Source: Acytostelium subglobosum LB1 (lineage: Eukaryota; Evosea; Eumycetozoa; Acytosteliales; Acytosteliaceae). Taken from it: a stretch of DNA of 64,000 bases. Position 1 is the stretch's first letter. The number at the start of each line of letters is the position of its first letter. The notes beneath the pieces were generated by a model. That model did not search any database, was not told the DNA's origin, and saw only the letters and a list, made by a program, of their open reading frames with translations. Below are positions 1 through 64,000 of this stretch, piece by piece. The stretch spans positions 587,459 to 651,458 of the forward strand of contig NW_012236517.1 in assembly GCF_000787575.1 (NCBI RefSeq), read 5' to 3'. Made by a program: the position numbers and the translations under genes.

Positions 1-1265
1 TATTCAACATGGTGAGTAAGAGACATCAACAAACACTTGAGCTGCTACCAACTAACAGACTAACTAACTAACTAACAGACTAACCAGACTAACGAACCAT
101 TGTACTAACTAACTAGACTAACTAACTAACAAGATGGATTTAGGAGAGTAATGAATGTATGTAAAGAGAATATATGTATTTGTTTATTGTTATTATCTCT
201 ATTAGAGAAACAACTACAAATGATTTCAAATGCACATCACTCTGTCAAGTCGTTCACGGGTGCGAGTGCACAACAACATACACAAACAACAATAAACACA
301 AGGTTTGTACACGTTCCCAAACATAAACATAAACATAAATATCTGTTTTAACTTTACTTTATCTTTGAAGCGAGGAGATACATCGCGTTGGGCCACTCAA
401 TCTGGGAACCACTTGTGACTCACCCTTCCTACCCATCCTCCACTGCCATTACATTAGCCTACCTGCCTATCTACCCCGCCGGCGTCATTCATCTCTTATC
501 TTATCACTTTAGCTTAGCCAGCCTCCAACATAATGTACATTGGCATCATCATTCATCTCACCCTCATGGCTGCATGCATTGGTCAACTTGCTCTCTCTCT
601 AACTCTTTAGTTCTGCGACCATTCCATCGTCCATGCCACGATCAGTGAATGAAACAGGGTGGTACTGCTATCCGCGAGGCTTCCAAATTTGGAACATCAC
701 GGGTCATCATTCTTTCATTCAATCAATCAACCAGAGACAGCGGCAGTCATTCAATCTATCAATCAATCAATCACTCAAGTGTGGCGCATAGGGTGCCCTC
801 CCTGGCTTTGGCGGCCCGTTGTCTACCCGATCCAATCAATGTCTTATTAACTAATTCACTCTATCACTCACTCATTCTTGAGCTTGGAGCTCGAGTTCTG
901 TTCATTTCAGTTCAGTTCAAGTTCAAGAGAGTGTGTGACCGTTAGTTTGGCTTGGCTCCGTTGCCCCTGACCTGGCCACAACTCGATCGCATGTTGTGTT
1001 TATATAGTCATTGGATATTGTTGTCAACAAGTTAGGTTAGGTGGTACTTAATGGGTTAGATGTGTGTCGCTAGGCTGGACAGGCCAGTCTTTGCAAGCTC
1101 TGACTTGCGTGCACGAGGAAGAGCATTTAGGTAGGAATGTGGAAGGTAGAGTGAGGGACGATGGCTATAAATTGGACATCATTTGGCTTGCATTCTGGAT
1201 CATTCTTTAACCAACCTACCTCTACTTACCTCAAACAAATAATAATAATAATTAGAATATAAATA
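1..1265. other. Non-coding left flank and metE upstream region
   Basis: No convincing gene was found here. The first 150 bases carry repeated ACTAACTA/CAGACTAAC units. Positions 9-17 read ATG followed at once by GTGAGTAAG, which resembles the start-codon-only exons seen in DDX1 and cofilin, but no matching second exon was found. On the other strand the first ten bases could equally begin a gene leaving the window. The short open frames at 151-945 are low-complexity TCAATCAA-type sequence. Confidence 0.5.
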
Positions 1266-3823
1266 ATGCCAGCCACCGCTACCAATCTAGGCTTCCCACG
1301 CATGGGAGAGAACCGTGAGTTGAAGAAATTAGTGGAGACTTATTGGGAGGGCAAGCTTGATGTCCACGAGTTGCTGGCACAGTCCAAGGAGCTGCGCGCC
1401 ATCCATTGGAAGCTCCAGCGTGATGCCGGCATCACCCTGATCCCCAGCAACGACTTCTCCTTCTACGACCAGATCCTCGACCATCTCTTGTTGTTTGGTG
1501 CCATCCCACCTCGCTACAAAGTGGTCGTTGACTCGGAGCCAGCCCTCACCGCCAAAGACGACCCAGCCATCCACGGCCTAAAGACCTACTTTGCCATGGG
1601 CCGCGGCTACCAGACTGCCAAGGCTGCCGCTGAAGCCTCGTCCTCAACCGCCGGTACCGCATTCGGTTCTGCCCACGTTGATTGTAACACCAAGATCGAC
1701 GTGAGCTCGATGGAGATGAAGAAATGGTTCGACACCAACTATCACAACATCGTGCCAGAGTTTGCCCATGACCAGCAGTTTGCCCTCGCCCCACACCCCA
1801 AGCCACTACGCGAGTACCTTGAGGCCAAGCAGTTGGGCATCGAGACCAGACCCGTCCTGCTCGGTCCACTGACATTCCTGTTGCTTGGCAAGTCCGGAGA
1901 CCATGCCACACCATACAAGACACGCTTCGACAGCATTGTCCATTTGGACAAGTTGCTGCCACTCTACGAGCAGCTCGCCCAGCAGTTGGCCGCGGCCGGT
2001 GTCCAACACATCCAATTCGATGAGCCCATCCTCTGTCTGGACTTGATCAAGGACAGTGAGGTGCACCGTGAACAGCTGCTCAAGGCTCTTGAGACCTCGT
2101 ACAACCGTATCCGCCAAGCATGCCCATCTATCAAGTTGCAGTTGACCACCTACTTTGGTGAACTCCGTGAGAACTTTGCCCTCCTCAAGACCCTGCCCAT
2201 CAACTCCCTCCACATCGACTGCGTTCGTGGTACCCACGACCAAGTCCTCAGCATTGCCAAGGACCTCCCTGCCACATGGTCGCTCTCCATTGGTATGTAT
2301 CTCATCACTCATTCAATCACGCCCATCACTCAATATCTAACTCGATCATTCATTCAATCAATCAACTAAAAGGTGTGATCGATGGAAGAAACATCTGGAA
2401 GTCCGACTACAAGGCCAAGGTGGCCATTATTAAGGAGGTCGTTGCTGTGCTTGGAAATGACCGTGTCCTCATTGGACCATCATGCTCGTTGCTCCACTCA
2501 CCACACTCGTTGAAACGTGAGGCCGGAAAGGTCCGCACTGAGGTGCTTGACTGGCTGGCCTTTGCCGTCGAGAAGTTGGACGAGATCGTGTTCCTCACCG
2601 CTGCCACCAACGCGGAGTTTGACCTGGCCAAGGACGCCAACCTCCTCGCTAAATACGAGGCCAACCAAGCCTCGATCCAACGCCGTTCAGTCTCGCCACT
2701 GATCCACAACGATGCCGTCAAGCAACGTGTTGCCAACCTCACCCCAGATATGTTCACTCGTTCGACCAAGTACCCACAGCGCCGCATCGCCCAGCGCGCC
2801 CGTCTGACCACCCTGCCCGACCTGTTCCCAACAACGACCATCGGCTCGTTCCCACAGACTCGTGAGGTTCGTCTGGCACGCAACCAACTCAAGTCTGGCA
2901 AGATGACCCAGAGTGCCTACGACGAGTTCATCAACGAGGAGACCAAGAAGTGCATCCAGTTCCAGGAGCAGTGTGGCTTGGACATCCTTGTGCACGGAGA
3001 GTTCGAGCGCACAGACATGGTCGAGTACTTTGGTGAGCACCTCGACGGCTACGTGTTCACCTCGTTCGGCTGGGTCCAGTCGTACGGCAGTCGTTGCGTC
3101 AAGCCACCCATCATCTTTGGTGATGTCTCGCGTCCACACCCCATGACCGTTGCCTACTCCACCTACGCACAGTCGCTCACCAAGCTGCCAATGAAGGGCA
3201 TGCTCACCGGTCCCGTCACCATCCTGCAATGGTCGTTCGTTCGTGATGACCAGCCCCGCTCACAGACCTGCTTCCAGATTGGTCTGGCCATCCGTGATGA
3301 GGTGCTAGACTTGGAGCGCGCAGGCATTGCCTGCATCCAGATTGACGAGGCTGCCGTTCGTGAAGGCCTGCCCCTGCGCATTGCTGACTGGGACGACTAC
3401 TTCAGATGGGCCATCGACTCGTTCTTGCTTGCTTCGTGTGGCGTGCGTGACGACACTCAGATCCACTCACACATGTGCTACAGTGACTTCAACGACATGT
3501 TCACATCGATCCAGCGCATGGATGCCGACGTGCTTACCATCGAGAACTCCAAGTCCGACCTGAAGCTGCTACGTGCCTTTGAGCAGTATGGCTATGCCAA
3601 CGAGATTGGACCAGGCCTGTACGATATCCACAGCCCAAGAATACCAACAGTTGACGAGATGTCTGAGCGTGTTCAACAGATGCTCAAGTACATCCCATTG
3701 GAGTTGATCTGGGTCAACCCAGACTGTGGACTCAAGACACGTGGATGGAATGAGACCAAGGCTGCACTTGCCAACATGGTCGAGGTTGCCAAGCAGCTGA
3801 GGGCCAAGTACCAACAAAAGTAA
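1266..3823 (+). CDS. metE: Cobalamin-independent methionine synthase (MetE)
   Basis: Transfers the methyl group of 5-methyltetrahydropteroyl-polyglutamate to homocysteine to make methionine. There are two exons, 1266-2292 and 2373-3823, joined across a GTATGT...AAAAG intron whose splice restores the conserved run G-V-I-D-G-R-N-I-W. The product is 825 aa, somewhat longer than the roughly 755 aa bacterial enzyme. The C-terminal catalytic barrel keeps the zinc ligands: His and Cys in IHSHMCYSDFND, Glu in the following TIENSKSD stretch, and Cys in NPDCGLKTRGW. The N-terminal barrel is also complete and begins with GFPRMGENRELK. The start is the first ATG, in an A-rich context. The gene ends 119 bases from the convergent vWA gene. 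Identification is secure. Confidence 0.97.
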
Positions 3824-3831
3824 TGTCGTTC

Positions 3832-3837
3832 AATAAA
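3832..3837 (+). terminator. Poly(A) signal of metE
   Basis: AATAAA lies 9 bases after the metE stop codon, inside the short convergent intergenic gap. Confidence 0.5.
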
Positions 3838-3942
3838 CGTTAGATGTCTGTCACAATGTACGTTAGGGCGAGGTCGAGAGCGAGGGTAAGAATGAATGAA
3901 TGGTTGTCCCTTATAAAGTGTAAAGGGTATGTAGGTTTTTAA

Positions 3943-6003
3943 TTAATCGGCGATTGACTTGGCAATGATCTGATCGAAGGACATGTTGTGCATCTCATCC
4001 ATGGTCAGGGTGTCGACAATGTCGAAGCGAGCACCCTGTGAGGTGAGGTAGTCATCCAATGTCTTGAGGAATGTGGTTGCGCTGCGATCACGTCCAATCT
4101 GGACGAATGATATCGAAAGATCCTCGTCGCGTGTTATCCTGTTGGCAGTGTTTATCAACAGTCTCTGTACGGCTGTGGCGTCATTTGGTGTGCCATCAGT
4201 GATCACAAGGATGGTCTCTGGTCTGTTGCCCTTGATGAAGTGGTCCTCGATGGCCTGGTTCAACACACCATAGAGATCGGTTGTGCCACTGGCACGCTCG
4301 CGCTGGAAAAGTCCATTGACAGTGTTGGCGTCGCGAACATTCTCGTACTTGGGGTGGCGAGGCGAGGGCGACGAGAAGAAGTACACAGTGATTCCATCGG
4401 CGTCGGCCTGGCAGGCGAATGGGGCAATCTTGGACACGGCGACGGCGGCCTGAGTCCAGAGGGAACCAGCCATACTGCCACTCTTGTCAATGATCAATGT
4501 GTAGTCTCTGTGCAACTTGTTCCTGACGTGATCAAAGAACTTGACGCCGGACATGCCAGCGGCACCTCCTGCCATCATTGGCGCGCCGGCCATGACAGGC
4601 GAGCAAGTCATTGGCACAGGCATTCCTGGGACTGCTGCTGGTGGTGCGCCGTATTGACCGGCCATTGGGGGTGCACCGGCGGGAGGGTACTGGCCTGGGA
4701 CTGCTGCGGGAGGCTGACCATATGGAGGGTATTGTCCTGGAGGTGCGCCAGTTGGAGGTGGGTATTGACCTGGAGGTGCGCCAGTTGGTGGTGGGTACTG
4801 GCCTGGCTGGCCTGGCATTGGGGCAGCTCCGTAGGGCTGACCGGCGGGTGGATATTGGCCTGGCTGACCTGGTGCACCGTATGGTTGGCCTGCGGGTGGT
4901 GGGTATTGACCTGGCTGGCCTGGAGCAGCACCATATGGTGGTTGTCCGGCTTGTGGTGGGTATTGACCTGGAGGTGCGCCAGTTGGTGGTGGGTACTGGC
5001 CTGGCTGACTTGGAGCAGCACCGTATGGTTGTCCGGCTGGTGGTGGATATTGACCTGGAGGTGCGCCAGTAGGTGGTGGGTATTGACCTGGCTGGCCTGG
5101 AGCAGCACCGTATGGTTGTTGTCCAGCGGGTGGTGGGTATTGTCCTGGCTGACCTGGAGTGGTTGTCGATGGAGGGTATTGACCTGCAACAGGTGGTTGG
5201 CCATATTGGCCTGGTGCGCCAGCTGCTAGTGGCTGTCCATATTGACCAGGGGCTGTAGTTGCTGGTGGCTTTCCGTATTGGCTTGATGCTGGTGGTTGAC
5301 CTGGTGCTGTGCCTGCTGGAGGGTATTGTCCTCCAGCTGGAGGCTGACCATATTGACCGGGAGCAGCAGCTGGTTGGCCATATTGACCTGGAGCGGCAGC
5401 TGGAGGCTGGCCATATTGACTTGATGCTGGTGGTTGACCTGGTGCTGCACCAGCAGGTGGTGGGTATTGTCCTGCAGCTGGAGGCTGGCCATATTGGCCT
5501 GGAGCAGCAGCTGGAGGCTGGCCATATTGGCCTGGAGCAGCTGGTGGCTGGCCATATTGACCTGGCGCACCCGCTGGTGGTTGGCCATATTGGCCGGGTT
5601 GTGGTTGTCCGTATTGTCCAGGCTGTGGTTGACCATATTGACCGGGAGCAGCTGGTGGTTGGCCATATTGACCAGCCTGTGGTTGTCCATACTGACCAGG
5701 AGCTGGCTGTCCGTATTGGCCAGGCTGTGGTTGTCCGTATTGACCGGGTGCTGGTTGTCCGTATTGGCCGGGTGCAGCAGGCTGTGGCTGGCCGTATTGG
5801 CCAGGTTGTGGCTGACCGTATTGACCGTGAGCAGCAGGTTGTTGTGGTGGGTATTGACCATATTGACCAGGTTGTTGGGGTTGTTGACCATATGCACCAT
5901 AACCTTGTGGTGGTGGGTATTGACCTGGTGGCTGCTGACCATACTGTGCTGAGCCATAGGCGGGGTAGCCTGAGCCTGTCTGCTGTGATGGGTTCTGGCT
6001 CAT
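3943..6003 (-). CDS. Prion-like Q/P/G/Y-rich protein with C-terminal vWA domain
   Basis: A single exon encodes 686 aa. Residues about 1-470 are degenerate repeats of GQYGQP and GQYPPP type, with [12 protein letters not shown] variants. Residues about 490-686 form a von Willebrand factor A domain with the MIDAS motif DKSGS near the start of its first strand and the later acidic site ITDGTPND. The vWA part suggests a metal-dependent protein-binding module. The repeats resemble the flexible tails of annexin VII-type and copine-associated proteins, so assembly or phase separation is possible but only inferred. No signal peptide or membrane segment is seen. Function is not known to me. Confidence 0.9.
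4650..5940 (-). repeat. Coding minisatellite of the vWA protein
   Basis: Imperfect tandem units of 18-36 bases encode PGQYGQP and GQYPPPAG. They are likely to vary in copy number between strains. They also produce long spurious open frames on the opposite strand. Confidence 0.85.
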
Positions 6004-6963
6004 TGTTTTACAAAATATATTTATAAATAATTAATAATAATACAACAAAGATCTTTTGAATATATATATGTGTATATGATACGAATGAATGAATGAATAT
6101 TGTTAAACGAAGATGAATGAATGTGATTGTATTGGATGGATTGAGTTGCCCATAGTCCATCATGATGAATCGATCAAGATTAGATTTTTGCAAAATAAAA
6201 GAAATATGATGTTTTTGGGTCTTTTTGGTCTCAAACTCCCAAGTCGATGTTTCATTCTTTGTTGACCATCAGATAATTGACCTTGATAGACGAAGATATT
6301 GACAAGTTTGTAGCAATATATAGTGACTGGATAGATCTATCTTGATGAGAAACTCCGTTGTCAACATTTATCATAAATGTCAAGATTAGTCTGACTTTAC
6401 AATTTTGATGTGTCGATTTCTTTGTTGTAAGGCTTGCATATGTGGCTGATAACCGAGTCAGTGACTGCCACATCGATGTCAGTGTCAGTGTCATTGACAT
6501 TTAATATGTGTAGAGTTAGCCGAACACACACAAAGTTCAAAGAATAAAGGGATTCAAGTCCCGAGATCATCATGTTTAGTGTGTGTGTGTGGTGAGCCAA
6601 ATTGGAAGCCTGTTTGTCTTCGCAACCATAGATGGTCATCTTTTTCGAAATCAATTCGATAGAGATAGTTTGCAGCTTGTGTGTGTGTGTTTGTTGGTTA
6701 TGCGGTGAACTTGTCTTTCTCTCTCTTCATTTATTTGTACCCAGTAGTGAGTCATTCATTATTCATTCATTCATTCATATTCAATATTATAAGTGTAGAA
6801 GAGATAGAGAGATAGAAAGGATACAGTTAGTGTATAATATAAAACAAACAGATAAGACAGACAGATAAAGAGAGCGATAATTAATAACTTGCTTGCTAGT
6901 TAGTAGTACAACAATCACTCAATCAAATATATTAATATATATATACATATATAAATATAAGAG
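6004..6963. other. Divergent intergenic region, vWA gene / cdsA
   Basis: 960 bases hold the upstream regions of two divergent genes. Only A/T-rich sequence, short GTGTGTGT runs and a TATATATA stretch just before the cdsA start are seen. No gene is supported. Confidence 0.5.
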
Positions 6964-8578
6964 ATGCAATCGAATACAACAATTAGAAATAGAGGTAGTA
7001 CTACTACTGGTGTAGGCTCACCTCAACCAACATCACCACCTTCGAATAAAGCATTGAAGAAGGCAAAGCAGACTGATGATTACGACTCGAGCAAGGACGA
7101 ATCTTCATCGGACGATGAACAGGGCGCAACGACTACCAACAACAACTCGGCTGACAATGCCAAGCCAACAGACCCCCCCGAATCCAGATACAAGAAGCTG
7201 GCAGTGCGCTCGGTGATGGGCGCCTGCATGATCTCCTTCTTTGCCGTGGTGCTCTCGACCGACCACGCGATCGTCTCGCTCTTTGTCATTGCGCTGCAGC
7301 TGCTGGTCTTCAAGGAGATGGTGTCGCTGCGCTACATCGAAGCCAAGGAGAAGAAGATCCCGCGCTTCCGCACGCTGGCCTGGTACTTCTTGCTGTCGGC
7401 CTTCTTCTTCTTCTACGCCAAGCCCATCCTGGTCAGCCTGGCCACGCGCTGGCCCGACATCTTCAACCACTTTGTTCACTTCCACATGTGGCACTCGTTC
7501 CTGCTGTACTGCATTGGCTTTGTCTCATTCATCGTGACGCTGAGGAAGGGCGTCTATCGCTACCAGTTCTCGCAGTTCACCTGGACTCTCATGACCCTCA
7601 TGATGGTCGTCGTCCAGTCCAACTTTATCATCGCCAACATCTACATGGGTCTTATCTGGTTCATCCTACCCGTTTCAATCATCGTCTGCAATGATATCTT
7701 TGCATACTTGAATGGTTTCTTTTTTGGAAGGAAGTAAGTATATCTCTCTTCTCTAGCGAGTCCATCATCTCATCATAGCCCCATCCTAACACAAATTCAA
7801 TCAATCAATCATTCAGGTTCATTCAAAGACCTTTGATGAAGATCTCACCAAACAAGACATGGGAGGGCTTCATTGGCGCCACATTCTGGACAATCATCTT
7901 TGCCTACTTGGTATGTTTGAATGAATGATCATGGACCATTGATTGCATGACTTCTAACACTCACTCAATCAATGAATCAATCATACAGTTTAACTCCTTC
8001 CTCATGCAATTCAAATGGGTCACTTGCCCAAAGGGTGACACAGGCTTCATGGATACATTGGATTGTCCAACTGATCCAGTGTTTGTGCCAAAGGAATATG
8101 TGTTGCCAGTGGAACTATCATACATCCTCGCGAAATATGTTGGACTCCAACTTACATCGGTCACATTCATCCCAATGCACTTGCATGCATTCGTCTTGGC
8201 ATTGTTTGGTTCTCTCATTGCACCATTCGGTGGATTCTTTGCATCAGGAATCAAGAGAGCTTACAAGATCAAGGTATGTCCAATCATTCAAACACCCTCA
8301 CTCGCTCATCCACTCACTCAATCAATCAATCAATCGATCAATCACTTTTTTAGGACTTTGACTCAATCATCCCAGGACATGGTGGAATCACAGACAGAAC
8401 CGACTGCCAATTCATCATGGGCCTGTTTGTTTATGTTTACTACCTCACGTTTGTCAAGACCAGTATCGTTGAAATCGATCAGGTTTGGAATGCCCTGATG
8501 ATGCTGCCAGCCGATCAACAAGTTCAAATCCTGCACAAACTCAGCAGCACCTTACAACTAGCAACAGCAACAGCATAA
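6964..8578 (+). CDS. cdsA: Phosphatidate cytidylyltransferase (CDP-diacylglycerol synthase)
   Basis: Makes CDP-diacylglycerol from phosphatidic acid and CTP, the precursor of phosphatidylinositol and cardiolipin, at the ER membrane. There are four exons: 6964-7733, 7817-7910, 7989-8273 and 8354-8578. All introns have GTAAGT/GTATGT donors and the frame stays open for 457 aa. A hydrophilic, Ser/Asp-rich N-terminus of about 75 residues precedes several hydrophobic helices. The conserved SPNKTWEGF motif spans exon 2. The family signature lies at the start of exon 4, as [18 protein letters not shown]. Length and motifs match eukaryotic Cds1. Confidence 0.95.
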
Positions 8579-8822
8579 TAGGTTGTTGTATACACACTCA
8601 AACTCAGACAACGGCATCATCCAACTCCAACTCCAACTCAAACAAACTCGACGTCGTACATTCATTCAACTCTTACTCTCCATTATCCAACATCCATCAT
8701 CCTTAGGATCGATGCCTCCCATCAATCAATCTTATCATTCGAATGAACCTCTTTATCCAGTGTATTCATAATCCCGTTGATTGATTGACAAGATAGTCTT
8801 TATACAATGTTGATTGATTAGC

Positions 8823-9293
8823 TTAACAACTATAGTTCTCGGAATGACAAATAGCATGTTTGTATCCATTATCGATTGTGATTGGACAACCTTGGTTGAA
8901 TGTAAGCCAACCTATATATATGTCCATGTTAACATACTTTTATTAGTCAAGTGATAAAACTTGGATGATTGATAATCAGTGTAAGTACTTACCAGAGTCG
9001 AATCCTGGACGTCTGAAAAAGAATTCATTCTCTCCAACATTCTGACAGTTATGTCTGGTCCAGAGTTGGCCAATGTCTGGTGAACCGCCCCAGGAATACA
9101 TAACCCATCCTGAGCAACTAGTTGAGTCCATCAATGAATCATTGTCAAAGACAATCGTCTGACCATTGTCAACTGAATCTACAGACAATACGGACTTACC
9201 AGGTCCTCCATATCTAGATATTGTAGTCTTCAAACATCCAAAGGATACTTGGAACAATACTACAAATACAAATAATACAAATATTTTGTTCAT
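8823..9293 (-). CDS. Small secreted six-cysteine protein, family member 1
   Basis: Two exons (9293-8993 and 8911-8823 on the minus strand) encode 129 aa. A signal peptide of about 19 residues ends at F-G-C. The mature protein contains the family core: a tryptophan pair around WGGS, then LWTRHNC, GENEFFF, RPGFDSG, a GCP motif and a C-terminal NYSC. A phase-1 intron splits the glycine of the D-S-G-W junction. Three relatives lie at 19576, 20997 and 21994 with the intron at the same place. Function is unknown. The six Cys suggest three disulfides in an extracellular protein. Confidence 0.88.
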
Positions 9294-9688
9294 TGGTATT
9301 ATTATCTAATAAATATTTATCTACATATATTATAAAACGAATCAAGTTATCTGTATTTTCTCCTTTTTCCTTATTTATATTTTCCAACTTGTATATCTTA
9401 ATCTCAATCTTTTTAGGATTTAGATATTTCCAGGACTCAATTCAGTAATTTTTTGATTCAACGATTTTCCAGATGTTGTTTATTACAATTCCAATCTATT
9501 GATTCGTTGAACTCCCACTTTCAATTAATTAAAACAGGTTGATCATTCTTTTATTTATATTGACCATATATATATTCTTTCAAAGTTGGAATAGGATATC
9601 ACCATTCTCTGTTCTCCTTGAGGATGCTTTTATGTTTGTCTCTCTACTATTGATGTTAGTTTTAGTTTTTGTTTGTTTCCCTTTCTAT
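9294..9688. other. A/T-rich intergenic spacer
   Basis: 395 bases lie between the start of the secreted gene and the stop of the ankyrin-type gene, both on the minus strand. Long T-runs are present. No gene or RNA is recognised. Confidence 0.5.
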
Positions 9689-12223
9689 TTATTTCGTCTT
9701 TTTGGTCTTTTTTTGAATATTCTCCTTTTCTGGTTCCACTAACTCTTGTGATTCTTGGTCACTATCCTTTCTCTTCTTGTTATTCTTTGATGACGTTGAA
9801 GATGGAGTTTTCATTTGTTGTTGATATTTATCAATTATTGACTTGATTGATGTGTTTGAAAGATATTTCTTGCCAAGTCCAGTCAACTTGAAAGTTGCAC
9901 CAATGTCAAATAGGTATTGTAACATATCCACATCACACTTGTTGATCAAATCTTTGATGTGCTTTGGTATTACAACCTTCTTGATCCTATCCAATTGCTC
10001 GGCAATATCTTCCAGATGCTTGATCACACATCTCAATGTTGGAATAGAGCCTGATTTGATTGATTGATTGATCAATCCATCGACTCTACTATTTGGAAAG
10101 TTATTCAATTGATTGAATGTACATAATACATCCAACAGCTCAGCATTGCCATTGATCACAGCTTGACGATGATTGAATACTATTGGTGTTTCCAAGTTAT
10201 GTGCATTCTCCGATATGTTGTAGAAATGTTTGATAAAATCAGTTTGGTTGTGCTCCACTGCTGTCTCCAACATATCTAGTATAAACTGCTGTCTTGTCTC
10301 TTGATAGTCATCCAAAGTATCACCACAATGATCCAAAGAATAATCCAACAATGCAACATTGCCAAGGAGTCCAATAATCCTCCATAATATATTTGTTGAG
10401 AATGTTGCCAATTGTCTTTGTTCAACCAAAAACTTGATCACATCAAATCGAGGACTTGTAAACATTAATGAGTATACCAATATGTGATTGGAATGCTCTT
10501 TGAGAGTATCCATTTTATACTCCAACAATAAATTCAGGATGTCAAGACGACCACTTGCCGCCGCCAAGTTGGCCATGACCATCGACATCTCTGGTCCAAT
10601 CATATCCGGTTTGTTCTTGAGCACCAACTCCAGCCATGATGGTTTGAACACCTTGAACCTCATCTTTACCAACAGACTTGATGGGAATATAATGTTGTCT
10701 TGCGAGATGAGGAACTCCAACATTGGTAGTGTGCCAGTGTACTCCGAGTCCCAGATTGTCCAGTGTCCCACCAATGTGCTCTTCTGAATGGCCTTGATGC
10801 TGTTGAGGTATTTGACGACCTCCAAGCTCTTGACACTGTTCTTTGAAATGATGAATGAGTGGTACAGCTCACCACCAAACAGTCTATCTCTGATATATTG
10901 GTCGTTGGTCTTGTATGACTGCTCAGGGTAGTGCTCCAATAGTATGGCATCAAGATGTTCGTAGACTATACGTGTTTGGGTGGCCGTTCCAACCTCTACA
11001 ATATCAGCCAACATCCTGCTGATCACCAATGTGTATGACTCGATGGTTTTGCCATCTATCGTGTGATAGAGCACATCCATAAAGTAAGGAATGAGCATGC
11101 AGTCTCCAAAGGGGAGATAGTGGCGCATGAGTTGATATGGGTGTTCATACTTGCGCAGATACTCTCGCACACAGCCATATTGAAGCCTGTCCTCATCACT
11201 CATTGAGTCGGTGAGTGTGATCCCATCAAGTCTTGAATCATTATCATCCATCCTGGCAAGGATTGATTGAGCAGAGTTCATCGACTTGGCGATGAGCTCC
11301 CTTGAAAGCCTGATGAAGAACTCATCATGTGGAGCAAATGGCAGTTCGTAGGCATTTGGATCGTTATGAGCAGGAGCTGGAGCTGTGATGCGTTGCTGCT
11401 GATGTGATTTGAATGCTGGTAGCTCACTTGGCATCAACTCTATTACAAGACTCTCATCATTCATGTCAAATATATTGTTGACGTAGACGGGAATGAGTGA
11501 TATTAACTTGTCGACAAGGTCTTTGGGGAAGTTGTTTGGGTCAAGTACCATGCGAACTATGCTGGGAGTTGAGTTAAAGACATTATATGCTATGTTTGAA
11601 TAGCCATCGACCAACCACTGATTGTCAAACAGACCGGAATCAATCAGATACTTGAATACCTCGAATGATCCGTTTGAGACGGCATCCTTCAACAACTGAT
11701 GGCCACCACGCTTGAACTGCACTGGATGTGTCTGATGGAGGAATGTCTGAACCATCAACATGTTGCCATTCTTTACTGCATACTCCAAGAGATGGCGATC
11801 GGTGAAGTGAAGTCGGAAGTTGTTGTACAATGCCAAGAATGTAGAATCTGGCATTGACCGATTGTTACATATGCTAACCATTACATATGGTGATGTGAAG
11901 TCGGTGTCCAGGAACAGTCCATGTTTGAGTCGATAGTCTATCAATCCAAAATGTTTGTGACGAACAATGATTAAAGGGTCTGTCCAATGATTGAACTTTG
12001 ATCGAAACAAACTCTTGGTGTTGTTAGTGGATTCATAATTGGAGTTGTTGTTGTTGTTAAGATCAGTGATCTTTAGCGTGAGTGATCCACCGCTGGCTTT
12101 ATGTATCCTGGCATTCAAGTAAGACAATGAATATATAGACCTACTTGAAGTCATAATAATGATCCTGACCAACTCCCTATTGGTGAGTACTTTAAATATT
12201 GATGTATCTCTACTACTATTCAT
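9689..12223 (-). CDS. Large dictyostelid ankyrin-type repeat protein
   Basis: One exon encodes about 844 aa, starting at the ATG at 12223 (further upstream the frame offers only a TTG). The N-terminus resembles the conserved head of a large dictyostelid family, with F-K-V-L-T-N-R-E-L-V-R. Degenerate ankyrin-like units follow, for example NGSFEVFKYLIDSG, GRLDILNLLLEYKM and AVKNGNMLMVQTFL. The last 60 residues are Lys/Ser-rich and could carry a nuclear signal. These proteins probably mediate protein binding; the partner is unknown. A second, shorter member lies at 48011. Confidence 0.88.
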   Translation of the reverse strand: MNSSRDTSIFKVLTNRELVRIIIMTSSRSIYSLSYLNARIHKASGGSLTLKITDLNNNNNSNYESTNNTKSLFRSKFNHWTDPLIIVRHKHFGLIDYRLKHGLFLDTDFTSPYVMVSICNNRSMPDSTFLALYNNFRLHFTDRHLLEYAVKNGNMLMVQTFLHQTHPVQFKRGGHQLLKDAVSNGSFEVFKYLIDSGLFDNQWLVDGYSNIAYNVFNSTPSIVRMVLDPNNFPKDLVDKLISLIPVYVNNIFDMNDESLVIELMPSELPAFKSHQQQRITAPAPAHNDPNAYELPFAPHDEFFIRLSRELIAKSMNSAQSILARMDDNDSRLDGITLTDSMSDEDRLQYGCVREYLRKYEHPYQLMRHYLPFGDCMLIPYFMDVLYHTIDGKTIESYTLVISRMLADIVEVGTATQTRIVYEHLDAILLEHYPEQSYKTNDQYIRDRLFGGELYHSFIISKNSVKSLEVVKYLNSIKAIQKSTLVGHWTIWDSEYTGTLPMLEFLISQDNIIFPSSLLVKMRFKVFKPSWLELVLKNKPDMIGPEMSMVMANLAAASGRLDILNLLLEYKMDTLKEHSNHILVYSLMFTSPRFDVIKFLVEQRQLATFSTNILWRIIGLLGNVALLDYSLDHCGDTLDDYQETRQQFILDMLETAVEHNQTDFIKHFYNISENAHNLETPIVFNHRQAVINGNAELLDVLCTFNQLNNFPNSRVDGLINQSIKSGSIPTLRCVIKHLEDIAEQLDRIKKVVIPKHIKDLINKCDVDMLQYLFDIGATFKLTGLGKKYLSNTSIKSIIDKYQQQMKTPSSTSSKNNKKRKDSDQESQELVEPEKENIQKKTKKTK

Positions 12224-12783
12224 TGTTAGTTTGTTATACCTAATGATGCTGTTTGGCTCCAAAGATGATCAGAGATGTTGATTGATTCAAAGAAATATGA
12301 GATATTTTGATCAATTACTTTCAAGAAAATATCTCTTCAAAAACCATTTGATCAATTCTAAGTTGTTAAATATAATAATTTTATAGGATAATAATAATAA
12401 TGATATTATTTTGGTCCTCAAGAATAGGGTCTTTCGATCGGACAAGGTCAAACCAATGAAGATCGCCAGATTCTCTCTAAGTTCATTCAGTAGGGCATGG
12501 TAATGCACTTCCACCCTTAGAAGTTTAGGAGGGCTTTTGTCTTTGACATTGTGAGCGCATTAAGAATGCCTAGGGTCTTTGGGAAGTTGGGTGGAGACTG
12601 ATTTCTTGCGTCGTGATCAAAGGATGGTCATCCATTTTTGCCCTGCCATTACGGACTCTAGCTGCAGTGTTGTGGTCGAGTGCCACGAACCAGGTAGGGC
12701 TTGCAATATTGAGGATGATCTGATTGTCCTTGTTTGGAAATTAAATTAATTAAACAAGGATGAGTTGCTAAATCTAAACTTGT
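12224..12783. other. Intergenic spacer with no recognised gene
   Basis: 560 bases lie upstream of the ankyrin-type gene and downstream of DDX1. A more G/C-rich stretch at 12480-12720 has no coding pattern in any frame. A small RNA cannot be excluded, but nothing identifies one. Confidence 0.4.
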
Positions 12784-15401
12784 TTATGTTGCCATTGGAG
12801 TTGGAAGTATTGAAGTTTGCTGCTTGATCTTACTGGGTAGCGTTAGGAAGTCACGTTGAATCCTCTCCTCCAATGCTGCCAGCTGGTCAACTCTTGTACG
12901 TAGATGCTCGGTGTGTGCCTGATAGCCAAGTGCATTGGCCTTGTCCTTGGCAAACTGTCCAAAGTTCTTGATCGAATCCTCGCCCAGACTAAAGTTATCG
13001 TCCAACTCCAGTGGTGACAGGGTCTCGGCAATGTGCTTAAAGAGCTCTGGCTCGTCGTACCATATGGCGCACCCGCCCTCCTTTGTGATCCTAGTATCAT
13101 GGCAACCTCTGCCCTTCTCGCGACAAGTGTGGAACCACACCTTCTCCTGGTGCGCTGACACAATCGAGATTGCCAGTCCTATCCTGTCCGCTCTTCCTAC
13201 TCTTCCAACTCTGTGTATATAGTCCTCAAACGAGTCTGGGAGTGTGTAGTCTGTTTGATTGATTGTTGTTAGTGTTTGATTGATTGATTGCGCCATGCCA
13301 CGCCACGCCATGCCATGCCACTAGTGACGCGTCACTACTTACTAATTACAAATGGTAAACCTTGTACATCGATTCCTCTGGCGGCCACATCAGTGCAGAT
13401 TAAGAACTTAACATCGCCTTGCTTGAACTTCTCGAGGTTCTCCTTTCTCAGCTGGGTACCCTTGTCACCGTGTAGACATACACATGAGAATTCATTCTCC
13501 AGTACACTGCGACCTCCACCGCACTCCATTAGGAAGCTCTGCAAGTTGTCACAGTCCTGTCTTGTCCTGGCAAAGATAAGTGCTTGGTCCATCTTGAATG
13601 CACGAATACACTTGACCAGCAAGTGTGGCTTCAACATCTTTACAGCCTGTGACTTCTGCTCATCAGTCTTCAGACGATCCAAGTGCTTAACATCATTGTT
13701 ATGTATGCCATCAGTGTTGTATCTATGTTGTGGTGTCCTCCAAAGTGTGTCATACTTCTCTGGATCGGCTGTTACATATGAATGAGTGATCAACTATGTT
13801 TGATTGATTGAGTAAGTTAGGTATGGGATGATTCCATGTGATCAATCATTGACTTACATCAGGTATGAAGTCCTTGCCCTTGAGGTCGACCCAGGTTGGC
13901 GTGCGTGTGATCTGTTCAGAGAAGCGAACGACATCGTTCGAGTGTAGGGTGGCGGAGAAGAAGAGGACTTGGAGGTTGGCCTTGGGTAGTCGATTGTAGA
14001 TGTAGTTGAGGATGGGCAGATGATCCTTGATGAGATGGTCGGCCTCATCCAACACAAAGAATCTGATGTGTGACAGGTCCAGCTGCTCCTCCTTGATCAA
14101 CTTCTCCAGGATGCCTGGTGTGCCCACAACAATGTCACATGCATCGCGCTTCAGATCCTTGACATTCTTCTCGCCTCCAAGACACAGCAATGCTTCAATC
14201 TTTGGATGCGTCAGGTATTTGGTAAAGTTGAGAATCGCTGAGAATGTCTGATCGGCCAACTCGCGGGTTGGTTCAATGATCAATGATAGTGGCTTCCTTA
14301 TTGTGTTGGCTGTGCTTGTTGATGATGAGTCTGATGCGGATGCGTTCTTCTTTGCTCCCTTGCCACTCTTGCCTCCTTTGCCGGCTGCGCCGGGTGCTTG
14401 CTGCTTGTTATCGGCAGGCGCTGCCGACTCCTCCTTCACGAGATCAGCCTCGCAGATTGGTTTGAAGCCCTTGAGTTGATGCTTCATTGTGGTGAAACTG
14501 AATGACATCTCGGCATTCTTGAGCAGGACGGCAGGGTAGAAGACAGTGCCCTTTGCCACACTCATCTGGAATGCCTGGCCAAAGTCCTGTCCATTCTTGG
14601 TGAAGCCGACGATACCCTCGTCAATGTCGATGTAGCAGCCGATCGTGTCGTTGTTGCCGTATGCCTGGCCATAGTTCTCAAACTTGCCCATGTGTGATCG
14701 CTTGCCCGTGCCACCATAGCCCCATGAGAACTTGTCTGTGCCAATTGATCGCGAAGCCTTCTTCATGGCCCAGCCAACACGACAGAGTCCCTCATCACGC
14801 ACTGTTGCCTCGTAATAGTATTTGCCAGATGTGATGCCCAGGTTGGTTCGACAGCCTGCCCAGTCTGGTGCACGTGACTGACACACCAAGCCATCGATTG
14901 ACATATCATTATCACGATCATTCACACTCCATGTTATAGTATTCTTATCGCTGTCACCACTATCCATTGTATCAGTCTCTGTGGCACCAATCGCTGCAGC
15001 ATCCGATGGAACCGTAGCAACATTGTTTATAAACTCATAAGTGATCTGTAAGATTGGTAATGCAAAGGCGCCTGTCTTTCCTGATCCTGTCTCTGCTGCC
15101 TACTCGTTCATTATTGTTCATCCGTGTGTGAATGCGTTAGTAAGGTGAGCTCATTGTCATGATCATCATTGAGTTGAGTACATACGGCCAAGACATCACC
15201 TCCACCCAGGATCAATGGGATGGCCTCTTGTTGAATTGGAGTTGGCAAGATCCAATCAAGTTCTTCAACGGCCTGTATAATCTCTGGCATTACGCCCAAG
15301 TCCTCAAATGCTGACTATACAATCACAATCCAGTTTATTATTAGTATTATGCACCATCCATCATTCATTCATTCAAACATTTGAGTGTACTCTCATACCA
15401 T
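12784..15401 (-). CDS. ddx1: ATP-dependent RNA helicase DDX1
   Basis: DEAD-box helicase with the SPRY insert typical of DDX1, a protein linked to tRNA ligase complexes and RNA processing. There are five coding exons on the minus strand: 15401-15399 (ATG only), 15314-15186, 15099-13858, 13793-13343 and 13250-12784, giving 763 aa (human 740). Seen in order: the Q-motif region [19 protein letters not shown]; Walker [10 protein letters not shown]; a SPRY domain of about 150 residues with GCRTNLG and [20 protein letters not shown] in [11 protein letters not shown] in FFSATLH; and [11 protein letters not shown]. Every junction keeps frame and restores conserved sequence such as V-I-N-Y-T-L-P-D. The upstream region is shared with the divergent GNAT gene. 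Confidence 0.95.
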
Positions 15402-15838
15402 TGTTCTTTGTTGTTTATGTGTATATGTATGTAGTTAAGTTAGTTGTAAAGAGATAATAATATATGTATGTTAAAGTAGGTAGTAAGAATACATTCAACT
15501 CGACTCGCTCAAGTAAGTGTATTAAACATGTAATCGAGAGTGAATGAAGATGCAAGTTGGCAGAAAGACTTGAGAATTTGACTTTGACCCATAATTGAAG
15601 TTTATCAAATAAAACCAGATCCACCAAAATTAGTTGAAACTTTCATTCATAGACAGTCAGATACTTATTTATGAGACACGTTGAGATTGACGATTGATGG
15701 ACCGTCGGCATGTGGTCCACACATACCCAATCCACTCAATCAATTCATTCATGACTTATCAAGGCCTCAAACCAAATAAAAAATAGCAAATACACATAAT
15801 ATCAAACAACAAAGTATAACGAGAAAGAGAAGAGAAGG
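15402..15838. promoter_or_regulatory. Divergent promoter region, DDX1 / acetyltransferase
   Basis: 437 bases separate two divergent start codons. Positions 15480-15650 carry a mixed-composition stretch. No specific motif is recognised. Confidence 0.4.
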
Positions 15839-16609
15839 ATGGAGTCAGTAGACCTTGTTCAAAACACAACTGTAGCAACAACAACAACAACTATTAATCA
15901 ATATGGACAAGAGATTGGTGTTGGTCTGCCAGATTGGAAGCCTGCTCAGTCACCACAGAGAATAGTGCTTGATGGTCAATATTGTAGACTTGAGCCTCTC
16001 ATCGCAGACCAGCATGCTGTTGAGCTTTATGAAGCATTCCAAGCTGGTACAAACCCCGACAAGACATGGACCTACATGGCAAACGGACCATTCAACACAT
16101 ACGAATCATACTATGATATCGTCAAGACTGTGTTTGAGGTGACCAAAGACCCAATGCACTTTGCCGTGATCGACAAGCAAACGAACAAGGCCGTGGGCAC
16201 CATCGCATTCATCCGAATCGACCCCAAGAATGGCTCGATCGAGGTGGGCTCCGTCGTCTTCTCCGCGCTGCTCAAGCGCACGCGCCAGTCGTCCGAGGCT
16301 GTGTTCCTGCTGATGAAGTACGCCTTTGACCAGCTGGGCTATCGTCGCTTCGAGTGGAAGTGCGACTCACTCAACGAGTTGTCGAGGAAGGCTGCCGACC
16401 GCTATGGATTCACGTTCGAGGGCACCTTCCGCCAGGCTATCGTCTACAAAGGTCGCAACAGAGACACCAACTGGTACTCAATCCTGGACAGTGAGTACAA
16501 CGCACGTATACGCGCTGCCTTTGTCCAATGGCTTGATCCAAACAACTTTGGAGCTGATGGCCAACAAGTTTGTCGTCTGTCTGACCTCACAAAGGCACAG
16601 CTATTGTAA
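15839..16609 (+). CDS. GNAT-family N-acetyltransferase (RimJ/RimL type)
   Basis: A single exon encodes 256 aa. The N-terminal 45 residues include a Thr-rich run. The body then follows the RimJ/RimL acetyltransferase pattern: LDGQYCRLEPL at the first strand, AVGTIAFIRIDP at the core strands, an IEVGSVVFSALLKRT stretch where acetyl-CoA normally binds, and a C-terminal RFEWKCDSLNELSRKAADRY followed by GFTFEG. The family uses acetyl-CoA to acetylate protein N-termini or small amines; the substrate here is unknown. It is convergent with TRIP4, with only 56 bases between stops. Bacterial-type relatives are common, so ancient transfer is possible but is not shown by composition. Confidence 0.9.
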   Translation: MESVDLVQNTTVATTTTTINQYGQEIGVGLPDWKPAQSPQRIVLDGQYCRLEPLIADQHAVELYEAFQAGTNPDKTWTYMANGPFNTYESYYDIVKTVFEVTKDPMHFAVIDKQTNKAVGTIAFIRIDPKNGSIEVGSVVFSALLKRTRQSSEAVFLLMKYAFDQLGYRRFEWKCDSLNELSRKAADRYGFTFEGTFRQAIVYKGRNRDTNWYSILDSEYNARIRAAFVQWLDPNNFGADGQQVCRLSDLTKAQLL

Positions 16610-16613
16610 TAAT

Positions 16614-16619
16614 AATAAA
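16614..16619 (+). terminator. Poly(A) signal of the acetyltransferase gene
   Basis: AATAAA lies a few bases past the stop codon in the 56-base convergent gap, so the two transcripts probably overlap at their 3' ends. Confidence 0.45.
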
Positions 16620-16665
16620 GTAAGACATCATATGTTTGTGAGTCGATCGATCGCATCCAACATGT

Positions 16666-19039
16666 TTACTTGATCAGATTGCTGAGCACATTGATAATGT
16701 CCTGCAGTTGTGTTTGGATCTCTGCCGAGTTGGGTCCAAAGTGTTCCAGGAGCATCTTGGACTTGTCGATGAGGGTGGACATGAATACGCGACCACGAGC
16801 ATCCAGTGCGGTGAACTGACCATCCAGCTGTTGTTGTTTCAGTTGTTGAAGCACGCCATTGGACAGCGCCATGATAACATCCGAGAATGCCTCGGCCAGC
16901 GACTCGTTGCCCAGCATCTCCAGCAGGTTGGCACGCAGTGTCAGCTCCTCCGAGTAGGTGGAGGGCGATTGAAGGTACTGAATGAAGGTCGTGAGGGGGA
17001 TGAGCGAGGTCATCTGGTCGAGGTAGGGCTGGCAGTCAAAGGGCGACGCGACCACGCCTGTCAGCTTGGCCGACGAGGCCTCGGGGCTGAACTGGCAGTG
17101 ATAGGGGTCGAGGTAGAGCTGGTGGTTGCGCGTGCCGTAGGGGAACTTCTCAATGGCGATCAGTTTGCGCTTGTCGAATATGTTGTGTATCTTGTTGAGA
17201 AGCTGGTCGTCCAGACGCCCGGATGGCGTGGAGAAGAGGATGTGGCATCGGTTGTTGAGGCCCTTGGAGATCTCGCGCCAATACTCAATCTGTTGTCTCG
17301 TCGGCGCCACCTTGAGGTCGATCTCAAAGAATGAAGGACAGACAAACATCTCTTTGAACTTAGCCGCGCCGCCATTGTCAAACAGTCCATTGATGAATGA
17401 TACCTGCGCTGCCGAGTAGGCCTTGGCCGTGTTTGTCTCGGCTGTGGCAGAGTTGGGCGCACATACCTGAGCGTTCAACGCTTCGTTGAAGCATGATGGC
17501 AGGATGACAGAGAACTCGCTGACGCCCACGGCGTGGTAGCTGTCCAGACGACTCCTCATCGCGGTGACTGCGCCCGGAGCGGCAAACACAAACTCCTTGG
17601 GCAGTGTGATTGCCACATTGATCGTGACGCTACGTGAGCGTGCGTACTCTACCAGCTGCTTGAGGAACTGGATGGTTTGGGTGGGCAGTGGTGTGTCCAA
17701 TGAAGCCTCGCTCGAATAGTTGTCTGGCGCCACGATAAAGTAGTTTGAGTTCTTGTTCTTCATCGCATCCATGTAGCTCTTGTACACCTCGAGTCGTGGC
17801 GTACGTCGTTGCTCGGCCTTGCCAAAGCGATACCACAGACCCTCCATGATACCCTTGAATGTCAATCGATTGGCAATGATCTCCTTGTTCTGCAGCACCA
17901 ACAAGTCCTCCTCCACACCATAATACTGTTGTACTATTGATGTATGTTTGTTCTTTTGATTCTTCTGATTATTGTTGTTGTTGTCGTTGTTGGTATCCTT
18001 GCGAACAACCTTGCCCTTGAGATGATCATTGACATAGTTGACTGATGGCTTGTCCGTTGATATGAGGTCTTCCAGTTGATTGGTGCTGTTTGAAGTGACT
18101 GACGTTGATGATGGCTTCAAGTCGAGCTTGCCGCGGATATCAACGGGCTTGGCTGCGGCGGGCAGTATCTTGCCGCCCATGATATCAATGGTGAAGCGAG
18201 ACTTCTTCTTCTCCTCCACACGCTGAAGATGCTCGCGCTCCTGGTCGGCAATAGTGGCGCGCTCCTCACTTGACAGCCACTTGTTGGTGGCGTTCGAGAA
18301 ATAATCCTCCTGATCGTCAAACACGATCGTTCTCTGTACACTGTTCTTTTGGTAGCCCAGAATGGTGTCCTTGTACTGGACGGCCGACGCCAGCTCTCTG
18401 TCCTTCTGCGACTGGAGCTGGGCGTTGGTCGTGGGATGGGGCTTGCTGAACAGGGCGGTGCCACAGAACTTGCATGGACCCTTGCCCTCCTGCTCACAGA
18501 TCACCTTGCCACAGTTCAAGCAGTTTGTTATCAGCTTGTGTCTAGTGGCTTGGCACTCACAAGGGTCACCTGGCTTGCCTGTATCAATCGATAATTCAGA
18601 GAATGCGTTTATATGCATCTTTGTCTTTGTTCCTCCAACCTTCTTTTGTACTTGTTGTTGTTGTCCTTGTGCTTGCTTCATGTTATTCCTTTGATTAGTT
18701 GAAGGTTTAGCTACTTTCTATAATGTATCGGTTAAGTTAGCAATCACATTCAATGCTCATTCAATCATTCAATCAATCAATCAATCATGTACGTACATTA
18801 CGTATACGCCTTGGTAATGAGTTGATCTTCTTTGTCAACTGCTCGATGAATGTCTTTGTCTTCTTTGAATCACCGAATAGTTCAATCAAGTATGCTTCGA
18901 TATCACTGTTGCTATCGGTGGCAAAGATGAATGTAACAATCTCATCAGGAGGGAATCCAAGCATCTTCTGTAGTTTATCATAAGTCCATTTCTCCAATGT
19001 CTCCCATGTCAATGCTTCAAGCTTTGGTTGATTGGACAT
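16666..19039 (-). CDS. trip4: TRIP4/ASC-1 homologue with C-terminal degenerate GH84-like domain
   Basis: Two exons (19039-18797 and 18717-16666, minus strand) encode 764 aa. Residues 1-80 match the N-terminal helical region of TRIP4 (Rqt4 in yeast). Residues 134-166 are the C2HC5 zinc finger with C-E-C, NCLNCGKVICEQEGKGPCK and FCG. Then comes the TRIP4-specific stretch with VFDDQEDYF, KWLSSEE and RFTIDIMGGKI. The usual ASCH domain is not seen. Residues about 366-668 instead resemble the O-GlcNAcase catalytic barrel: KGIMEGLWYR, AEQRR, NYFIVAPDNY, FVCPSFFE and LYLDPY. The position of the catalytic Asp pair reads LPSCFN, so activity is unlikely. TRIP4 acts in the ASCC/RQT complex that splits collided ribosomes. 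The zinc-finger half is certain; the GH84 reading is inference from recalled sequence. Confidence 0.9.
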
Positions 19040-19575
19040 TCTATAACTAATATTATGTTATATCTATATGTATGTATGTAAGTATGTATATGATAGAGAT
19101 AACAAAGATGAAGATGATAAACAAGACATGGAAAAATGAGATAAAGTGTGTGCACACAAATCAGAGAATGAGTTGAGAATCAAGGACATTGTTGAGCATT
19201 CGTCTCAAAAGTGAGCAGTATGTGTAGATAGAGATACAAGTTATCTATCTATTCATATGACTTGACTTGTACAACATGCAATACCAAAGTTTGAGGATGA
19301 TGAATAGGAAACTAAAATGTCATGATATTAGGACTTTGACTTTGGGCCAGGGTTGAGTCCTTAGGAAATCAACTGTTGGCAGGTTGCCCATTGTCGGGCA
19401 GCCGACATCCAATCAAAATAATCCTCCGAATAGTCAGTCTCGTGATGTTGGCGACCAATCCAATCAAATCCAAACCAATCCAATCCTCAGGACTGAGACA
19501 TAGTCAGTCGGTCATTCAATCCATTTGTAAATACCTACCCAAGTTCATTCAATTATTCAATCAATATTAATAATA
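19040..19575. other. Divergent intergenic region, TRIP4 / secreted protein 2
   Basis: 536 bases without a supported gene. Repeats of AATCCAATC type occur near 19410-19500, and TCAATCAAT tracts precede the secreted gene start. Confidence 0.5.
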
Positions 19576-20077
19576 ATGTATAACAACAAACAAGTTATAA
19601 TACTATTGATAGTAGTATGTTTGGTAGGGTCATCATATGGATGCCTTAGACAATCATTACGTAGGACTGCAAGTCGTTTCTCAGTAAAGGCTCAGGACAA
19701 TAACAACTTGGTAATGGACGCAACTATGGTGCCAAACTATAATTGTCTTAACCAAGGATGGTTCGAGTTGTACTGGGGTGGATCAGACGCCGCAGGCTAT
19801 CTCTGGACCAAGCACAACTGCAAGGACCAAGGTGAGAATGAATGGAGGTTTGAGAGACCAGGTTTCAGATCAGGTATGTTATATATACTTAATTATATCT
19901 TTATTTATGTTGGTCAACTACAAGTCCACTGACTCATTCATTCATTCACTCAATCACTCAATAAATCAATCAATCAATATTATAGGTTGGATGAAGTATA
20001 ATCAAGGATGTCCATTATATTATAACAACATTGAGGGTCCACTAGCTTATTGTGAATCAGCCAACTACAACTGTTAA
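19576..20077 (+). CDS. Small secreted six-cysteine protein, family member 2
   Basis: Exons 19576-19873 and 19986-20077 encode 129 aa, the same length as member 1. A signal peptide ends at about S-S-Y-G-C. The core has WGGSDAAGYLWTKHNC, GENEWRFERPGF, the split glycine before W-M-K-Y, GCP, and a terminal NYNC. The intron is phase 1 with GTATGT and TATAG ends. It is closest to member 4, sharing LWTKHNCKD and ENEWRFERPGF. It is first of three tandem copies. Function unknown. Confidence 0.9.
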
Positions 20078-20996
20078 TCATACAATAAAGATATTCATTC
20101 ATTCATCCATGAACTCAGACAAGGCTCAGAACACAATTCTCATGTTCAAACAAATATCGTCGTCATGATGAGATGGAGCGTGCGAAGATCACGATCATGA
20201 CTTTGAAGTATCAAGTTCTGGGAAGTGGAGGAGGAGCGAGCATGTGCACCCACCCCAATCCCCATCACATCACTTCACTTCACTTCACTTCACTTCACTT
20301 TACTAGTCTTCACACCGTATCGCAATGACAATAAATCAATAAGAACTGGTTCGGAAGTTATGAGTGCGATCTGATTGGACAAAGGTTGTGTCGCGCGGAT
20401 ATTTCATAGCACGTTGTCCAAGGGTTCACCAAATGGAGGCCTCCATTCTACAACCCCGTGGGCCTGTTCAATCAAAATCAAACACTCGTTTGTCCAATGT
20501 TTGAAACGTCGCCCGGCCACAATGTATCTAATTTTTAAAAGATGGCGTTTGTTTGCGCAAAGCGAACAGTGTGGAGTGCTTGGACACTCCCGGTCTTCCC
20601 GCTCCCAACATTCTCAATGATCATTTTGTTGATGTTACCCAATAGCAATGAGACTAACAAGCAGATCATGCAATGGCCTCGCCCCATTCAACACATATTA
20701 GGACAATGGATAATTGACCAACTCGCGCGTGATAGAGATGTGGGAGGGTACACTCAGTCAGATATTGATTACCAAGGTTGGGTTGGGTGGGCAGCACGAG
20801 GTAAGGCTTCACCTTCGAAGGGTTAAGCCCTATCTGTCCATCTCGAGGTGCCTTAACCATACCAAAGTACTATCATACCCGTTCGTTATATAATCATTCA
20901 TTGGACTTACCAATCATTCAAATCATTCAAATCATTCAATAATACATATACATACTTACATACTTACATACATACATACATACATATATAATAATA
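20078..20996. other. Spacer between secreted proteins 2 and 3
   Basis: 919 bases. An AATAAA at 20084-20089 probably ends member 2. The middle (20100-20880) is unusually G/C-rich for non-coding DNA here and carries TTCAC repeats at 20271-20300, but no open frame resembles a protein. TACATACATA repeats lie just before member 3. Confidence 0.45.
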
Positions 20997-21472
20997 ATGA
21001 ACAAATTAATTATACTTGTTGTCCTTGCTCTATTCTTCCAAGCTTCTTTGGGATGTTTTAGAATCAATTTATCTAGAAGTGCAGCTGGAATGACTGTAAA
21101 CAGCGCAGATAATGGTAATGTTATATATAATGGTAATCAGGCTGGTGATACCACGTACCCATCTTGTGACGGATGGAAAGAGAAGGACTGGGGTGGAAGC
21201 TCCTACGGACACCTCAAGACCAGACACAACTGCAGAGACCTTGGAGAGAACCAATGGTTGTTCACAAGATCTGGTTTCAGCTCTGGTAAGTGTTAACTAG
21301 TACTCGCCAAAAATGTTGTTGTCGCTCAAACTCTCAAACTTACAAACTCAATATACTCTATCAATCAATAATTATAATAGGTTGGATGAACTTCAATGGA
21401 AACTGTCCAATCTTCTTCAACCAACTTGAGGGAAACTTGGCCACATGCTCATCCAACAACTACAACTGTTAA
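20997..21472 (+). CDS. Small secreted six-cysteine protein, family member 3
   Basis: Exons 20997-21285 and 21381-21472 encode 126 aa. A signal peptide of about 19 residues ends at S-L-G-C. The core reads WGGSSYGHLKTRHNC, GENQWLFTRSGF, then the split glycine before W-M-N-F and a C-terminal NYNC. The signal peptide and RHNC are closest to member 1, although member 1 lies 11 kb away and inverted. Function unknown. Confidence 0.9.
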
Positions 21473-21993
21473 GAGGTTGCAAGGCAGGGAAAGGGTTGTC
21501 TCTTTCCAATCTGGTTTATAATCAATCATTCCTCTAAAATTAATTAAAATTGTTAATTCTATTCTTACTATTTCCATCATGATGATGTTGCAAGGTAATC
21601 ATCATTACCAAACTTGATCTTGTCTTGTCTAGTCTTGTCTAGTTTTGAGCCAAGGCTAAGGTAACCATCGAAGCTATGGGGAAATGGATGACGAGATTGA
21701 GTAGTGGGAGATGCAAATGGATTGACTGGGCGACGGCCTTATTGTAACCTTGGTGCAAATGATTGAAATATCTCATTACCCTACTACAAACAGGAACCAA
21801 TCAATGTCCCAGCTCGGTAATATATTTCCTTAACCTCCAATCTTGATCGCACCGATCACTATTCAACCTCACATCATTTATCCTTCAGTTCATCACCATC
21901 AATCATCATCCAACCATACATCATCTTCAATCATTCATTCAATCAATCATCTTCGTCATACTTATACTTATACATACACTAATAATAATAATA
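21473..21993. other. Spacer between secreted proteins 3 and 4
   Basis: 521 bases. TCTTGTCTAG-type repeats lie at 21619-21644, and CAATCATC tracts precede member 4. No gene is seen. Confidence 0.5.
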
Positions 21994-22513
21994 ATGAATC
22001 AAAATGTTGTAATAATGATACTGTTGGGATGCCTGATGCTCCAATCATTGACTTATGCATGCTTGCAAGTTCAGGTGTTTAGAGCATCTGATAGATTGAG
22101 TGGATGGGCCGCCGACAACAATAAAGTTGTTCACCAAGAGTTCCTCTACATGGACACTGTTGGCTGTGACTCATGGTTTGAAAAGTACTGGGGTGGTTCC
22201 GATGCTGTCGGCTACCTCTGGACCAAGCACAACTGCAAGGATCTCGGTGAGAACGAATGGAGGTTTGAGAGACCAGGTTTCAAATCAGGTATGTTATATC
22301 TATATCTTATCAACAATCTAACTACTTCATTCTCTAACTAACTTATTCATTCATTCAATCATTCTTAACATTATAGGATGGATGAGATTCAACCAGGGAT
22401 GCCCAATCACTGTAACAACAGCTCTTACATCTTCAAGTTGTAAATCATTTAACTACAACTGTGGTTCATTGGGTGATATGGTTGCCAATGATCAGCCAGA
22501 GGTTGTTCAATAA
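21994..22513 (+). CDS. Small secreted six-cysteine protein, family member 4
   Basis: Exons 21994-22288 and 22377-22513 encode 143 aa. The signal peptide ends before A-C-L-Q-V. The core WGGSDAVGYLWTKHNC, GENEWRFERPGF and split-glycine intron match member 2. The C-terminal exon differs: after NYNC it continues for about 18 residues (GSLGDMVANDQPEVVQ at the end). The stop codon overlaps an AATAAA at 22509-22514. Last of the three tandem copies. Function unknown. Confidence 0.9.
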
Positions 22514-22591
22514 ATCAATCATCTATGATACATCATTATGTTGGTGATCATCTTTCAATTCAATAATGTCACAATGTGTTATATATATTCG

Positions 22592-22606
22592 GCCCTATAA
22601 TAGGGC
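22592..22606. other. Short perfect hairpin between secreted protein 4 and SMC2
   Basis: GCCCTAT and ATAGGGC face each other across one base. It could be a transcript-end or regulatory hairpin; the role is unknown. Confidence 0.3.
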
Positions 22607-22780
22607 GAGGGTAGTATGTGAGGGTTGAGGGTTTGGGGTTCTTCTAAAAGTTTGAAAAATGGCGCCTTTTTTTGAAGGTTTGAATGAAATGAGATACTTC
22701 ATCATTCAAACAAATACACACAATTAGTTTTGTTATATATATTGATACAGATAAATAGAGAGATAACAAATAGATATAAT

Positions 22781-25700
22781 ATGTATATAGAAGAGATTAT
22801 ATTAGATGGATTCAAATCCTATGCTAAACGTACAGTTATAAGTGGATTCGACCCAACATTCAACGCTATAACAGGCCTGAATGGTAGTGGCAAGTCAAAT
22901 ATACTTGATTCAATCTGCTTTGTATTGGGTATTACAAACATCTCCCAAGTGCGTGTAAACAATCTACAGGAACTGGTATATAAGCATGGCCAGGCCGGCA
23001 TCACCAAGGCCAGTGTGTCAATCGTATTCAACAACTCGGACACAGAATCGTCACCCGTCGGCTACGCACACTGCGAGAAGATCACGGTCACGCGTCAGGT
23101 GGCCATCGGTGGCAGGAACAAATACTTGATCAACGGCATCAATGCCCAAGCCAACCGTGTTCAGAACCTGTTTCACTCGGTGCAGCTCAACGTCAACAAT
23201 CCGCACTTTCTCATCATGCAGGGCAGAATCACAAAGGTGATCAACATGAAGCCGCCCGAGATCCTGTCCATGATTGAAGAGGCGGCTGGCACCAGAATGT
23301 TCGAGGTCAAGAAGATGTCTGCTCTACAAACCATCGAGAAGAAACAGAAGAAGGTCGAAGAGATAACAAGAGTATGTAAAGCCGCTCGAGCGGACCTTGC
23401 CCTACACACTCACTCATTCATTCATTCAATCAATCGCAGATACTGGCAGAGGAGATCACACCAACACTTGAGAAGCTAAAGAGTGAGAGAAGTGACTACC
23501 TAAAGTTCACGAATAGTAACACAGAATGCGAGAGACTTGGCCGCTTCGTCATTGCTTATGAATATACGATGGCCAATCAAACCGTGCACAATCAGACAAA
23601 CGTGACTGACGAGCTCAACAACAATCGCAAACAACTGCAACAGGAGCAGCAAGAGCTGGAGGCCGAGATCGAGGAGCTGAAGAAGCAACTGAAGAAGTTT
23701 GAGAAGAAGGACAAGGAGCTCGACATCTCGGGCCTGGAAGAGCAGTGCGACAGACTGGCCACCACTATGTTCAAGAACCAGTCGTCCAGGGATCACAAGC
23801 GCGAGGAGCTGGAAAAGGAGCGCAACAGCATCACAGGTCTGGGCCAGGCTCGCACCGAGCTGATGGCCTCCATCGCACAGAAGAAGAAGGAGAAGGAGAC
23901 CCTCAGCGCCAAGATTGCGCACATTGTCGACGAGAACACTGCACTTGGCGAGAAGCTCAAGACCACTCAGAAGAAGTTGAACGACTTCACGGCCGGTATC
24001 ACCGACGGCGGAGACACTGAGAACGGCTCGTTCACCGAGCAGCTGATGGAGGCCAAGCGTGTGGCCGTCAATGCTGCCAGCGAGCACAAGCAGGCCGAGG
24101 TCCGTCTGAGCCATCTGACGGGCGAGCTGACACAGAAGCGTGCTCTGGCCTCCAAGGAGACCAGCGATCACAAGAGAATGCAGGAGGAGCGCACCACCGT
24201 CGCCAAGGACGTCGACAAACTCAAGAAGGAGGTCAGCTCACTGGAGAAGAACAACGAGCGCGAGCAAGAGCTGCAGAACAGGAAGCGTGTCTTGGAGCCA
24301 AGCGTGTTTGAGATGCAGGAGAAGGTCGGCATGCTGTCTGCCCAACTGTCTGGCATGGAGTTCACCTACACCGACCCTAGCAAGGGCTTTGAGCGATCCA
24401 AAGTCAAAGGTGTCGTTGCCAACCTCATCACCCTTCGTGATCCCGAGACCGCCACAGCACTGGAGATCTGTGCCGGTGGCAAGTTGTACAATGTAAGTAG
24501 TTTGACTTGAGGCCTTAGGGCAAGCACTCACTCACTCAATAACTCCCATTCAATCAAGATTGTTATTGAGGACGAGCAGACTGGCAAGGCATTGCTGGCC
24601 AAGGGCGAGCTGAAGAGGAGAGTGACATTCCTGCCACTGAATAGGATCGAGAACAGGACGATCGAGCCACAAAAGATCAAGAGCGCAGAGAAGTTGGCCG
24701 GTGCCGACAATGTCAAGCCAGCCATCAACTTGATCCAGTATGACAAGCCACTGCAGAACGCCATGAACTTTGTCTTTGGCACAACGTTCATTGCCAAGGA
24801 CAAGAAGTACGCCCAGCAGGTGGCCTTTGACAACTCGATCAGGACCAAGACAATCAGTTTGGACGGAGACGAGTACAATCCATCTGGTACATTGACGGGA
24901 GGCTCGCGTCCATCGTCTGGCTCCATCCTGACACACATCAAGAACCTGAATGAGATGCGCGCCAAACTGTCCGAGCAGCACGGCGAGCTGCAGGAGGTCA
25001 ACACCAGCCTGGCCCAGATCAAGGCATCGTCAGACAAGTACAAGCAACTGTCCCAGTCGCTGCAACTGAAGGAGCATGAGCTCGGCCTCATTGACTCGCG
25101 TCTCCAGCTCAACCCCCACCATCAGCTGATCGAGAGCATCAAGGAGATTGAGAAGCGTATCGAGGACGACAAGGTGTTGCTCGAGGAGACAAAGAAGCGC
25201 GAGAAGGAATCGCTCAAGAAGGCCGAGGAGCTGGAGAAGGTAAAGAATAACTTCCAGGACATCAGGAGCCAGCAGCAGAAGCAGATCGAGAAGACGCTGG
25301 CCGAGACCAAGGAGGCCTTCAACAAGTCCAACAAGGTGGCCAAGGTCGAGCAACAGGGCATCGAGAAGATCACTCTGGAGATACAGGAGCTGGAGACTGA
25401 GATGGCCTCGCTCTCCGACCAGGCACAGGGCAACGAGGGCCACGTCTCCAAGATCGAGAAGGAGATCGCCAAGATGGAGGCGGAGCTGGCCAAAGACCAG
25501 GACGAGCTGGACACACTCAAGTCCACATTGAACCAGAAGAAGAGCATCATCAGGAGTCAGAATGAGAAGTTTGCTCAGGCACAACAAGACATTGAGAAGA
25601 ACCAGCAGAAGAGGTCAGAGAATGAGTTGGAGCTCAAGAAGATCGAGCACAAGGCATCCAGATTCCAAAAGGATACCAAAGATGCAGAGAAGTATATCCA

Positions 25701-26660
25701 ACAGATGAACAATCAATATCCATGGATCAAGAATGATAAGCAGTAAGTAGTATATAGATTGCAGATGTGATGGACTTGCACTCATACATTCAATCAATCA
25801 TATAGTATGTTTGGAAAGCCCAACAGCGACTACGACTTCAAAGCACAGGATCCACAAAAGGCAACGGCCAAGTTGCTTCATCTCCAGGAAGATATTGAAC
25901 GTCTGTCAAAGTCCATCAACAAGAAGGTCATGTCTATGTTTGAGAAGTATGTTATGAATCAATCACATTCACACTCACTTTATTTCTCCACGATGACTAA
26001 CCATTCAATCAATCAATAACAGGGCCGAACAAGAGTACAATGACTTGGTAGAGAAGAAGAAGATCATTGAGAACGACAAGGAGAAGATTGAGACGGTCAT
26101 CGCAGAGCTTGACGAAAAGAAGAATGAGTCGCTGAGGACAACATGGAAGAAGGTCAACAAGTATGTACATGATGATGATGTCCCAGCGCCACTCAAACAC
26201 TCACTCATTCAATCAATCAATCAACTTTAGTGACTTTGGATCAATCTTCTCAACTCTGCTACCTGGCACCAATGCCAAGTTGGAACCACCTGAGGGCCAG
26301 TCTGAGCTGGATGGCCTGGAGGTGAAGGTCGCCTTTGGTAATGTGTGGAAGGAGACATTGAGCGAGCTGAGTGGTGGCCAGAAGTCATTGCTGGCACTAT
26401 CGCTCATTCTGGCGCTGTTGCGATTCAAACCTGCGCCATTCTACATCCTGGATGAGATCGACTCTGCGCTGGACCTCTCGCATACAGCCAACATTGGAGC
26501 GATGCTCAAAACACATTTCACCGCATCACAATTCATCGTCGTCAGTCTCAAAGAAGGAATGTTCAACAATGCCAACGTCCTATTCCAGACCAAGTTTATC
26601 GATGGTGTCAGTGGAGTGATCAGAACAACTCTGGAACAAAGGAACAGACACAAGAAGTAA
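22781..26660 (+). CDS. smc2: Condensin subunit SMC2
   Basis: Core ATPase of condensin, which compacts mitotic chromosomes. Six exons: 22781-23371, 23440-24492, 24559-25742, 25806-25946, 26023-26160 and 26231-26660, giving 1178 aa (human 1197). The start chosen is the ATG opening [15 protein letters not shown], the usual SMC N-terminus. Walker A is [11 protein letters not shown] (residues 30-40). Two long Glu/Lys-rich coiled coils flank the hinge at about 500-670, which contains [12 protein letters not shown]. The C-terminal head has [12 protein letters not shown], the signature [12 protein letters not shown] and Walker [12 protein letters not shown]. The H-M-F-G and V-N-N-D-F-G junctions are restored by splicing. 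All catalytic motifs are present. Confidence 0.97.
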
Positions 26661-26974
26661 TGTTGAAGGATGACTGAGTTGATCAATAAAAACGCAAAAT
26701 CCACCTCATTCCTGTCGTGAACATTCAAAAGAAATATCTGTAAAATTGAGAATTGTGATGATTCAATGATACTTGATCACACCTTATCCGGACAGATACT
26801 ACACGTATCTATATATATACACATTGTACATAGAGATAGATAGATAGAGATAGATAGATATATAGAGAAGGTCATTCATACATTGATCAAAAGATAGGCA
26901 CTCAATCAATCAATCACATTAGCATTGATCAATCACTCAATCGATCAAACAATCAAACAACTGATATATATAAT
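26661..26974. other. Tandem intergenic region, SMC2 / Vps41
   Basis: 314 bases with an AATAAA at 26685-26690 for SMC2, GATAGATAGA repeats near 26830, and TCAATCAATC tracts before the Vps41 start. Confidence 0.5.
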
Positions 26975-29959
26975 ATGGCCTCAACTACTGCGACAAACAA
27001 TCATAGAGTAGTGGAGGAGGAGTTAGAAGGCGACGAGGAGGAGTATGAGGAGGTGGTCGAGTACTACGAGGAAGAGGAAGAGGTCGTAGAGGAGGATGTC
27101 CAACAACATGGACAAAATGGACATCAATCGGATGGTGTTGGCCACGAAGCTGATGATGACGATGAAGAGGACGATGAGGAAGAGGTCGAGGGCGAGGCAG
27201 AAGAGGAGGACGTAGAGCCCATCCTCAATTACACGCGTCTCGGTCATGGCGTTACAGAGATACTCAAGGTCGACTCGGCATCATGCATGGCCGTGCATCC
27301 CAAGTTCATTGTGCTGGGCACACATCACGGCTCAGTCAGCATACACGACTTTGATGGCAACAGGATCAAGAACTTTGGTTCACAGAATGCCACCATCACA
27401 GAGATAGCCATCGATCCAACCGGCGATTATATAGCATCTTGCACAGTGGATGGTAAGGTGTTTGCGACGCGATGATGTCTGTGGCGGTGTAACCGCGATA
27501 CACCAATCACTCACTCACTCATTCATTCAATCACGAACACAGGCAAGGTGGTCATCAGCCCATTCGATAGCACAGGCGAGACAATGACATTCCAATACGT
27601 TCGACCTATAACAGCAATTGCATTGGACTCTGAGTTTGCACATAAGAACACGCGACAGTTTGTTACTGGTGGCAAGGGCGGTCAGCTGATCTTGAACTCC
27701 AAGGGATGGTTCCGCTCGAAGGAGACGATCATACATCAGGGCGAGGGCCCCATCTACGCCATCAAGTGGTGCGGCAACTTCATCGCCTGGGCCAACGACA
27801 ATGGCGTCAAGATCTTTGATTGCAGCACCAACATGCGCATTGCGCACATCCCCCGCAAAGAGGGATCGCCGCGCGGCGAGCTCTATCGCTGCTGTCTGTG
27901 CTGGGAGCGTCCTGACACGCTGATCATCGGCTGGGCCAAGTCGGTCGACGTCATCCAGATCATCGAGCGCATCGACGGCGTCAATGGCAACATCAACAAG
28001 ATCGCACAGATCACCAATCAGTTCTCAACAACTTACTGGATCAGCGGTGTCGCGCCATTTGGCGAAGACCTCGTGTTGCTCGGCTACAGCGATGGCGCCG
28101 TCGAGGGCCAGAACGACATTAGCGCTACTGCCGCCACACCCAAGATGTCCTCGCCCACCAACCTGACGGGCGCGTGGAACCAGGGACGTGTGGACAGTGC
28201 CGAGAAGCCATCAATCTACATCGTCTCGCGCAAGACGAACCGCGCAATCACCAAGGACCATCTCAACGTCAATGGCTATCAGCACTACACGGCGTCCGAC
28301 TACCGCCTCGATTACAACACACAAGAGTCAATCTTCTACATCGTGTGTCCAAAGGACGTCGTCACGGCCAAGCCTCGCAACCTGGAGGACCACATCAAGT
28401 GGCTGATGGACAAGGATCGCTACGATGACGCTCTGGCTGAGGTCGAGCGCGACCAGCAGACGATACGCTCGCTGCCGCCCAACAGGATTCGTGAGATTGG
28501 TGAGCGATACATGGACCATCTGCTACAGGACGAGAAAATGGACAAGGCTGCCAGTCTGTGCCCCAAGGTGTGCGCACGTGACAACGAGCTGTGGGAGAAG
28601 TGGTTCCTGCGCTTCATGCGCCACGGCGGCCTGCAGGCCCTGTGTCCCTACATCCCCATTGGCAACCCCAAGCTTAGCCAGCAGACGTACGAGATCCTGC
28701 TCAATCACTTCCTGCACAACGACCCAGCCACATTCCTCAAGATCGTCAGTGAGTGGGGCTCGCCTAGCGTCAACGACCTCTACGACATCAAAAAGGTGAT
28801 CACCGAGGTCGAGAACCGTTTGGCGCTCAACAAGAACGAGACCATCATGGTTGGCCAGGCGCAGCTGTACATCTACGACAACCAGGAGGACAAGACCCTG
28901 GACATCTACCTGAAGCTGAAGCGCGGCAATGTCTTTGAACTGATCAAGAACAACGAGAAGCTGTACGACTCGATCCAGAACAAGGTGGCGTTGCTCATCG
29001 ACTATGACAAGGTCGAGGCCATCAAGCTGCTCGTGAACAAGATCGACAAGATACCGATTCGCGTCGTCGTCAAGCAGCTGGAGAACAAGCCCGAGTACAC
29101 ACATCTCTATCTACACACGCTTTTCCTCAAGGACGCGCGTGCCGGCATGGACTTCCACGAGCTCCAGGTGTCTCTGTACGCACAATACGAGCCAGACCTG
29201 TTGCTGCCCTTCCTCAGGAACAGTATATCCTACAACCTGGACAAGGCGCTACAGATCTGTAAAGAGCGCAACCTATACGCCGAGATGGTCTACATCTTGG
29301 GTCGCATGGGTAGCGCCAAGGACGCGCTGAACCTCATCCTCGACAAGCTGAGGAATATCAAGGACGCCATCGAGTTTGTGGAGCAGCAAAAGGACAATGA
29401 CCTGTGGAGCTACTTCATCAACAAGGCCATCACCAACCCACTGTACGTCTCGGAGTTGCTCGAGAACATTGGCAGCCACGTCGACCCCATCAAGCTGATC
29501 CGCATGATTCCCGACAAGATGGAGATCCAGAACCTGCGAAACAGACTGGTCAAGATCCTGAGCGACTATAACCTACAGATGTCTCTGCGAGAGGGCTGCA
29601 AGGAGATCCTCAAGAGCGACTGTGTCTACCTGTCCGAGACACATCTAGATGCGCTGCGGGCTGGCCACAGCATGGAAGAGTACACCAAGTGCGCCACATG
29701 CTCCCAGTCGATCGTCACACACAAGCCCGACTGCTCCATCGTGCTTTACTTCTGCAACCACGTCTATCATAGCCGCTGCATTAGGACGGCTGAGCAGCAG
29801 GGTCAGGTGCCGGGCATGCCCGGCCCACAGCAAGGAGGCGGTGCAGCGGGTGGAGCAGGTGGCGCAGGCGGACATCTCGCTCTGTTTGAGATTGGCTTCT
29901 GTCCAATCTGTCTGTCCAATCAGACCAAGGTCAACAAAGGCTCAAGAAAGATTGGCTAA
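26975..29959 (+). CDS. vps41: HOPS complex subunit Vps41
   Basis: Tethers late endosomes to lysosomes as part of HOPS. Exons 26975-27452 and 27543-29959 encode 964 aa. The first 85 residues are extremely acidic (Glu/Asp/Val runs). A beta-propeller follows (ILNYTRLGHGVTEIL, then HHGSVSIHDFDG and DGKVVISPF), then an alpha-solenoid with clathrin-heavy-chain-type repeats. A C-terminal RING-H2 has CATCSQ, FCNHVYHSRC and CPICLS, with a Gly/Ala-rich insert of about 30 residues inside the ring. The order matches Vps41. The gene is convergent with the FNIP gene, 122 bases between stops. Confidence 0.95.
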
Positions 29960-30058
29960 ACACATTCAATGTACACACCTCATCACATCAACATGGATGG
30001 ATACACCTTCCAGGTTGCTTGCTTGCCATCACTATACTATTATACTATAAACTATAAC

Positions 30059-30064
30059 AATAAA
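30059..30064 (+). terminator. Poly(A) signal of Vps41
   Basis: AATAAA about 100 bases after the stop, just before the convergent FNIP gene ends. Confidence 0.4.
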
Positions 30065-30081
30065 GAAGGACTTTACTTCGA

Positions 30082-32001
30082 TCAAAGGATGAAGGTGTTG
30101 ATCAACTGATGGGTGGGATTATCTGGCTCGGTCACGATGCATAGAGCTACACGACCATTGTCGATTGGACGTATTTGTGCCTCAAAGTTGATGTTACCAT
30201 GCATTCTTGAATCACCTAAATTATTGACTGACGTTATTTGATAGGTTTGCACATTGGGAATGGCATGCACCAGTGCTCTGATGAGATCGCGGGACAATTG
30301 TTGATTATTTGTCTCTATTGTAATGCGGACTTCACGTAGGCGATGCGCCATCTTGATTGGCTCCTTTGGTATATCTTCCAAATACTTGATCCTTGCGGTC
30401 ATTGTGACATCTTCCAACGATGCAGGGTATGGTTGGTGTTTGACAAGTGCTTCAAACCCATACAGCGCGAGGGTTTTGAGGCTGGATGGAGGCCGGATTG
30501 CATGTGAGTAGAATGGACCAACTACCAAACATTGGATTGAATCAGGAAGTACGCCAGCCTCCATCTCTTCTGCAAACTTGTTGCCAAATCCAAGATATGT
30601 GAGGGATGTTGGGAGAACACCAAGGTCAATCCTCTGATTGAATGCATGGCCCAATTTCAAGGACAATAGCGAGGTGGGCAGCACTCCATGCGCAATGATC
30701 TGTTTGTACATATGGCCAAACGTTAGGTCTATCAAGGATGAAGGTAGAGACCCATATTCCAACGTCTGATTGAACATAAATGACATCGACAATCTCTTGA
30801 GCGATGATGGTAGTACGTTGGGCGCCAAACGCTGATTGTAGCTGGTTCCAAGCTCCAGGCTTGTAATCGAGTTGGGCAGCACACCCTCGGTCAACTCTTG
30901 ATTGAATTGAACATTAAACGACAGGAATGTCAATGATAGCGGGAGGCCACCTGGAATCAGTGGTCGATCGTAGTTCCTTCCAAACGTCAGTGATTGGAGT
31001 GAGCAAGGTAGCTCGCCAGGCTGAATCGAATGATTAAAGTCATTCATGAACTTGAGTGATATGAGTGAGCTTGGTAGTTTCACTTGGCTGAGCGGCTGAT
31101 TGAATCGAACGCCAAACTCCAACTCTGTCAACGATGACGGTAGGATACCCTCCTTGAGTTGTCCATTGAACTCATAGCCAAAGCGAATGGTCTTCAATGA
31201 CCTGGGCAAAGATCCAATCTCTATAGTGTTGTTGAACTGCGCGCCAATGCCAAACCATGTCAAGGAGTCAGGAAGGGTACCACATACGATTGGGTTGTTG
31301 TCATTGTAGCCAAGAGTCAAGGTCTCAAGTCCCGAGGGGAGCATGCCAGGTGTGATGCCACCAGTGAACCCGCCTCCAAAGGTCAGGGACTTAAGTGATG
31401 ATGGAAGTACGCCAGTCTCAATCCTACGATTAAACTCTGAGCTCAGAGTAAGTGAGGTAAGGGATGGGGGCAGGGTATCGGGTGTGAGCTCTTGATTAAA
31501 GAAACCACCTAGGCTCAACTTGGTGAGTGATGACGGGAGCGTATTTGGTCGCAATGGTTGATCGAATCCTCTGCCAAAGCCGAGTGTCTGAAGTGAAGGA
31601 GGCAGTAAGCCCGGCAGTATAGGATGATCAAAGACAAAGCCAAAGTAGAGTGTAGTGAGCGACGGTGGGAGCACACCGCGTCTGAGCTCATGGTTGGTCA
31701 GTCCGTCTAGCCACAGTGTCTTGAGTGATGGTGGGAGTGAGCCAGGTTTGATCTGTGCATGGGACTCTGAGCCAAGCGTAAGAGAGATGAGTGTCGGTGA
31801 TAGTGAACCTGGTTCAATGTCATGTGAAGTCTTCCAATAACAATGACTGTCACGTTTGGTTACATTACAAGTTGTTGGTAACTTGTCCTGTATCATCATA
31901 TTGTACAATCGTGTGCATGTCAAGCTGAGTGACACAACATCCAGCGCACTGTCCAACATTGAGTATACCTCTAATAACAAAACATGTGATAGTGACTCCA
32001 T
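30082..32001 (-). CDS. F-box-like FNIP-repeat protein
   Basis: A single exon encodes 639 aa from the ATG at 32001 (an upstream in-frame ATG at 32061 is less likely). The N-terminus resembles an F-box: SHVLLLEVYSMLDSALD, then LSLTCTRLYN. About twenty FNIP-type repeats of roughly 22 residues follow, each of the form LPxSLxxLxFGxxFNQPLxxG, with N replaced by D or Y in some. FNIP repeats are a leucine-rich-repeat relative greatly expanded in dictyostelids. An F-box/FNIP protein probably selects substrates for an SCF ubiquitin ligase; the substrate is unknown. The final 120 residues lack repeats. Confidence 0.93.
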   Translation of the reverse strand: MESLSHVLLLEVYSMLDSALDVVSLSLTCTRLYNMMIQDKLPTTCNVTKRDSHCYWKTSHDIEPGSLSPTLISLTLGSESHAQIKPGSLPPSLKTLWLDGLTNHELRRGVLPPSLTTLYFGFVFDHPILPGLLPPSLQTLGFGRGFDQPLRPNTLPSSLTKLSLGGFFNQELTPDTLPPSLTSLTLSSEFNRRIETGVLPSSLKSLTFGGGFTGGITPGMLPSGLETLTLGYNDNNPIVCGTLPDSLTWFGIGAQFNNTIEIGSLPRSLKTIRFGYEFNGQLKEGILPSSLTELEFGVRFNQPLSQVKLPSSLISLKFMNDFNHSIQPGELPCSLQSLTFGRNYDRPLIPGGLPLSLTFLSFNVQFNQELTEGVLPNSITSLELGTSYNQRLAPNVLPSSLKRLSMSFMFNQTLEYGSLPSSLIDLTFGHMYKQIIAHGVLPTSLLSLKLGHAFNQRIDLGVLPTSLTYLGFGNKFAEEMEAGVLPDSIQCLVVGPFYSHAIRPPSSLKTLALYGFEALVKHQPYPASLEDVTMTARIKYLEDIPKEPIKMAHRLREVRITIETNNQQLSRDLIRALVHAIPNVQTYQITSVNNLGDSRMHGNINFEAQIRPIDNGRVALCIVTEPDNPTHQLINTFIL

Positions 32002-32178
32002 CTTTATGATTATGTGATTGATTGTGAATGGTGGTTGAATGAATGAATGATGAGTTGGCACAAAAGGAGGGCCTTTTTGATCTTTGTGTTTGGTAGGGTG
32101 AGGGCTGGAATGATTCCTGATTGAGTACCCATGTGTGTTGATTGATCGGTCAAATGTTTATTATAATATGTTATATGT

Positions 32179-33766
32179 TTACATGTGTATTGGTTTGCCA
32201 TAGGTAGCCATTGCTGCCTCTTTCACAGCCTCTGAGAGTGTGGGATGGGCATGACATGTGCGCGCAATGTCTTCGGAACTGGCACCATATTCAATCGCCA
32301 AGACTGATTCGGCGATCATCTCGCCAGCACAATCACCAACGATATGAACGCCAAGTATACGATCGGTAGTGGCATCCGAGAGGAACTTGACGAATCCTTC
32401 CGTGCTGGCATTGGTCTTGGCACGAGAGTTGGCCAAGAATGGGAAGTTTCCAACGCGATACTGTACGCCCTGTTGTTCGAGCTCCTCTTCGGTGCGGCCC
32501 ACCCATGCCACCTCTGGATGCGTGTAGATTACCGATGGTATAGCCGAGTAATTGACGTGTCCTGTGCCATTGTGAAGATGCTCCACCACGGCAATACCCT
32601 CCTCTTCGGCCTTGTGTGCCAGCATGGGGCCACGGACCACATCGCCAATCGCATAGATTGATGGCACGCTGGACTGGAAGTTCTCGCCAATGATCACACG
32701 GCCAGCCTTGTCCATGCCCAGACCCAGCTCCTTTGCGCCCAGACCATCGGTGTTTGGACGACGGCCCACACAGACTAGCACTACATCGGCTTCGAGCTCG
32801 CCCGTCAGTCCTGATTCGCCGACCGCCTGAACAGACACTGTGGCGCCGCCTGACTCACGCTTCGTCACGGCCGTGACCTTGGTCCCCAGGTGAAACTTGA
32901 TGTGCTGCTTCTCGAGGATGCGTTGGAACTTCTTGGCCACCTCACCATCGGCACCCGCGGCAATGCGATCAGTGAACTCGATCACTGTGGTCTGTGCGCC
33001 CAGTCGTGACCAGACCGAGCCCAGCTCCAATCCAATCACGCCGCCACCAATCACAACCAAACGTTTGGGTACCGCGCGAAGTGATAGCGCGCCCGTCGAC
33101 GACACGATGGTCTCCTCGTCAATGGTCACATTTGGTAGTGATGTAATCTCTGAGCCTGTGGCGATGATGATGTTCTTGGCCTCCAATGTTTTGGTCGTGC
33201 CATCAAGCTGTGCCACGCTGACCGTGTTTGTGCCAGTGATCGTGGCATGACCCTTGAGATAGTCGACCTTGTTCTTTTTGAGCAGGCCCTCGACGCCACT
33301 TGTTAGGCCATTGACTGTTTTGTCTTTGTACTTCATTATGGCGTCCAGATCGAAATCTACATTATCCACGCGGATGCCTAGACTTGGGAATCTAGTCTTG
33401 GCCTCTTCATACTTGTGCGTAGCATTCAACAATGCCTTTGAAGGTATACAACCGACATTTGAACATGTTCCACCAAGTTTGCCACGTTTCTCCACAACTG
33501 CCACACTCATACCAAGTTGACCTGCCTTAATACCAGCCACATATCCACCTGGTCCACCTCCAATTATAACTAGATCCTTCTTTACAGCTGATTAATTGAT
33601 TGAATGGTTGAGTGAGTGTGTGAGGGTGAATGATTGAGTGAGTGTGATCACATGATCACGTGACTTACTTACTTGTTGATGAAGATGTAGTGAAGTATCT
33701 GATGTTGGTGACACTACCTTTGATTATTGATGTGCGGTTGGCACATTTTATAAGTATGCTATTCAT
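32179..33766 (-). CDS. lpd: Mitochondrial dihydrolipoyl dehydrogenase (E3)
   Basis: FAD enzyme that reoxidises lipoyl groups of the pyruvate and 2-oxoglutarate dehydrogenase complexes and glycine cleavage. Exon 1 (33766-33673) encodes a 31-residue Arg/Ser/Thr-rich mitochondrial targeting sequence. Exon 2 (33587-32179) encodes the enzyme; total 500 aa (human 509). Seen: the FAD motif IIGGGPGG (39-46), the redox pair C73 and C78 in GGTCSNVGCIPSK, the NAD motif VIGGGVIGLELG, and the C-terminal active His in CHAHPTLSEAVKEAA. The intron holds one TCACGTGA palindrome at 33656-33663. Complete and probably active. Confidence 0.97.
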
Positions 33767-34242
33767 TCTTATTATCTTTGTATGTACAAATAATGCGATT
33801 ATGATGACCTTGTCATCACAACCTCAACTTATATATATATATATCTGAATGATCATTACAATGACACAATGATGTCGACATTGTTGAAGACGTTTAATTA
33901 ACCGGTAAAGAAGTTCTCTTCTCGAGTCTGTAAATAAATAGTATCATGGTGGCGTTTGTGAGAAAGTGTGTGTTGAATATTTGTGTGGTGAATGGGCCTG
34001 GGGTTGGGCTAGGGCTGGAATCATTCCACCCCTTGGTGGAGATGTACTCAATCTTTCAAAAAGAGAAAATAATAATAAAAGGACAATTATCTATTAATCA
34101 TACAAATGTCATTGTTGTATGTATGTATGAGTGATTGAGGAGGAGTGGCCTCCAATCACTCATACATGGTGGACAACAAGACGAGCAACGCAACGATGTT
34201 GTCTAGGTTTTATTAACTAACTAACTAACTACGACTAATTAA
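33767..34242. other. Intergenic spacer
   Basis: 476 bases upstream of dihydrolipoyl dehydrogenase and downstream of the Cys-rich gene. A TATATATA stretch lies near 33831. No gene is supported. Confidence 0.5.
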
Positions 34243-34813
34243 TTAATAGCAGGTTTGGGTCATCTGGGTAGCGGTTGGATCAGAAGTACAGAATGACTGG
34301 ATGTCAAAAGAGTATTGGGTCTTCGGCCAAACCAGAGCAATCTGTGTTGTTAAAGTATTGGACGGTCTCAGCGGTGGCGTTACAGCTAATGAGGGAGCCT
34401 CCGAAACACCAGTTGCTCTTGAAGTACTTGGTGGTGGCGGCACTGCCTCCACAGGCAGCCTCGGTGAATGTGGATGTGGCGAGGTTGCCCGCTGGCACGG
34501 CGACGTTGTCGACACACTGGAAGGTCACTCCGGTCTGGCACTCGTTCTGGTTGAATGTGCTGGTGTTGATGGGCGTGCCACTGCAGTCGGCGGCTTCGTA
34601 GTCGGCCAGGACGACCTTTGTGCCATTGCACGAGAGTATGGCCTTGCTGTCACACAAGCCAACGCGAGTATACGCACCATAGATCACATTTCCAGAAGCA
34701 CACTGATGGTCACTATATTGTTGGAACAACACATAGTTTGAGGCTGATGTTCCAACTGCCACCAAGGCTACACAAGCCAAGGCAACATATAATATTTTGT
34801 TAAAGTTATACAT
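34243..34813 (-). CDS. Secreted cysteine-rich protein with apparent C-terminal frameshift
   Basis: The open frame runs 34813-34304 (169 aa): a signal peptide of about 24 residues ending in G-T-S-A-S, then a Thr/Asn-rich body with repeated DCSG...F...C units and several N-glycosylation sites. The frame closes after D-P-I-L-F. A neighbouring frame over the same DNA continues as YSFDIQSFCTSDPTATQ and stops at 34243. That extension repeats the DCSG-x-F-x-C pattern seen at GTPINTSTFNQNEC, so it looks like the true C-terminus. A one-base change near the CCC run at about 34318-34325 would explain this, either a sequence error or a real mutation. Function unknown; it resembles other dictyostelid extracellular Cys-rich proteins. 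Confidence 0.7.
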
Positions 34814-36937
34814 ATTATTGATAATTGATATTTGATTGATTGATTGTTTTGTAATTGAATGAGTTAGATATATGATTTAGATATATATATATATTTATGA
34901 TGATGATGGATGTAGGACAATGATGATGTAGTATGGGCGATAATAGATGGATTGATGGATGAATGGATGGATGGACAAATGGAAGTGGTGTCCGTGGTTT
35001 GCTGCTCAGTCCATGACTTTTAAAGGAGAGGATGTGGGTGCACACTACACGAGATAACTTATTCAAATGAACGACAAGTCGAGAGGCCTGAGCCGTGATG
35101 ATGCCACACCACCTACTTCTTCTCTGATATCTGAATAATCAACAACCACCACGCTTTGACCAGGAAACACTACGACGAGTCAAGTCATAGGTCAGTAAAG
35201 TCGGAAGCACTCGCACACTTTCAATGAGGACCAACACAACCTACGCTACACCTTTGCCTCGGGCAGCCCCCCCCCTCATTGTCTCAAAGGGCAAGAGTTC
35301 TTTGAATGGATAGCCTAAGGACAGATTTAGTGTGATTGATAGATTGCTTAATCTCCACATACGTCTACTATTTTTAGTGAACAACTTTGGAAAGACCCAT
35401 TCGTTACGTTAATGGTACTACCCCACCACCAACCTCCCCATTCCATTATCGTACTTTTGTCCTGCAAGATAGTTATCATGAATAGGTTTGCAAAGTGGCT
35501 GGCGTGGCATTGGCATCAAAAAGTAATGTGGATGAATGAATGAATCAAAATCACATACACACTTTCACTTTTATCGACAACAACACAAACAACAACGACA
35601 AGAGAGCAAACAAAGGTTCACGTGAAGATGGAACCCATCGTACGCACTTGTTTGATGAGGGTGGTGTTCGATATATGACGACTTGTTAGATCTAACAAGT
35701 AACGACGAGGACTTCGAACGATGACTATGTATCAAAGGTATGTAACTCCTGATGATAAAGGTAGTAATCGATCGAATTGTGTTGTGTGTGTGTGTGTGTG
35801 GTTGTGGTTGAAAGACAGACATGACCTTAACACGACAAATTCGTACAAGTTAACATAAAAGATAGAATGCGGGGCCTACTCCTACACATAGTTGACAAGG
35901 GTTGTTGTAAATTGGCAGACCAATGTGTCGACTGTTTACTCTTTTTGTTATTGTTGTTGGTGTTGGATGACTGTTGTTGTTGTTGATATGTTGTTGTTTG
36001 TGGTCGATCAAACAGATCTCTAAAAGAGGATTACCTTGCCTTGATCTTCTTCTTCATTGTTGAGGTCTTGTCTGACATCCATCCATCTATCCATCCATCA
36101 ATCCATCAATCCATCACTCCTTCAAACCATTCTCAACTACTCATTCATGATATTGTGTGTACAAATAATAATAATAATACTACAATGTTAACTTGGATAC
36201 AAGGGACGGACCTTGGCATGCATTGTTTATCGGCCATTATGATCACTCATCACTCCTCCGAAGCGGACTTCCCGACGCCATTGACAATCAATCAATCAAT
36301 CACATACATCAGTGGAGGATGATGGGTGTGGAAATGGGTCATTGAAAATAGATATTATTGATTTCGCTTAATAATCATATGGATGGTCACCAAATAGACT
36401 TGTATTCATGTCATGGCTCATGAGTTGATCACTCATTGGTGTGATGATCTGATCATAAAAAAAACAAAACAAAAAACAAACATGAGCGTTTAGAAAAAGC
36501 ACTTGATTTTTTAATTTTTGCCATTTTTTGATATTTTCAAGAGCTGTGAGTGAGTGAGGTGGGTTGGTTGAAGGAAGACAAACTGCCATGTTGTTGGAGC
36601 TACAGCACCTCACTCTCCCCTCTCTCTCACGCACTCACTACCATACCACATACAATCAATCACTGCACAAACATCACTGACCCTGAGCCAATCATTGCAA
36701 TTGAGTCTATCTATCTATCTCTCTAACAAAACTAAACTAAACTAATCTTGTTTGCTTGCTTGTATATATATTATTATTATTATTGCTATTATAATACCTT
36801 AATCACTCTCTTAATCAATCATATTACCAAACAAACAGTAAAGATTGTGTGTAAGAAAGTAGACATAAAGTTAGGAATTCAACAACATACGTCATTTGAT
36901 ATATCAAGAAGACATACAAACTTAGAAGAATAAGAGA
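34814..36937. other. Long gene-free region
   Basis: 2.1 kb without a convincing gene. It includes TATATATA and GATGGATG repeats at 34880-34980, a GTGTGTGT run at 35780-35802, TGTTGTTG runs near 35950-36000 and CCATCCATCAATCCATC repeats at 36078-36115. No RNA gene is recognised. Confidence 0.4.
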
Positions 36938-38650
36938 ATGAGCGATCCATCATTATTGGTCTCTGTTGCCAAACTTGCACCATCCGACCGCGAGGGTTGG
37001 CTGACAAAGCAAGGTGGTGCCATCAAGACATGGAAGAAACGTTGGTTCGTCCTAAAGGGCAAGAAGCTGTACTATTTCAAGAGCAAGACTGTAAGTCATT
37101 CATTCATTCATTCATTCAATCAATCAATCAATGATCGCAAATACATGTCTCTAACACATTATAACTTGCGGACGACGATGATGACGATGACTACTCAACG
37201 CGATATTCAAACAAACAGGACGATGAAGCTACAGGATTGATCGAGTTTGAACCAGATTCATACGTTAAGGAGGATAGGGATAAGGAGAAGAAGAAGAGAT
37301 TCATGTTCTCATTGGGCACATCGAGAAGAGTGTTCTATATCTTTGCAGAGTCTGAGACGGACATGAAACAGTGGATCGAGTCGATCAAGCGCAACATGGA
37401 GGGTGGTTCTGCCGCCTCCACCAGTCCATCGGTGCCCAAGGTGCCCGCCTCAACCATCGAGTCGCCACCAAAGACAAACGGCACACAGGAGAAGGCACTC
37501 AACGCATCTTCGCCACGTGCAAAGATTGCCAATGCCAAGTCCACAATCTCATTCCTTAGAGACGTAAGTGTTTGTAGTTGATAGGACATGATCGTCGTCG
37601 GGTTGATCACTCACTCACTCAATCAATCAATCAATCACATTGAATCAATCAATCATTGGATCGATCAATCAAACATTTGGAATCAATCAATCAAACAGGA
37701 CGATTCAAAGGTGCTGGAGTTCTGGCAGATTTGGTCAGAGTCGACACCACCCCAGAGCGACCTGCAGAGCGGAACAACGATTGAGTTCCACGTCGCCACC
37801 TCTATCGACATGCAGAAGCTGACATGGAGAACAGCCGGTCCACAGAACATATTTATTCAAAAGATGGTCGACTTCTTCTGGAACGTCGGCGCACCAGAGA
37901 CCGAGATCGATCGTCTGAACGACGTGGGCGCACTGATCAACCCACTCAAGATTGGATCGTGGATCGACATGTCCGACAAGGGCGGCATGGACGGTGGTTG
38001 GTACTTCCCCGTCGACATCCCAGTTAAGCTTGCCATCGAGGCTTCCGACGCTGGTGAGCCCACCAAGAAGTTTGGAGAGTGGGCCGAGGCCAACGAGGTG
38101 ACAAACTGCTACAGTGTTGGCAGAGACATGGGTGCTGCACCACCCAGACAGACCGAGGTTCGCTTCAAGCTGCCCGGTGCCGAGTTCACCAGCCAGCTGA
38201 ACCTGGCTATTGACGCGTTCAAGAGTTTCAACTTCCCCGCCCTGCCACCCGCTGCCGTGGACATTCTGCGCTCCAACTCGACCGACCTCACAGGCCTATG
38301 CATGAGCGTCATCACCTCTAGCGAGGGCTTTGTCCGTCTCGGACTGCTCGTCCCCAAGCCATCGCGCGAACTGGTCAACCAGCTGTACGAGTATGGTCAG
38401 GCACCAAAGGATAAGCTGGCCAAGTTTGAGAGTCAACTCGGTGGCAATGGCCCAGCATTTGTAGAATATCAGTTCTTGCAAAAGGGATTCGGCTACACTG
38501 TATACAAAGAAGGTATGTTGTTATGTTGTAGTTCATTCATTCATCGATGATGGTCGTCAGTGTGATTTGCTAACATCGCTCGCTCAATCAATCAACCTAG
38601 GATTTGATATTGTATTCCATTATTTCGTTGGAGAGGATCATTCAGAATAG
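36938..38650 (+). CDS. PH-domain protein with uncharacterised C-terminal domain
   Basis: Four exons (36938-37090, 37219-37563, 37699-38512, 38601-38650) encode 453 aa. Residues about 17-125 form a pleckstrin homology domain: [20 protein letters not shown], then [13 protein letters not shown], and the closing helix [13 protein letters not shown] Ser/Pro-rich linker of about 45 residues follows. The remaining 280 residues are compact and look folded ([35 protein letters not shown], and an [14 protein letters not shown] end) but belong to no family I recognise. The PH fold suggests phosphoinositide-dependent membrane recruitment. The last exon is only 50 bases and ends VGEDHSE. Confidence 0.92.
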
Positions 38651-39693
38651 ACGTGACCCTTAATGATGTATTGTTATATTTGTTCCAAGGTCATCAATCA
38701 ACCAATCAATCAACTCAATCAACACAACACAATCAAATCAATCAAATCAAATCACTGTCATACACCGCCCGTCGTAGCGACCGTCCGTCATCGCCTTTGC
38801 CAGCAACCGTAGCTACCAATATCTTGCTGGTATCCTTAGCAAAAGCCCCCTTCCCTTTTGAGGTCCTCATAACCTAGTCAACTCTACCTACCTTCCCAAA
38901 CACCCAAATGCAAGCATGTTAATCACTTAATAAACTCGATTAATCCCTCCATCATTCCGAGTGCATCGTGATTCACTCCACTCCGTTCATTCATTCATTC
39001 ATTCATTCATTGATTGGCCAATACATTAATAATATTATATCTTCGTCACTCGCACACGATAGTATCAAGGGCGGTAGTCAGTCAACAAAATAGTCAGTCA
39101 AATCAATCATGTAAAGTACAAGTTCCTAATATCTCTGGATATGAGTAATCAATCAAGTATCTCTCTCAGTGCGCCGGGAGTTGACTGTTGCGACCCTTGG
39201 AGAGGTATTTAAGTTACATCAATGCAGGTACTACCATGCCATTGTCCATTATATCCATGATGTCATGTTTGGGAGGTGCTCACCTCAATTGTGTTGATGA
39301 TTGCTAAATCATGATATTTGGTCTGATGGGTAGAGCTTGAATGAACCTCGTCAAACAGGCCCCCAATACAGTGGATGATATTTTTGATTCTAGGCCGGCT
39401 CTTTGATGAGAATTGATCACAACCCCCCATTGAGAGGGCATGATGTTGCATTGCAGCATGGTGGACCTTTCCCCCCACCATTCCGGTTCCTATTATGGTA
39501 CTAAATGAGTGTGTAGTTGGCGCACTACTCATTCCTGTGTCTCTCCCCTTTGATTAATCAATAATAATACCCTCCAAACTACATTTTCTGCCTTTCCACC
39601 ACCTATCATTCATCCATTACTTTAAAGTCCACTCATTCAACCAATCAATCATTCAATCAATCACACATATACACATATATAATACATTTAAAA
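38651..39693. other. Intergenic region, PH gene / countin-like gene
   Basis: 1.04 kb with TCAATCAA and TTCATTCA tracts at 38697-38755 and 38985-39010. No gene seen. A conventional A-rich leader precedes the countin-like start. Confidence 0.45.
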
Positions 39694-40497
39694 ATGTTCA
39701 AGCTATTCTGTGCCGTACTTGTACTCTCGATGGTTGCCACATCGTTTGGCCTCAACGTCGTTCCAACCACCACTGTCATTGATGTCCCAACCAAGGTCAC
39801 CATGGACATGTGTCCAACCTGTGTCGACTTCATGGGCGACTCCCTGGATCTCCTTATTAACATCATCCTCAGTATGTTGCCATTGAGTTTGATTGAATGA
39901 TCAAATCAATCCCGTAAATATAATACTAACATATTATTATTATAATCTCACATAGACACATATATCCTCGGTACCTGTGGAGACCTCTGTGGAAAGCTTC
40001 CAAAGGAGGACGAGAAGATTACCTGTGACCTGCTGTGTGGCTACGTCGGAATTGATGTGTTCATCAGAATTATCACTGATGAGGACCCCGACCCAGTGTA
40101 CATGTGTGAGGAGATGAAGGTCTGCCCAATCCGTGACGGTGGCAATGCTACCATCAGCAGCTTGGTCGTGGACCCAGTCAACGGCACCATCGGCACCGAC
40201 TTCAACATCCTGTGCACCTTTGAGGTGACCAGCCAGCTCGGCACCGGCCAGCTGATGATCAACGTTATCGACCCAACCGGATTTGGATTCGGTGGTGGCG
40301 ACCTCTTGGTCGGCACTCAGCCAGGCACCTACAACGCCAAGTTCTCCTTCAGAGCCGAGCCTTCCGAGCAGGAGCCATTCTACCCAGGCGAGTACATCGT
40401 CCAGGCTGCCGTCTGTGAGGGTTCATGTGGCTCTCCACACCCACACAGCAGAATCTACGATCTGTTGAACACCACCTTTACCCTTACCGGTTTCTAA
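39694..40497 (+). CDS. Countin-like secreted saposin-B protein
   Basis: Exons 39694-39871 and 39956-40497 encode 239 aa. A signal peptide of about 19 residues ends at T-S-F-G. Residues about 38-110 form a saposin-B domain with the Cys pattern MCPTCVDF, GTCGDLCGKL and TCDLLCGYVG. The C-terminal half is a beta-rich region with more Cys (VCPIRDGG, AVCEGSCGSP). Architecture and motifs resemble countin, part of the counting factor that sets aggregate size in Dictyostelium. The paralogue is not resolved, so a role in group-size sensing is inference. Confidence 0.88.
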
Positions 40498-40605
40498 ACT
40501 AATGGAATATATTAATACCATTTATCTTTAACGATTAATGTTATTGTCATATCCAATATCCTATCCTATCTTACATGTTCCATCTTCTTCCTTTTTTTTA
40601 TATTG

Positions 40606-40668
40606 TCAGGTGACCAGATATGTAAGTCACGTGATCAGATATGTAAGTCACGTGATCAGATGGCTAAT
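40606..40668 (+). repeat. Three 21-bp tandem repeats carrying TCACGTGA
   Basis: Three units of 21 bases begin at 40606, 40627 and 40648. Each starts TCAsGTGAyCAGAT; units two and three contain the perfect palindrome TCACGTGA. They lie in the 317-base gap between the countin-like gene and Prp38, about 150-210 bases before the Prp38 start. Confidence 0.85.
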
Positions 40669-40814
40669 ACTATTCCTTAATAGATAATATAATATACTAA
40701 TGATATATGTTAGTATACTTTGGATATTTCCAGAAACAAAATTGATTGATTGTTTGTCAGTGTTTCCAGAAGTTTGAACTTATTCATCTTTGATCAATAG
40801 TTATAATTTGTTGA

Positions 40815-42449
40815 ATGGATAATTCAGATGCACCAGCATTAGAGGAGGATGATAACGAGAAGGACAACAACACTAGAGATGACAATGATGAAGATAATGT
40901 AGATAATAACAACAATAATGAAGATGACGACATTGACGAGGACGAAGACGAAGATGATGATGAAGACGACGACGATGAAGTCGATGAAGATGGCAAAAAG
41001 AAGAAGAAGAAGAGAAGATTACCACCTTCAGCAATGCTGATACAAAAGGCAAAGGCTATACATGGTGCCAATCCAAGGAATCTAATAGAGAAGATCGTCA
41101 GGATCAAGATACAGTCGCATCCCTACTGGAAGGAGAAGTGCATTGGTCTCAACGGTATGTATAAGAAAGCGATCACGTGACACCGATATCTGATCACGTG
41201 ACCTGATCACGTGACATATCTTCAATCACGTGATATCTTACTAACACAACAACATCATATAGAGGAGACATTGGTCGACAGGGCAATGGCATTGAACTCA
41301 TTTGGTGGCACGTATGGAGGAAGTAAACAACCGACCAACTTCTTGTGTCTTATACTTAAGATGCTTCAGATACAACCTGATATGGATATCATTGCAGAGT
41401 TCATTACGAATGAGGACTTCAAGTACGTCACGGTGTTGGGCGCATTCTATTTGCGTCTGATAGGCAAGCCACTAGAGATATACAAGTATCTCGAACCATT
41501 GTACAATGATTACAGGTCGGTGCGAATGAAGCTGGATGTTGGCTACAGGAAGTTGACGATCGATCAGTTTGTCGAAGAGCTGCTCACTACAAACTACGCT
41601 TGCGACATTGCACTGCCTCATCTGCCACATCGCCAGCTGCTCGAGCAGCAACATGCGCTGCCGAAGCGTGTGTCGGCGTTGGTAGATTTGGGCATCGTCG
41701 ACATGGATCAACTAAAGTTGGATGTTGAGTCTGAGCTCGATGAACAAGATCGTGCTTCCAAGCCAAGTGCAGTGGTGCCCAAGAAGACGTCATCCAAAGA
41801 AGTCGACATCACAATGAAAGACAGCAAGCCTGCGGGCTCAATTGAGGAGCGCGAGCCTGGCGAGATGGACAGAGACGTCCGATCCAACGACCACCGAGGT
41901 CGTGATCGAGACCAGCATGAGAGAGGACATCACGATAGGGATCATCGCGATCGTGATCATCGCGACCGAGATGACAGATACAGGAGCAGAGACTATCGTG
42001 ATGACAGAGACTACAGAGATAGAGATAGATACAGGGATAGAGACTACCGTGATGATAGAGACAGAGACAGAGGAAGAGATAGAGACAGAGATAGATATGA
42101 TGATAGAGACCGCAGAGATAGAGATAGAGATAGTAGGGATAATAGAGATAATAGAGATAATAGGGATAGATATGATGATAGGGACCACAAGGACAGAGAT
42201 GGAAATAGAGATAATAGAGATAGTAGAGATGGAGATAGAGATAGCAGGAAGAGAGATAGGAGTCCAGTACTTGGAGAGGAGAAGATTAAGAAGAAGAAGG
42301 ATGTTTCAAAGTATGAGAAGGGATCATCATCAACAGGTTCATCTGCTTCAACAAAGTCCAATGGAGCAGAGAAGAAGGATGAACAAACAGAGATAGAGGA
42401 AATGAATGCACTCAGAGCTAAACTAGGACTGAAGCCATTAAAGTCATAG
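40815..42449 (+). CDS. prp38: Pre-mRNA-splicing factor Prp38 (PRPF38A type)
   Basis: Component of the U4/U6.U5 tri-snRNP needed for spliceosome activation. Exons 40815-41154 and 41263-42449 encode 508 aa. Residues 1-70 are an Asp/Glu-rich head ending in KKKKKKRR. The PRP38 domain (about 75-250) has AKAIHGANPRNLIEKIV, YGGSKQPTNFLCLILKMLQ, NEDFKYVTVLGAFYLRL and KYLEPLYNDYR, all typical. The tail is a long Arg/Asp repeat (DRDYRD and DRDRDR units) from a GATAGAGA-type microsatellite, then Lys-rich sequence ending LRAKLGLKPL. The human tail is Arg/Ser-rich; here Asp largely takes the place of Ser. Confidence 0.95.
41173..41233. promoter_or_regulatory. Four TCACGTGA palindromes in the Prp38 intron
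   Basis: Perfect TCACGTGA copies lie at 41173-41180, 41194-41201, 41207-41214 and 41226-41233 within the 108-base intron; three of the four are preceded by GA. Together with the upstream 21-bp repeats they form a six-copy cluster of the CACGTG E-box core. Binding by a bHLH-type factor is inference. Confidence 0.7.
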
Positions 42450-43502
42450 ATAGACTGATTCCTTCAATCAATCAATCAACCAGTCTGGCTGTCTCCATAT
42501 TTATGAATATCATCTTGAAAGATTGCTTAAGTGTCCGATCGGACATGATTTCCGGTGATTCCTAATCAATCAATCAATCAATCAATTAATTAATCAATCA
42601 ATCGATCAATCAAACTCAACACCACTGATTCAATTTCGCTTCGGATATCAATTAAGTTGTGGAGCTGGAATTGGAACACCAATAGAGCGATCACTAGCCA
42701 TCGGACAACTCACACACTCTAGCAAATCAATCATACCGACCATTCTACATTCAATTTCCGAAGATGGATAAACGACCGAGTAGTTGTTATTATGTGTGTG
42801 AGTGTTGATGAGTGTGTGTGTGTTGGTCGGAGTGACAGACATACACCCATTATATATCTTGATCACTCGATATACCATCAAAGAGGACGTCATGGCAGTG
42901 TCATTAATAATTCCCACTTTACAATAAACCTTGTGTTTGTGAGTGTATATGTATGCAAGTGTTGGATTGATTCAAAGGAAATAATGACAAAGTGTGGAAC
43001 AAAATTGGAATAATAATAAATTAAACAAACACCTCTTCTATCTATATTATCACTCTCTCTCTTTGTCTCGTCACCTGATTGATTGAGTGGATCAAACCCT
43101 GGGGTGTGTGTTCTGTTGATGTGTGTGTGATAGTGGTAAGGGTGAGAGAGTGAAGGAAGAAACATAGTTAGTGTTGTGTGTCTCACTCACACTCCTTCAT
43201 TCATTCATTCACACTCATTCACACTCTCTCATTCACCAACGTCACATCACAACACATCAATCAAACATTCAGTCAATCAGTCAATCAATCAATCACCAGT
43301 CTATCACTCTATATTATCTATTTAGTCTATCTCTCTTTTGTTATTATAATAATAACAACAACAATATATTACTACTACTACACCTCACTCAGAGATAAAG
43401 GTACAGCTACAGTCTTGGAAACATACTCATTCATTCATTCATTCATCATCCATTCGTTCAATCAATCAAAGTTAACTACTACTATATTTAACAACGTCAA
43501 CA
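42450..43502. other. Intergenic region, Prp38 / UBX gene
   Basis: 1.05 kb with dense TCAATCAATC tracts at 42464-42480 and 42567-42610, a 14-base perfect palindrome TGTCCGATCGGACA at 42532-42545, and CACTCATTC repeats near 43190-43240. No gene is supported. Confidence 0.45.
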
Positions 43503-44918
43503 ATGAATAACCCGTTGAGGATGAGCGGAGGAAGCACGAGCTCCAGAGGCAGCACTGGATCGGGAGGAAGCGTGAGAAGACAGAATTCAAACATTGGCGA
43601 CGCCAGTGTGTTCACGACAAGAACGGCCAATGCAAATGGTTATACACAGACCACGACAAGGGTGTTGCCAAACGGAGAAGAGACATCCTATTCATCGACC
43701 TACACATACCAGACGGGAATCGCACCACAGACCACGACGATGCTCAATCAAAGTCATCTAATGTCAACACAGCGTCCACAGCAAGAGAGTGGATTCAACA
43801 GCGAGGCATGGCGCCATCCCGCCTTCAACGAGAACTTCACATCGCCAACGCAGCAGCTGGTCAGTCGCAATGGCCAGCGTCGCAGATATAACCCCGGAGA
43901 CTTTGACGACTTGACCGAGGCCGAGCTTCAAGAGTATGACTCGGACGACGAGGACGAGTACGATGACGATGACGATGACCAAGACGTCGAGTATGAGGAC
44001 CCAATCAAATATGACTTTAGCAAGCTCAACTTTGATGAGATTGAGAAGCAACAGATTAGAGAGGCCATCAGACTGTCTGCTGGAGAAGACGTCGACCCTG
44101 GCCTCTACATGATGGACGAGGAGGCACAACTACAGCGCGCCATCAACGAATCGATGAGGATCAGCAGACTACAACAACATCAGCAACATCAACAGCAGGT
44201 CAAGTCGATCAGGCGACAACCAGGCCAGCCCAGTCCGACCGGCGCCAAGCCGTTGGCCAAGAAGAGAGTAAACGTGCGACAGGACCTGAATGAGTACTTT
44301 GACGACGAGGCACCTGAACAACGTGCGGGCGACGTCGATGACTCGTTCGAGCTGTATGATAACCCTGAACTACGTGGCTACTTGTCCAGAAACGAGCAGA
44401 CCCGCGTCCAAAACGAGCAACTACGCATGCAGAGACAGCGTGCGATCGACGACTCTAGACGCATTCGTGAGGAGCAGGATAGAGAGGTGCGTGAGTCCTT
44501 GCGTAAGGATCAGCAGCGACAGGAGCAGGAGGAGCTGGAGATGGCCATGCGCATGTCACTCGAGTCCAACCTTCAGCAGATGATGGCCCAACGCAAGGCC
44601 AGACTGCCAAAGGACCCCGCCATTATGAGTGTGGAGGAGCTGCGTGGCAAACAGGTATGTGAGATATCGGTGTGTCTCCCACCTGATGGCAAGAGAATCA
44701 CGAGGAAGTTCTTTGCCACGACGCCACTGCAGGTGGTGCGCGACTGGGTCGACGTCGTTGTCTTTGATGAGAAACAGGAGACCAAGACGACAAGGCCACT
44801 ACAAGACAACTATCAAATGGTGACTACCTTCCCCAAGGAGGTGCTCTCCGACACATCCAAGACATTGATGGAGTTGAATCTGTATCCAAGGTCAATTATC
44901 AATCTAAGCAATCCATAA
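43503..44918 (+). CDS. UIM- and UBX-domain protein (Cdc48/p97 adaptor type)
   Basis: A single exon encodes 471 aa. The N-terminal 150 residues are Ser/Thr/Gly-rich, then an Asp/Glu run. Three ubiquitin-interacting-motif-like helices follow: QQIREAIRLSAGED, AQLQRAINESMRISR and EELEMAMRMSLESN, with a Gln/Arg-rich coil between the last two. The C-terminal 85 residues form a UBX domain: VCEISVCLPPDGKRITRKF, VVRDWVDVV, and an end with L-Y-P-R-S-I-I-N-L. UBX domains dock on Cdc48/p97, so this is probably an adaptor that brings ubiquitylated clients to the segregase. Exact orthology is not resolved. Confidence 0.9.
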   Translation: MNNPLRMSGGSTSSRGSTGSGGSVRRQNSNIGDASVFTTRTANANGYTQTTTRVLPNGEETSYSSTYTYQTGIAPQTTTMLNQSHLMSTQRPQQESGFNSEAWRHPAFNENFTSPTQQLVSRNGQRRRYNPGDFDDLTEAELQEYDSDDEDEYDDDDDDQDVEYEDPIKYDFSKLNFDEIEKQQIREAIRLSAGEDVDPGLYMMDEEAQLQRAINESMRISRLQQHQQHQQQVKSIRRQPGQPSPTGAKPLAKKRVNVRQDLNEYFDDEAPEQRAGDVDDSFELYDNPELRGYLSRNEQTRVQNEQLRMQRQRAIDDSRRIREEQDREVRESLRKDQQRQEQEELEMAMRMSLESNLQQMMAQRKARLPKDPAIMSVEELRGKQVCEISVCLPPDGKRITRKFFATTPLQVVRDWVDVVVFDEKQETKTTRPLQDNYQMVTTFPKEVLSDTSKTLMELNLYPRSIINLSNP

Positions 44919-45361
44919 TCACTGGCTGGCTGGCTGGATGGCTTGCTGGCGACCTGTATATTTCCCGTCATACATACTCCTACCCTCCCCAATCAATCAC
45001 TCTACCCTTTTTGGTCGACTACAATTGACACATGATACAGCCGATGTATCATTTCAATCATTCAATGTCGACACTCTCCATCTTCCCCACCTCCTCATGG
45101 CCTCCAATCCCTCTCTCTCTTTCACATGCCTTATGGATCGAATGTTTGGTTGGCCACACAAAAGGAAGATGTCCTGGTGCATGTCATTGGATAATGCACT
45201 ACGCATTCTGGTCACTTTGGCACCAGGACAAATCATAATCGTTGTTTACATATCCACCCTGCTTACCTCCAATAAATAACGAATGTCCGTCATCCTATCC
45301 ATGGATAGATAGGACACAAATGGTTAGTTTGTAACATGGGCAACAACAGTTGAATGAATGT
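44919..45361. other. Convergent 3' region, UBX gene / F-box-TBC gene
   Basis: 443 bases between stops. An AATAAA lies at 45271-45276, about 350 bases past the UBX stop, so that 3' UTR may be long. No further gene seen. Confidence 0.45.
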
Positions 45362-47265
45362 TTATTGCTTGTCATTCCCAACCAGTTTGGAGAACAACTT
45401 GGGATTGATAGTGAATGATGTAATGTGTTGGAAGAGTAGTTCGTCATCAACGTCGGCGGGCAGATGTGTGAGCAGAGTCATGATCTGGTCAAACTCGCCT
45501 GTCTCCAACTCGTGTGAATACAGTTTCAGTATGCCCAGCGACACCTGGAACAAGAACAACTCCTTCTCCAGGAACAGTATGTCCCAGACATGTGTGGCAA
45601 CATCCAATGGCAGGGCCTTTGTAAAGATGGTCAATACCCAATCGAGCATAAATATATCTGGCTGGATGCCCAGATCCTTCAAATGTCTGTGGACCTTTGG
45701 TATATTTGTAGCCATCAGACTGTCCATTGCCTTCATATACACTTCCATCTGTTTGATTGATTGATTAATTGTGAGTGATTAATTAATTGAATCAGCACTG
45801 AATGAACATACCTGAGACATATCCATGGTGTAGAATGCACGGAAACATGGATTGTTTAGGAGATTGGATAGACAGACAAAGGCATCGTACTCTTCCATGA
45901 TGAGTAGGAAGATGGCAGCAAGGTATGACATGCCCTGTACATATCCAATGTCAGGTCGATAGCAAACGTATGCTTCCAAGACACTTGCCAACTTCTGATG
46001 GTATGGTCCATCATTCTGGAAGATCGATAACTTTGGGAATGTCCTTGGTAAATCCAACTGAATAAGTGTCACCGTTCCCTCTCGTCCAAGTGATGAATCT
46101 CCCTTATGTTTAGCTCTCTCTGCTCTTGCTCCAAATATAGAATACAGTTCTTTGATTGATTGATCGTTAGCGAACACGGCCAATCAATCAATGTGTGCAC
46201 TAACTACTTACCTGGTGTTATATTTAACTCATTGCCAATGAGTAGTGGCCATACCTTCTCACGGGAGTCTGAGGGTATACCTTGGAATACAAGTTCGCGC
46301 ACCTTCTTGGTGGCCTTTTTCTTCTCCCAGTTTGGAACTATCTCATTCCATTGCTTGATGGCATCCTCCATCTTCTTCTCTTTCTCTCGTTTCAGTCTCT
46401 CCTTCTTGTCCAACGCTGCGAATGGCAGTGCTAGTACTTCTACAAAACATACAATGATTGATTGAATGATTGATCGTTAGTATGATCATCCAGATATCCA
46501 CGCCATGTATGATCACCACCTACTTCTTAGAGCATTTGGAGTTAGTCCACTTGATGATGATGTGAGGTGAGGGGATTCGGATGATGAGGCCAGTGATCCA
46601 CCATTGCTAGAGTTGGAGGCGGATAGGGAACTGCTGGATAGGTCGTCCTTCCCACCATTGTAGCTGATGCTACAGTTGCTATTCATGCTGGCACTGAGTG
46701 AATCGTGATGATTATGATGGTTGCTGTTGAAGCTGCCATTGAGACTGCCACTGCGGCTGTGCGTGGGACTGTGACAGCTGGTCGTGGTGGTGGTCGTGTC
46801 GCCGTCGCCACAACAGGGCAGCTCCAGACGGGGTATCTCGCGACACACCATTCGCAGCGCGTCGATCTGCTCGCCCTCGAACGACAGGTCCTGAATGAAC
46901 ATGGTGATGACTGATCGCGGCAGATAGCGACTGTTGTGTATGAATGACTGCATGTCCAGGTCTTGATAGCATAGTGCGTTCTCGCACAGTGGCTTCCAGC
47001 GTGAGCATACACGCTTGGCCACAAACAGGTTGTGAAACTCTAGTGACTGGAATACACGAATCAATATCGATTCCTCCAGCAACAATGTGAGGTCAGTGCC
47101 AGCCAACTCATGGAATGAGAACAGTTGTCTTGCTCTCATGAATGATCTTCCTCCTCCTCCATTACTAGCTATGTTGTTGTTGTTGTTGCTGTTACTGTTG
47201 CTACTATGTAGAGTGGGAGATGTTGAAACCGGTGATTGTTTGCTTGGTGATCGCGATCTGTCCAT
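45362..47265 (-). CDS. F-box and TBC (RabGAP) fusion protein, TBC1D12/14 type
   Basis: Four coding exons on the minus strand (47265-46524, 46439-46212, 46149-45812, 45748-45362) encode 564 aa from the ATG at 47265. The frame is open further upstream, so a longer N-terminus is possible. Residues about 59-105 form an F-box-like helix set (LLLEESILIRVFQSLEFHNL, VCSRWKPLCE). A Ser/Asn-rich linker of about 100 residues follows. From about 290 to 550 runs a TBC domain: VRELVFQGIPSDSREKVWPL, NELNITP, the Arg finger R360 in QLDLPRTFP and the Gln finger Q396 in YVQGMSYL. The TBC part resembles TBC1D12/TBC1D14. Both catalytic fingers are present, so GAP activity is expected; the Rab target is unknown. 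Confidence 0.88.
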
Positions 47266-48010
47266 CACGGGCAATTTTTCAATGTGTTTGAGTTCCCCGA
47301 TTATATTATTCAAGTTATTGTTTGATTGATAGCTTGTTGATGAACTACAACAAAGATATGTGTATATTAGTATATGTATAAATATAAAATGAAGTGATAA
47401 ATGAAAATGAAGCAGTAACCGACACACACAGAGTGTTGTTTAAATGAAACAGCTTGATCATTTTCAAAAACTATTTATAAAATTATTCAAACAACACTGT
47501 TTTGATCGAATCATTGATGGTGATTATTGGTGAGGAGTGAGAGTGTGATAATAGGGAAAGAGTTCCCTTGCCAATGATCAATTAAGAAATCAATATATAT
47601 GATGTCAAATAAACACAGAGTATTAGATAATAATATAACAATAATTATTATTACTACTTCTTGGATGAACAATGAATGAACTCATCAATCAAATATCTTT
47701 ATTGTTGAACAACACAATCTTTGGAAGAGAGGGTGACCTCCGCCACCACCTCGCAGACCATCTCATTTCTTGAATCAACTTCAAAGAACCCTTCAAAGAT
47801 TATCATTTGTTTGTTTGAACAAACATGTATGTAATAGTATCTATTGACAAGAGATGTAAACAATACTCAAAGTATAGCATATTATCAATCAAGCTATCAA
47901 TTGATTGAATCGACCATCCTTGTACTATAATCATTCATATATCCATTCATTCATTCAATCATTCAATCAATCAATCAATATCAATCATACTTTTGTAATA
48001 TTACTAGATC
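47266..48010. other. Divergent intergenic region, F-box-TBC / ankyrin gene
   Basis: 745 bases. The first 160 or so may still be F-box-TBC coding or 5' UTR. The rest is A/T-rich with ATTCAATCAATC tracts at 47945-47990. No other gene seen. Confidence 0.45.
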
Positions 48011-49411
48011 ATGGATACATATACAACTCTATTCATTCGTATTGTTAATAATGTTGTTGTAAGGAAGTATATATTTGGAAAGGTTGTAGAGATACATAGG
48101 AAGTTGAAAGGTAGACATATGCTGTCGTGGGCAATGTTGGAGGTCGATGTACGTGGACTGGCCTACCACGGATACTTGGACAAACTGCGTCAACTGCTCA
48201 CCGACCCCGTACATCTAAACAAGATAATGCGTGATGAATCAATGGCCAGCACTCGATTGCAAGATGAATTAGTGGCTGAGATCGCCACAATGCGCAACCA
48301 TCTTCATATTGTGCGCTATCTACACCAACATCCAATGAATGATTTGATCTTCAATGGCTACGAGTTGCAGACGTCCGCACGACATGGTCACATAGAGATG
48401 TCGCGCTTCCTCTATGAGAACAGACCAGCATCACGCAGCGACAAGATCCTGATGACCTCGTTTAAGAATGCCATCAAGTGCGGCCACCTCGAGATCGTTA
48501 GCACCATCCATGGCTGGCAGTTGGCAAACAAAACCGCCGAAGAGGCCTCGTCCAACAAGGACCAATTACGGATCAAGAAGGTCTGGCGAATGCTCACCCT
48601 GGGCAAGAAGAGCAAGAATAAGAAGAAAGCCTCGCCAAGCTCAGGCGTTGAGGTGGATGATTGCATGGACATTGCCGCGCGTTATGGACGCCTGGATATT
48701 GTAAAGTGGCTTCACGAGAACCGCTCTGATACGGGGTGCACGACGTCGGCCATGGACTGGGCAGCATACTGTGGCCATCTCGAAATTGTCAAGTTCCTCC
48801 ACGAAAACAGGACAGAGGGCGGCACTGAAAAGTGCTGGTTGGAGGCGGCTGAGAATGGCCACCTCGAGGTGATCAAGTTCCTTCACCACAATCGCACGGA
48901 GCCATGCACACCAGAGGTGATGGAGCACGCCGCCATGCAGGGACGGATGGCGGTGGTACAGTGGCTGCACTACAATCGAACGGAAGGCTGCACAAACAAG
49001 GCCATTGATCATGCCGCCATGAGTGGACACTTGAATGTCATCAAGTGGTTGTTTGACAATCGCACAGAAGGCTGTTCATACATGGCTTTGGACAACGCCG
49101 CGGCATTCGGCCACAAGGACATCGTGGTGTACCTCCACGAAGTCATATCAGCACCCTGTTCCAAACAAGCGATGACCAATGCAGCGATGATCGGTAAGCT
49201 GGACATTGTCGAGTATCTACATGATAATAGAACCGAAGGATGTCACCGAGCTGCCATGACATCCGCAGCATTCAATGGCTACTTTGAAGTGGTGAAGTTC
49301 CTGCATCATAATCGAACCGAGTGTTCCAACAAAGAGGATGCTATACGTGCAGCTCAATCAAGTGGACACAAAGACATTGCCTACTACTTGCAAATATCAA
49401 CCAAGAATTAA
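48011..49411 (+). CDS. Dictyostelid ankyrin-repeat protein
   Basis: A single exon encodes 466 aa. The N-terminal head LFIRIVNNVVVRKYIFGKV is typical of the dictyostelid family. After a Lys/Ser-rich insert (about 195-215) there are eight or nine regular units of roughly 32 residues with the pattern AAxxGHLEIVKFLHxNRTEGC. The units are far more regular than those of the protein at 9689, pointing to recent duplication or homogenisation. The role is presumably protein binding; the partner is unknown. Confidence 0.92.
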   Translation: MDTYTTLFIRIVNNVVVRKYIFGKVVEIHRKLKGRHMLSWAMLEVDVRGLAYHGYLDKLRQLLTDPVHLNKIMRDESMASTRLQDELVAEIATMRNHLHIVRYLHQHPMNDLIFNGYELQTSARHGHIEMSRFLYENRPASRSDKILMTSFKNAIKCGHLEIVSTIHGWQLANKTAEEASSNKDQLRIKKVWRMLTLGKKSKNKKKASPSSGVEVDDCMDIAARYGRLDIVKWLHENRSDTGCTTSAMDWAAYCGHLEIVKFLHENRTEGGTEKCWLEAAENGHLEVIKFLHHNRTEPCTPEVMEHAAMQGRMAVVQWLHYNRTEGCTNKAIDHAAMSGHLNVIKWLFDNRTEGCSYMALDNAAAFGHKDIVVYLHEVISAPCSKQAMTNAAMIGKLDIVEYLHDNRTEGCHRAAMTSAAFNGYFEVVKFLHHNRTECSNKEDAIRAAQSSGHKDIAYYLQISTKN

Positions 49412-49648
49412 ATCTAATCTTGGTCAATTGTTTGTTTGATCGTTTAATGAAACAACATGGTAAAGGGGGTAGGGGAGGATGGGCGCGGGAGGTAACTGAC
49501 TGGACCGGACTGGACTGGATTGGTACCATTGTAGGTCGCTAACTGGATGTCATCATTGTCCGCCCAGTGATCAGCGTGGATCACCTACCGTGGGCCACTC
49601 AACACAATGCGAGGTGTTGAGATGCTCAATCATTGTACACTATACTTA

Positions 49649-50782
49649 TTAGAATACAGTGATTCCAGCCAAGAGAATGAAAGAAAGTATTGCAACTGTG
49701 AACTTGAATAATGTTGAGGAGCCAGTGTTGGTGGTGGCCGATAGACTCGAGTGTTGTGGCACCTGGACATTGGTCTGTGTATATGGTAGCTGCTTCTGGA
49801 AGAGGGAGGAGTCTCCCGCGCGACTATTTGGATAGGGTATTGAGAGTAGCCGCAGTGGATAGTCGGTACTGTTTGGAGATCCGACCATTAGGATGCTGGT
49901 CAGTGTGGGCTGGCCGCCCGCCAGCAGAGGTGTGTCGCCACCAGGAATGTAAACGTTGGTCGTGTTCGCGGGCTCGTGAACAAAGAAGAGGTAAGGGTTG
50001 CTAGGTATTGAGATGTAGTTGGTGTTGGACGATGCTCGCTTGCCTCCGCCAATATAGTTGACGTCAGAGTAGAGTGTGGCGCCGCCCACGACGCTAAAGT
50101 CGACGCGTCCAAGCGTGGGCGAACAGTGCAGGAATCGTAGAGAGGTCCGGCGCAGATGGTACTGAGGCGGGGGATTGTCGCCACAGTAAAGGTCCTTGTC
50201 CGAGAGGAAGGTGAGCGCTGTTGTATTATATAGTAGTCCGCTGATGATCAATGTGTAGTCAGTGTCGTTCTCCAGTGTGAAGCTGTCTCGTCCATTGTCC
50301 ACAGACACAAAGCTGCCGGATGCTCTGTCCACAATCTGCACGGCCAACTCGCCAGTTGGCACTGTAATATAATCAGTTGCCGACAAGTATGTGAGTCCAG
50401 GCAACTTCATGTGATCACTTCGATTGAACAATACATCAAACATATATTGTTGTTGTTTCTTATTGTTGTTATTGTGTATTATATGTTGTTGTTGTTGATG
50501 ATGTTCTTGTTGTTGTTGTTTATCTCTCATATCTATAACTGTATTGATTATTCTTATTCTTGCGCTACATGTGTTTGCCAATGAGTCTGGTCTGCTGACA
50601 ACTGCATTGTTGTCATCTTCGTCTTGTACTCTAACTCCATGGTGGTGATGATGATGATGATGATGGCCGTTACGACCATTTGATGTCTGTACAGAGAATG
50701 GTGATGACCAACCAACAAATAATAATAACAATATTAACAATGACGATATATATATTATATAATTATTGTTAAATAATCGCAT
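49649..50782 (-). CDS. Cell-surface DUF4397 protein, probably GPI-anchored
   Basis: A single exon encodes 377 aa. A hydrophobic signal (about 8-25) is followed by a run of nine His, and Gln/Asn tracts. Two DUF4397-like units follow, one from SARIRIINTV (with ATDYITVPTGELAVQIVD) and one from SLRFLHCSPTLGRVDFSVVG (with NTNYISIPSNPYLFFV). A Ser/Thr-rich stretch then leads to a C-terminal hydrophobic segment (FKFTVAILSFILLAGITVF), as in a GPI signal or single membrane anchor. DUF4397 proteins are extracellular and of unknown activity. Several N-glycosylation sites are present. Confidence 0.85.
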   Translation of the reverse strand: MRLFNNNYIIYISSLLILLLLFVGWSSPFSVQTSNGRNGHHHHHHHHHGVRVQDEDDNNAVVSRPDSLANTCSARIRIINTVIDMRDKQQQQEHHQQQQHIIHNNNNKKQQQYMFDVLFNRSDHMKLPGLTYLSATDYITVPTGELAVQIVDRASGSFVSVDNGRDSFTLENDTDYTLIISGLLYNTTALTFLSDKDLYCGDNPPPQYHLRRTSLRFLHCSPTLGRVDFSVVGGATLYSDVNYIGGGKRASSNTNYISIPSNPYLFFVHEPANTTNVYIPGGDTPLLAGGQPTLTSILMVGSPNSTDYPLRLLSIPYPNSRAGDSSLFQKQLPYTQTNVQVPQHSSLSATTNTGSSTLFKFTVAILSFILLAGITVF

Positions 50783-51341
50783 CTTTATATATTAATATTT
50801 ATCTTATTCACAATAACATTTGATTGTTTGGATTGATTGATTGATTGATTGATTGATCGATCGATCTATAGACTGTTTGAATATATATATATATATACAA
50901 GATATTAATTGTTTGATTGATTGATTGTGATTGATTGATTGAGTGATTGTTGTTGGATTGAAGAGATAGGAGAGTGAGCGCTGAGTGAATGAATGAGGGA
51001 ATGAAAGAATGAACCGAACACACTCATTTAAATGTACGCATTACACACACATACACACACACAACCACGAACACGACACAATACAGGCAATTAATTAATT
51101 GACAGCAATTCCCGTATTTGTGGGTAGAGATCACACCCCACAACCCGTGGGCATGTCCAACGCGTTCAACTTCCTATGTCCTCGGGGCAAGCCTTGTCCT
51201 GAGTCTTGGAGTATTGACAACCATTACAATACCATCTGGTCTTTTCTTTCTTTCTTTCTTTGAATAAACACATCACCATGTCTTCTTCCATTCAATTCAA
51301 CTAATACTATTATTACTATTATTACTATTATTTATCATTTT
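50783..51341. other. Intergenic region, DUF4397 gene / MPC1
   Basis: 559 bases. TTGATTGATTGATTGATTG tracts at 50830-50945 are the leader of the minus-strand DUF4397 gene. Positions 51110-51330 are mixed sequence at the MPC1 3' side. No gene seen. Confidence 0.45.
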
Positions 51342-52023
51342 TTATTGCTTCGAAGCTGATGTACTGCTTGTGTTGGTATCGACTGCTGCTACTATTGTTG
51401 TAGTTGTTGTTGTTGTAGTTGTAGTTGTTGGTACCAAGTTTGTGTTGTTTGGTGATGATGTTAATCTATGACTGTGAGTGGAGATGATTGAATGAGGTAA
51501 GAGAGGGAGATGTGTAAGCAATTATGTATGCATTGAAACAAGCAATGATCTTTGAGGAGTTAGTAGGTGTTAACACTTACTAAGTGTATCTTGACAATTG
51601 TGCCAACTGTGCTGTTTCATTGGCCAGATGACATCCAAGCAACCAATAGTTGGGTGGCTTAATAGCGATGGACCATCGCATGAACACTAAACTATATGCT
51701 GCCAGAGCTAGATATGTGAGGTAAGTAGTTGAATGAACTCCTATGTCAGTAACTTCCATCGATCAATCATTGTTGTTGATGTTGTTGTACAACAACATGA
51801 GCTTACTTGATGTCATAATGGGATCAATTGTCTCTGGTGGATTCTTCAAGTTCATCATTGACTATATTGACAATCAATCGTTTACGTTTGTTATTAGCAA
51901 CTACTCTATATCATCATGATGATCATGATCATTAATCATTCATCTACATACAGCTATAGGGATGGTCCAGTTGGCAGCAGCGCCAAGGAATCCAATGAAT
52001 TTGACCCATCTCTCTCCTGACAT
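51342..52023 (-). CDS. mpc1: Mitochondrial pyruvate carrier subunit 1
   Basis: One half of the heterodimer that imports pyruvate across the inner mitochondrial membrane. The gene was assembled from four small exons on the minus strand: 52023-51952, 51861-51807, 51707-51581 and 51471-51342, giving 127 aa. The frame stays open across all junctions, with donors GTATGT, GTAAGC and GTAAGT and acceptors ATAG, CTAG and ACAG. Conserved family sequence appears at [47 protein letters not shown] and [13 protein letters not shown]. The C-terminal exon adds a Thr-rich tail of about 40 residues not usual for MPC1. The divergent partner MPC2 starts 305 bases away. Confidence 0.87.
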
Positions 52024-52328
52024 TGTATATGTGTATATAAGTGTATTATGTGTATGTCAGTATATAAATATGATTGTGTTTGATTGGTGATGATCACACT
52101 TGTGATGCGAAGTTGTTGTTCACTCTAGCACAGAGAACAGACCCACCCTTCCACGATTCGTCATGCATTCTGTTGATTCATTCTGATCCAATCCCAATTT
52201 TATTAAATTATTTGCAGGATTACTCTTCTTCTTCTTTCTCTCAAACTTTGTCAACTTCATCATCATATTAACTTAACTTAACTAATACTATTGTATACAT
52301 ACATACATTCATACATACATATAACAGA
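52024..52328. promoter_or_regulatory. Shared bidirectional promoter region of MPC1 and MPC2
   Basis: 305 bases separate the two divergent start codons, so both genes must be driven from here. TATATAAATAT-like sequence at 52060-52070 and repeated ATACATACAT near the MPC2 start are seen. No specific factor site is recognised. Confidence 0.6.
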
Positions 52329-52973
52329 ATGCAATTTGTAAATAAGTTAATGTCAGGGTTCGTTGGCAACCAGGTTGTGTTTAGCAATCAATTCATTCTG
52401 GGTCTTTGCGAGAAGTACCCTCGTGTAGCCTTTCTAAATGATAGTATGTGTCTCATCATCATCGAAAACAGCATCTCTAACATTGTAACTATGATACTAA
52501 CTAACTAACAAACATCATTCATTCACTCATTCATTCATTCATTCAATCAATCACTCAATCAAACAGTTACAAACCTGGCACCTGTATGTCTTCACATCTA
52601 ATAATGCTTGCGCATTCATCATCGACTTACACAATCAACTCGCAATCATTCACTTAACAATCAATCAATATAGTTGATGAAATGGTCACTCTCAATCGTA
52701 CCAATTACACAGATCATATCAGGCACTAAGCCACCCGAGAAGATTGACATGTCTCAATCATTGTCTCTATGCTCCACTGGCACCATTTGGACATATTACT
52801 CCACATTGATCCAGCCACAGAATGCTGGTACTAGAGCACTGGCCGCATGCAATCTGGCGATGGCCTGTTGCCACGGATACAATGTCTATCGTCGTTATGA
52901 CTACGATTCAAAGGCCAACAACGCCGAGCCTGGTGCCGCCGATGCTACGGCCACCAAGCCAGCGGCAGCATAA
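52329..52973 (+). CDS. mpc2: Mitochondrial pyruvate carrier subunit 2
   Basis: Partner of MPC1. Three coding exons: 52329-52443, a 17-base exon 52567-52583 and 52674-52973, encoding 143 aa. Splicing the tiny exon gives ITNLAP directly before LMKWSLSIVPI, matching the W-A-P-I-M-K-W-G-L region of MPC2. Later sequence IWTYYSTLIQPQNAGTRALA and MACCHGYNVYRRYDYD fits the second and third membrane helices and the basic end of MPC2. The final 20 residues are Ala-rich. The gene is convergent with the AP180 gene, 98 bases between stops. Confidence 0.88.
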
Positions 52974-53071
52974 ACTCTAAAAGTCGATCATTCATACATA
53001 CATAACCATCATAGATCATAGGTTTTCGTCTTTATTCGACTACAGTGTTGGTTGGAACCTCGGACAAGGTA

Positions 53072-55701
53072 CTAGAAGTAGATGTTCTGTACCTGCACCT
53101 TCTGTTGCTGTTGCTGCTGTTGCTGCTGCGGTTGGCCACCAGGCATCATCGATTGCTGGTATGGTCCCCTGTTGTTGTTGTTGTTCATGCCCATTGGCTG
53201 CAGCGGCTGCATTGGTTGCATCATGTTGTTGCCGCTGTTATTCAAGCCCATTGGTTGCATTGGTTGCATTGGCTGCATTGGCTTCATACCCATTGATGAG
53301 TTGTTGTTGTTGTTGTTGCCACCCATCATTGGTTGCATTATGCCATTGTTGTTGTTGTTACCACCCATCATTGGCTGCATAGGCTTGATACCCATGCCCA
53401 TTGGTGAGCTGTTGTTGCTGTTGTTACCACCCATCATAGGCTGCAATGGTTGCATGCCCATTGGCGAGCTGTTGTTGCTGTTGTTGCCTCCCATCATGGG
53501 CTGCATCGGTTGCATTGGCTTCATACCCATGCCCATGGGTGAGTTGTTACTGCTGTTGTTGCTGTTCATACCCATTGGCTGCATTGGCTGCATGGATCCC
53601 ATGCCCTGTCCAGGTGGCCTCATACCCATGCCCATAGGTGAGTTGTTGTTGCTGTTGTTGTTGTTGTTGCCTCCCATCATTGGCTGCATTCCCATGTTAT
53701 TGCCCATGCCCATTGTTGGCTGCATTGGTTGCACCATGCCTATGTTCATTGGTCTGTTCATTCCATTGTTGTTCATTGGCTGCATTGGTCTCGCTCCCAT
53801 GTTCATCTGATTCATCTGATTCATCTGATTCATCTGGTTCATTTGATTCATCTGATTCATCTGATTCATTGGCATTATTGGTTGATTGCCCATGCCATTG
53901 TTGTTGCCACCACCTCCCATCATCATATTGTTATTGCCACTGTTGTTGTTGTTGCTGATGCTGATGGGGACCAGTGGAGCGGACGATGGAGAGTCGAACA
54001 GGCTCGATGACTTTGACATGCCACTGCTCATGTTGAGTGGTTGGTTACTCTGAGCATTCATTGGCGAGAGTGGCTGCAGTGTGCTACCAGCTGCAAATGG
54101 ATCCAATGGGTCCAGAGATATGTTGGACTTTTGCTGCATTGGTTGTGGCTGCTGCTGCTGCGGCTGATGGACTGGCTGCATTGGTTGGAACTGTTGATGC
54201 TGCTGTTGGAATGATGAAGTAGATGGTGCAGCAGGAGGAGGTGGTGTGGTCGTGAAGTCGAATGAGTTGTCCTGTTCCTAAAAGTGATTGATTGTTTGAT
54301 TGATTGATGGTCCATGTCAGCAACATGTTGTGCACTTGGAGGCAGGGACGGACACTTACGTCAAAGTTGATCAAGGATACATCGTCCATCATCATCTTCT
54401 TTGATTGATCGAACTGGTTTGTGGACTTGAACTGTGATCCAATGTTCTGAGACCTGCTGTCATTGTAGCTATTGTTGTTGTTGTTGTTACCATTGTTGTT
54501 GCCATTGTTGTAGTCGCGTTGTGGAGGGTTGCTTCCATCATAGTCATCGTCCAGCTCGCTCAAGTACTCCTCCAATCCCTTGACCACTGTTGATGGTGCC
54601 TGTGATAGATGTGGCAGATCAATCTGGAACTTCCTTCTCGACGACTCAAAGAAGTTGATGATCTCAGTGGTCTCCCTCATGAACACCTTGTAGATGTCCA
54701 ACGCCATAGTAGCGTCTCTCTTGGTCATCTGGAAGTACAGCTCTGGTTATTGTACAGTGTGAGTATGTTTGATTGATTGAATGAGCGAATGAACATGCAT
54801 GCTTGATGTGCTTACCCAATACGTTCAAGACGGCATCATTTAAATTACAGTACAGCTTGAAGCTGTCCTTGAGAAGTAGCTCAAAGGCGTTGATGGTGAT
54901 GATGTTGTCACAGACCTCCTCGACATGGGTGGCCATCAGCGAGTCAAACTGACGCTGCATCTTTGGGATCCTGTACAGGAGCTGGTCGACCGACAGACCC
55001 TTTGACGTATACGACTCCTTCTCAAACTCGCACTTCATCTCCCTGTACGAGAATATCTTCTCCTCCAAGTATGCCGAGTACTTCCTGATGAATACAGATT
55101 GTTGATGAGCTATATTGTTGTTTGTTTGAGTTAGTCGGTCAAGGTCACGTGATCGGAGGGGGTACAGGATGAGACGACACATACATTGAGTGGAGGTCAT
55201 GTCTGTGAACCTGACGAGAGGGAACACTAGACCTCTATGTGACAGATCCTCTAAGAATCGGACATTGCCAGAGTTGAATATCCTGTGGAATACAATGAGT
55301 GACTTTAAGACGATCTAAAAGATGGTGCATGCATGCATTGCCGCGTCAGTAACAATGTGATTGAATGAATGATTGAATGAATGCATTGATAATATGTCGA
55401 TCACATACGATCCAATCAGGTTGTTGTAGTCTTGCCGATAGATGAGTGTAAAGATCACCAATGGGACCTGTTCTCTCATGAGTGTAGATTACCAATCCTG
55501 TGAATGGTAAAGTGATCGGTTAGACTTTGATTGATTGCTAGATTGATTGATTATCAACAACAATAACATACTCCTCACATGCTTCTCCTTTGGTACTCTT
55601 AACTTGTGTATAGTTCCTTTGATGACTGCCTTCTCAAGTTCATTAAAGTATGATTTGAATATGCTTGCCTGATCCAAGGCTTTACCCCATGCATTGGACA
55701 T
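53072..55701 (-). CDS. AP180/CALM clathrin assembly protein (ANTH domain)
   Basis: Phosphoinositide-binding adaptor that recruits clathrin. Six minus-strand exons (55701-55572, 55497-55409, 55314-55185, 55109-54816, 54742-54360, 54277-53072) encode 743 aa. The ANTH domain (about 15-285) has AVIKGTIHKL, the membrane-binding stretch PKEKHVR, LSARLQQPDWI, IVLKSLIVFHRIF, FIRKYSAYLEEKI and a C-terminal MALDIYKVFMRETTEI. The tail is Asn/Met/Gln/Pro-rich with DPLDPFA, an adaptor-binding DPF motif, and a perfect Asn-Gln-Met run at about 53813-53870. One TCACGTGA lies in the third intron (55145-55152). All splices keep frame. The paralogue is not resolved. Confidence 0.93.
53170..53880 (-). repeat. 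Met/Asn/Pro-rich coding repeats in the AP180 tail
   Basis: Imperfect units encoding MQPMMGGNNSNNSSPMGMG recur about every 60-80 bases, and a 9-base unit encoding NQM repeats about seven times at the left of the block. Length is likely to vary between strains. Confidence 0.8.
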
Positions 55702-58422
55702 CTTTGTTTGCTGATGTTTGATTGATCTATTGATTGATCGATTGTGATTGAACGAATTAGTTTATTACAGTTATAAATATAGATAGATATTATAATATAT
55801 ATAAATATGTTGTTTGTAGGTTTAATGATGATGATGTTGACGAAGGCAAAAAAGTGATTCAAATGAAACAACCAGCTGGGTTTGTTTTTTCTTGATCATT
55901 CAGCCCTACACCACACAATCACGAAGAGACAACGTGTCCCTCTTGGACCCAACCAACCAATCCAGGTGGTCAACTCCAACTAACTGATGACATTGTTATT
56001 AGTGCCAAGGCTATTGCAATGAAACATCATAAGTCAGCTGATTGTTCCATCAAGTAAGACAAGACAACTTTGTCTTCAAGGCCATCTGGGTGGGTCTCCT
56101 TGGACTCATCAATGAATGTGATTGATATACTTAGTTCAACATCAACATTGTCAATCATTATTATATTAAACACAACATTATAAGCTTACATGTATGCGAA
56201 TGTTGTTGTATTTGTAGATAATTTAATCAAGAATGAACCTTCGTTGCGTGTGTAGTGACCTTTGATTTTGTTCCTCTTCATTAGTTGGGGATTCTCGTGT
56301 CGCTCATTCATTCATTCCCCATACCTAATCAATGAGTCAGAACGAAATGGTTGTACTTGACTCTGACACCCTGGGACTGGGAACTTAAAAGGTAAGTACA
56401 CCAACATGTTGAATGATTAACTAGCGCCACTTTGTTACTAAAGTAGTAGTCGACCTAAATGGGACGACGGACGGTCTGTCGTCTCGGGAGGACAGTCATC
56501 GAACGGTTTGAATCTATGAGTTATGTATGAGTTACATCAATGTAGTTTCAAGAGGAATGAGTGGTATACCTTATGCCAACGAATCATTCATTCATTCACT
56601 CACTAACTAACTCACTAATGAGCTCATTCATTCATTCATTCTTCAACAAACAACCAACCAATCAACTAATCAATCAATCAATCAAACTAACTTAACATTC
56701 AAACAACAACAAGTCCTTACCGACTCAGTCCCGGGCTGTCTGGACAGGAAGGAAGCATCGCTGACCCATGGGTCACCCGCTATTGCGGGGGCATGCTTTG
56801 AACTGCATCCATGCAAGTTCAAGTTCCATCTGTACTTTACTGGACTTGACTTGCTACCACAGCCCCAACAACATCAAGTACTTGACCAACAAACTACCGT
56901 CTCTAGGATTTGATTGGATGGTTGGGCATCCAATTCGACCGTCCAAGTCCAGGGTTACATGACCATCGCAAGATGGAGACCTCCTTCGATGACCATCAAA
57001 CCACCACATCGACTCGACTGATCAGTATCATCAATCATTCATTCATGAATGAATTGTGGTTGTGTGTGAGTGTGATGCCCATCACCAGTGAAGCTGGTAA
57101 CCCCTTTGCAGATATTTGCCATGGCTGATGATCATGTGACATTGAATGGCAAACGCTCACCGTCTCATTGAGTTGTTGGCGTGATTTTGATTGGGTTCTG
57201 TTCACGATGAGGTGATCAGACGGATAAAATCTTACTACCACCCTGCCCATCACCTACACAAATAGACAGACAGTCATTCACTCAAGCATTCCATTGGATG
57301 GCAATGTAGTTGTGTGTTTGGTCACTGGTGGTGGCGATGATAAATCGCTGTCGAGGGCCTTGACCCCTTCCAATGGCCTTGAAGAGGCTTGATCCGCGCA
57401 AGTCCATTCACACACCGCGTCTGCCTCTCCAGCTGGAGTTGCTTAATTAATCATGTTGGGCATTGGTTGGCGGGATGTCCTGCAACCAAACATGTTGGTG
57501 ATGTGTGTGTGGTAAGTGTAACTAGGTAGGTAGGGTATGATGAATGCGCGGCGACCCTACCCCTGCCCGTCCGTTTCATTGTTCCATTTCTCATTCTTCC
57601 GCCCCCGGCTGTCTGACTGTCTGTCACCTCAAAACACCATGATCATTCAGCTGATTGATTGATGATCAAAAGGAAAGGGCATGTTCATGATGTGTTGTTG
57701 CCGCAGAGATGGTGCCCAATCAAGCATATCATATCATAACATATCATAGCAATCAATCAATCAACCTCATAGCAATCTTGTTGTTTTGTTTGTTGTTAAG
57801 TTAAAATGATTGAATGATGTAAACTCATTCACAGTCAGTCACATCCACAGTCACATCAACCTCAGAATCAGTCATCCAATCCCTTGCATCCATTCATTCA
57901 TTCATTCATTCATTCAAGTCAACTCAATCAATCAAATCATTCATACTTCCTTAAACTTGGACATACTCAAACATCCATCCAGTCAACTGTAATCACAACA
58001 ATAGAAGTAGTCCCTTTGGCAAGACAGCCATCCATTAATCAATCAAGCAGGACAAGGCAACAGAAAGCCTTTCTAAAGAGTAATTTTCAAATGATCAGAA
58101 TGACTCCNAAGTCACTCTTTTCAACCATCCAACCATCCAACCATCCGATCCAATCAATCCATCCATCCATTCAACCATCAACATTCACTCACTCACGCTC
58201 TTTGCTCGACAAGTTCATTCGACAAGTTCGTCCGATTGCCTTTTGTGTCCACACTTTTATTGTTGGTGTGACTCTCCCCCATCACAAGGTTCCAGCGGGC
58301 CGACCTGACTTGCCCCTTAATGCATCAGCTGACTGACCAAACCAACCAACCAAACCAACAAACAAACAAACAAACAAACATATAAACAAACAAACAGGAT
58401 TATCGCGCCTGACTACAGACAG
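55702..58422. other. Longest gene-free region, between AP180 and the RRM gene
   Basis: 2.7 kb without a supported gene. The first 200 bases are the AP180 leader. Positions 56720-57130 and 57290-57620 are unusually G/C-rich for non-coding DNA here and include CCCATGGG and ACCCGCTATTGCGGGG-type inverted pairs (56765-56790). One undetermined base is at 58108. The last 400 bases, rich in TCAATCAA and AACAAACAAACA, look like the RRM gene leader. A non-coding RNA is possible, but none is recognised. Confidence 0.4.
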
Positions 58423-61400
58423 ATGGCTCCCACTTCAAACATGGCCTTCAAGATGTCTAGTGATAGAATGAGAAATATCAGCAGTAGCAAGAACATGGGA
58501 GGAGGTGGAGGAGGTGTCAGTAACAGTAGTAACTCGGTTACAGACGTGGAGGGGTTTGCCGATGGGTCGACTTCATCATCCTCCTCGTCATCTCCCTCAC
58601 CATCAGCACCATCTACACCGCATCCAGAGTACAACGAGTCATCACACATGCCTGATGACACTGGCAGTGTATTACTGGAAGATATGGACGATGTCAACTC
58701 TTCCAACTTCTCTCCAAACATGCAATCCGATGGTGACAATCCCCAGTATATGATATCATCCAAACAAGAGAAACGCCACACTGCTGATCGAAGTATGTAT
58801 CGCTCAATCAATAATTCAATCAAACAATCAATTATATTTACATATCCATCCATTCATTAAACATCCACAGAGTATATATTCATTGGAAACATACCTCATA
58901 ATGTCACAACAGTAAGTCTAGATAGAATTGGCGTCATCAAACCATCATCCTGGAATGATCCCATTCTTACCACCCGCCCTCCCCAATTATCATCAATCAC
59001 AGGAACAATTCTATCCAATAATTGCCAAGTACAATCCTTTCAGCTTCAGGATCAAGGTCAATGAACTTGGACAATCACTTGGATATGCCTTTGCCGGCTT
59101 CAGGGTATGTCCATAACACATCATTCCCCAACCCACCCTATCCATCATACTCATCAAACCCTACTGGCATCTAGACTGAAGAGGAAGCATTATACGCCAA
59201 GACATCACTTCATCTTTCAAGTAAGTAATAATATATCAATCAATCAATCAATCAATCATCTCAATCCTAACCCAACTAATCAATCAATCAATGAAACAGA
59301 GTGCCTACACAATGAGCTCAAGGTATATTGGGCAATACCAATATCAACTTTGTATGTGACCAATGTTGATACTAAGTTGGACCAACAAGAGTTCTTGGAG
59401 ACATTCAGTACCTTTGGCGCACTGGACTACAAAGAGTGTGTATTTATAAACAACTATGCATTCATAAAGTTCCAATTCAGGGCTGATGCCGAGAGTGCCC
59501 TGAGCAACTTGAACGGCACCTACATTGGTGACCGGCCAGTCAAGATCAAATGGAGCGACTCCTGTGACCAACGATCAAGCATACATATAACATTCAATCC
59601 ACAAGATGTAAGTAATACCTCATTCATTCATTCATTCATTCATTCAATACATGATCTAACCAACTCCACTTAACCTACCCTAGGCCAAACCTGGACTTCA
59701 CAAACTGATATTCTCCAAGTGTAAGGAGTTTGGAAAGATCAATCACTATAATATACCAAAGACGCCAATGGGTGACTACCAGGGTTATGGCTTTGTCCAC
59801 TTCAAAGACTCTCAAAAGGGTGAGGTGGCCACTGAGCAGGCACTAAAGTACTTTAGTGAGAACCTGTTGAATGGTGTCAAGATCAACTGTTCATTCTCCA
59901 AGAAGAAAGTGGCAGCCTCCACAAGGAAGCAAACCAAGTCACTTAACAAACACTACAAGGGTGGAGTGTCTCCAGGTGGCGGTGGTGGCGGTGGCGGTGG
60001 ATCGATGATCAGCAACAACAACAATATTGCCAATACAGCTGCCATGTATAAAGGTGGCCCAATTGGATCATCCAAGAAGTCATCGTCATCATGGGACATT
60101 GAGACATTGTCAAACTTCATCATGCATCAAGGACATGGCAGCAATCAATATGTCGCACATTCTGGACAAGGACACTCAATGTCTGGCAACACCAGCACTG
60201 GTCAATCACAACCAATGTCACACCCACAACATCCACACCAACAACAACAATATAAATATAGCAACACTGGAAACAAACAATCCAAGAAGTTCCATCAATC
60301 ACATCAGCATCACAATTCACAACAACAACAACAACATCATCAACAAGCATTGGAACAACAACTACAATCATTGATGATCTCACAACAACACCATCATCAC
60401 ACCTCCCAAGGTCAGTCCGATACTTGGAGAGGACAACAACAACACTCCAACCTTAATCAAGCCCAACAACAACAACTACAACCACAACATCACGTGAACA
60501 AACAAAGTGGCCATATATTCAGCGCACTTCAAATGTCCTCAATCCCCAACACAAGCGCCACTCACACAAATAGCAACATCAACAACAGTAGCAGTAACAG
60601 CAGCAACAATACACCAGGGTACCGAACCGTCACTCCTCCTCCTCTTCCCCTCTCCTCGACATCGTCCACACCATCCAACTCGCTGGCATCCTCCTCCAAC
60701 TCCACTGTAAATCAATCCTCGTTCACATCGGATGTGTCTCCGCTTGGCGCTTTGTACAGCCCGCCCGCCAGCTCCCTCGCATCCACCCCCCGCTCACTAA
60801 CCGGCAGTGGCAGCAGCAGCAGCTACAGCATGTTGCCCATGCCGCTGTCTCCCCCGCTGGAGCCACATTGGACGACGACGTCATCCAGTTACTTCCTAAA
60901 TTCACAGTCACAATCGTCGCCGCCGCTGCCACTACCACTGCAGCATTCACATGCCGGCCTCCTCCCACCCGTTGAGTATCCATCATCCTCATCCTCATCC
61001 TCCACTGTACTTGGCCAGCTTCACAACAACAACCAGCAACAGCAACAGCATCGCCAGTTCCAATCTTCTGGCATCATTGGACAGTCATCGCCATCTTGGA
61101 CGTCGACATCTGGCCTCAACAAGTCATTGCCTTCTTCATTCATGTTGGATGATGATACATACCAGCTCACTCCTTCGCAACAACAGCAACACCATCATCA
61201 TCACCAGTTGCAACAACATGTACTTCACAATCACACATTCGACTTTCCACCTCCTCCACCTGTCTGGAGGAGTGGCGCCACTGACAACACTCAGTTCCAT
61301 CGATCATCTTCCTCCTCCTCCTCCTCCTCCAAGCCACTTGGACACTCACTGGATACAATGAGGTCGGCAAGCATTCCACTTGAAAGCAGCCGACAACAGA

Positions 61401-61570
61401 TACAGTCATCGTCATCAACATCAAACAATGCATCCAATTCAAACTTTATCAACAACCTATTGCTACAACAGTATTTCCAGAATGCTGCAGCATCCCAACA
61501 ACAACAACAACAGAATGATCAACAACAAGGTGGTGGCGGTGGAGGCCAACAACATCGACAGTTCAATTAA
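58423..61570 (+). CDS. RNA-binding protein with three RRM domains and a low-complexity tail
   Basis: Six exons (58423-58792, 58871-58911, 59003-59104, 59175-59220, 59300-59607, 59684-61570) encode 917 aa. Residues 1-123 are Ser/Gly-rich. RRM1 (about 125-195) starts YIFIGNIPHNVTT and holds QSLGYAFAGF. RRM2 (about 203-278) starts TLYVTNVDTKLDQQ and holds NNYAFIKFQF and RPVKIKWSD. RRM3 (about 290-365) holds YQGYGFVHFKD and VKINCSFSKKK. The arrangement recalls poly(U)/poly(A)-binding proteins of the Pub1/TIA type, but specificity is not clear. The last 540 residues are Gln/His/Ser/Asn-rich. An intron of 91 bases (58912-59002) must be removed to join the two halves of RRM1. Confidence 0.88.
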
Positions 61571-62655
61571 TCAACTCTGTTTGTTCTCAAACTCTCCTCT
61601 CTTTCCACCCTATATAACTATATACTCTACTCTCACTCCTTCTCCTCTAGGCATTGGACATCATTGTCGACAATGTCAGTGGATCAATCATTCAACAATA
61701 ATCCATCATTTATTCATCCAATAACAAACATTCAACATTTAATCATTCATTCATTCAATGTATAAATAAACATTCTATATATATATTATATTTATAAATA
61801 TATACACAATGACGGACGAGCAAAGAGTAGGGAAACTAATTAGTTGTCCGACAAAGGTCATCGCGCGAATCGCCAATTACTTTCAGATCTGAGGGTAACC
61901 GCGCGAGTACGATCTAGATCAACAGATGTGCGTGCGTCGCGAATATGTATCCATTCCTGGCGTTTGTTGTTGACAACCAACATTCATTGTATTGTTGTTA
62001 CGCAACACAACATGTGTGAATGAGATGTAATAATAATAAGATGTAGATTTCCATACACACACACCCATACACGCATTGATTAATGAGATTGTTTACAACA
62101 CAACCAAGTTTCGAAAATCATTGACTGAATAATAAATCTCTGCAAGTCATCCATCCAAAGGCAGTTGGCACCCATGGGTGATCCTATTCTGTTAACACAT
62201 CAACACACACACAAACATTTACACACATACACTTAATAACACAACAATTCAATTTTTAGTGTTGGTGTGGGGTGACTGTCATTCATTTTCAGCGGTAACA
62301 ACATGGGTATGAGTATGGCTTGTGTTTGACTTTATCGAAAAATCAAAATAATCTTATTAATTATAAACAATTTAAATCAAATTAAATTAAAAAAATCCAA
62401 TCCACTTTAAGGGTCAGTGAATGAGAGTATGGGTAGATGAGCGAGTGTGAGTGTGTGGGGCGGTGGGTTGCTGTTGGACGGGTGGGTTGTTGTCGAAAGC
62501 CATCAACACTCTCATGCTACTCTGTCAGGGACTGAGCGAGAGATTCCAATCATTTATCATCATTCATACATACAATCAAATCCACTTATACGTATACTAC
62601 AACTCTCTTTCTCTGTGTTTCTATAAACCTTTAAACCCACAACAAACAATATAAA
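61571..62655. other. Intergenic region, RRM gene / cofilin
   Basis: 1.08 kb. Positions 61840-61945 are a CG-containing block (several CGCG) in otherwise A/T-rich DNA; no gene is recognised in it. CACACACAC runs follow. The last 100 bases are the cofilin leader. Confidence 0.45.
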
Positions 62656-63624
62656 ATGGTATGTTGACAACGATCTTCCTACATTATATTACAACAAACA
62701 ACAAACAACAACCAGTGCAACAACAACAACAATTTGACCCATTGGTATTGCCAATACTTTGATGAGAAGTTGGAGAAAGGGAAGAAATAAGGAGATTACA
62801 AGCCAAAAGTTAATGACAAAGGACAAGCAATCAAATCAAACGATAACCAACATAATTCTTTCAGATTGATCAAATGATCGAATGATTGAATGTTTGATGA
62901 TTGATTATTGTCTGTTATTGCACATTCTGAGTTCTCTATCTCCTCTTCTTCTCTCCAATGGACATTGTTGTTTGATTGATTGTTTGTTGAAAGTCATTTC
63001 ATTTACAAAATATCTAACATAATAATATCTCAACCATTTCTATTTCCCTTAGTCCTCCGGTGTCAAGCTCGCTCAAGACTGTATCGAAATCTTCAACCAG
63101 ATGAAGTTGGGTCGCAAATTCTCTGCCATCTTCTACAAGATCGGTAACAACAACCAAGAGATCGTTTTGGACAAGACCCTCCCAGCCGGTTCCAGCTTTG
63201 CTGAGTTCTTGTCAAACGTCCCAGCATCTGACTGCAGATACGTCATCGTCGATTACGCCTTCACTGAGGNAGGGAGCCAACAAGAACAAGATTACCTTCG
63301 TCTCTTGGTAAGTTTAATCATATGAAGTGGAGGGCGGGAAGGAGAAGGAAGAAGATATTTTGATCTTTTTTTTTTTGATCATTTTTGTTTTTCAAACTTC
63401 CCTCCCTTCCAATCAATCAATAATCAATCAATTACTAACCTTATTCTCCCTTTTAAACAATATATAGGTGCCCAGACAACGCACCAATCAAGAGCAAGAT
63501 GCTGTACACCTCCTCCAAGGATGCCATCAAGAAGGCTTTGGTCGGAATCCAGATTGAGATCCAAGGAACCGATATCTCTGAGATCCAAGAGACTGAGTTC
63601 TTCGGCAAGGCCACCAGAGTCTAA
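62656..63624 (+). CDS. Cofilin / actin-depolymerising factor
   Basis: Binds and severs actin filaments. Exons: 62656-62658 (ATG only), 63053-63307 and 63468-63624. The expected protein is 137 aa: [44 protein letters not shown], then [18 protein letters not shown] and [10 protein letters not shown]. An undetermined base N at 63270 throws the frame off. Reading without it gives [15 protein letters not shown] across the junction, exactly the cofilin pattern, so the N is surplus. The first intron is 394 bases, long for this window. The paralogue among dictyostelid cofilins is not resolved. Confidence 0.94.
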
Positions 63625-63701
63625 ACACTTCAACGTCCATCGTACTGAGTATTGTTAAAATAGATCCAAGCAAACCAAACACCACCTCCACCTAGGTACT
63701 T

Positions 63702-63707
63702 AATAAA
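63702..63707 (+). terminator. Poly(A) signal of cofilin
   Basis: AATAAA about 80 bases after the stop codon, before the convergent EF-hand gene. Confidence 0.5.
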
Positions 63708-63895
63708 CAAAGCATGCTTTGAATTATGTAACAGTAGCAACTAAAGAGTTAATATAACTCTGTATCTCTATCTATATCTCGTTTCCATGGTGATTAAGGG
63801 TCACTGTCCATTTGAGAGAATAGTGACGGATTGATTGATTGGTGTTTGATGGATAGATAGATGAAGGCAATTAACAGTGTGGTTAACTTATTTAT

Positions 63896-64000
63896 TTACT
63901 TCTTCAACATATTCTTTACAAATGGTTCATAGTTGATGGCACCATCACCAGAGCCAACTGATTGTTTGAGCATCTCCTCGACCTGTTCCTCATTCAAACG
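63896..64000 (-). CDS. EF-hand protein, C-terminal fragment (myosin light chain-like)
   Basis: The last 34 codons of a minus-strand gene that continues past the window. The sequence R-L-N-E-E-Q-V-E-E-M-L then GSGDGAINYEPFVKNMLKK has the helix-loop-helix spacing of a final EF-hand and resembles the C-terminus of myosin light chains. The loop lacks the full set of calcium ligands, as is usual in light chains. Calmodulin-like proteins are an alternative. Confidence 0.7.
   Translation of the reverse strand, partial: RLNEEQVEEMLKQSVGSGDGAINYEPFVKNMLKK

Follow-up and report, generated by a model that had tools for sequence, protein, structure and literature searches.

Do a TRIP4 zinc finger and a sugar-hydrolase-like barrel belong to one protein in a dictyostelid amoeba, and if so, what would the barrel do there? 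The question is raised by positions 16666 to 19039 of a 64,000-nucleotide stretch of the Acytostelium subglobosum LB1 genome (the window). The families FNIP and CfaA_B_C, both present in the window, indicate a dictyostelid source, and the mean GC, approximately 0.45, would suit Acytostelium more than D. discoideum. The complex responsible for splitting collided ribosomes has TRIP4 among its subunits. Natural replacement of its ASCH domain by an unrelated fold would separate the mechanical part of the job from the part that involves nucleic-acid contact. Dictyostelids are amenable to gene knock-out.

Gene structure and the TRIP4 part

The minus strand holds a frame that is open without a break from an ATG at 18681 to a stop codon at 16666, encoding 671 residues (Table 1; residue numbers of the Acytostelium protein refer to this frame). 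The frame continues open 5' of the ATG to a putative splice acceptor, with the first exon base at 18717. The putative intron would retain the reading frame and join exon 1 (81 codons) to exon 2, giving a predicted protein of 764 residues, 683 of them from exon 2. The first-pass annotation had described one uninterrupted exon with a C2HC5 finger, a TRIP4 region, and a GH84 part, and Pfam bore this out with matches to zf-C2HC5 (PF06221, E 6.3e-14), TRIP4_3rd (PF23134, E 8.7e-12), and NAGidase (PF07555, E 4.6e-16). To that description we add the strand and the upstream exon at 18797-19039, which carries TRI4_N (PF23135, E 2.6e-15; frame 18788-19039). All four matches passed the Pfam cut-offs.

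Table 1. Features of the TRIP4-GH84 gene, in window coordinates
Feature	Positions	Strand	Basis
Exon 1, TRIP4 N-terminal domain (TRI4_N, PWI-like), 81 codons	18797..19039	-	PF23135; exon end inferred from donor
Putative intron, 79 bases, GTACGT...ATTATAG, phase 0, GC 0.32	18718..18796	-	Sequence only
Exon 2 including stop codon, 683 residues	16666..18717	-	Open frame and inferred junction
C2HC5 zinc finger, residues 40-80 of the 671-residue frame	18442..18564	-	PF06221
TRIP4 third domain, residues 123-173	18163..18315	-	PF23134
Asn/Lys-rich linker, residues 174-268	17878..18162	-	Sequence
GH84-like barrel, residues 276-599	16885..17856	-	PF07555, GH84 profile, predicted fold
Pro395-Ser396 at the catalytic Asp-Asp site	17494..17499	-	GH84 alignments
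C-terminal helical stretch, residues 600-671	16669..16884	-	Position of the GH84 helical domain, without sequence signal

It is highly improbable that two genes, or the two sides of an assembly joint, have been read here as a single frame. The frame is open across the junction and includes an Asn-rich linker of dictyostelid style, and GC3 is similar on either side (0.72 in the TRIP4 part and 0.76 in the barrel), which is consistent with a single coding unit.

Comparison with solved structures by phmmer returned human TRIP4 (8alz, E 5.9e-25) and yeast Rqt4 (7zpq, E 9.5e-9), both colinear with the Acytostelium protein. The N-terminal domain, the C2HC5 finger, and the third domain follow one another in the same order as in human TRIP4/ASC-1, and all eight of the human zinc ligands, as listed in PMC10076317, are conserved. 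Rqt4 was matched at residues 165-240 (7.2e-6) and more weakly at 318-391 (0.042 taken alone), with no phmmer match beyond these two stretches, which contain the segments docked on Slh1, 171-219 and 323-381 (PMC9938168). Papers on Rqt4, PMC9938168 among them, describe a domain resembling a winged helix and numerous disordered regions. The Pfam domains, the phmmer matches, and the zinc ligands support the earlier identification of the gene as TRIP4, here read as the TRIP4 (ASC-1, Rqt4) orthologue of a dictyostelid amoeba.

Conservation of the docking parts suggests that the N-terminal domain, the finger, and the third domain most likely anchor the protein to the ASCC3/Slh1 helicase, in line with its human and yeast counterparts. 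The human finger is by itself enough for stable ASCC3 binding in vitro, and the human lasso peptide and ASCH domain make further docking contacts and are required for stimulation of the ASCC3 helicase, with ASCH located at the nucleic-acid exit of ASCC3 (PMC10076317). Unlike human TRIP4, the Acytostelium protein has neither an ASCH match nor a recognized lasso, and a GH84-family barrel is found there instead. The absence of ASCH had been claimed in the first-pass annotation and agrees with the Pfam search, which listed four families for this frame at E up to 1, none of them ASCH. Downstream, a convergent GNAT frame ends at 16609, and the 56 bases between it and the TRIP4-GH84 stop codon leave scant space for an ASCH exon. 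Beyond the 5' end of the gene, the nearest plus-strand frame listed starts at 19576. A search with linker residues 158-277, aimed at the lasso peptide of human TRIP4, gave 11 PDB sequences at E up to 10, none of them named TRIP4. With a lasso-like stretch thus unrecognized, docking of the C-terminal half in the manner of human TRIP4 lacks sequence support. The term "ASCH" is not mentioned in the main texts of two papers on yeast Rqt4, PMC9938168 among them, and ASCH in its human form may not be family-defining for TRIP4/Rqt4.

Homology and predicted fold of the C-terminal barrel

The NAGidase match scored 59.4 bits (cut-off 25) and covered residues 301-599 and profile positions 18-290 of 295. 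In the phmmer comparison with solved structures, the whole frame matched the O-GlcNAcases TtOGA (5diy, 6.7e-8) and human OGA (9ba8, 3.7e-4), and the C-terminal 406 residues alone matched TtOGA at 3.3e-8. The motifs quoted in the first-pass annotation (GIMEGLWYR, AEQRR, NYFIVAPDNY, LPSCFN, FVCPSFFE, and LYLDPY) were found in the order given there.

A GH84 profile was built from 80 prokaryotic proteins, excluding the protein of the window. A contig scan with TtOGA and human OGA gave at least 592 pattern matches, 562 of which encode a relative, and the best 80 were used. Because these rows were selected via the motifs EGFYG[KR]PW and N[AT]Y[IL]YAPK, conservation at both motifs, to which the pocket Lys and Gly67 belong, in part reflects the selection itself; the catalytic Asp pair falls outside both. 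On this profile the C-terminal part scored 61.8 bits and the whole frame 59.9 bits, against 3.4 bits for the best of 2000 shuffles; the reversed copy was outside the five best scores listed. The whole-frame alignment spans profile positions 1-292 of 293. These profile statistics show the C-terminal half to be a GH84-family barrel by descent, as the first-pass annotation had proposed from its motifs. Identity to the 80 rows is 15-24 percent, and the barrel retains 16 of the 44 columns conserved in at least 72 of them. The stretch that follows the barrel scored 0.8 bits against an extended GH84 profile and has no signal of its own.

Two further candidates were rejected. Glyco_hydro_97 (E 0.0088; 15.9 bits vs a cut-off of 32.5) overlaps the NAGidase match and reflects a general likeness among barrels. 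NCBIfam gave a single match, to an unrelated family and far under its cut-off.

The structure prediction proposed in the first-pass annotation was made with and without the GH84 rows. With the 80 GH84 rows, AlphaFold2 modeled the 406 residues at pLDDT 80.5 and pTM 0.81, and Foldseek placed TtOGA (5diy) first (E 1.8e-16, TM 0.73); without the rows, the protein alone gave an uninformative model (pLDDT 43.6, pTM 0.31). The GH84 rows aid the prediction, and the model does not prove the fold independently of them. Among the best 50 of 393 PDB matches to it (E up to 0.001), the titles name O-GlcNAcase, OGA, O-GlcNAc hydrolase, GH84, or an inhibitor, except those of 5tke and 4ur9 (two rows each), which give just hydrolase or glycosylhydrolase.

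In a tree of the barrel built together with the 80 prokaryotic rows, TtOGA, and human OGA, the end branch of the barrel measured 9.9 changes per column, so its origin cannot be placed within the GH84 tree. A branch of this length would fit a fusion confined to a single lineage and drifting without a function of its own, which we nevertheless regard as very unlikely: the frame has stayed open over 671 codons with even GC3, and the 16 near-invariant columns persist.

The same tree paired a GH84 protein of a Verrucomicrobiales MAG (L072, 2501-3379) with human OGA at 100/100 support, with one animal OGA in the tree. This pairing may offer a clue to where animal OGA came from.

The architecture found no match by tblastn (E up to 0.01) in phage and plasmid collections, which are not eukaryote collections. 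Viral contigs, likewise not a eukaryote collection, gave 23 pattern matches for the whole frame, 51 for the TRIP4 part, and 18 for the barrel part, none of which was a relative. A protein joining TRIP4 to GH84 is described in none of the titles and abstract openings among the literature matches listed.

Active site and possible role of the barrel

In human OGA, D174 assists catalysis and D175 is the acid/base, and GlcNAc is contacted by D174, N280, K98, G67, N313, and D285 (PMC10636738). When aligned with human OGA, the barrel has Pro395 in place of D174, Ser396 in place of D175, Lys512 in place of N280, and Ser546 in place of N313. K98 falls in a gap, and the strand expected to carry it, NYFIVAPDNYSSE, has no Lys; D285 is aligned with a gap, or with Thr in the larger alignment. 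Only G67 is retained, as Gly281, so that one of the seven catalytic or GlcNAc-contact residues is kept. Tyr219 and Trp278 of human OGA, which we take to be pocket residues, are replaced by Phe452 and Ile510. All 80 prokaryotic rows have the Asp-Asp pair, which is missing from the barrel. Given the loss of the Asp pair and of most pocket residues, with 16 of the 44 conserved columns kept, the barrel has very probably lost its enzyme function and become a pseudoenzyme, in agreement with the first-pass annotation. The GlcNAc site is also lost, as the alignment shows.

An active enzyme, with its catalytic residues relocated or with another substrate, would fit the intact profile length of the barrel, but it is most improbable because the pocket has lost its Asp pair along with its Lys, Asn, Asp, and Trp. 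Relative to the GH84 O-GlcNAcases (TtOGA, human OGA, CpOGA, and BtGH84), the Acytostelium protein shares the entire barrel by profile and a fold predicted with the GH84 rows, whereas it differs in its missing Asp pair, its loss of most pocket residues, its 15-24 percent identity to the prokaryotic rows, and its fusion to TRIP4. Trichoplax TaOGA53 is a similar case in that it is a eukaryotic GH84 protein whose authors suggest that it may be inactive and have a regulatory or scaffolding role; unlike the Acytostelium protein, it is a paralogue of animal OGA with a hydrolase domain over 50 percent identical to that of human OGA and has no TRIP4 part (PMC4424335).

Could the barrel still read a sugar? 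Without hydrolysis it might bind a nucleocytoplasmic glycan (O-fucose or O-GlcNAc) carried by ribosomal or nascent proteins, thereby steering the ribosome-splitting complex. Its GH84 descent favors this, as does the nucleocytoplasmic O-fucose made by Spy that is reported for Dictyostelium in PMC11853108. We nonetheless consider such a role unlikely, because K98, N280, D285, and N313 are altered or missing and O-fucose binding has no positive evidence. The recognition of O-GlcNAc suggested in the first-pass annotation is weakened in particular: residues that hold GlcNAc are lost besides the catalytic ones, the nucleocytoplasmic sugar reported for Dictyostelium is O-fucose (PMC11853108), and OGA is described as absent from protists in PMC4424335. 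If the barrel does read a sugar, O-fucose would for that reason be likelier than O-GlcNAc, being the mark already reported in the nucleus and cytoplasm of Dictyostelium. The broader proposal, that the complex splitting collided ribosomes in dictyostelids swapped ASCH for a pseudoglycosidase sensing a nucleocytoplasmic sugar (O-fucose rather than O-GlcNAc), is in our judgment quite improbable; were it true, ribosome rescue would be linked to nutrient-dependent glycosylation.

It is rather unlikely that the barrel is a nucleic-acid-binding replacement for ASCH that contacts the mRNA exiting the helicase. The barrel does sit at the place of ASCH, which in human TRIP4 lies at the nucleic-acid exit described above, but it is neutral, with 32 basic and 32 acidic residues and a pI of 6.9. 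This overall charge, taken over the whole barrel, gives no hint toward RNA binding. GH84 proteins are not known to bind nucleic acids. The recognition of RNA ends, also suggested in the first-pass annotation, finds no positive support in these figures.

We favor a different reading, which we hold to be probable: the protein is the TRIP4 orthologue of a dictyostelid, and a pseudoenzyme of GH84 descent has taken the position of ASCH, where it serves for scaffolding or docking and not for catalysis. The conserved TRIP4 domains would present the barrel near the usual ASCH site, and its fold would most likely have been retained to bind partners or to act as a scaffold, either on the helicase or on the ribosome. 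The barrel would then substitute for the mechanical share of the ASCH job and would not read sugars. Just two observations point to the scaffold role, namely, the lost pocket and the location within the protein. The match to Rqt4 318-391, weak by itself, slightly lowers our confidence in this explanation. We conclude that the protein is a TRIP4 variant bearing a GH84-derived pseudoenzyme domain; the first-pass annotation read its anatomy and catalytic loss correctly and was weak on its function.

Other genes in the window

Several other frames in the window were recorded. A cobalamin-independent methionine synthase is encoded on the plus strand at 1266-3823 in two overlapping frames, and the stretch between the frames, up to a stop codon at 2367-2369, resembles an ordinary intron. 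On the minus strand, a 686-residue frame at 3943-6003 terminates in a TerF-like von Willebrand A domain, and the frame at 13846-14967 combines SPRY and DEAD-box helicase domains, a pair reminiscent of DDX1. An FNIP-repeat protein with 13 stretches is encoded at 30082-32061, also on the minus strand; we take proteins of this kind to be typical of dictyostelids.
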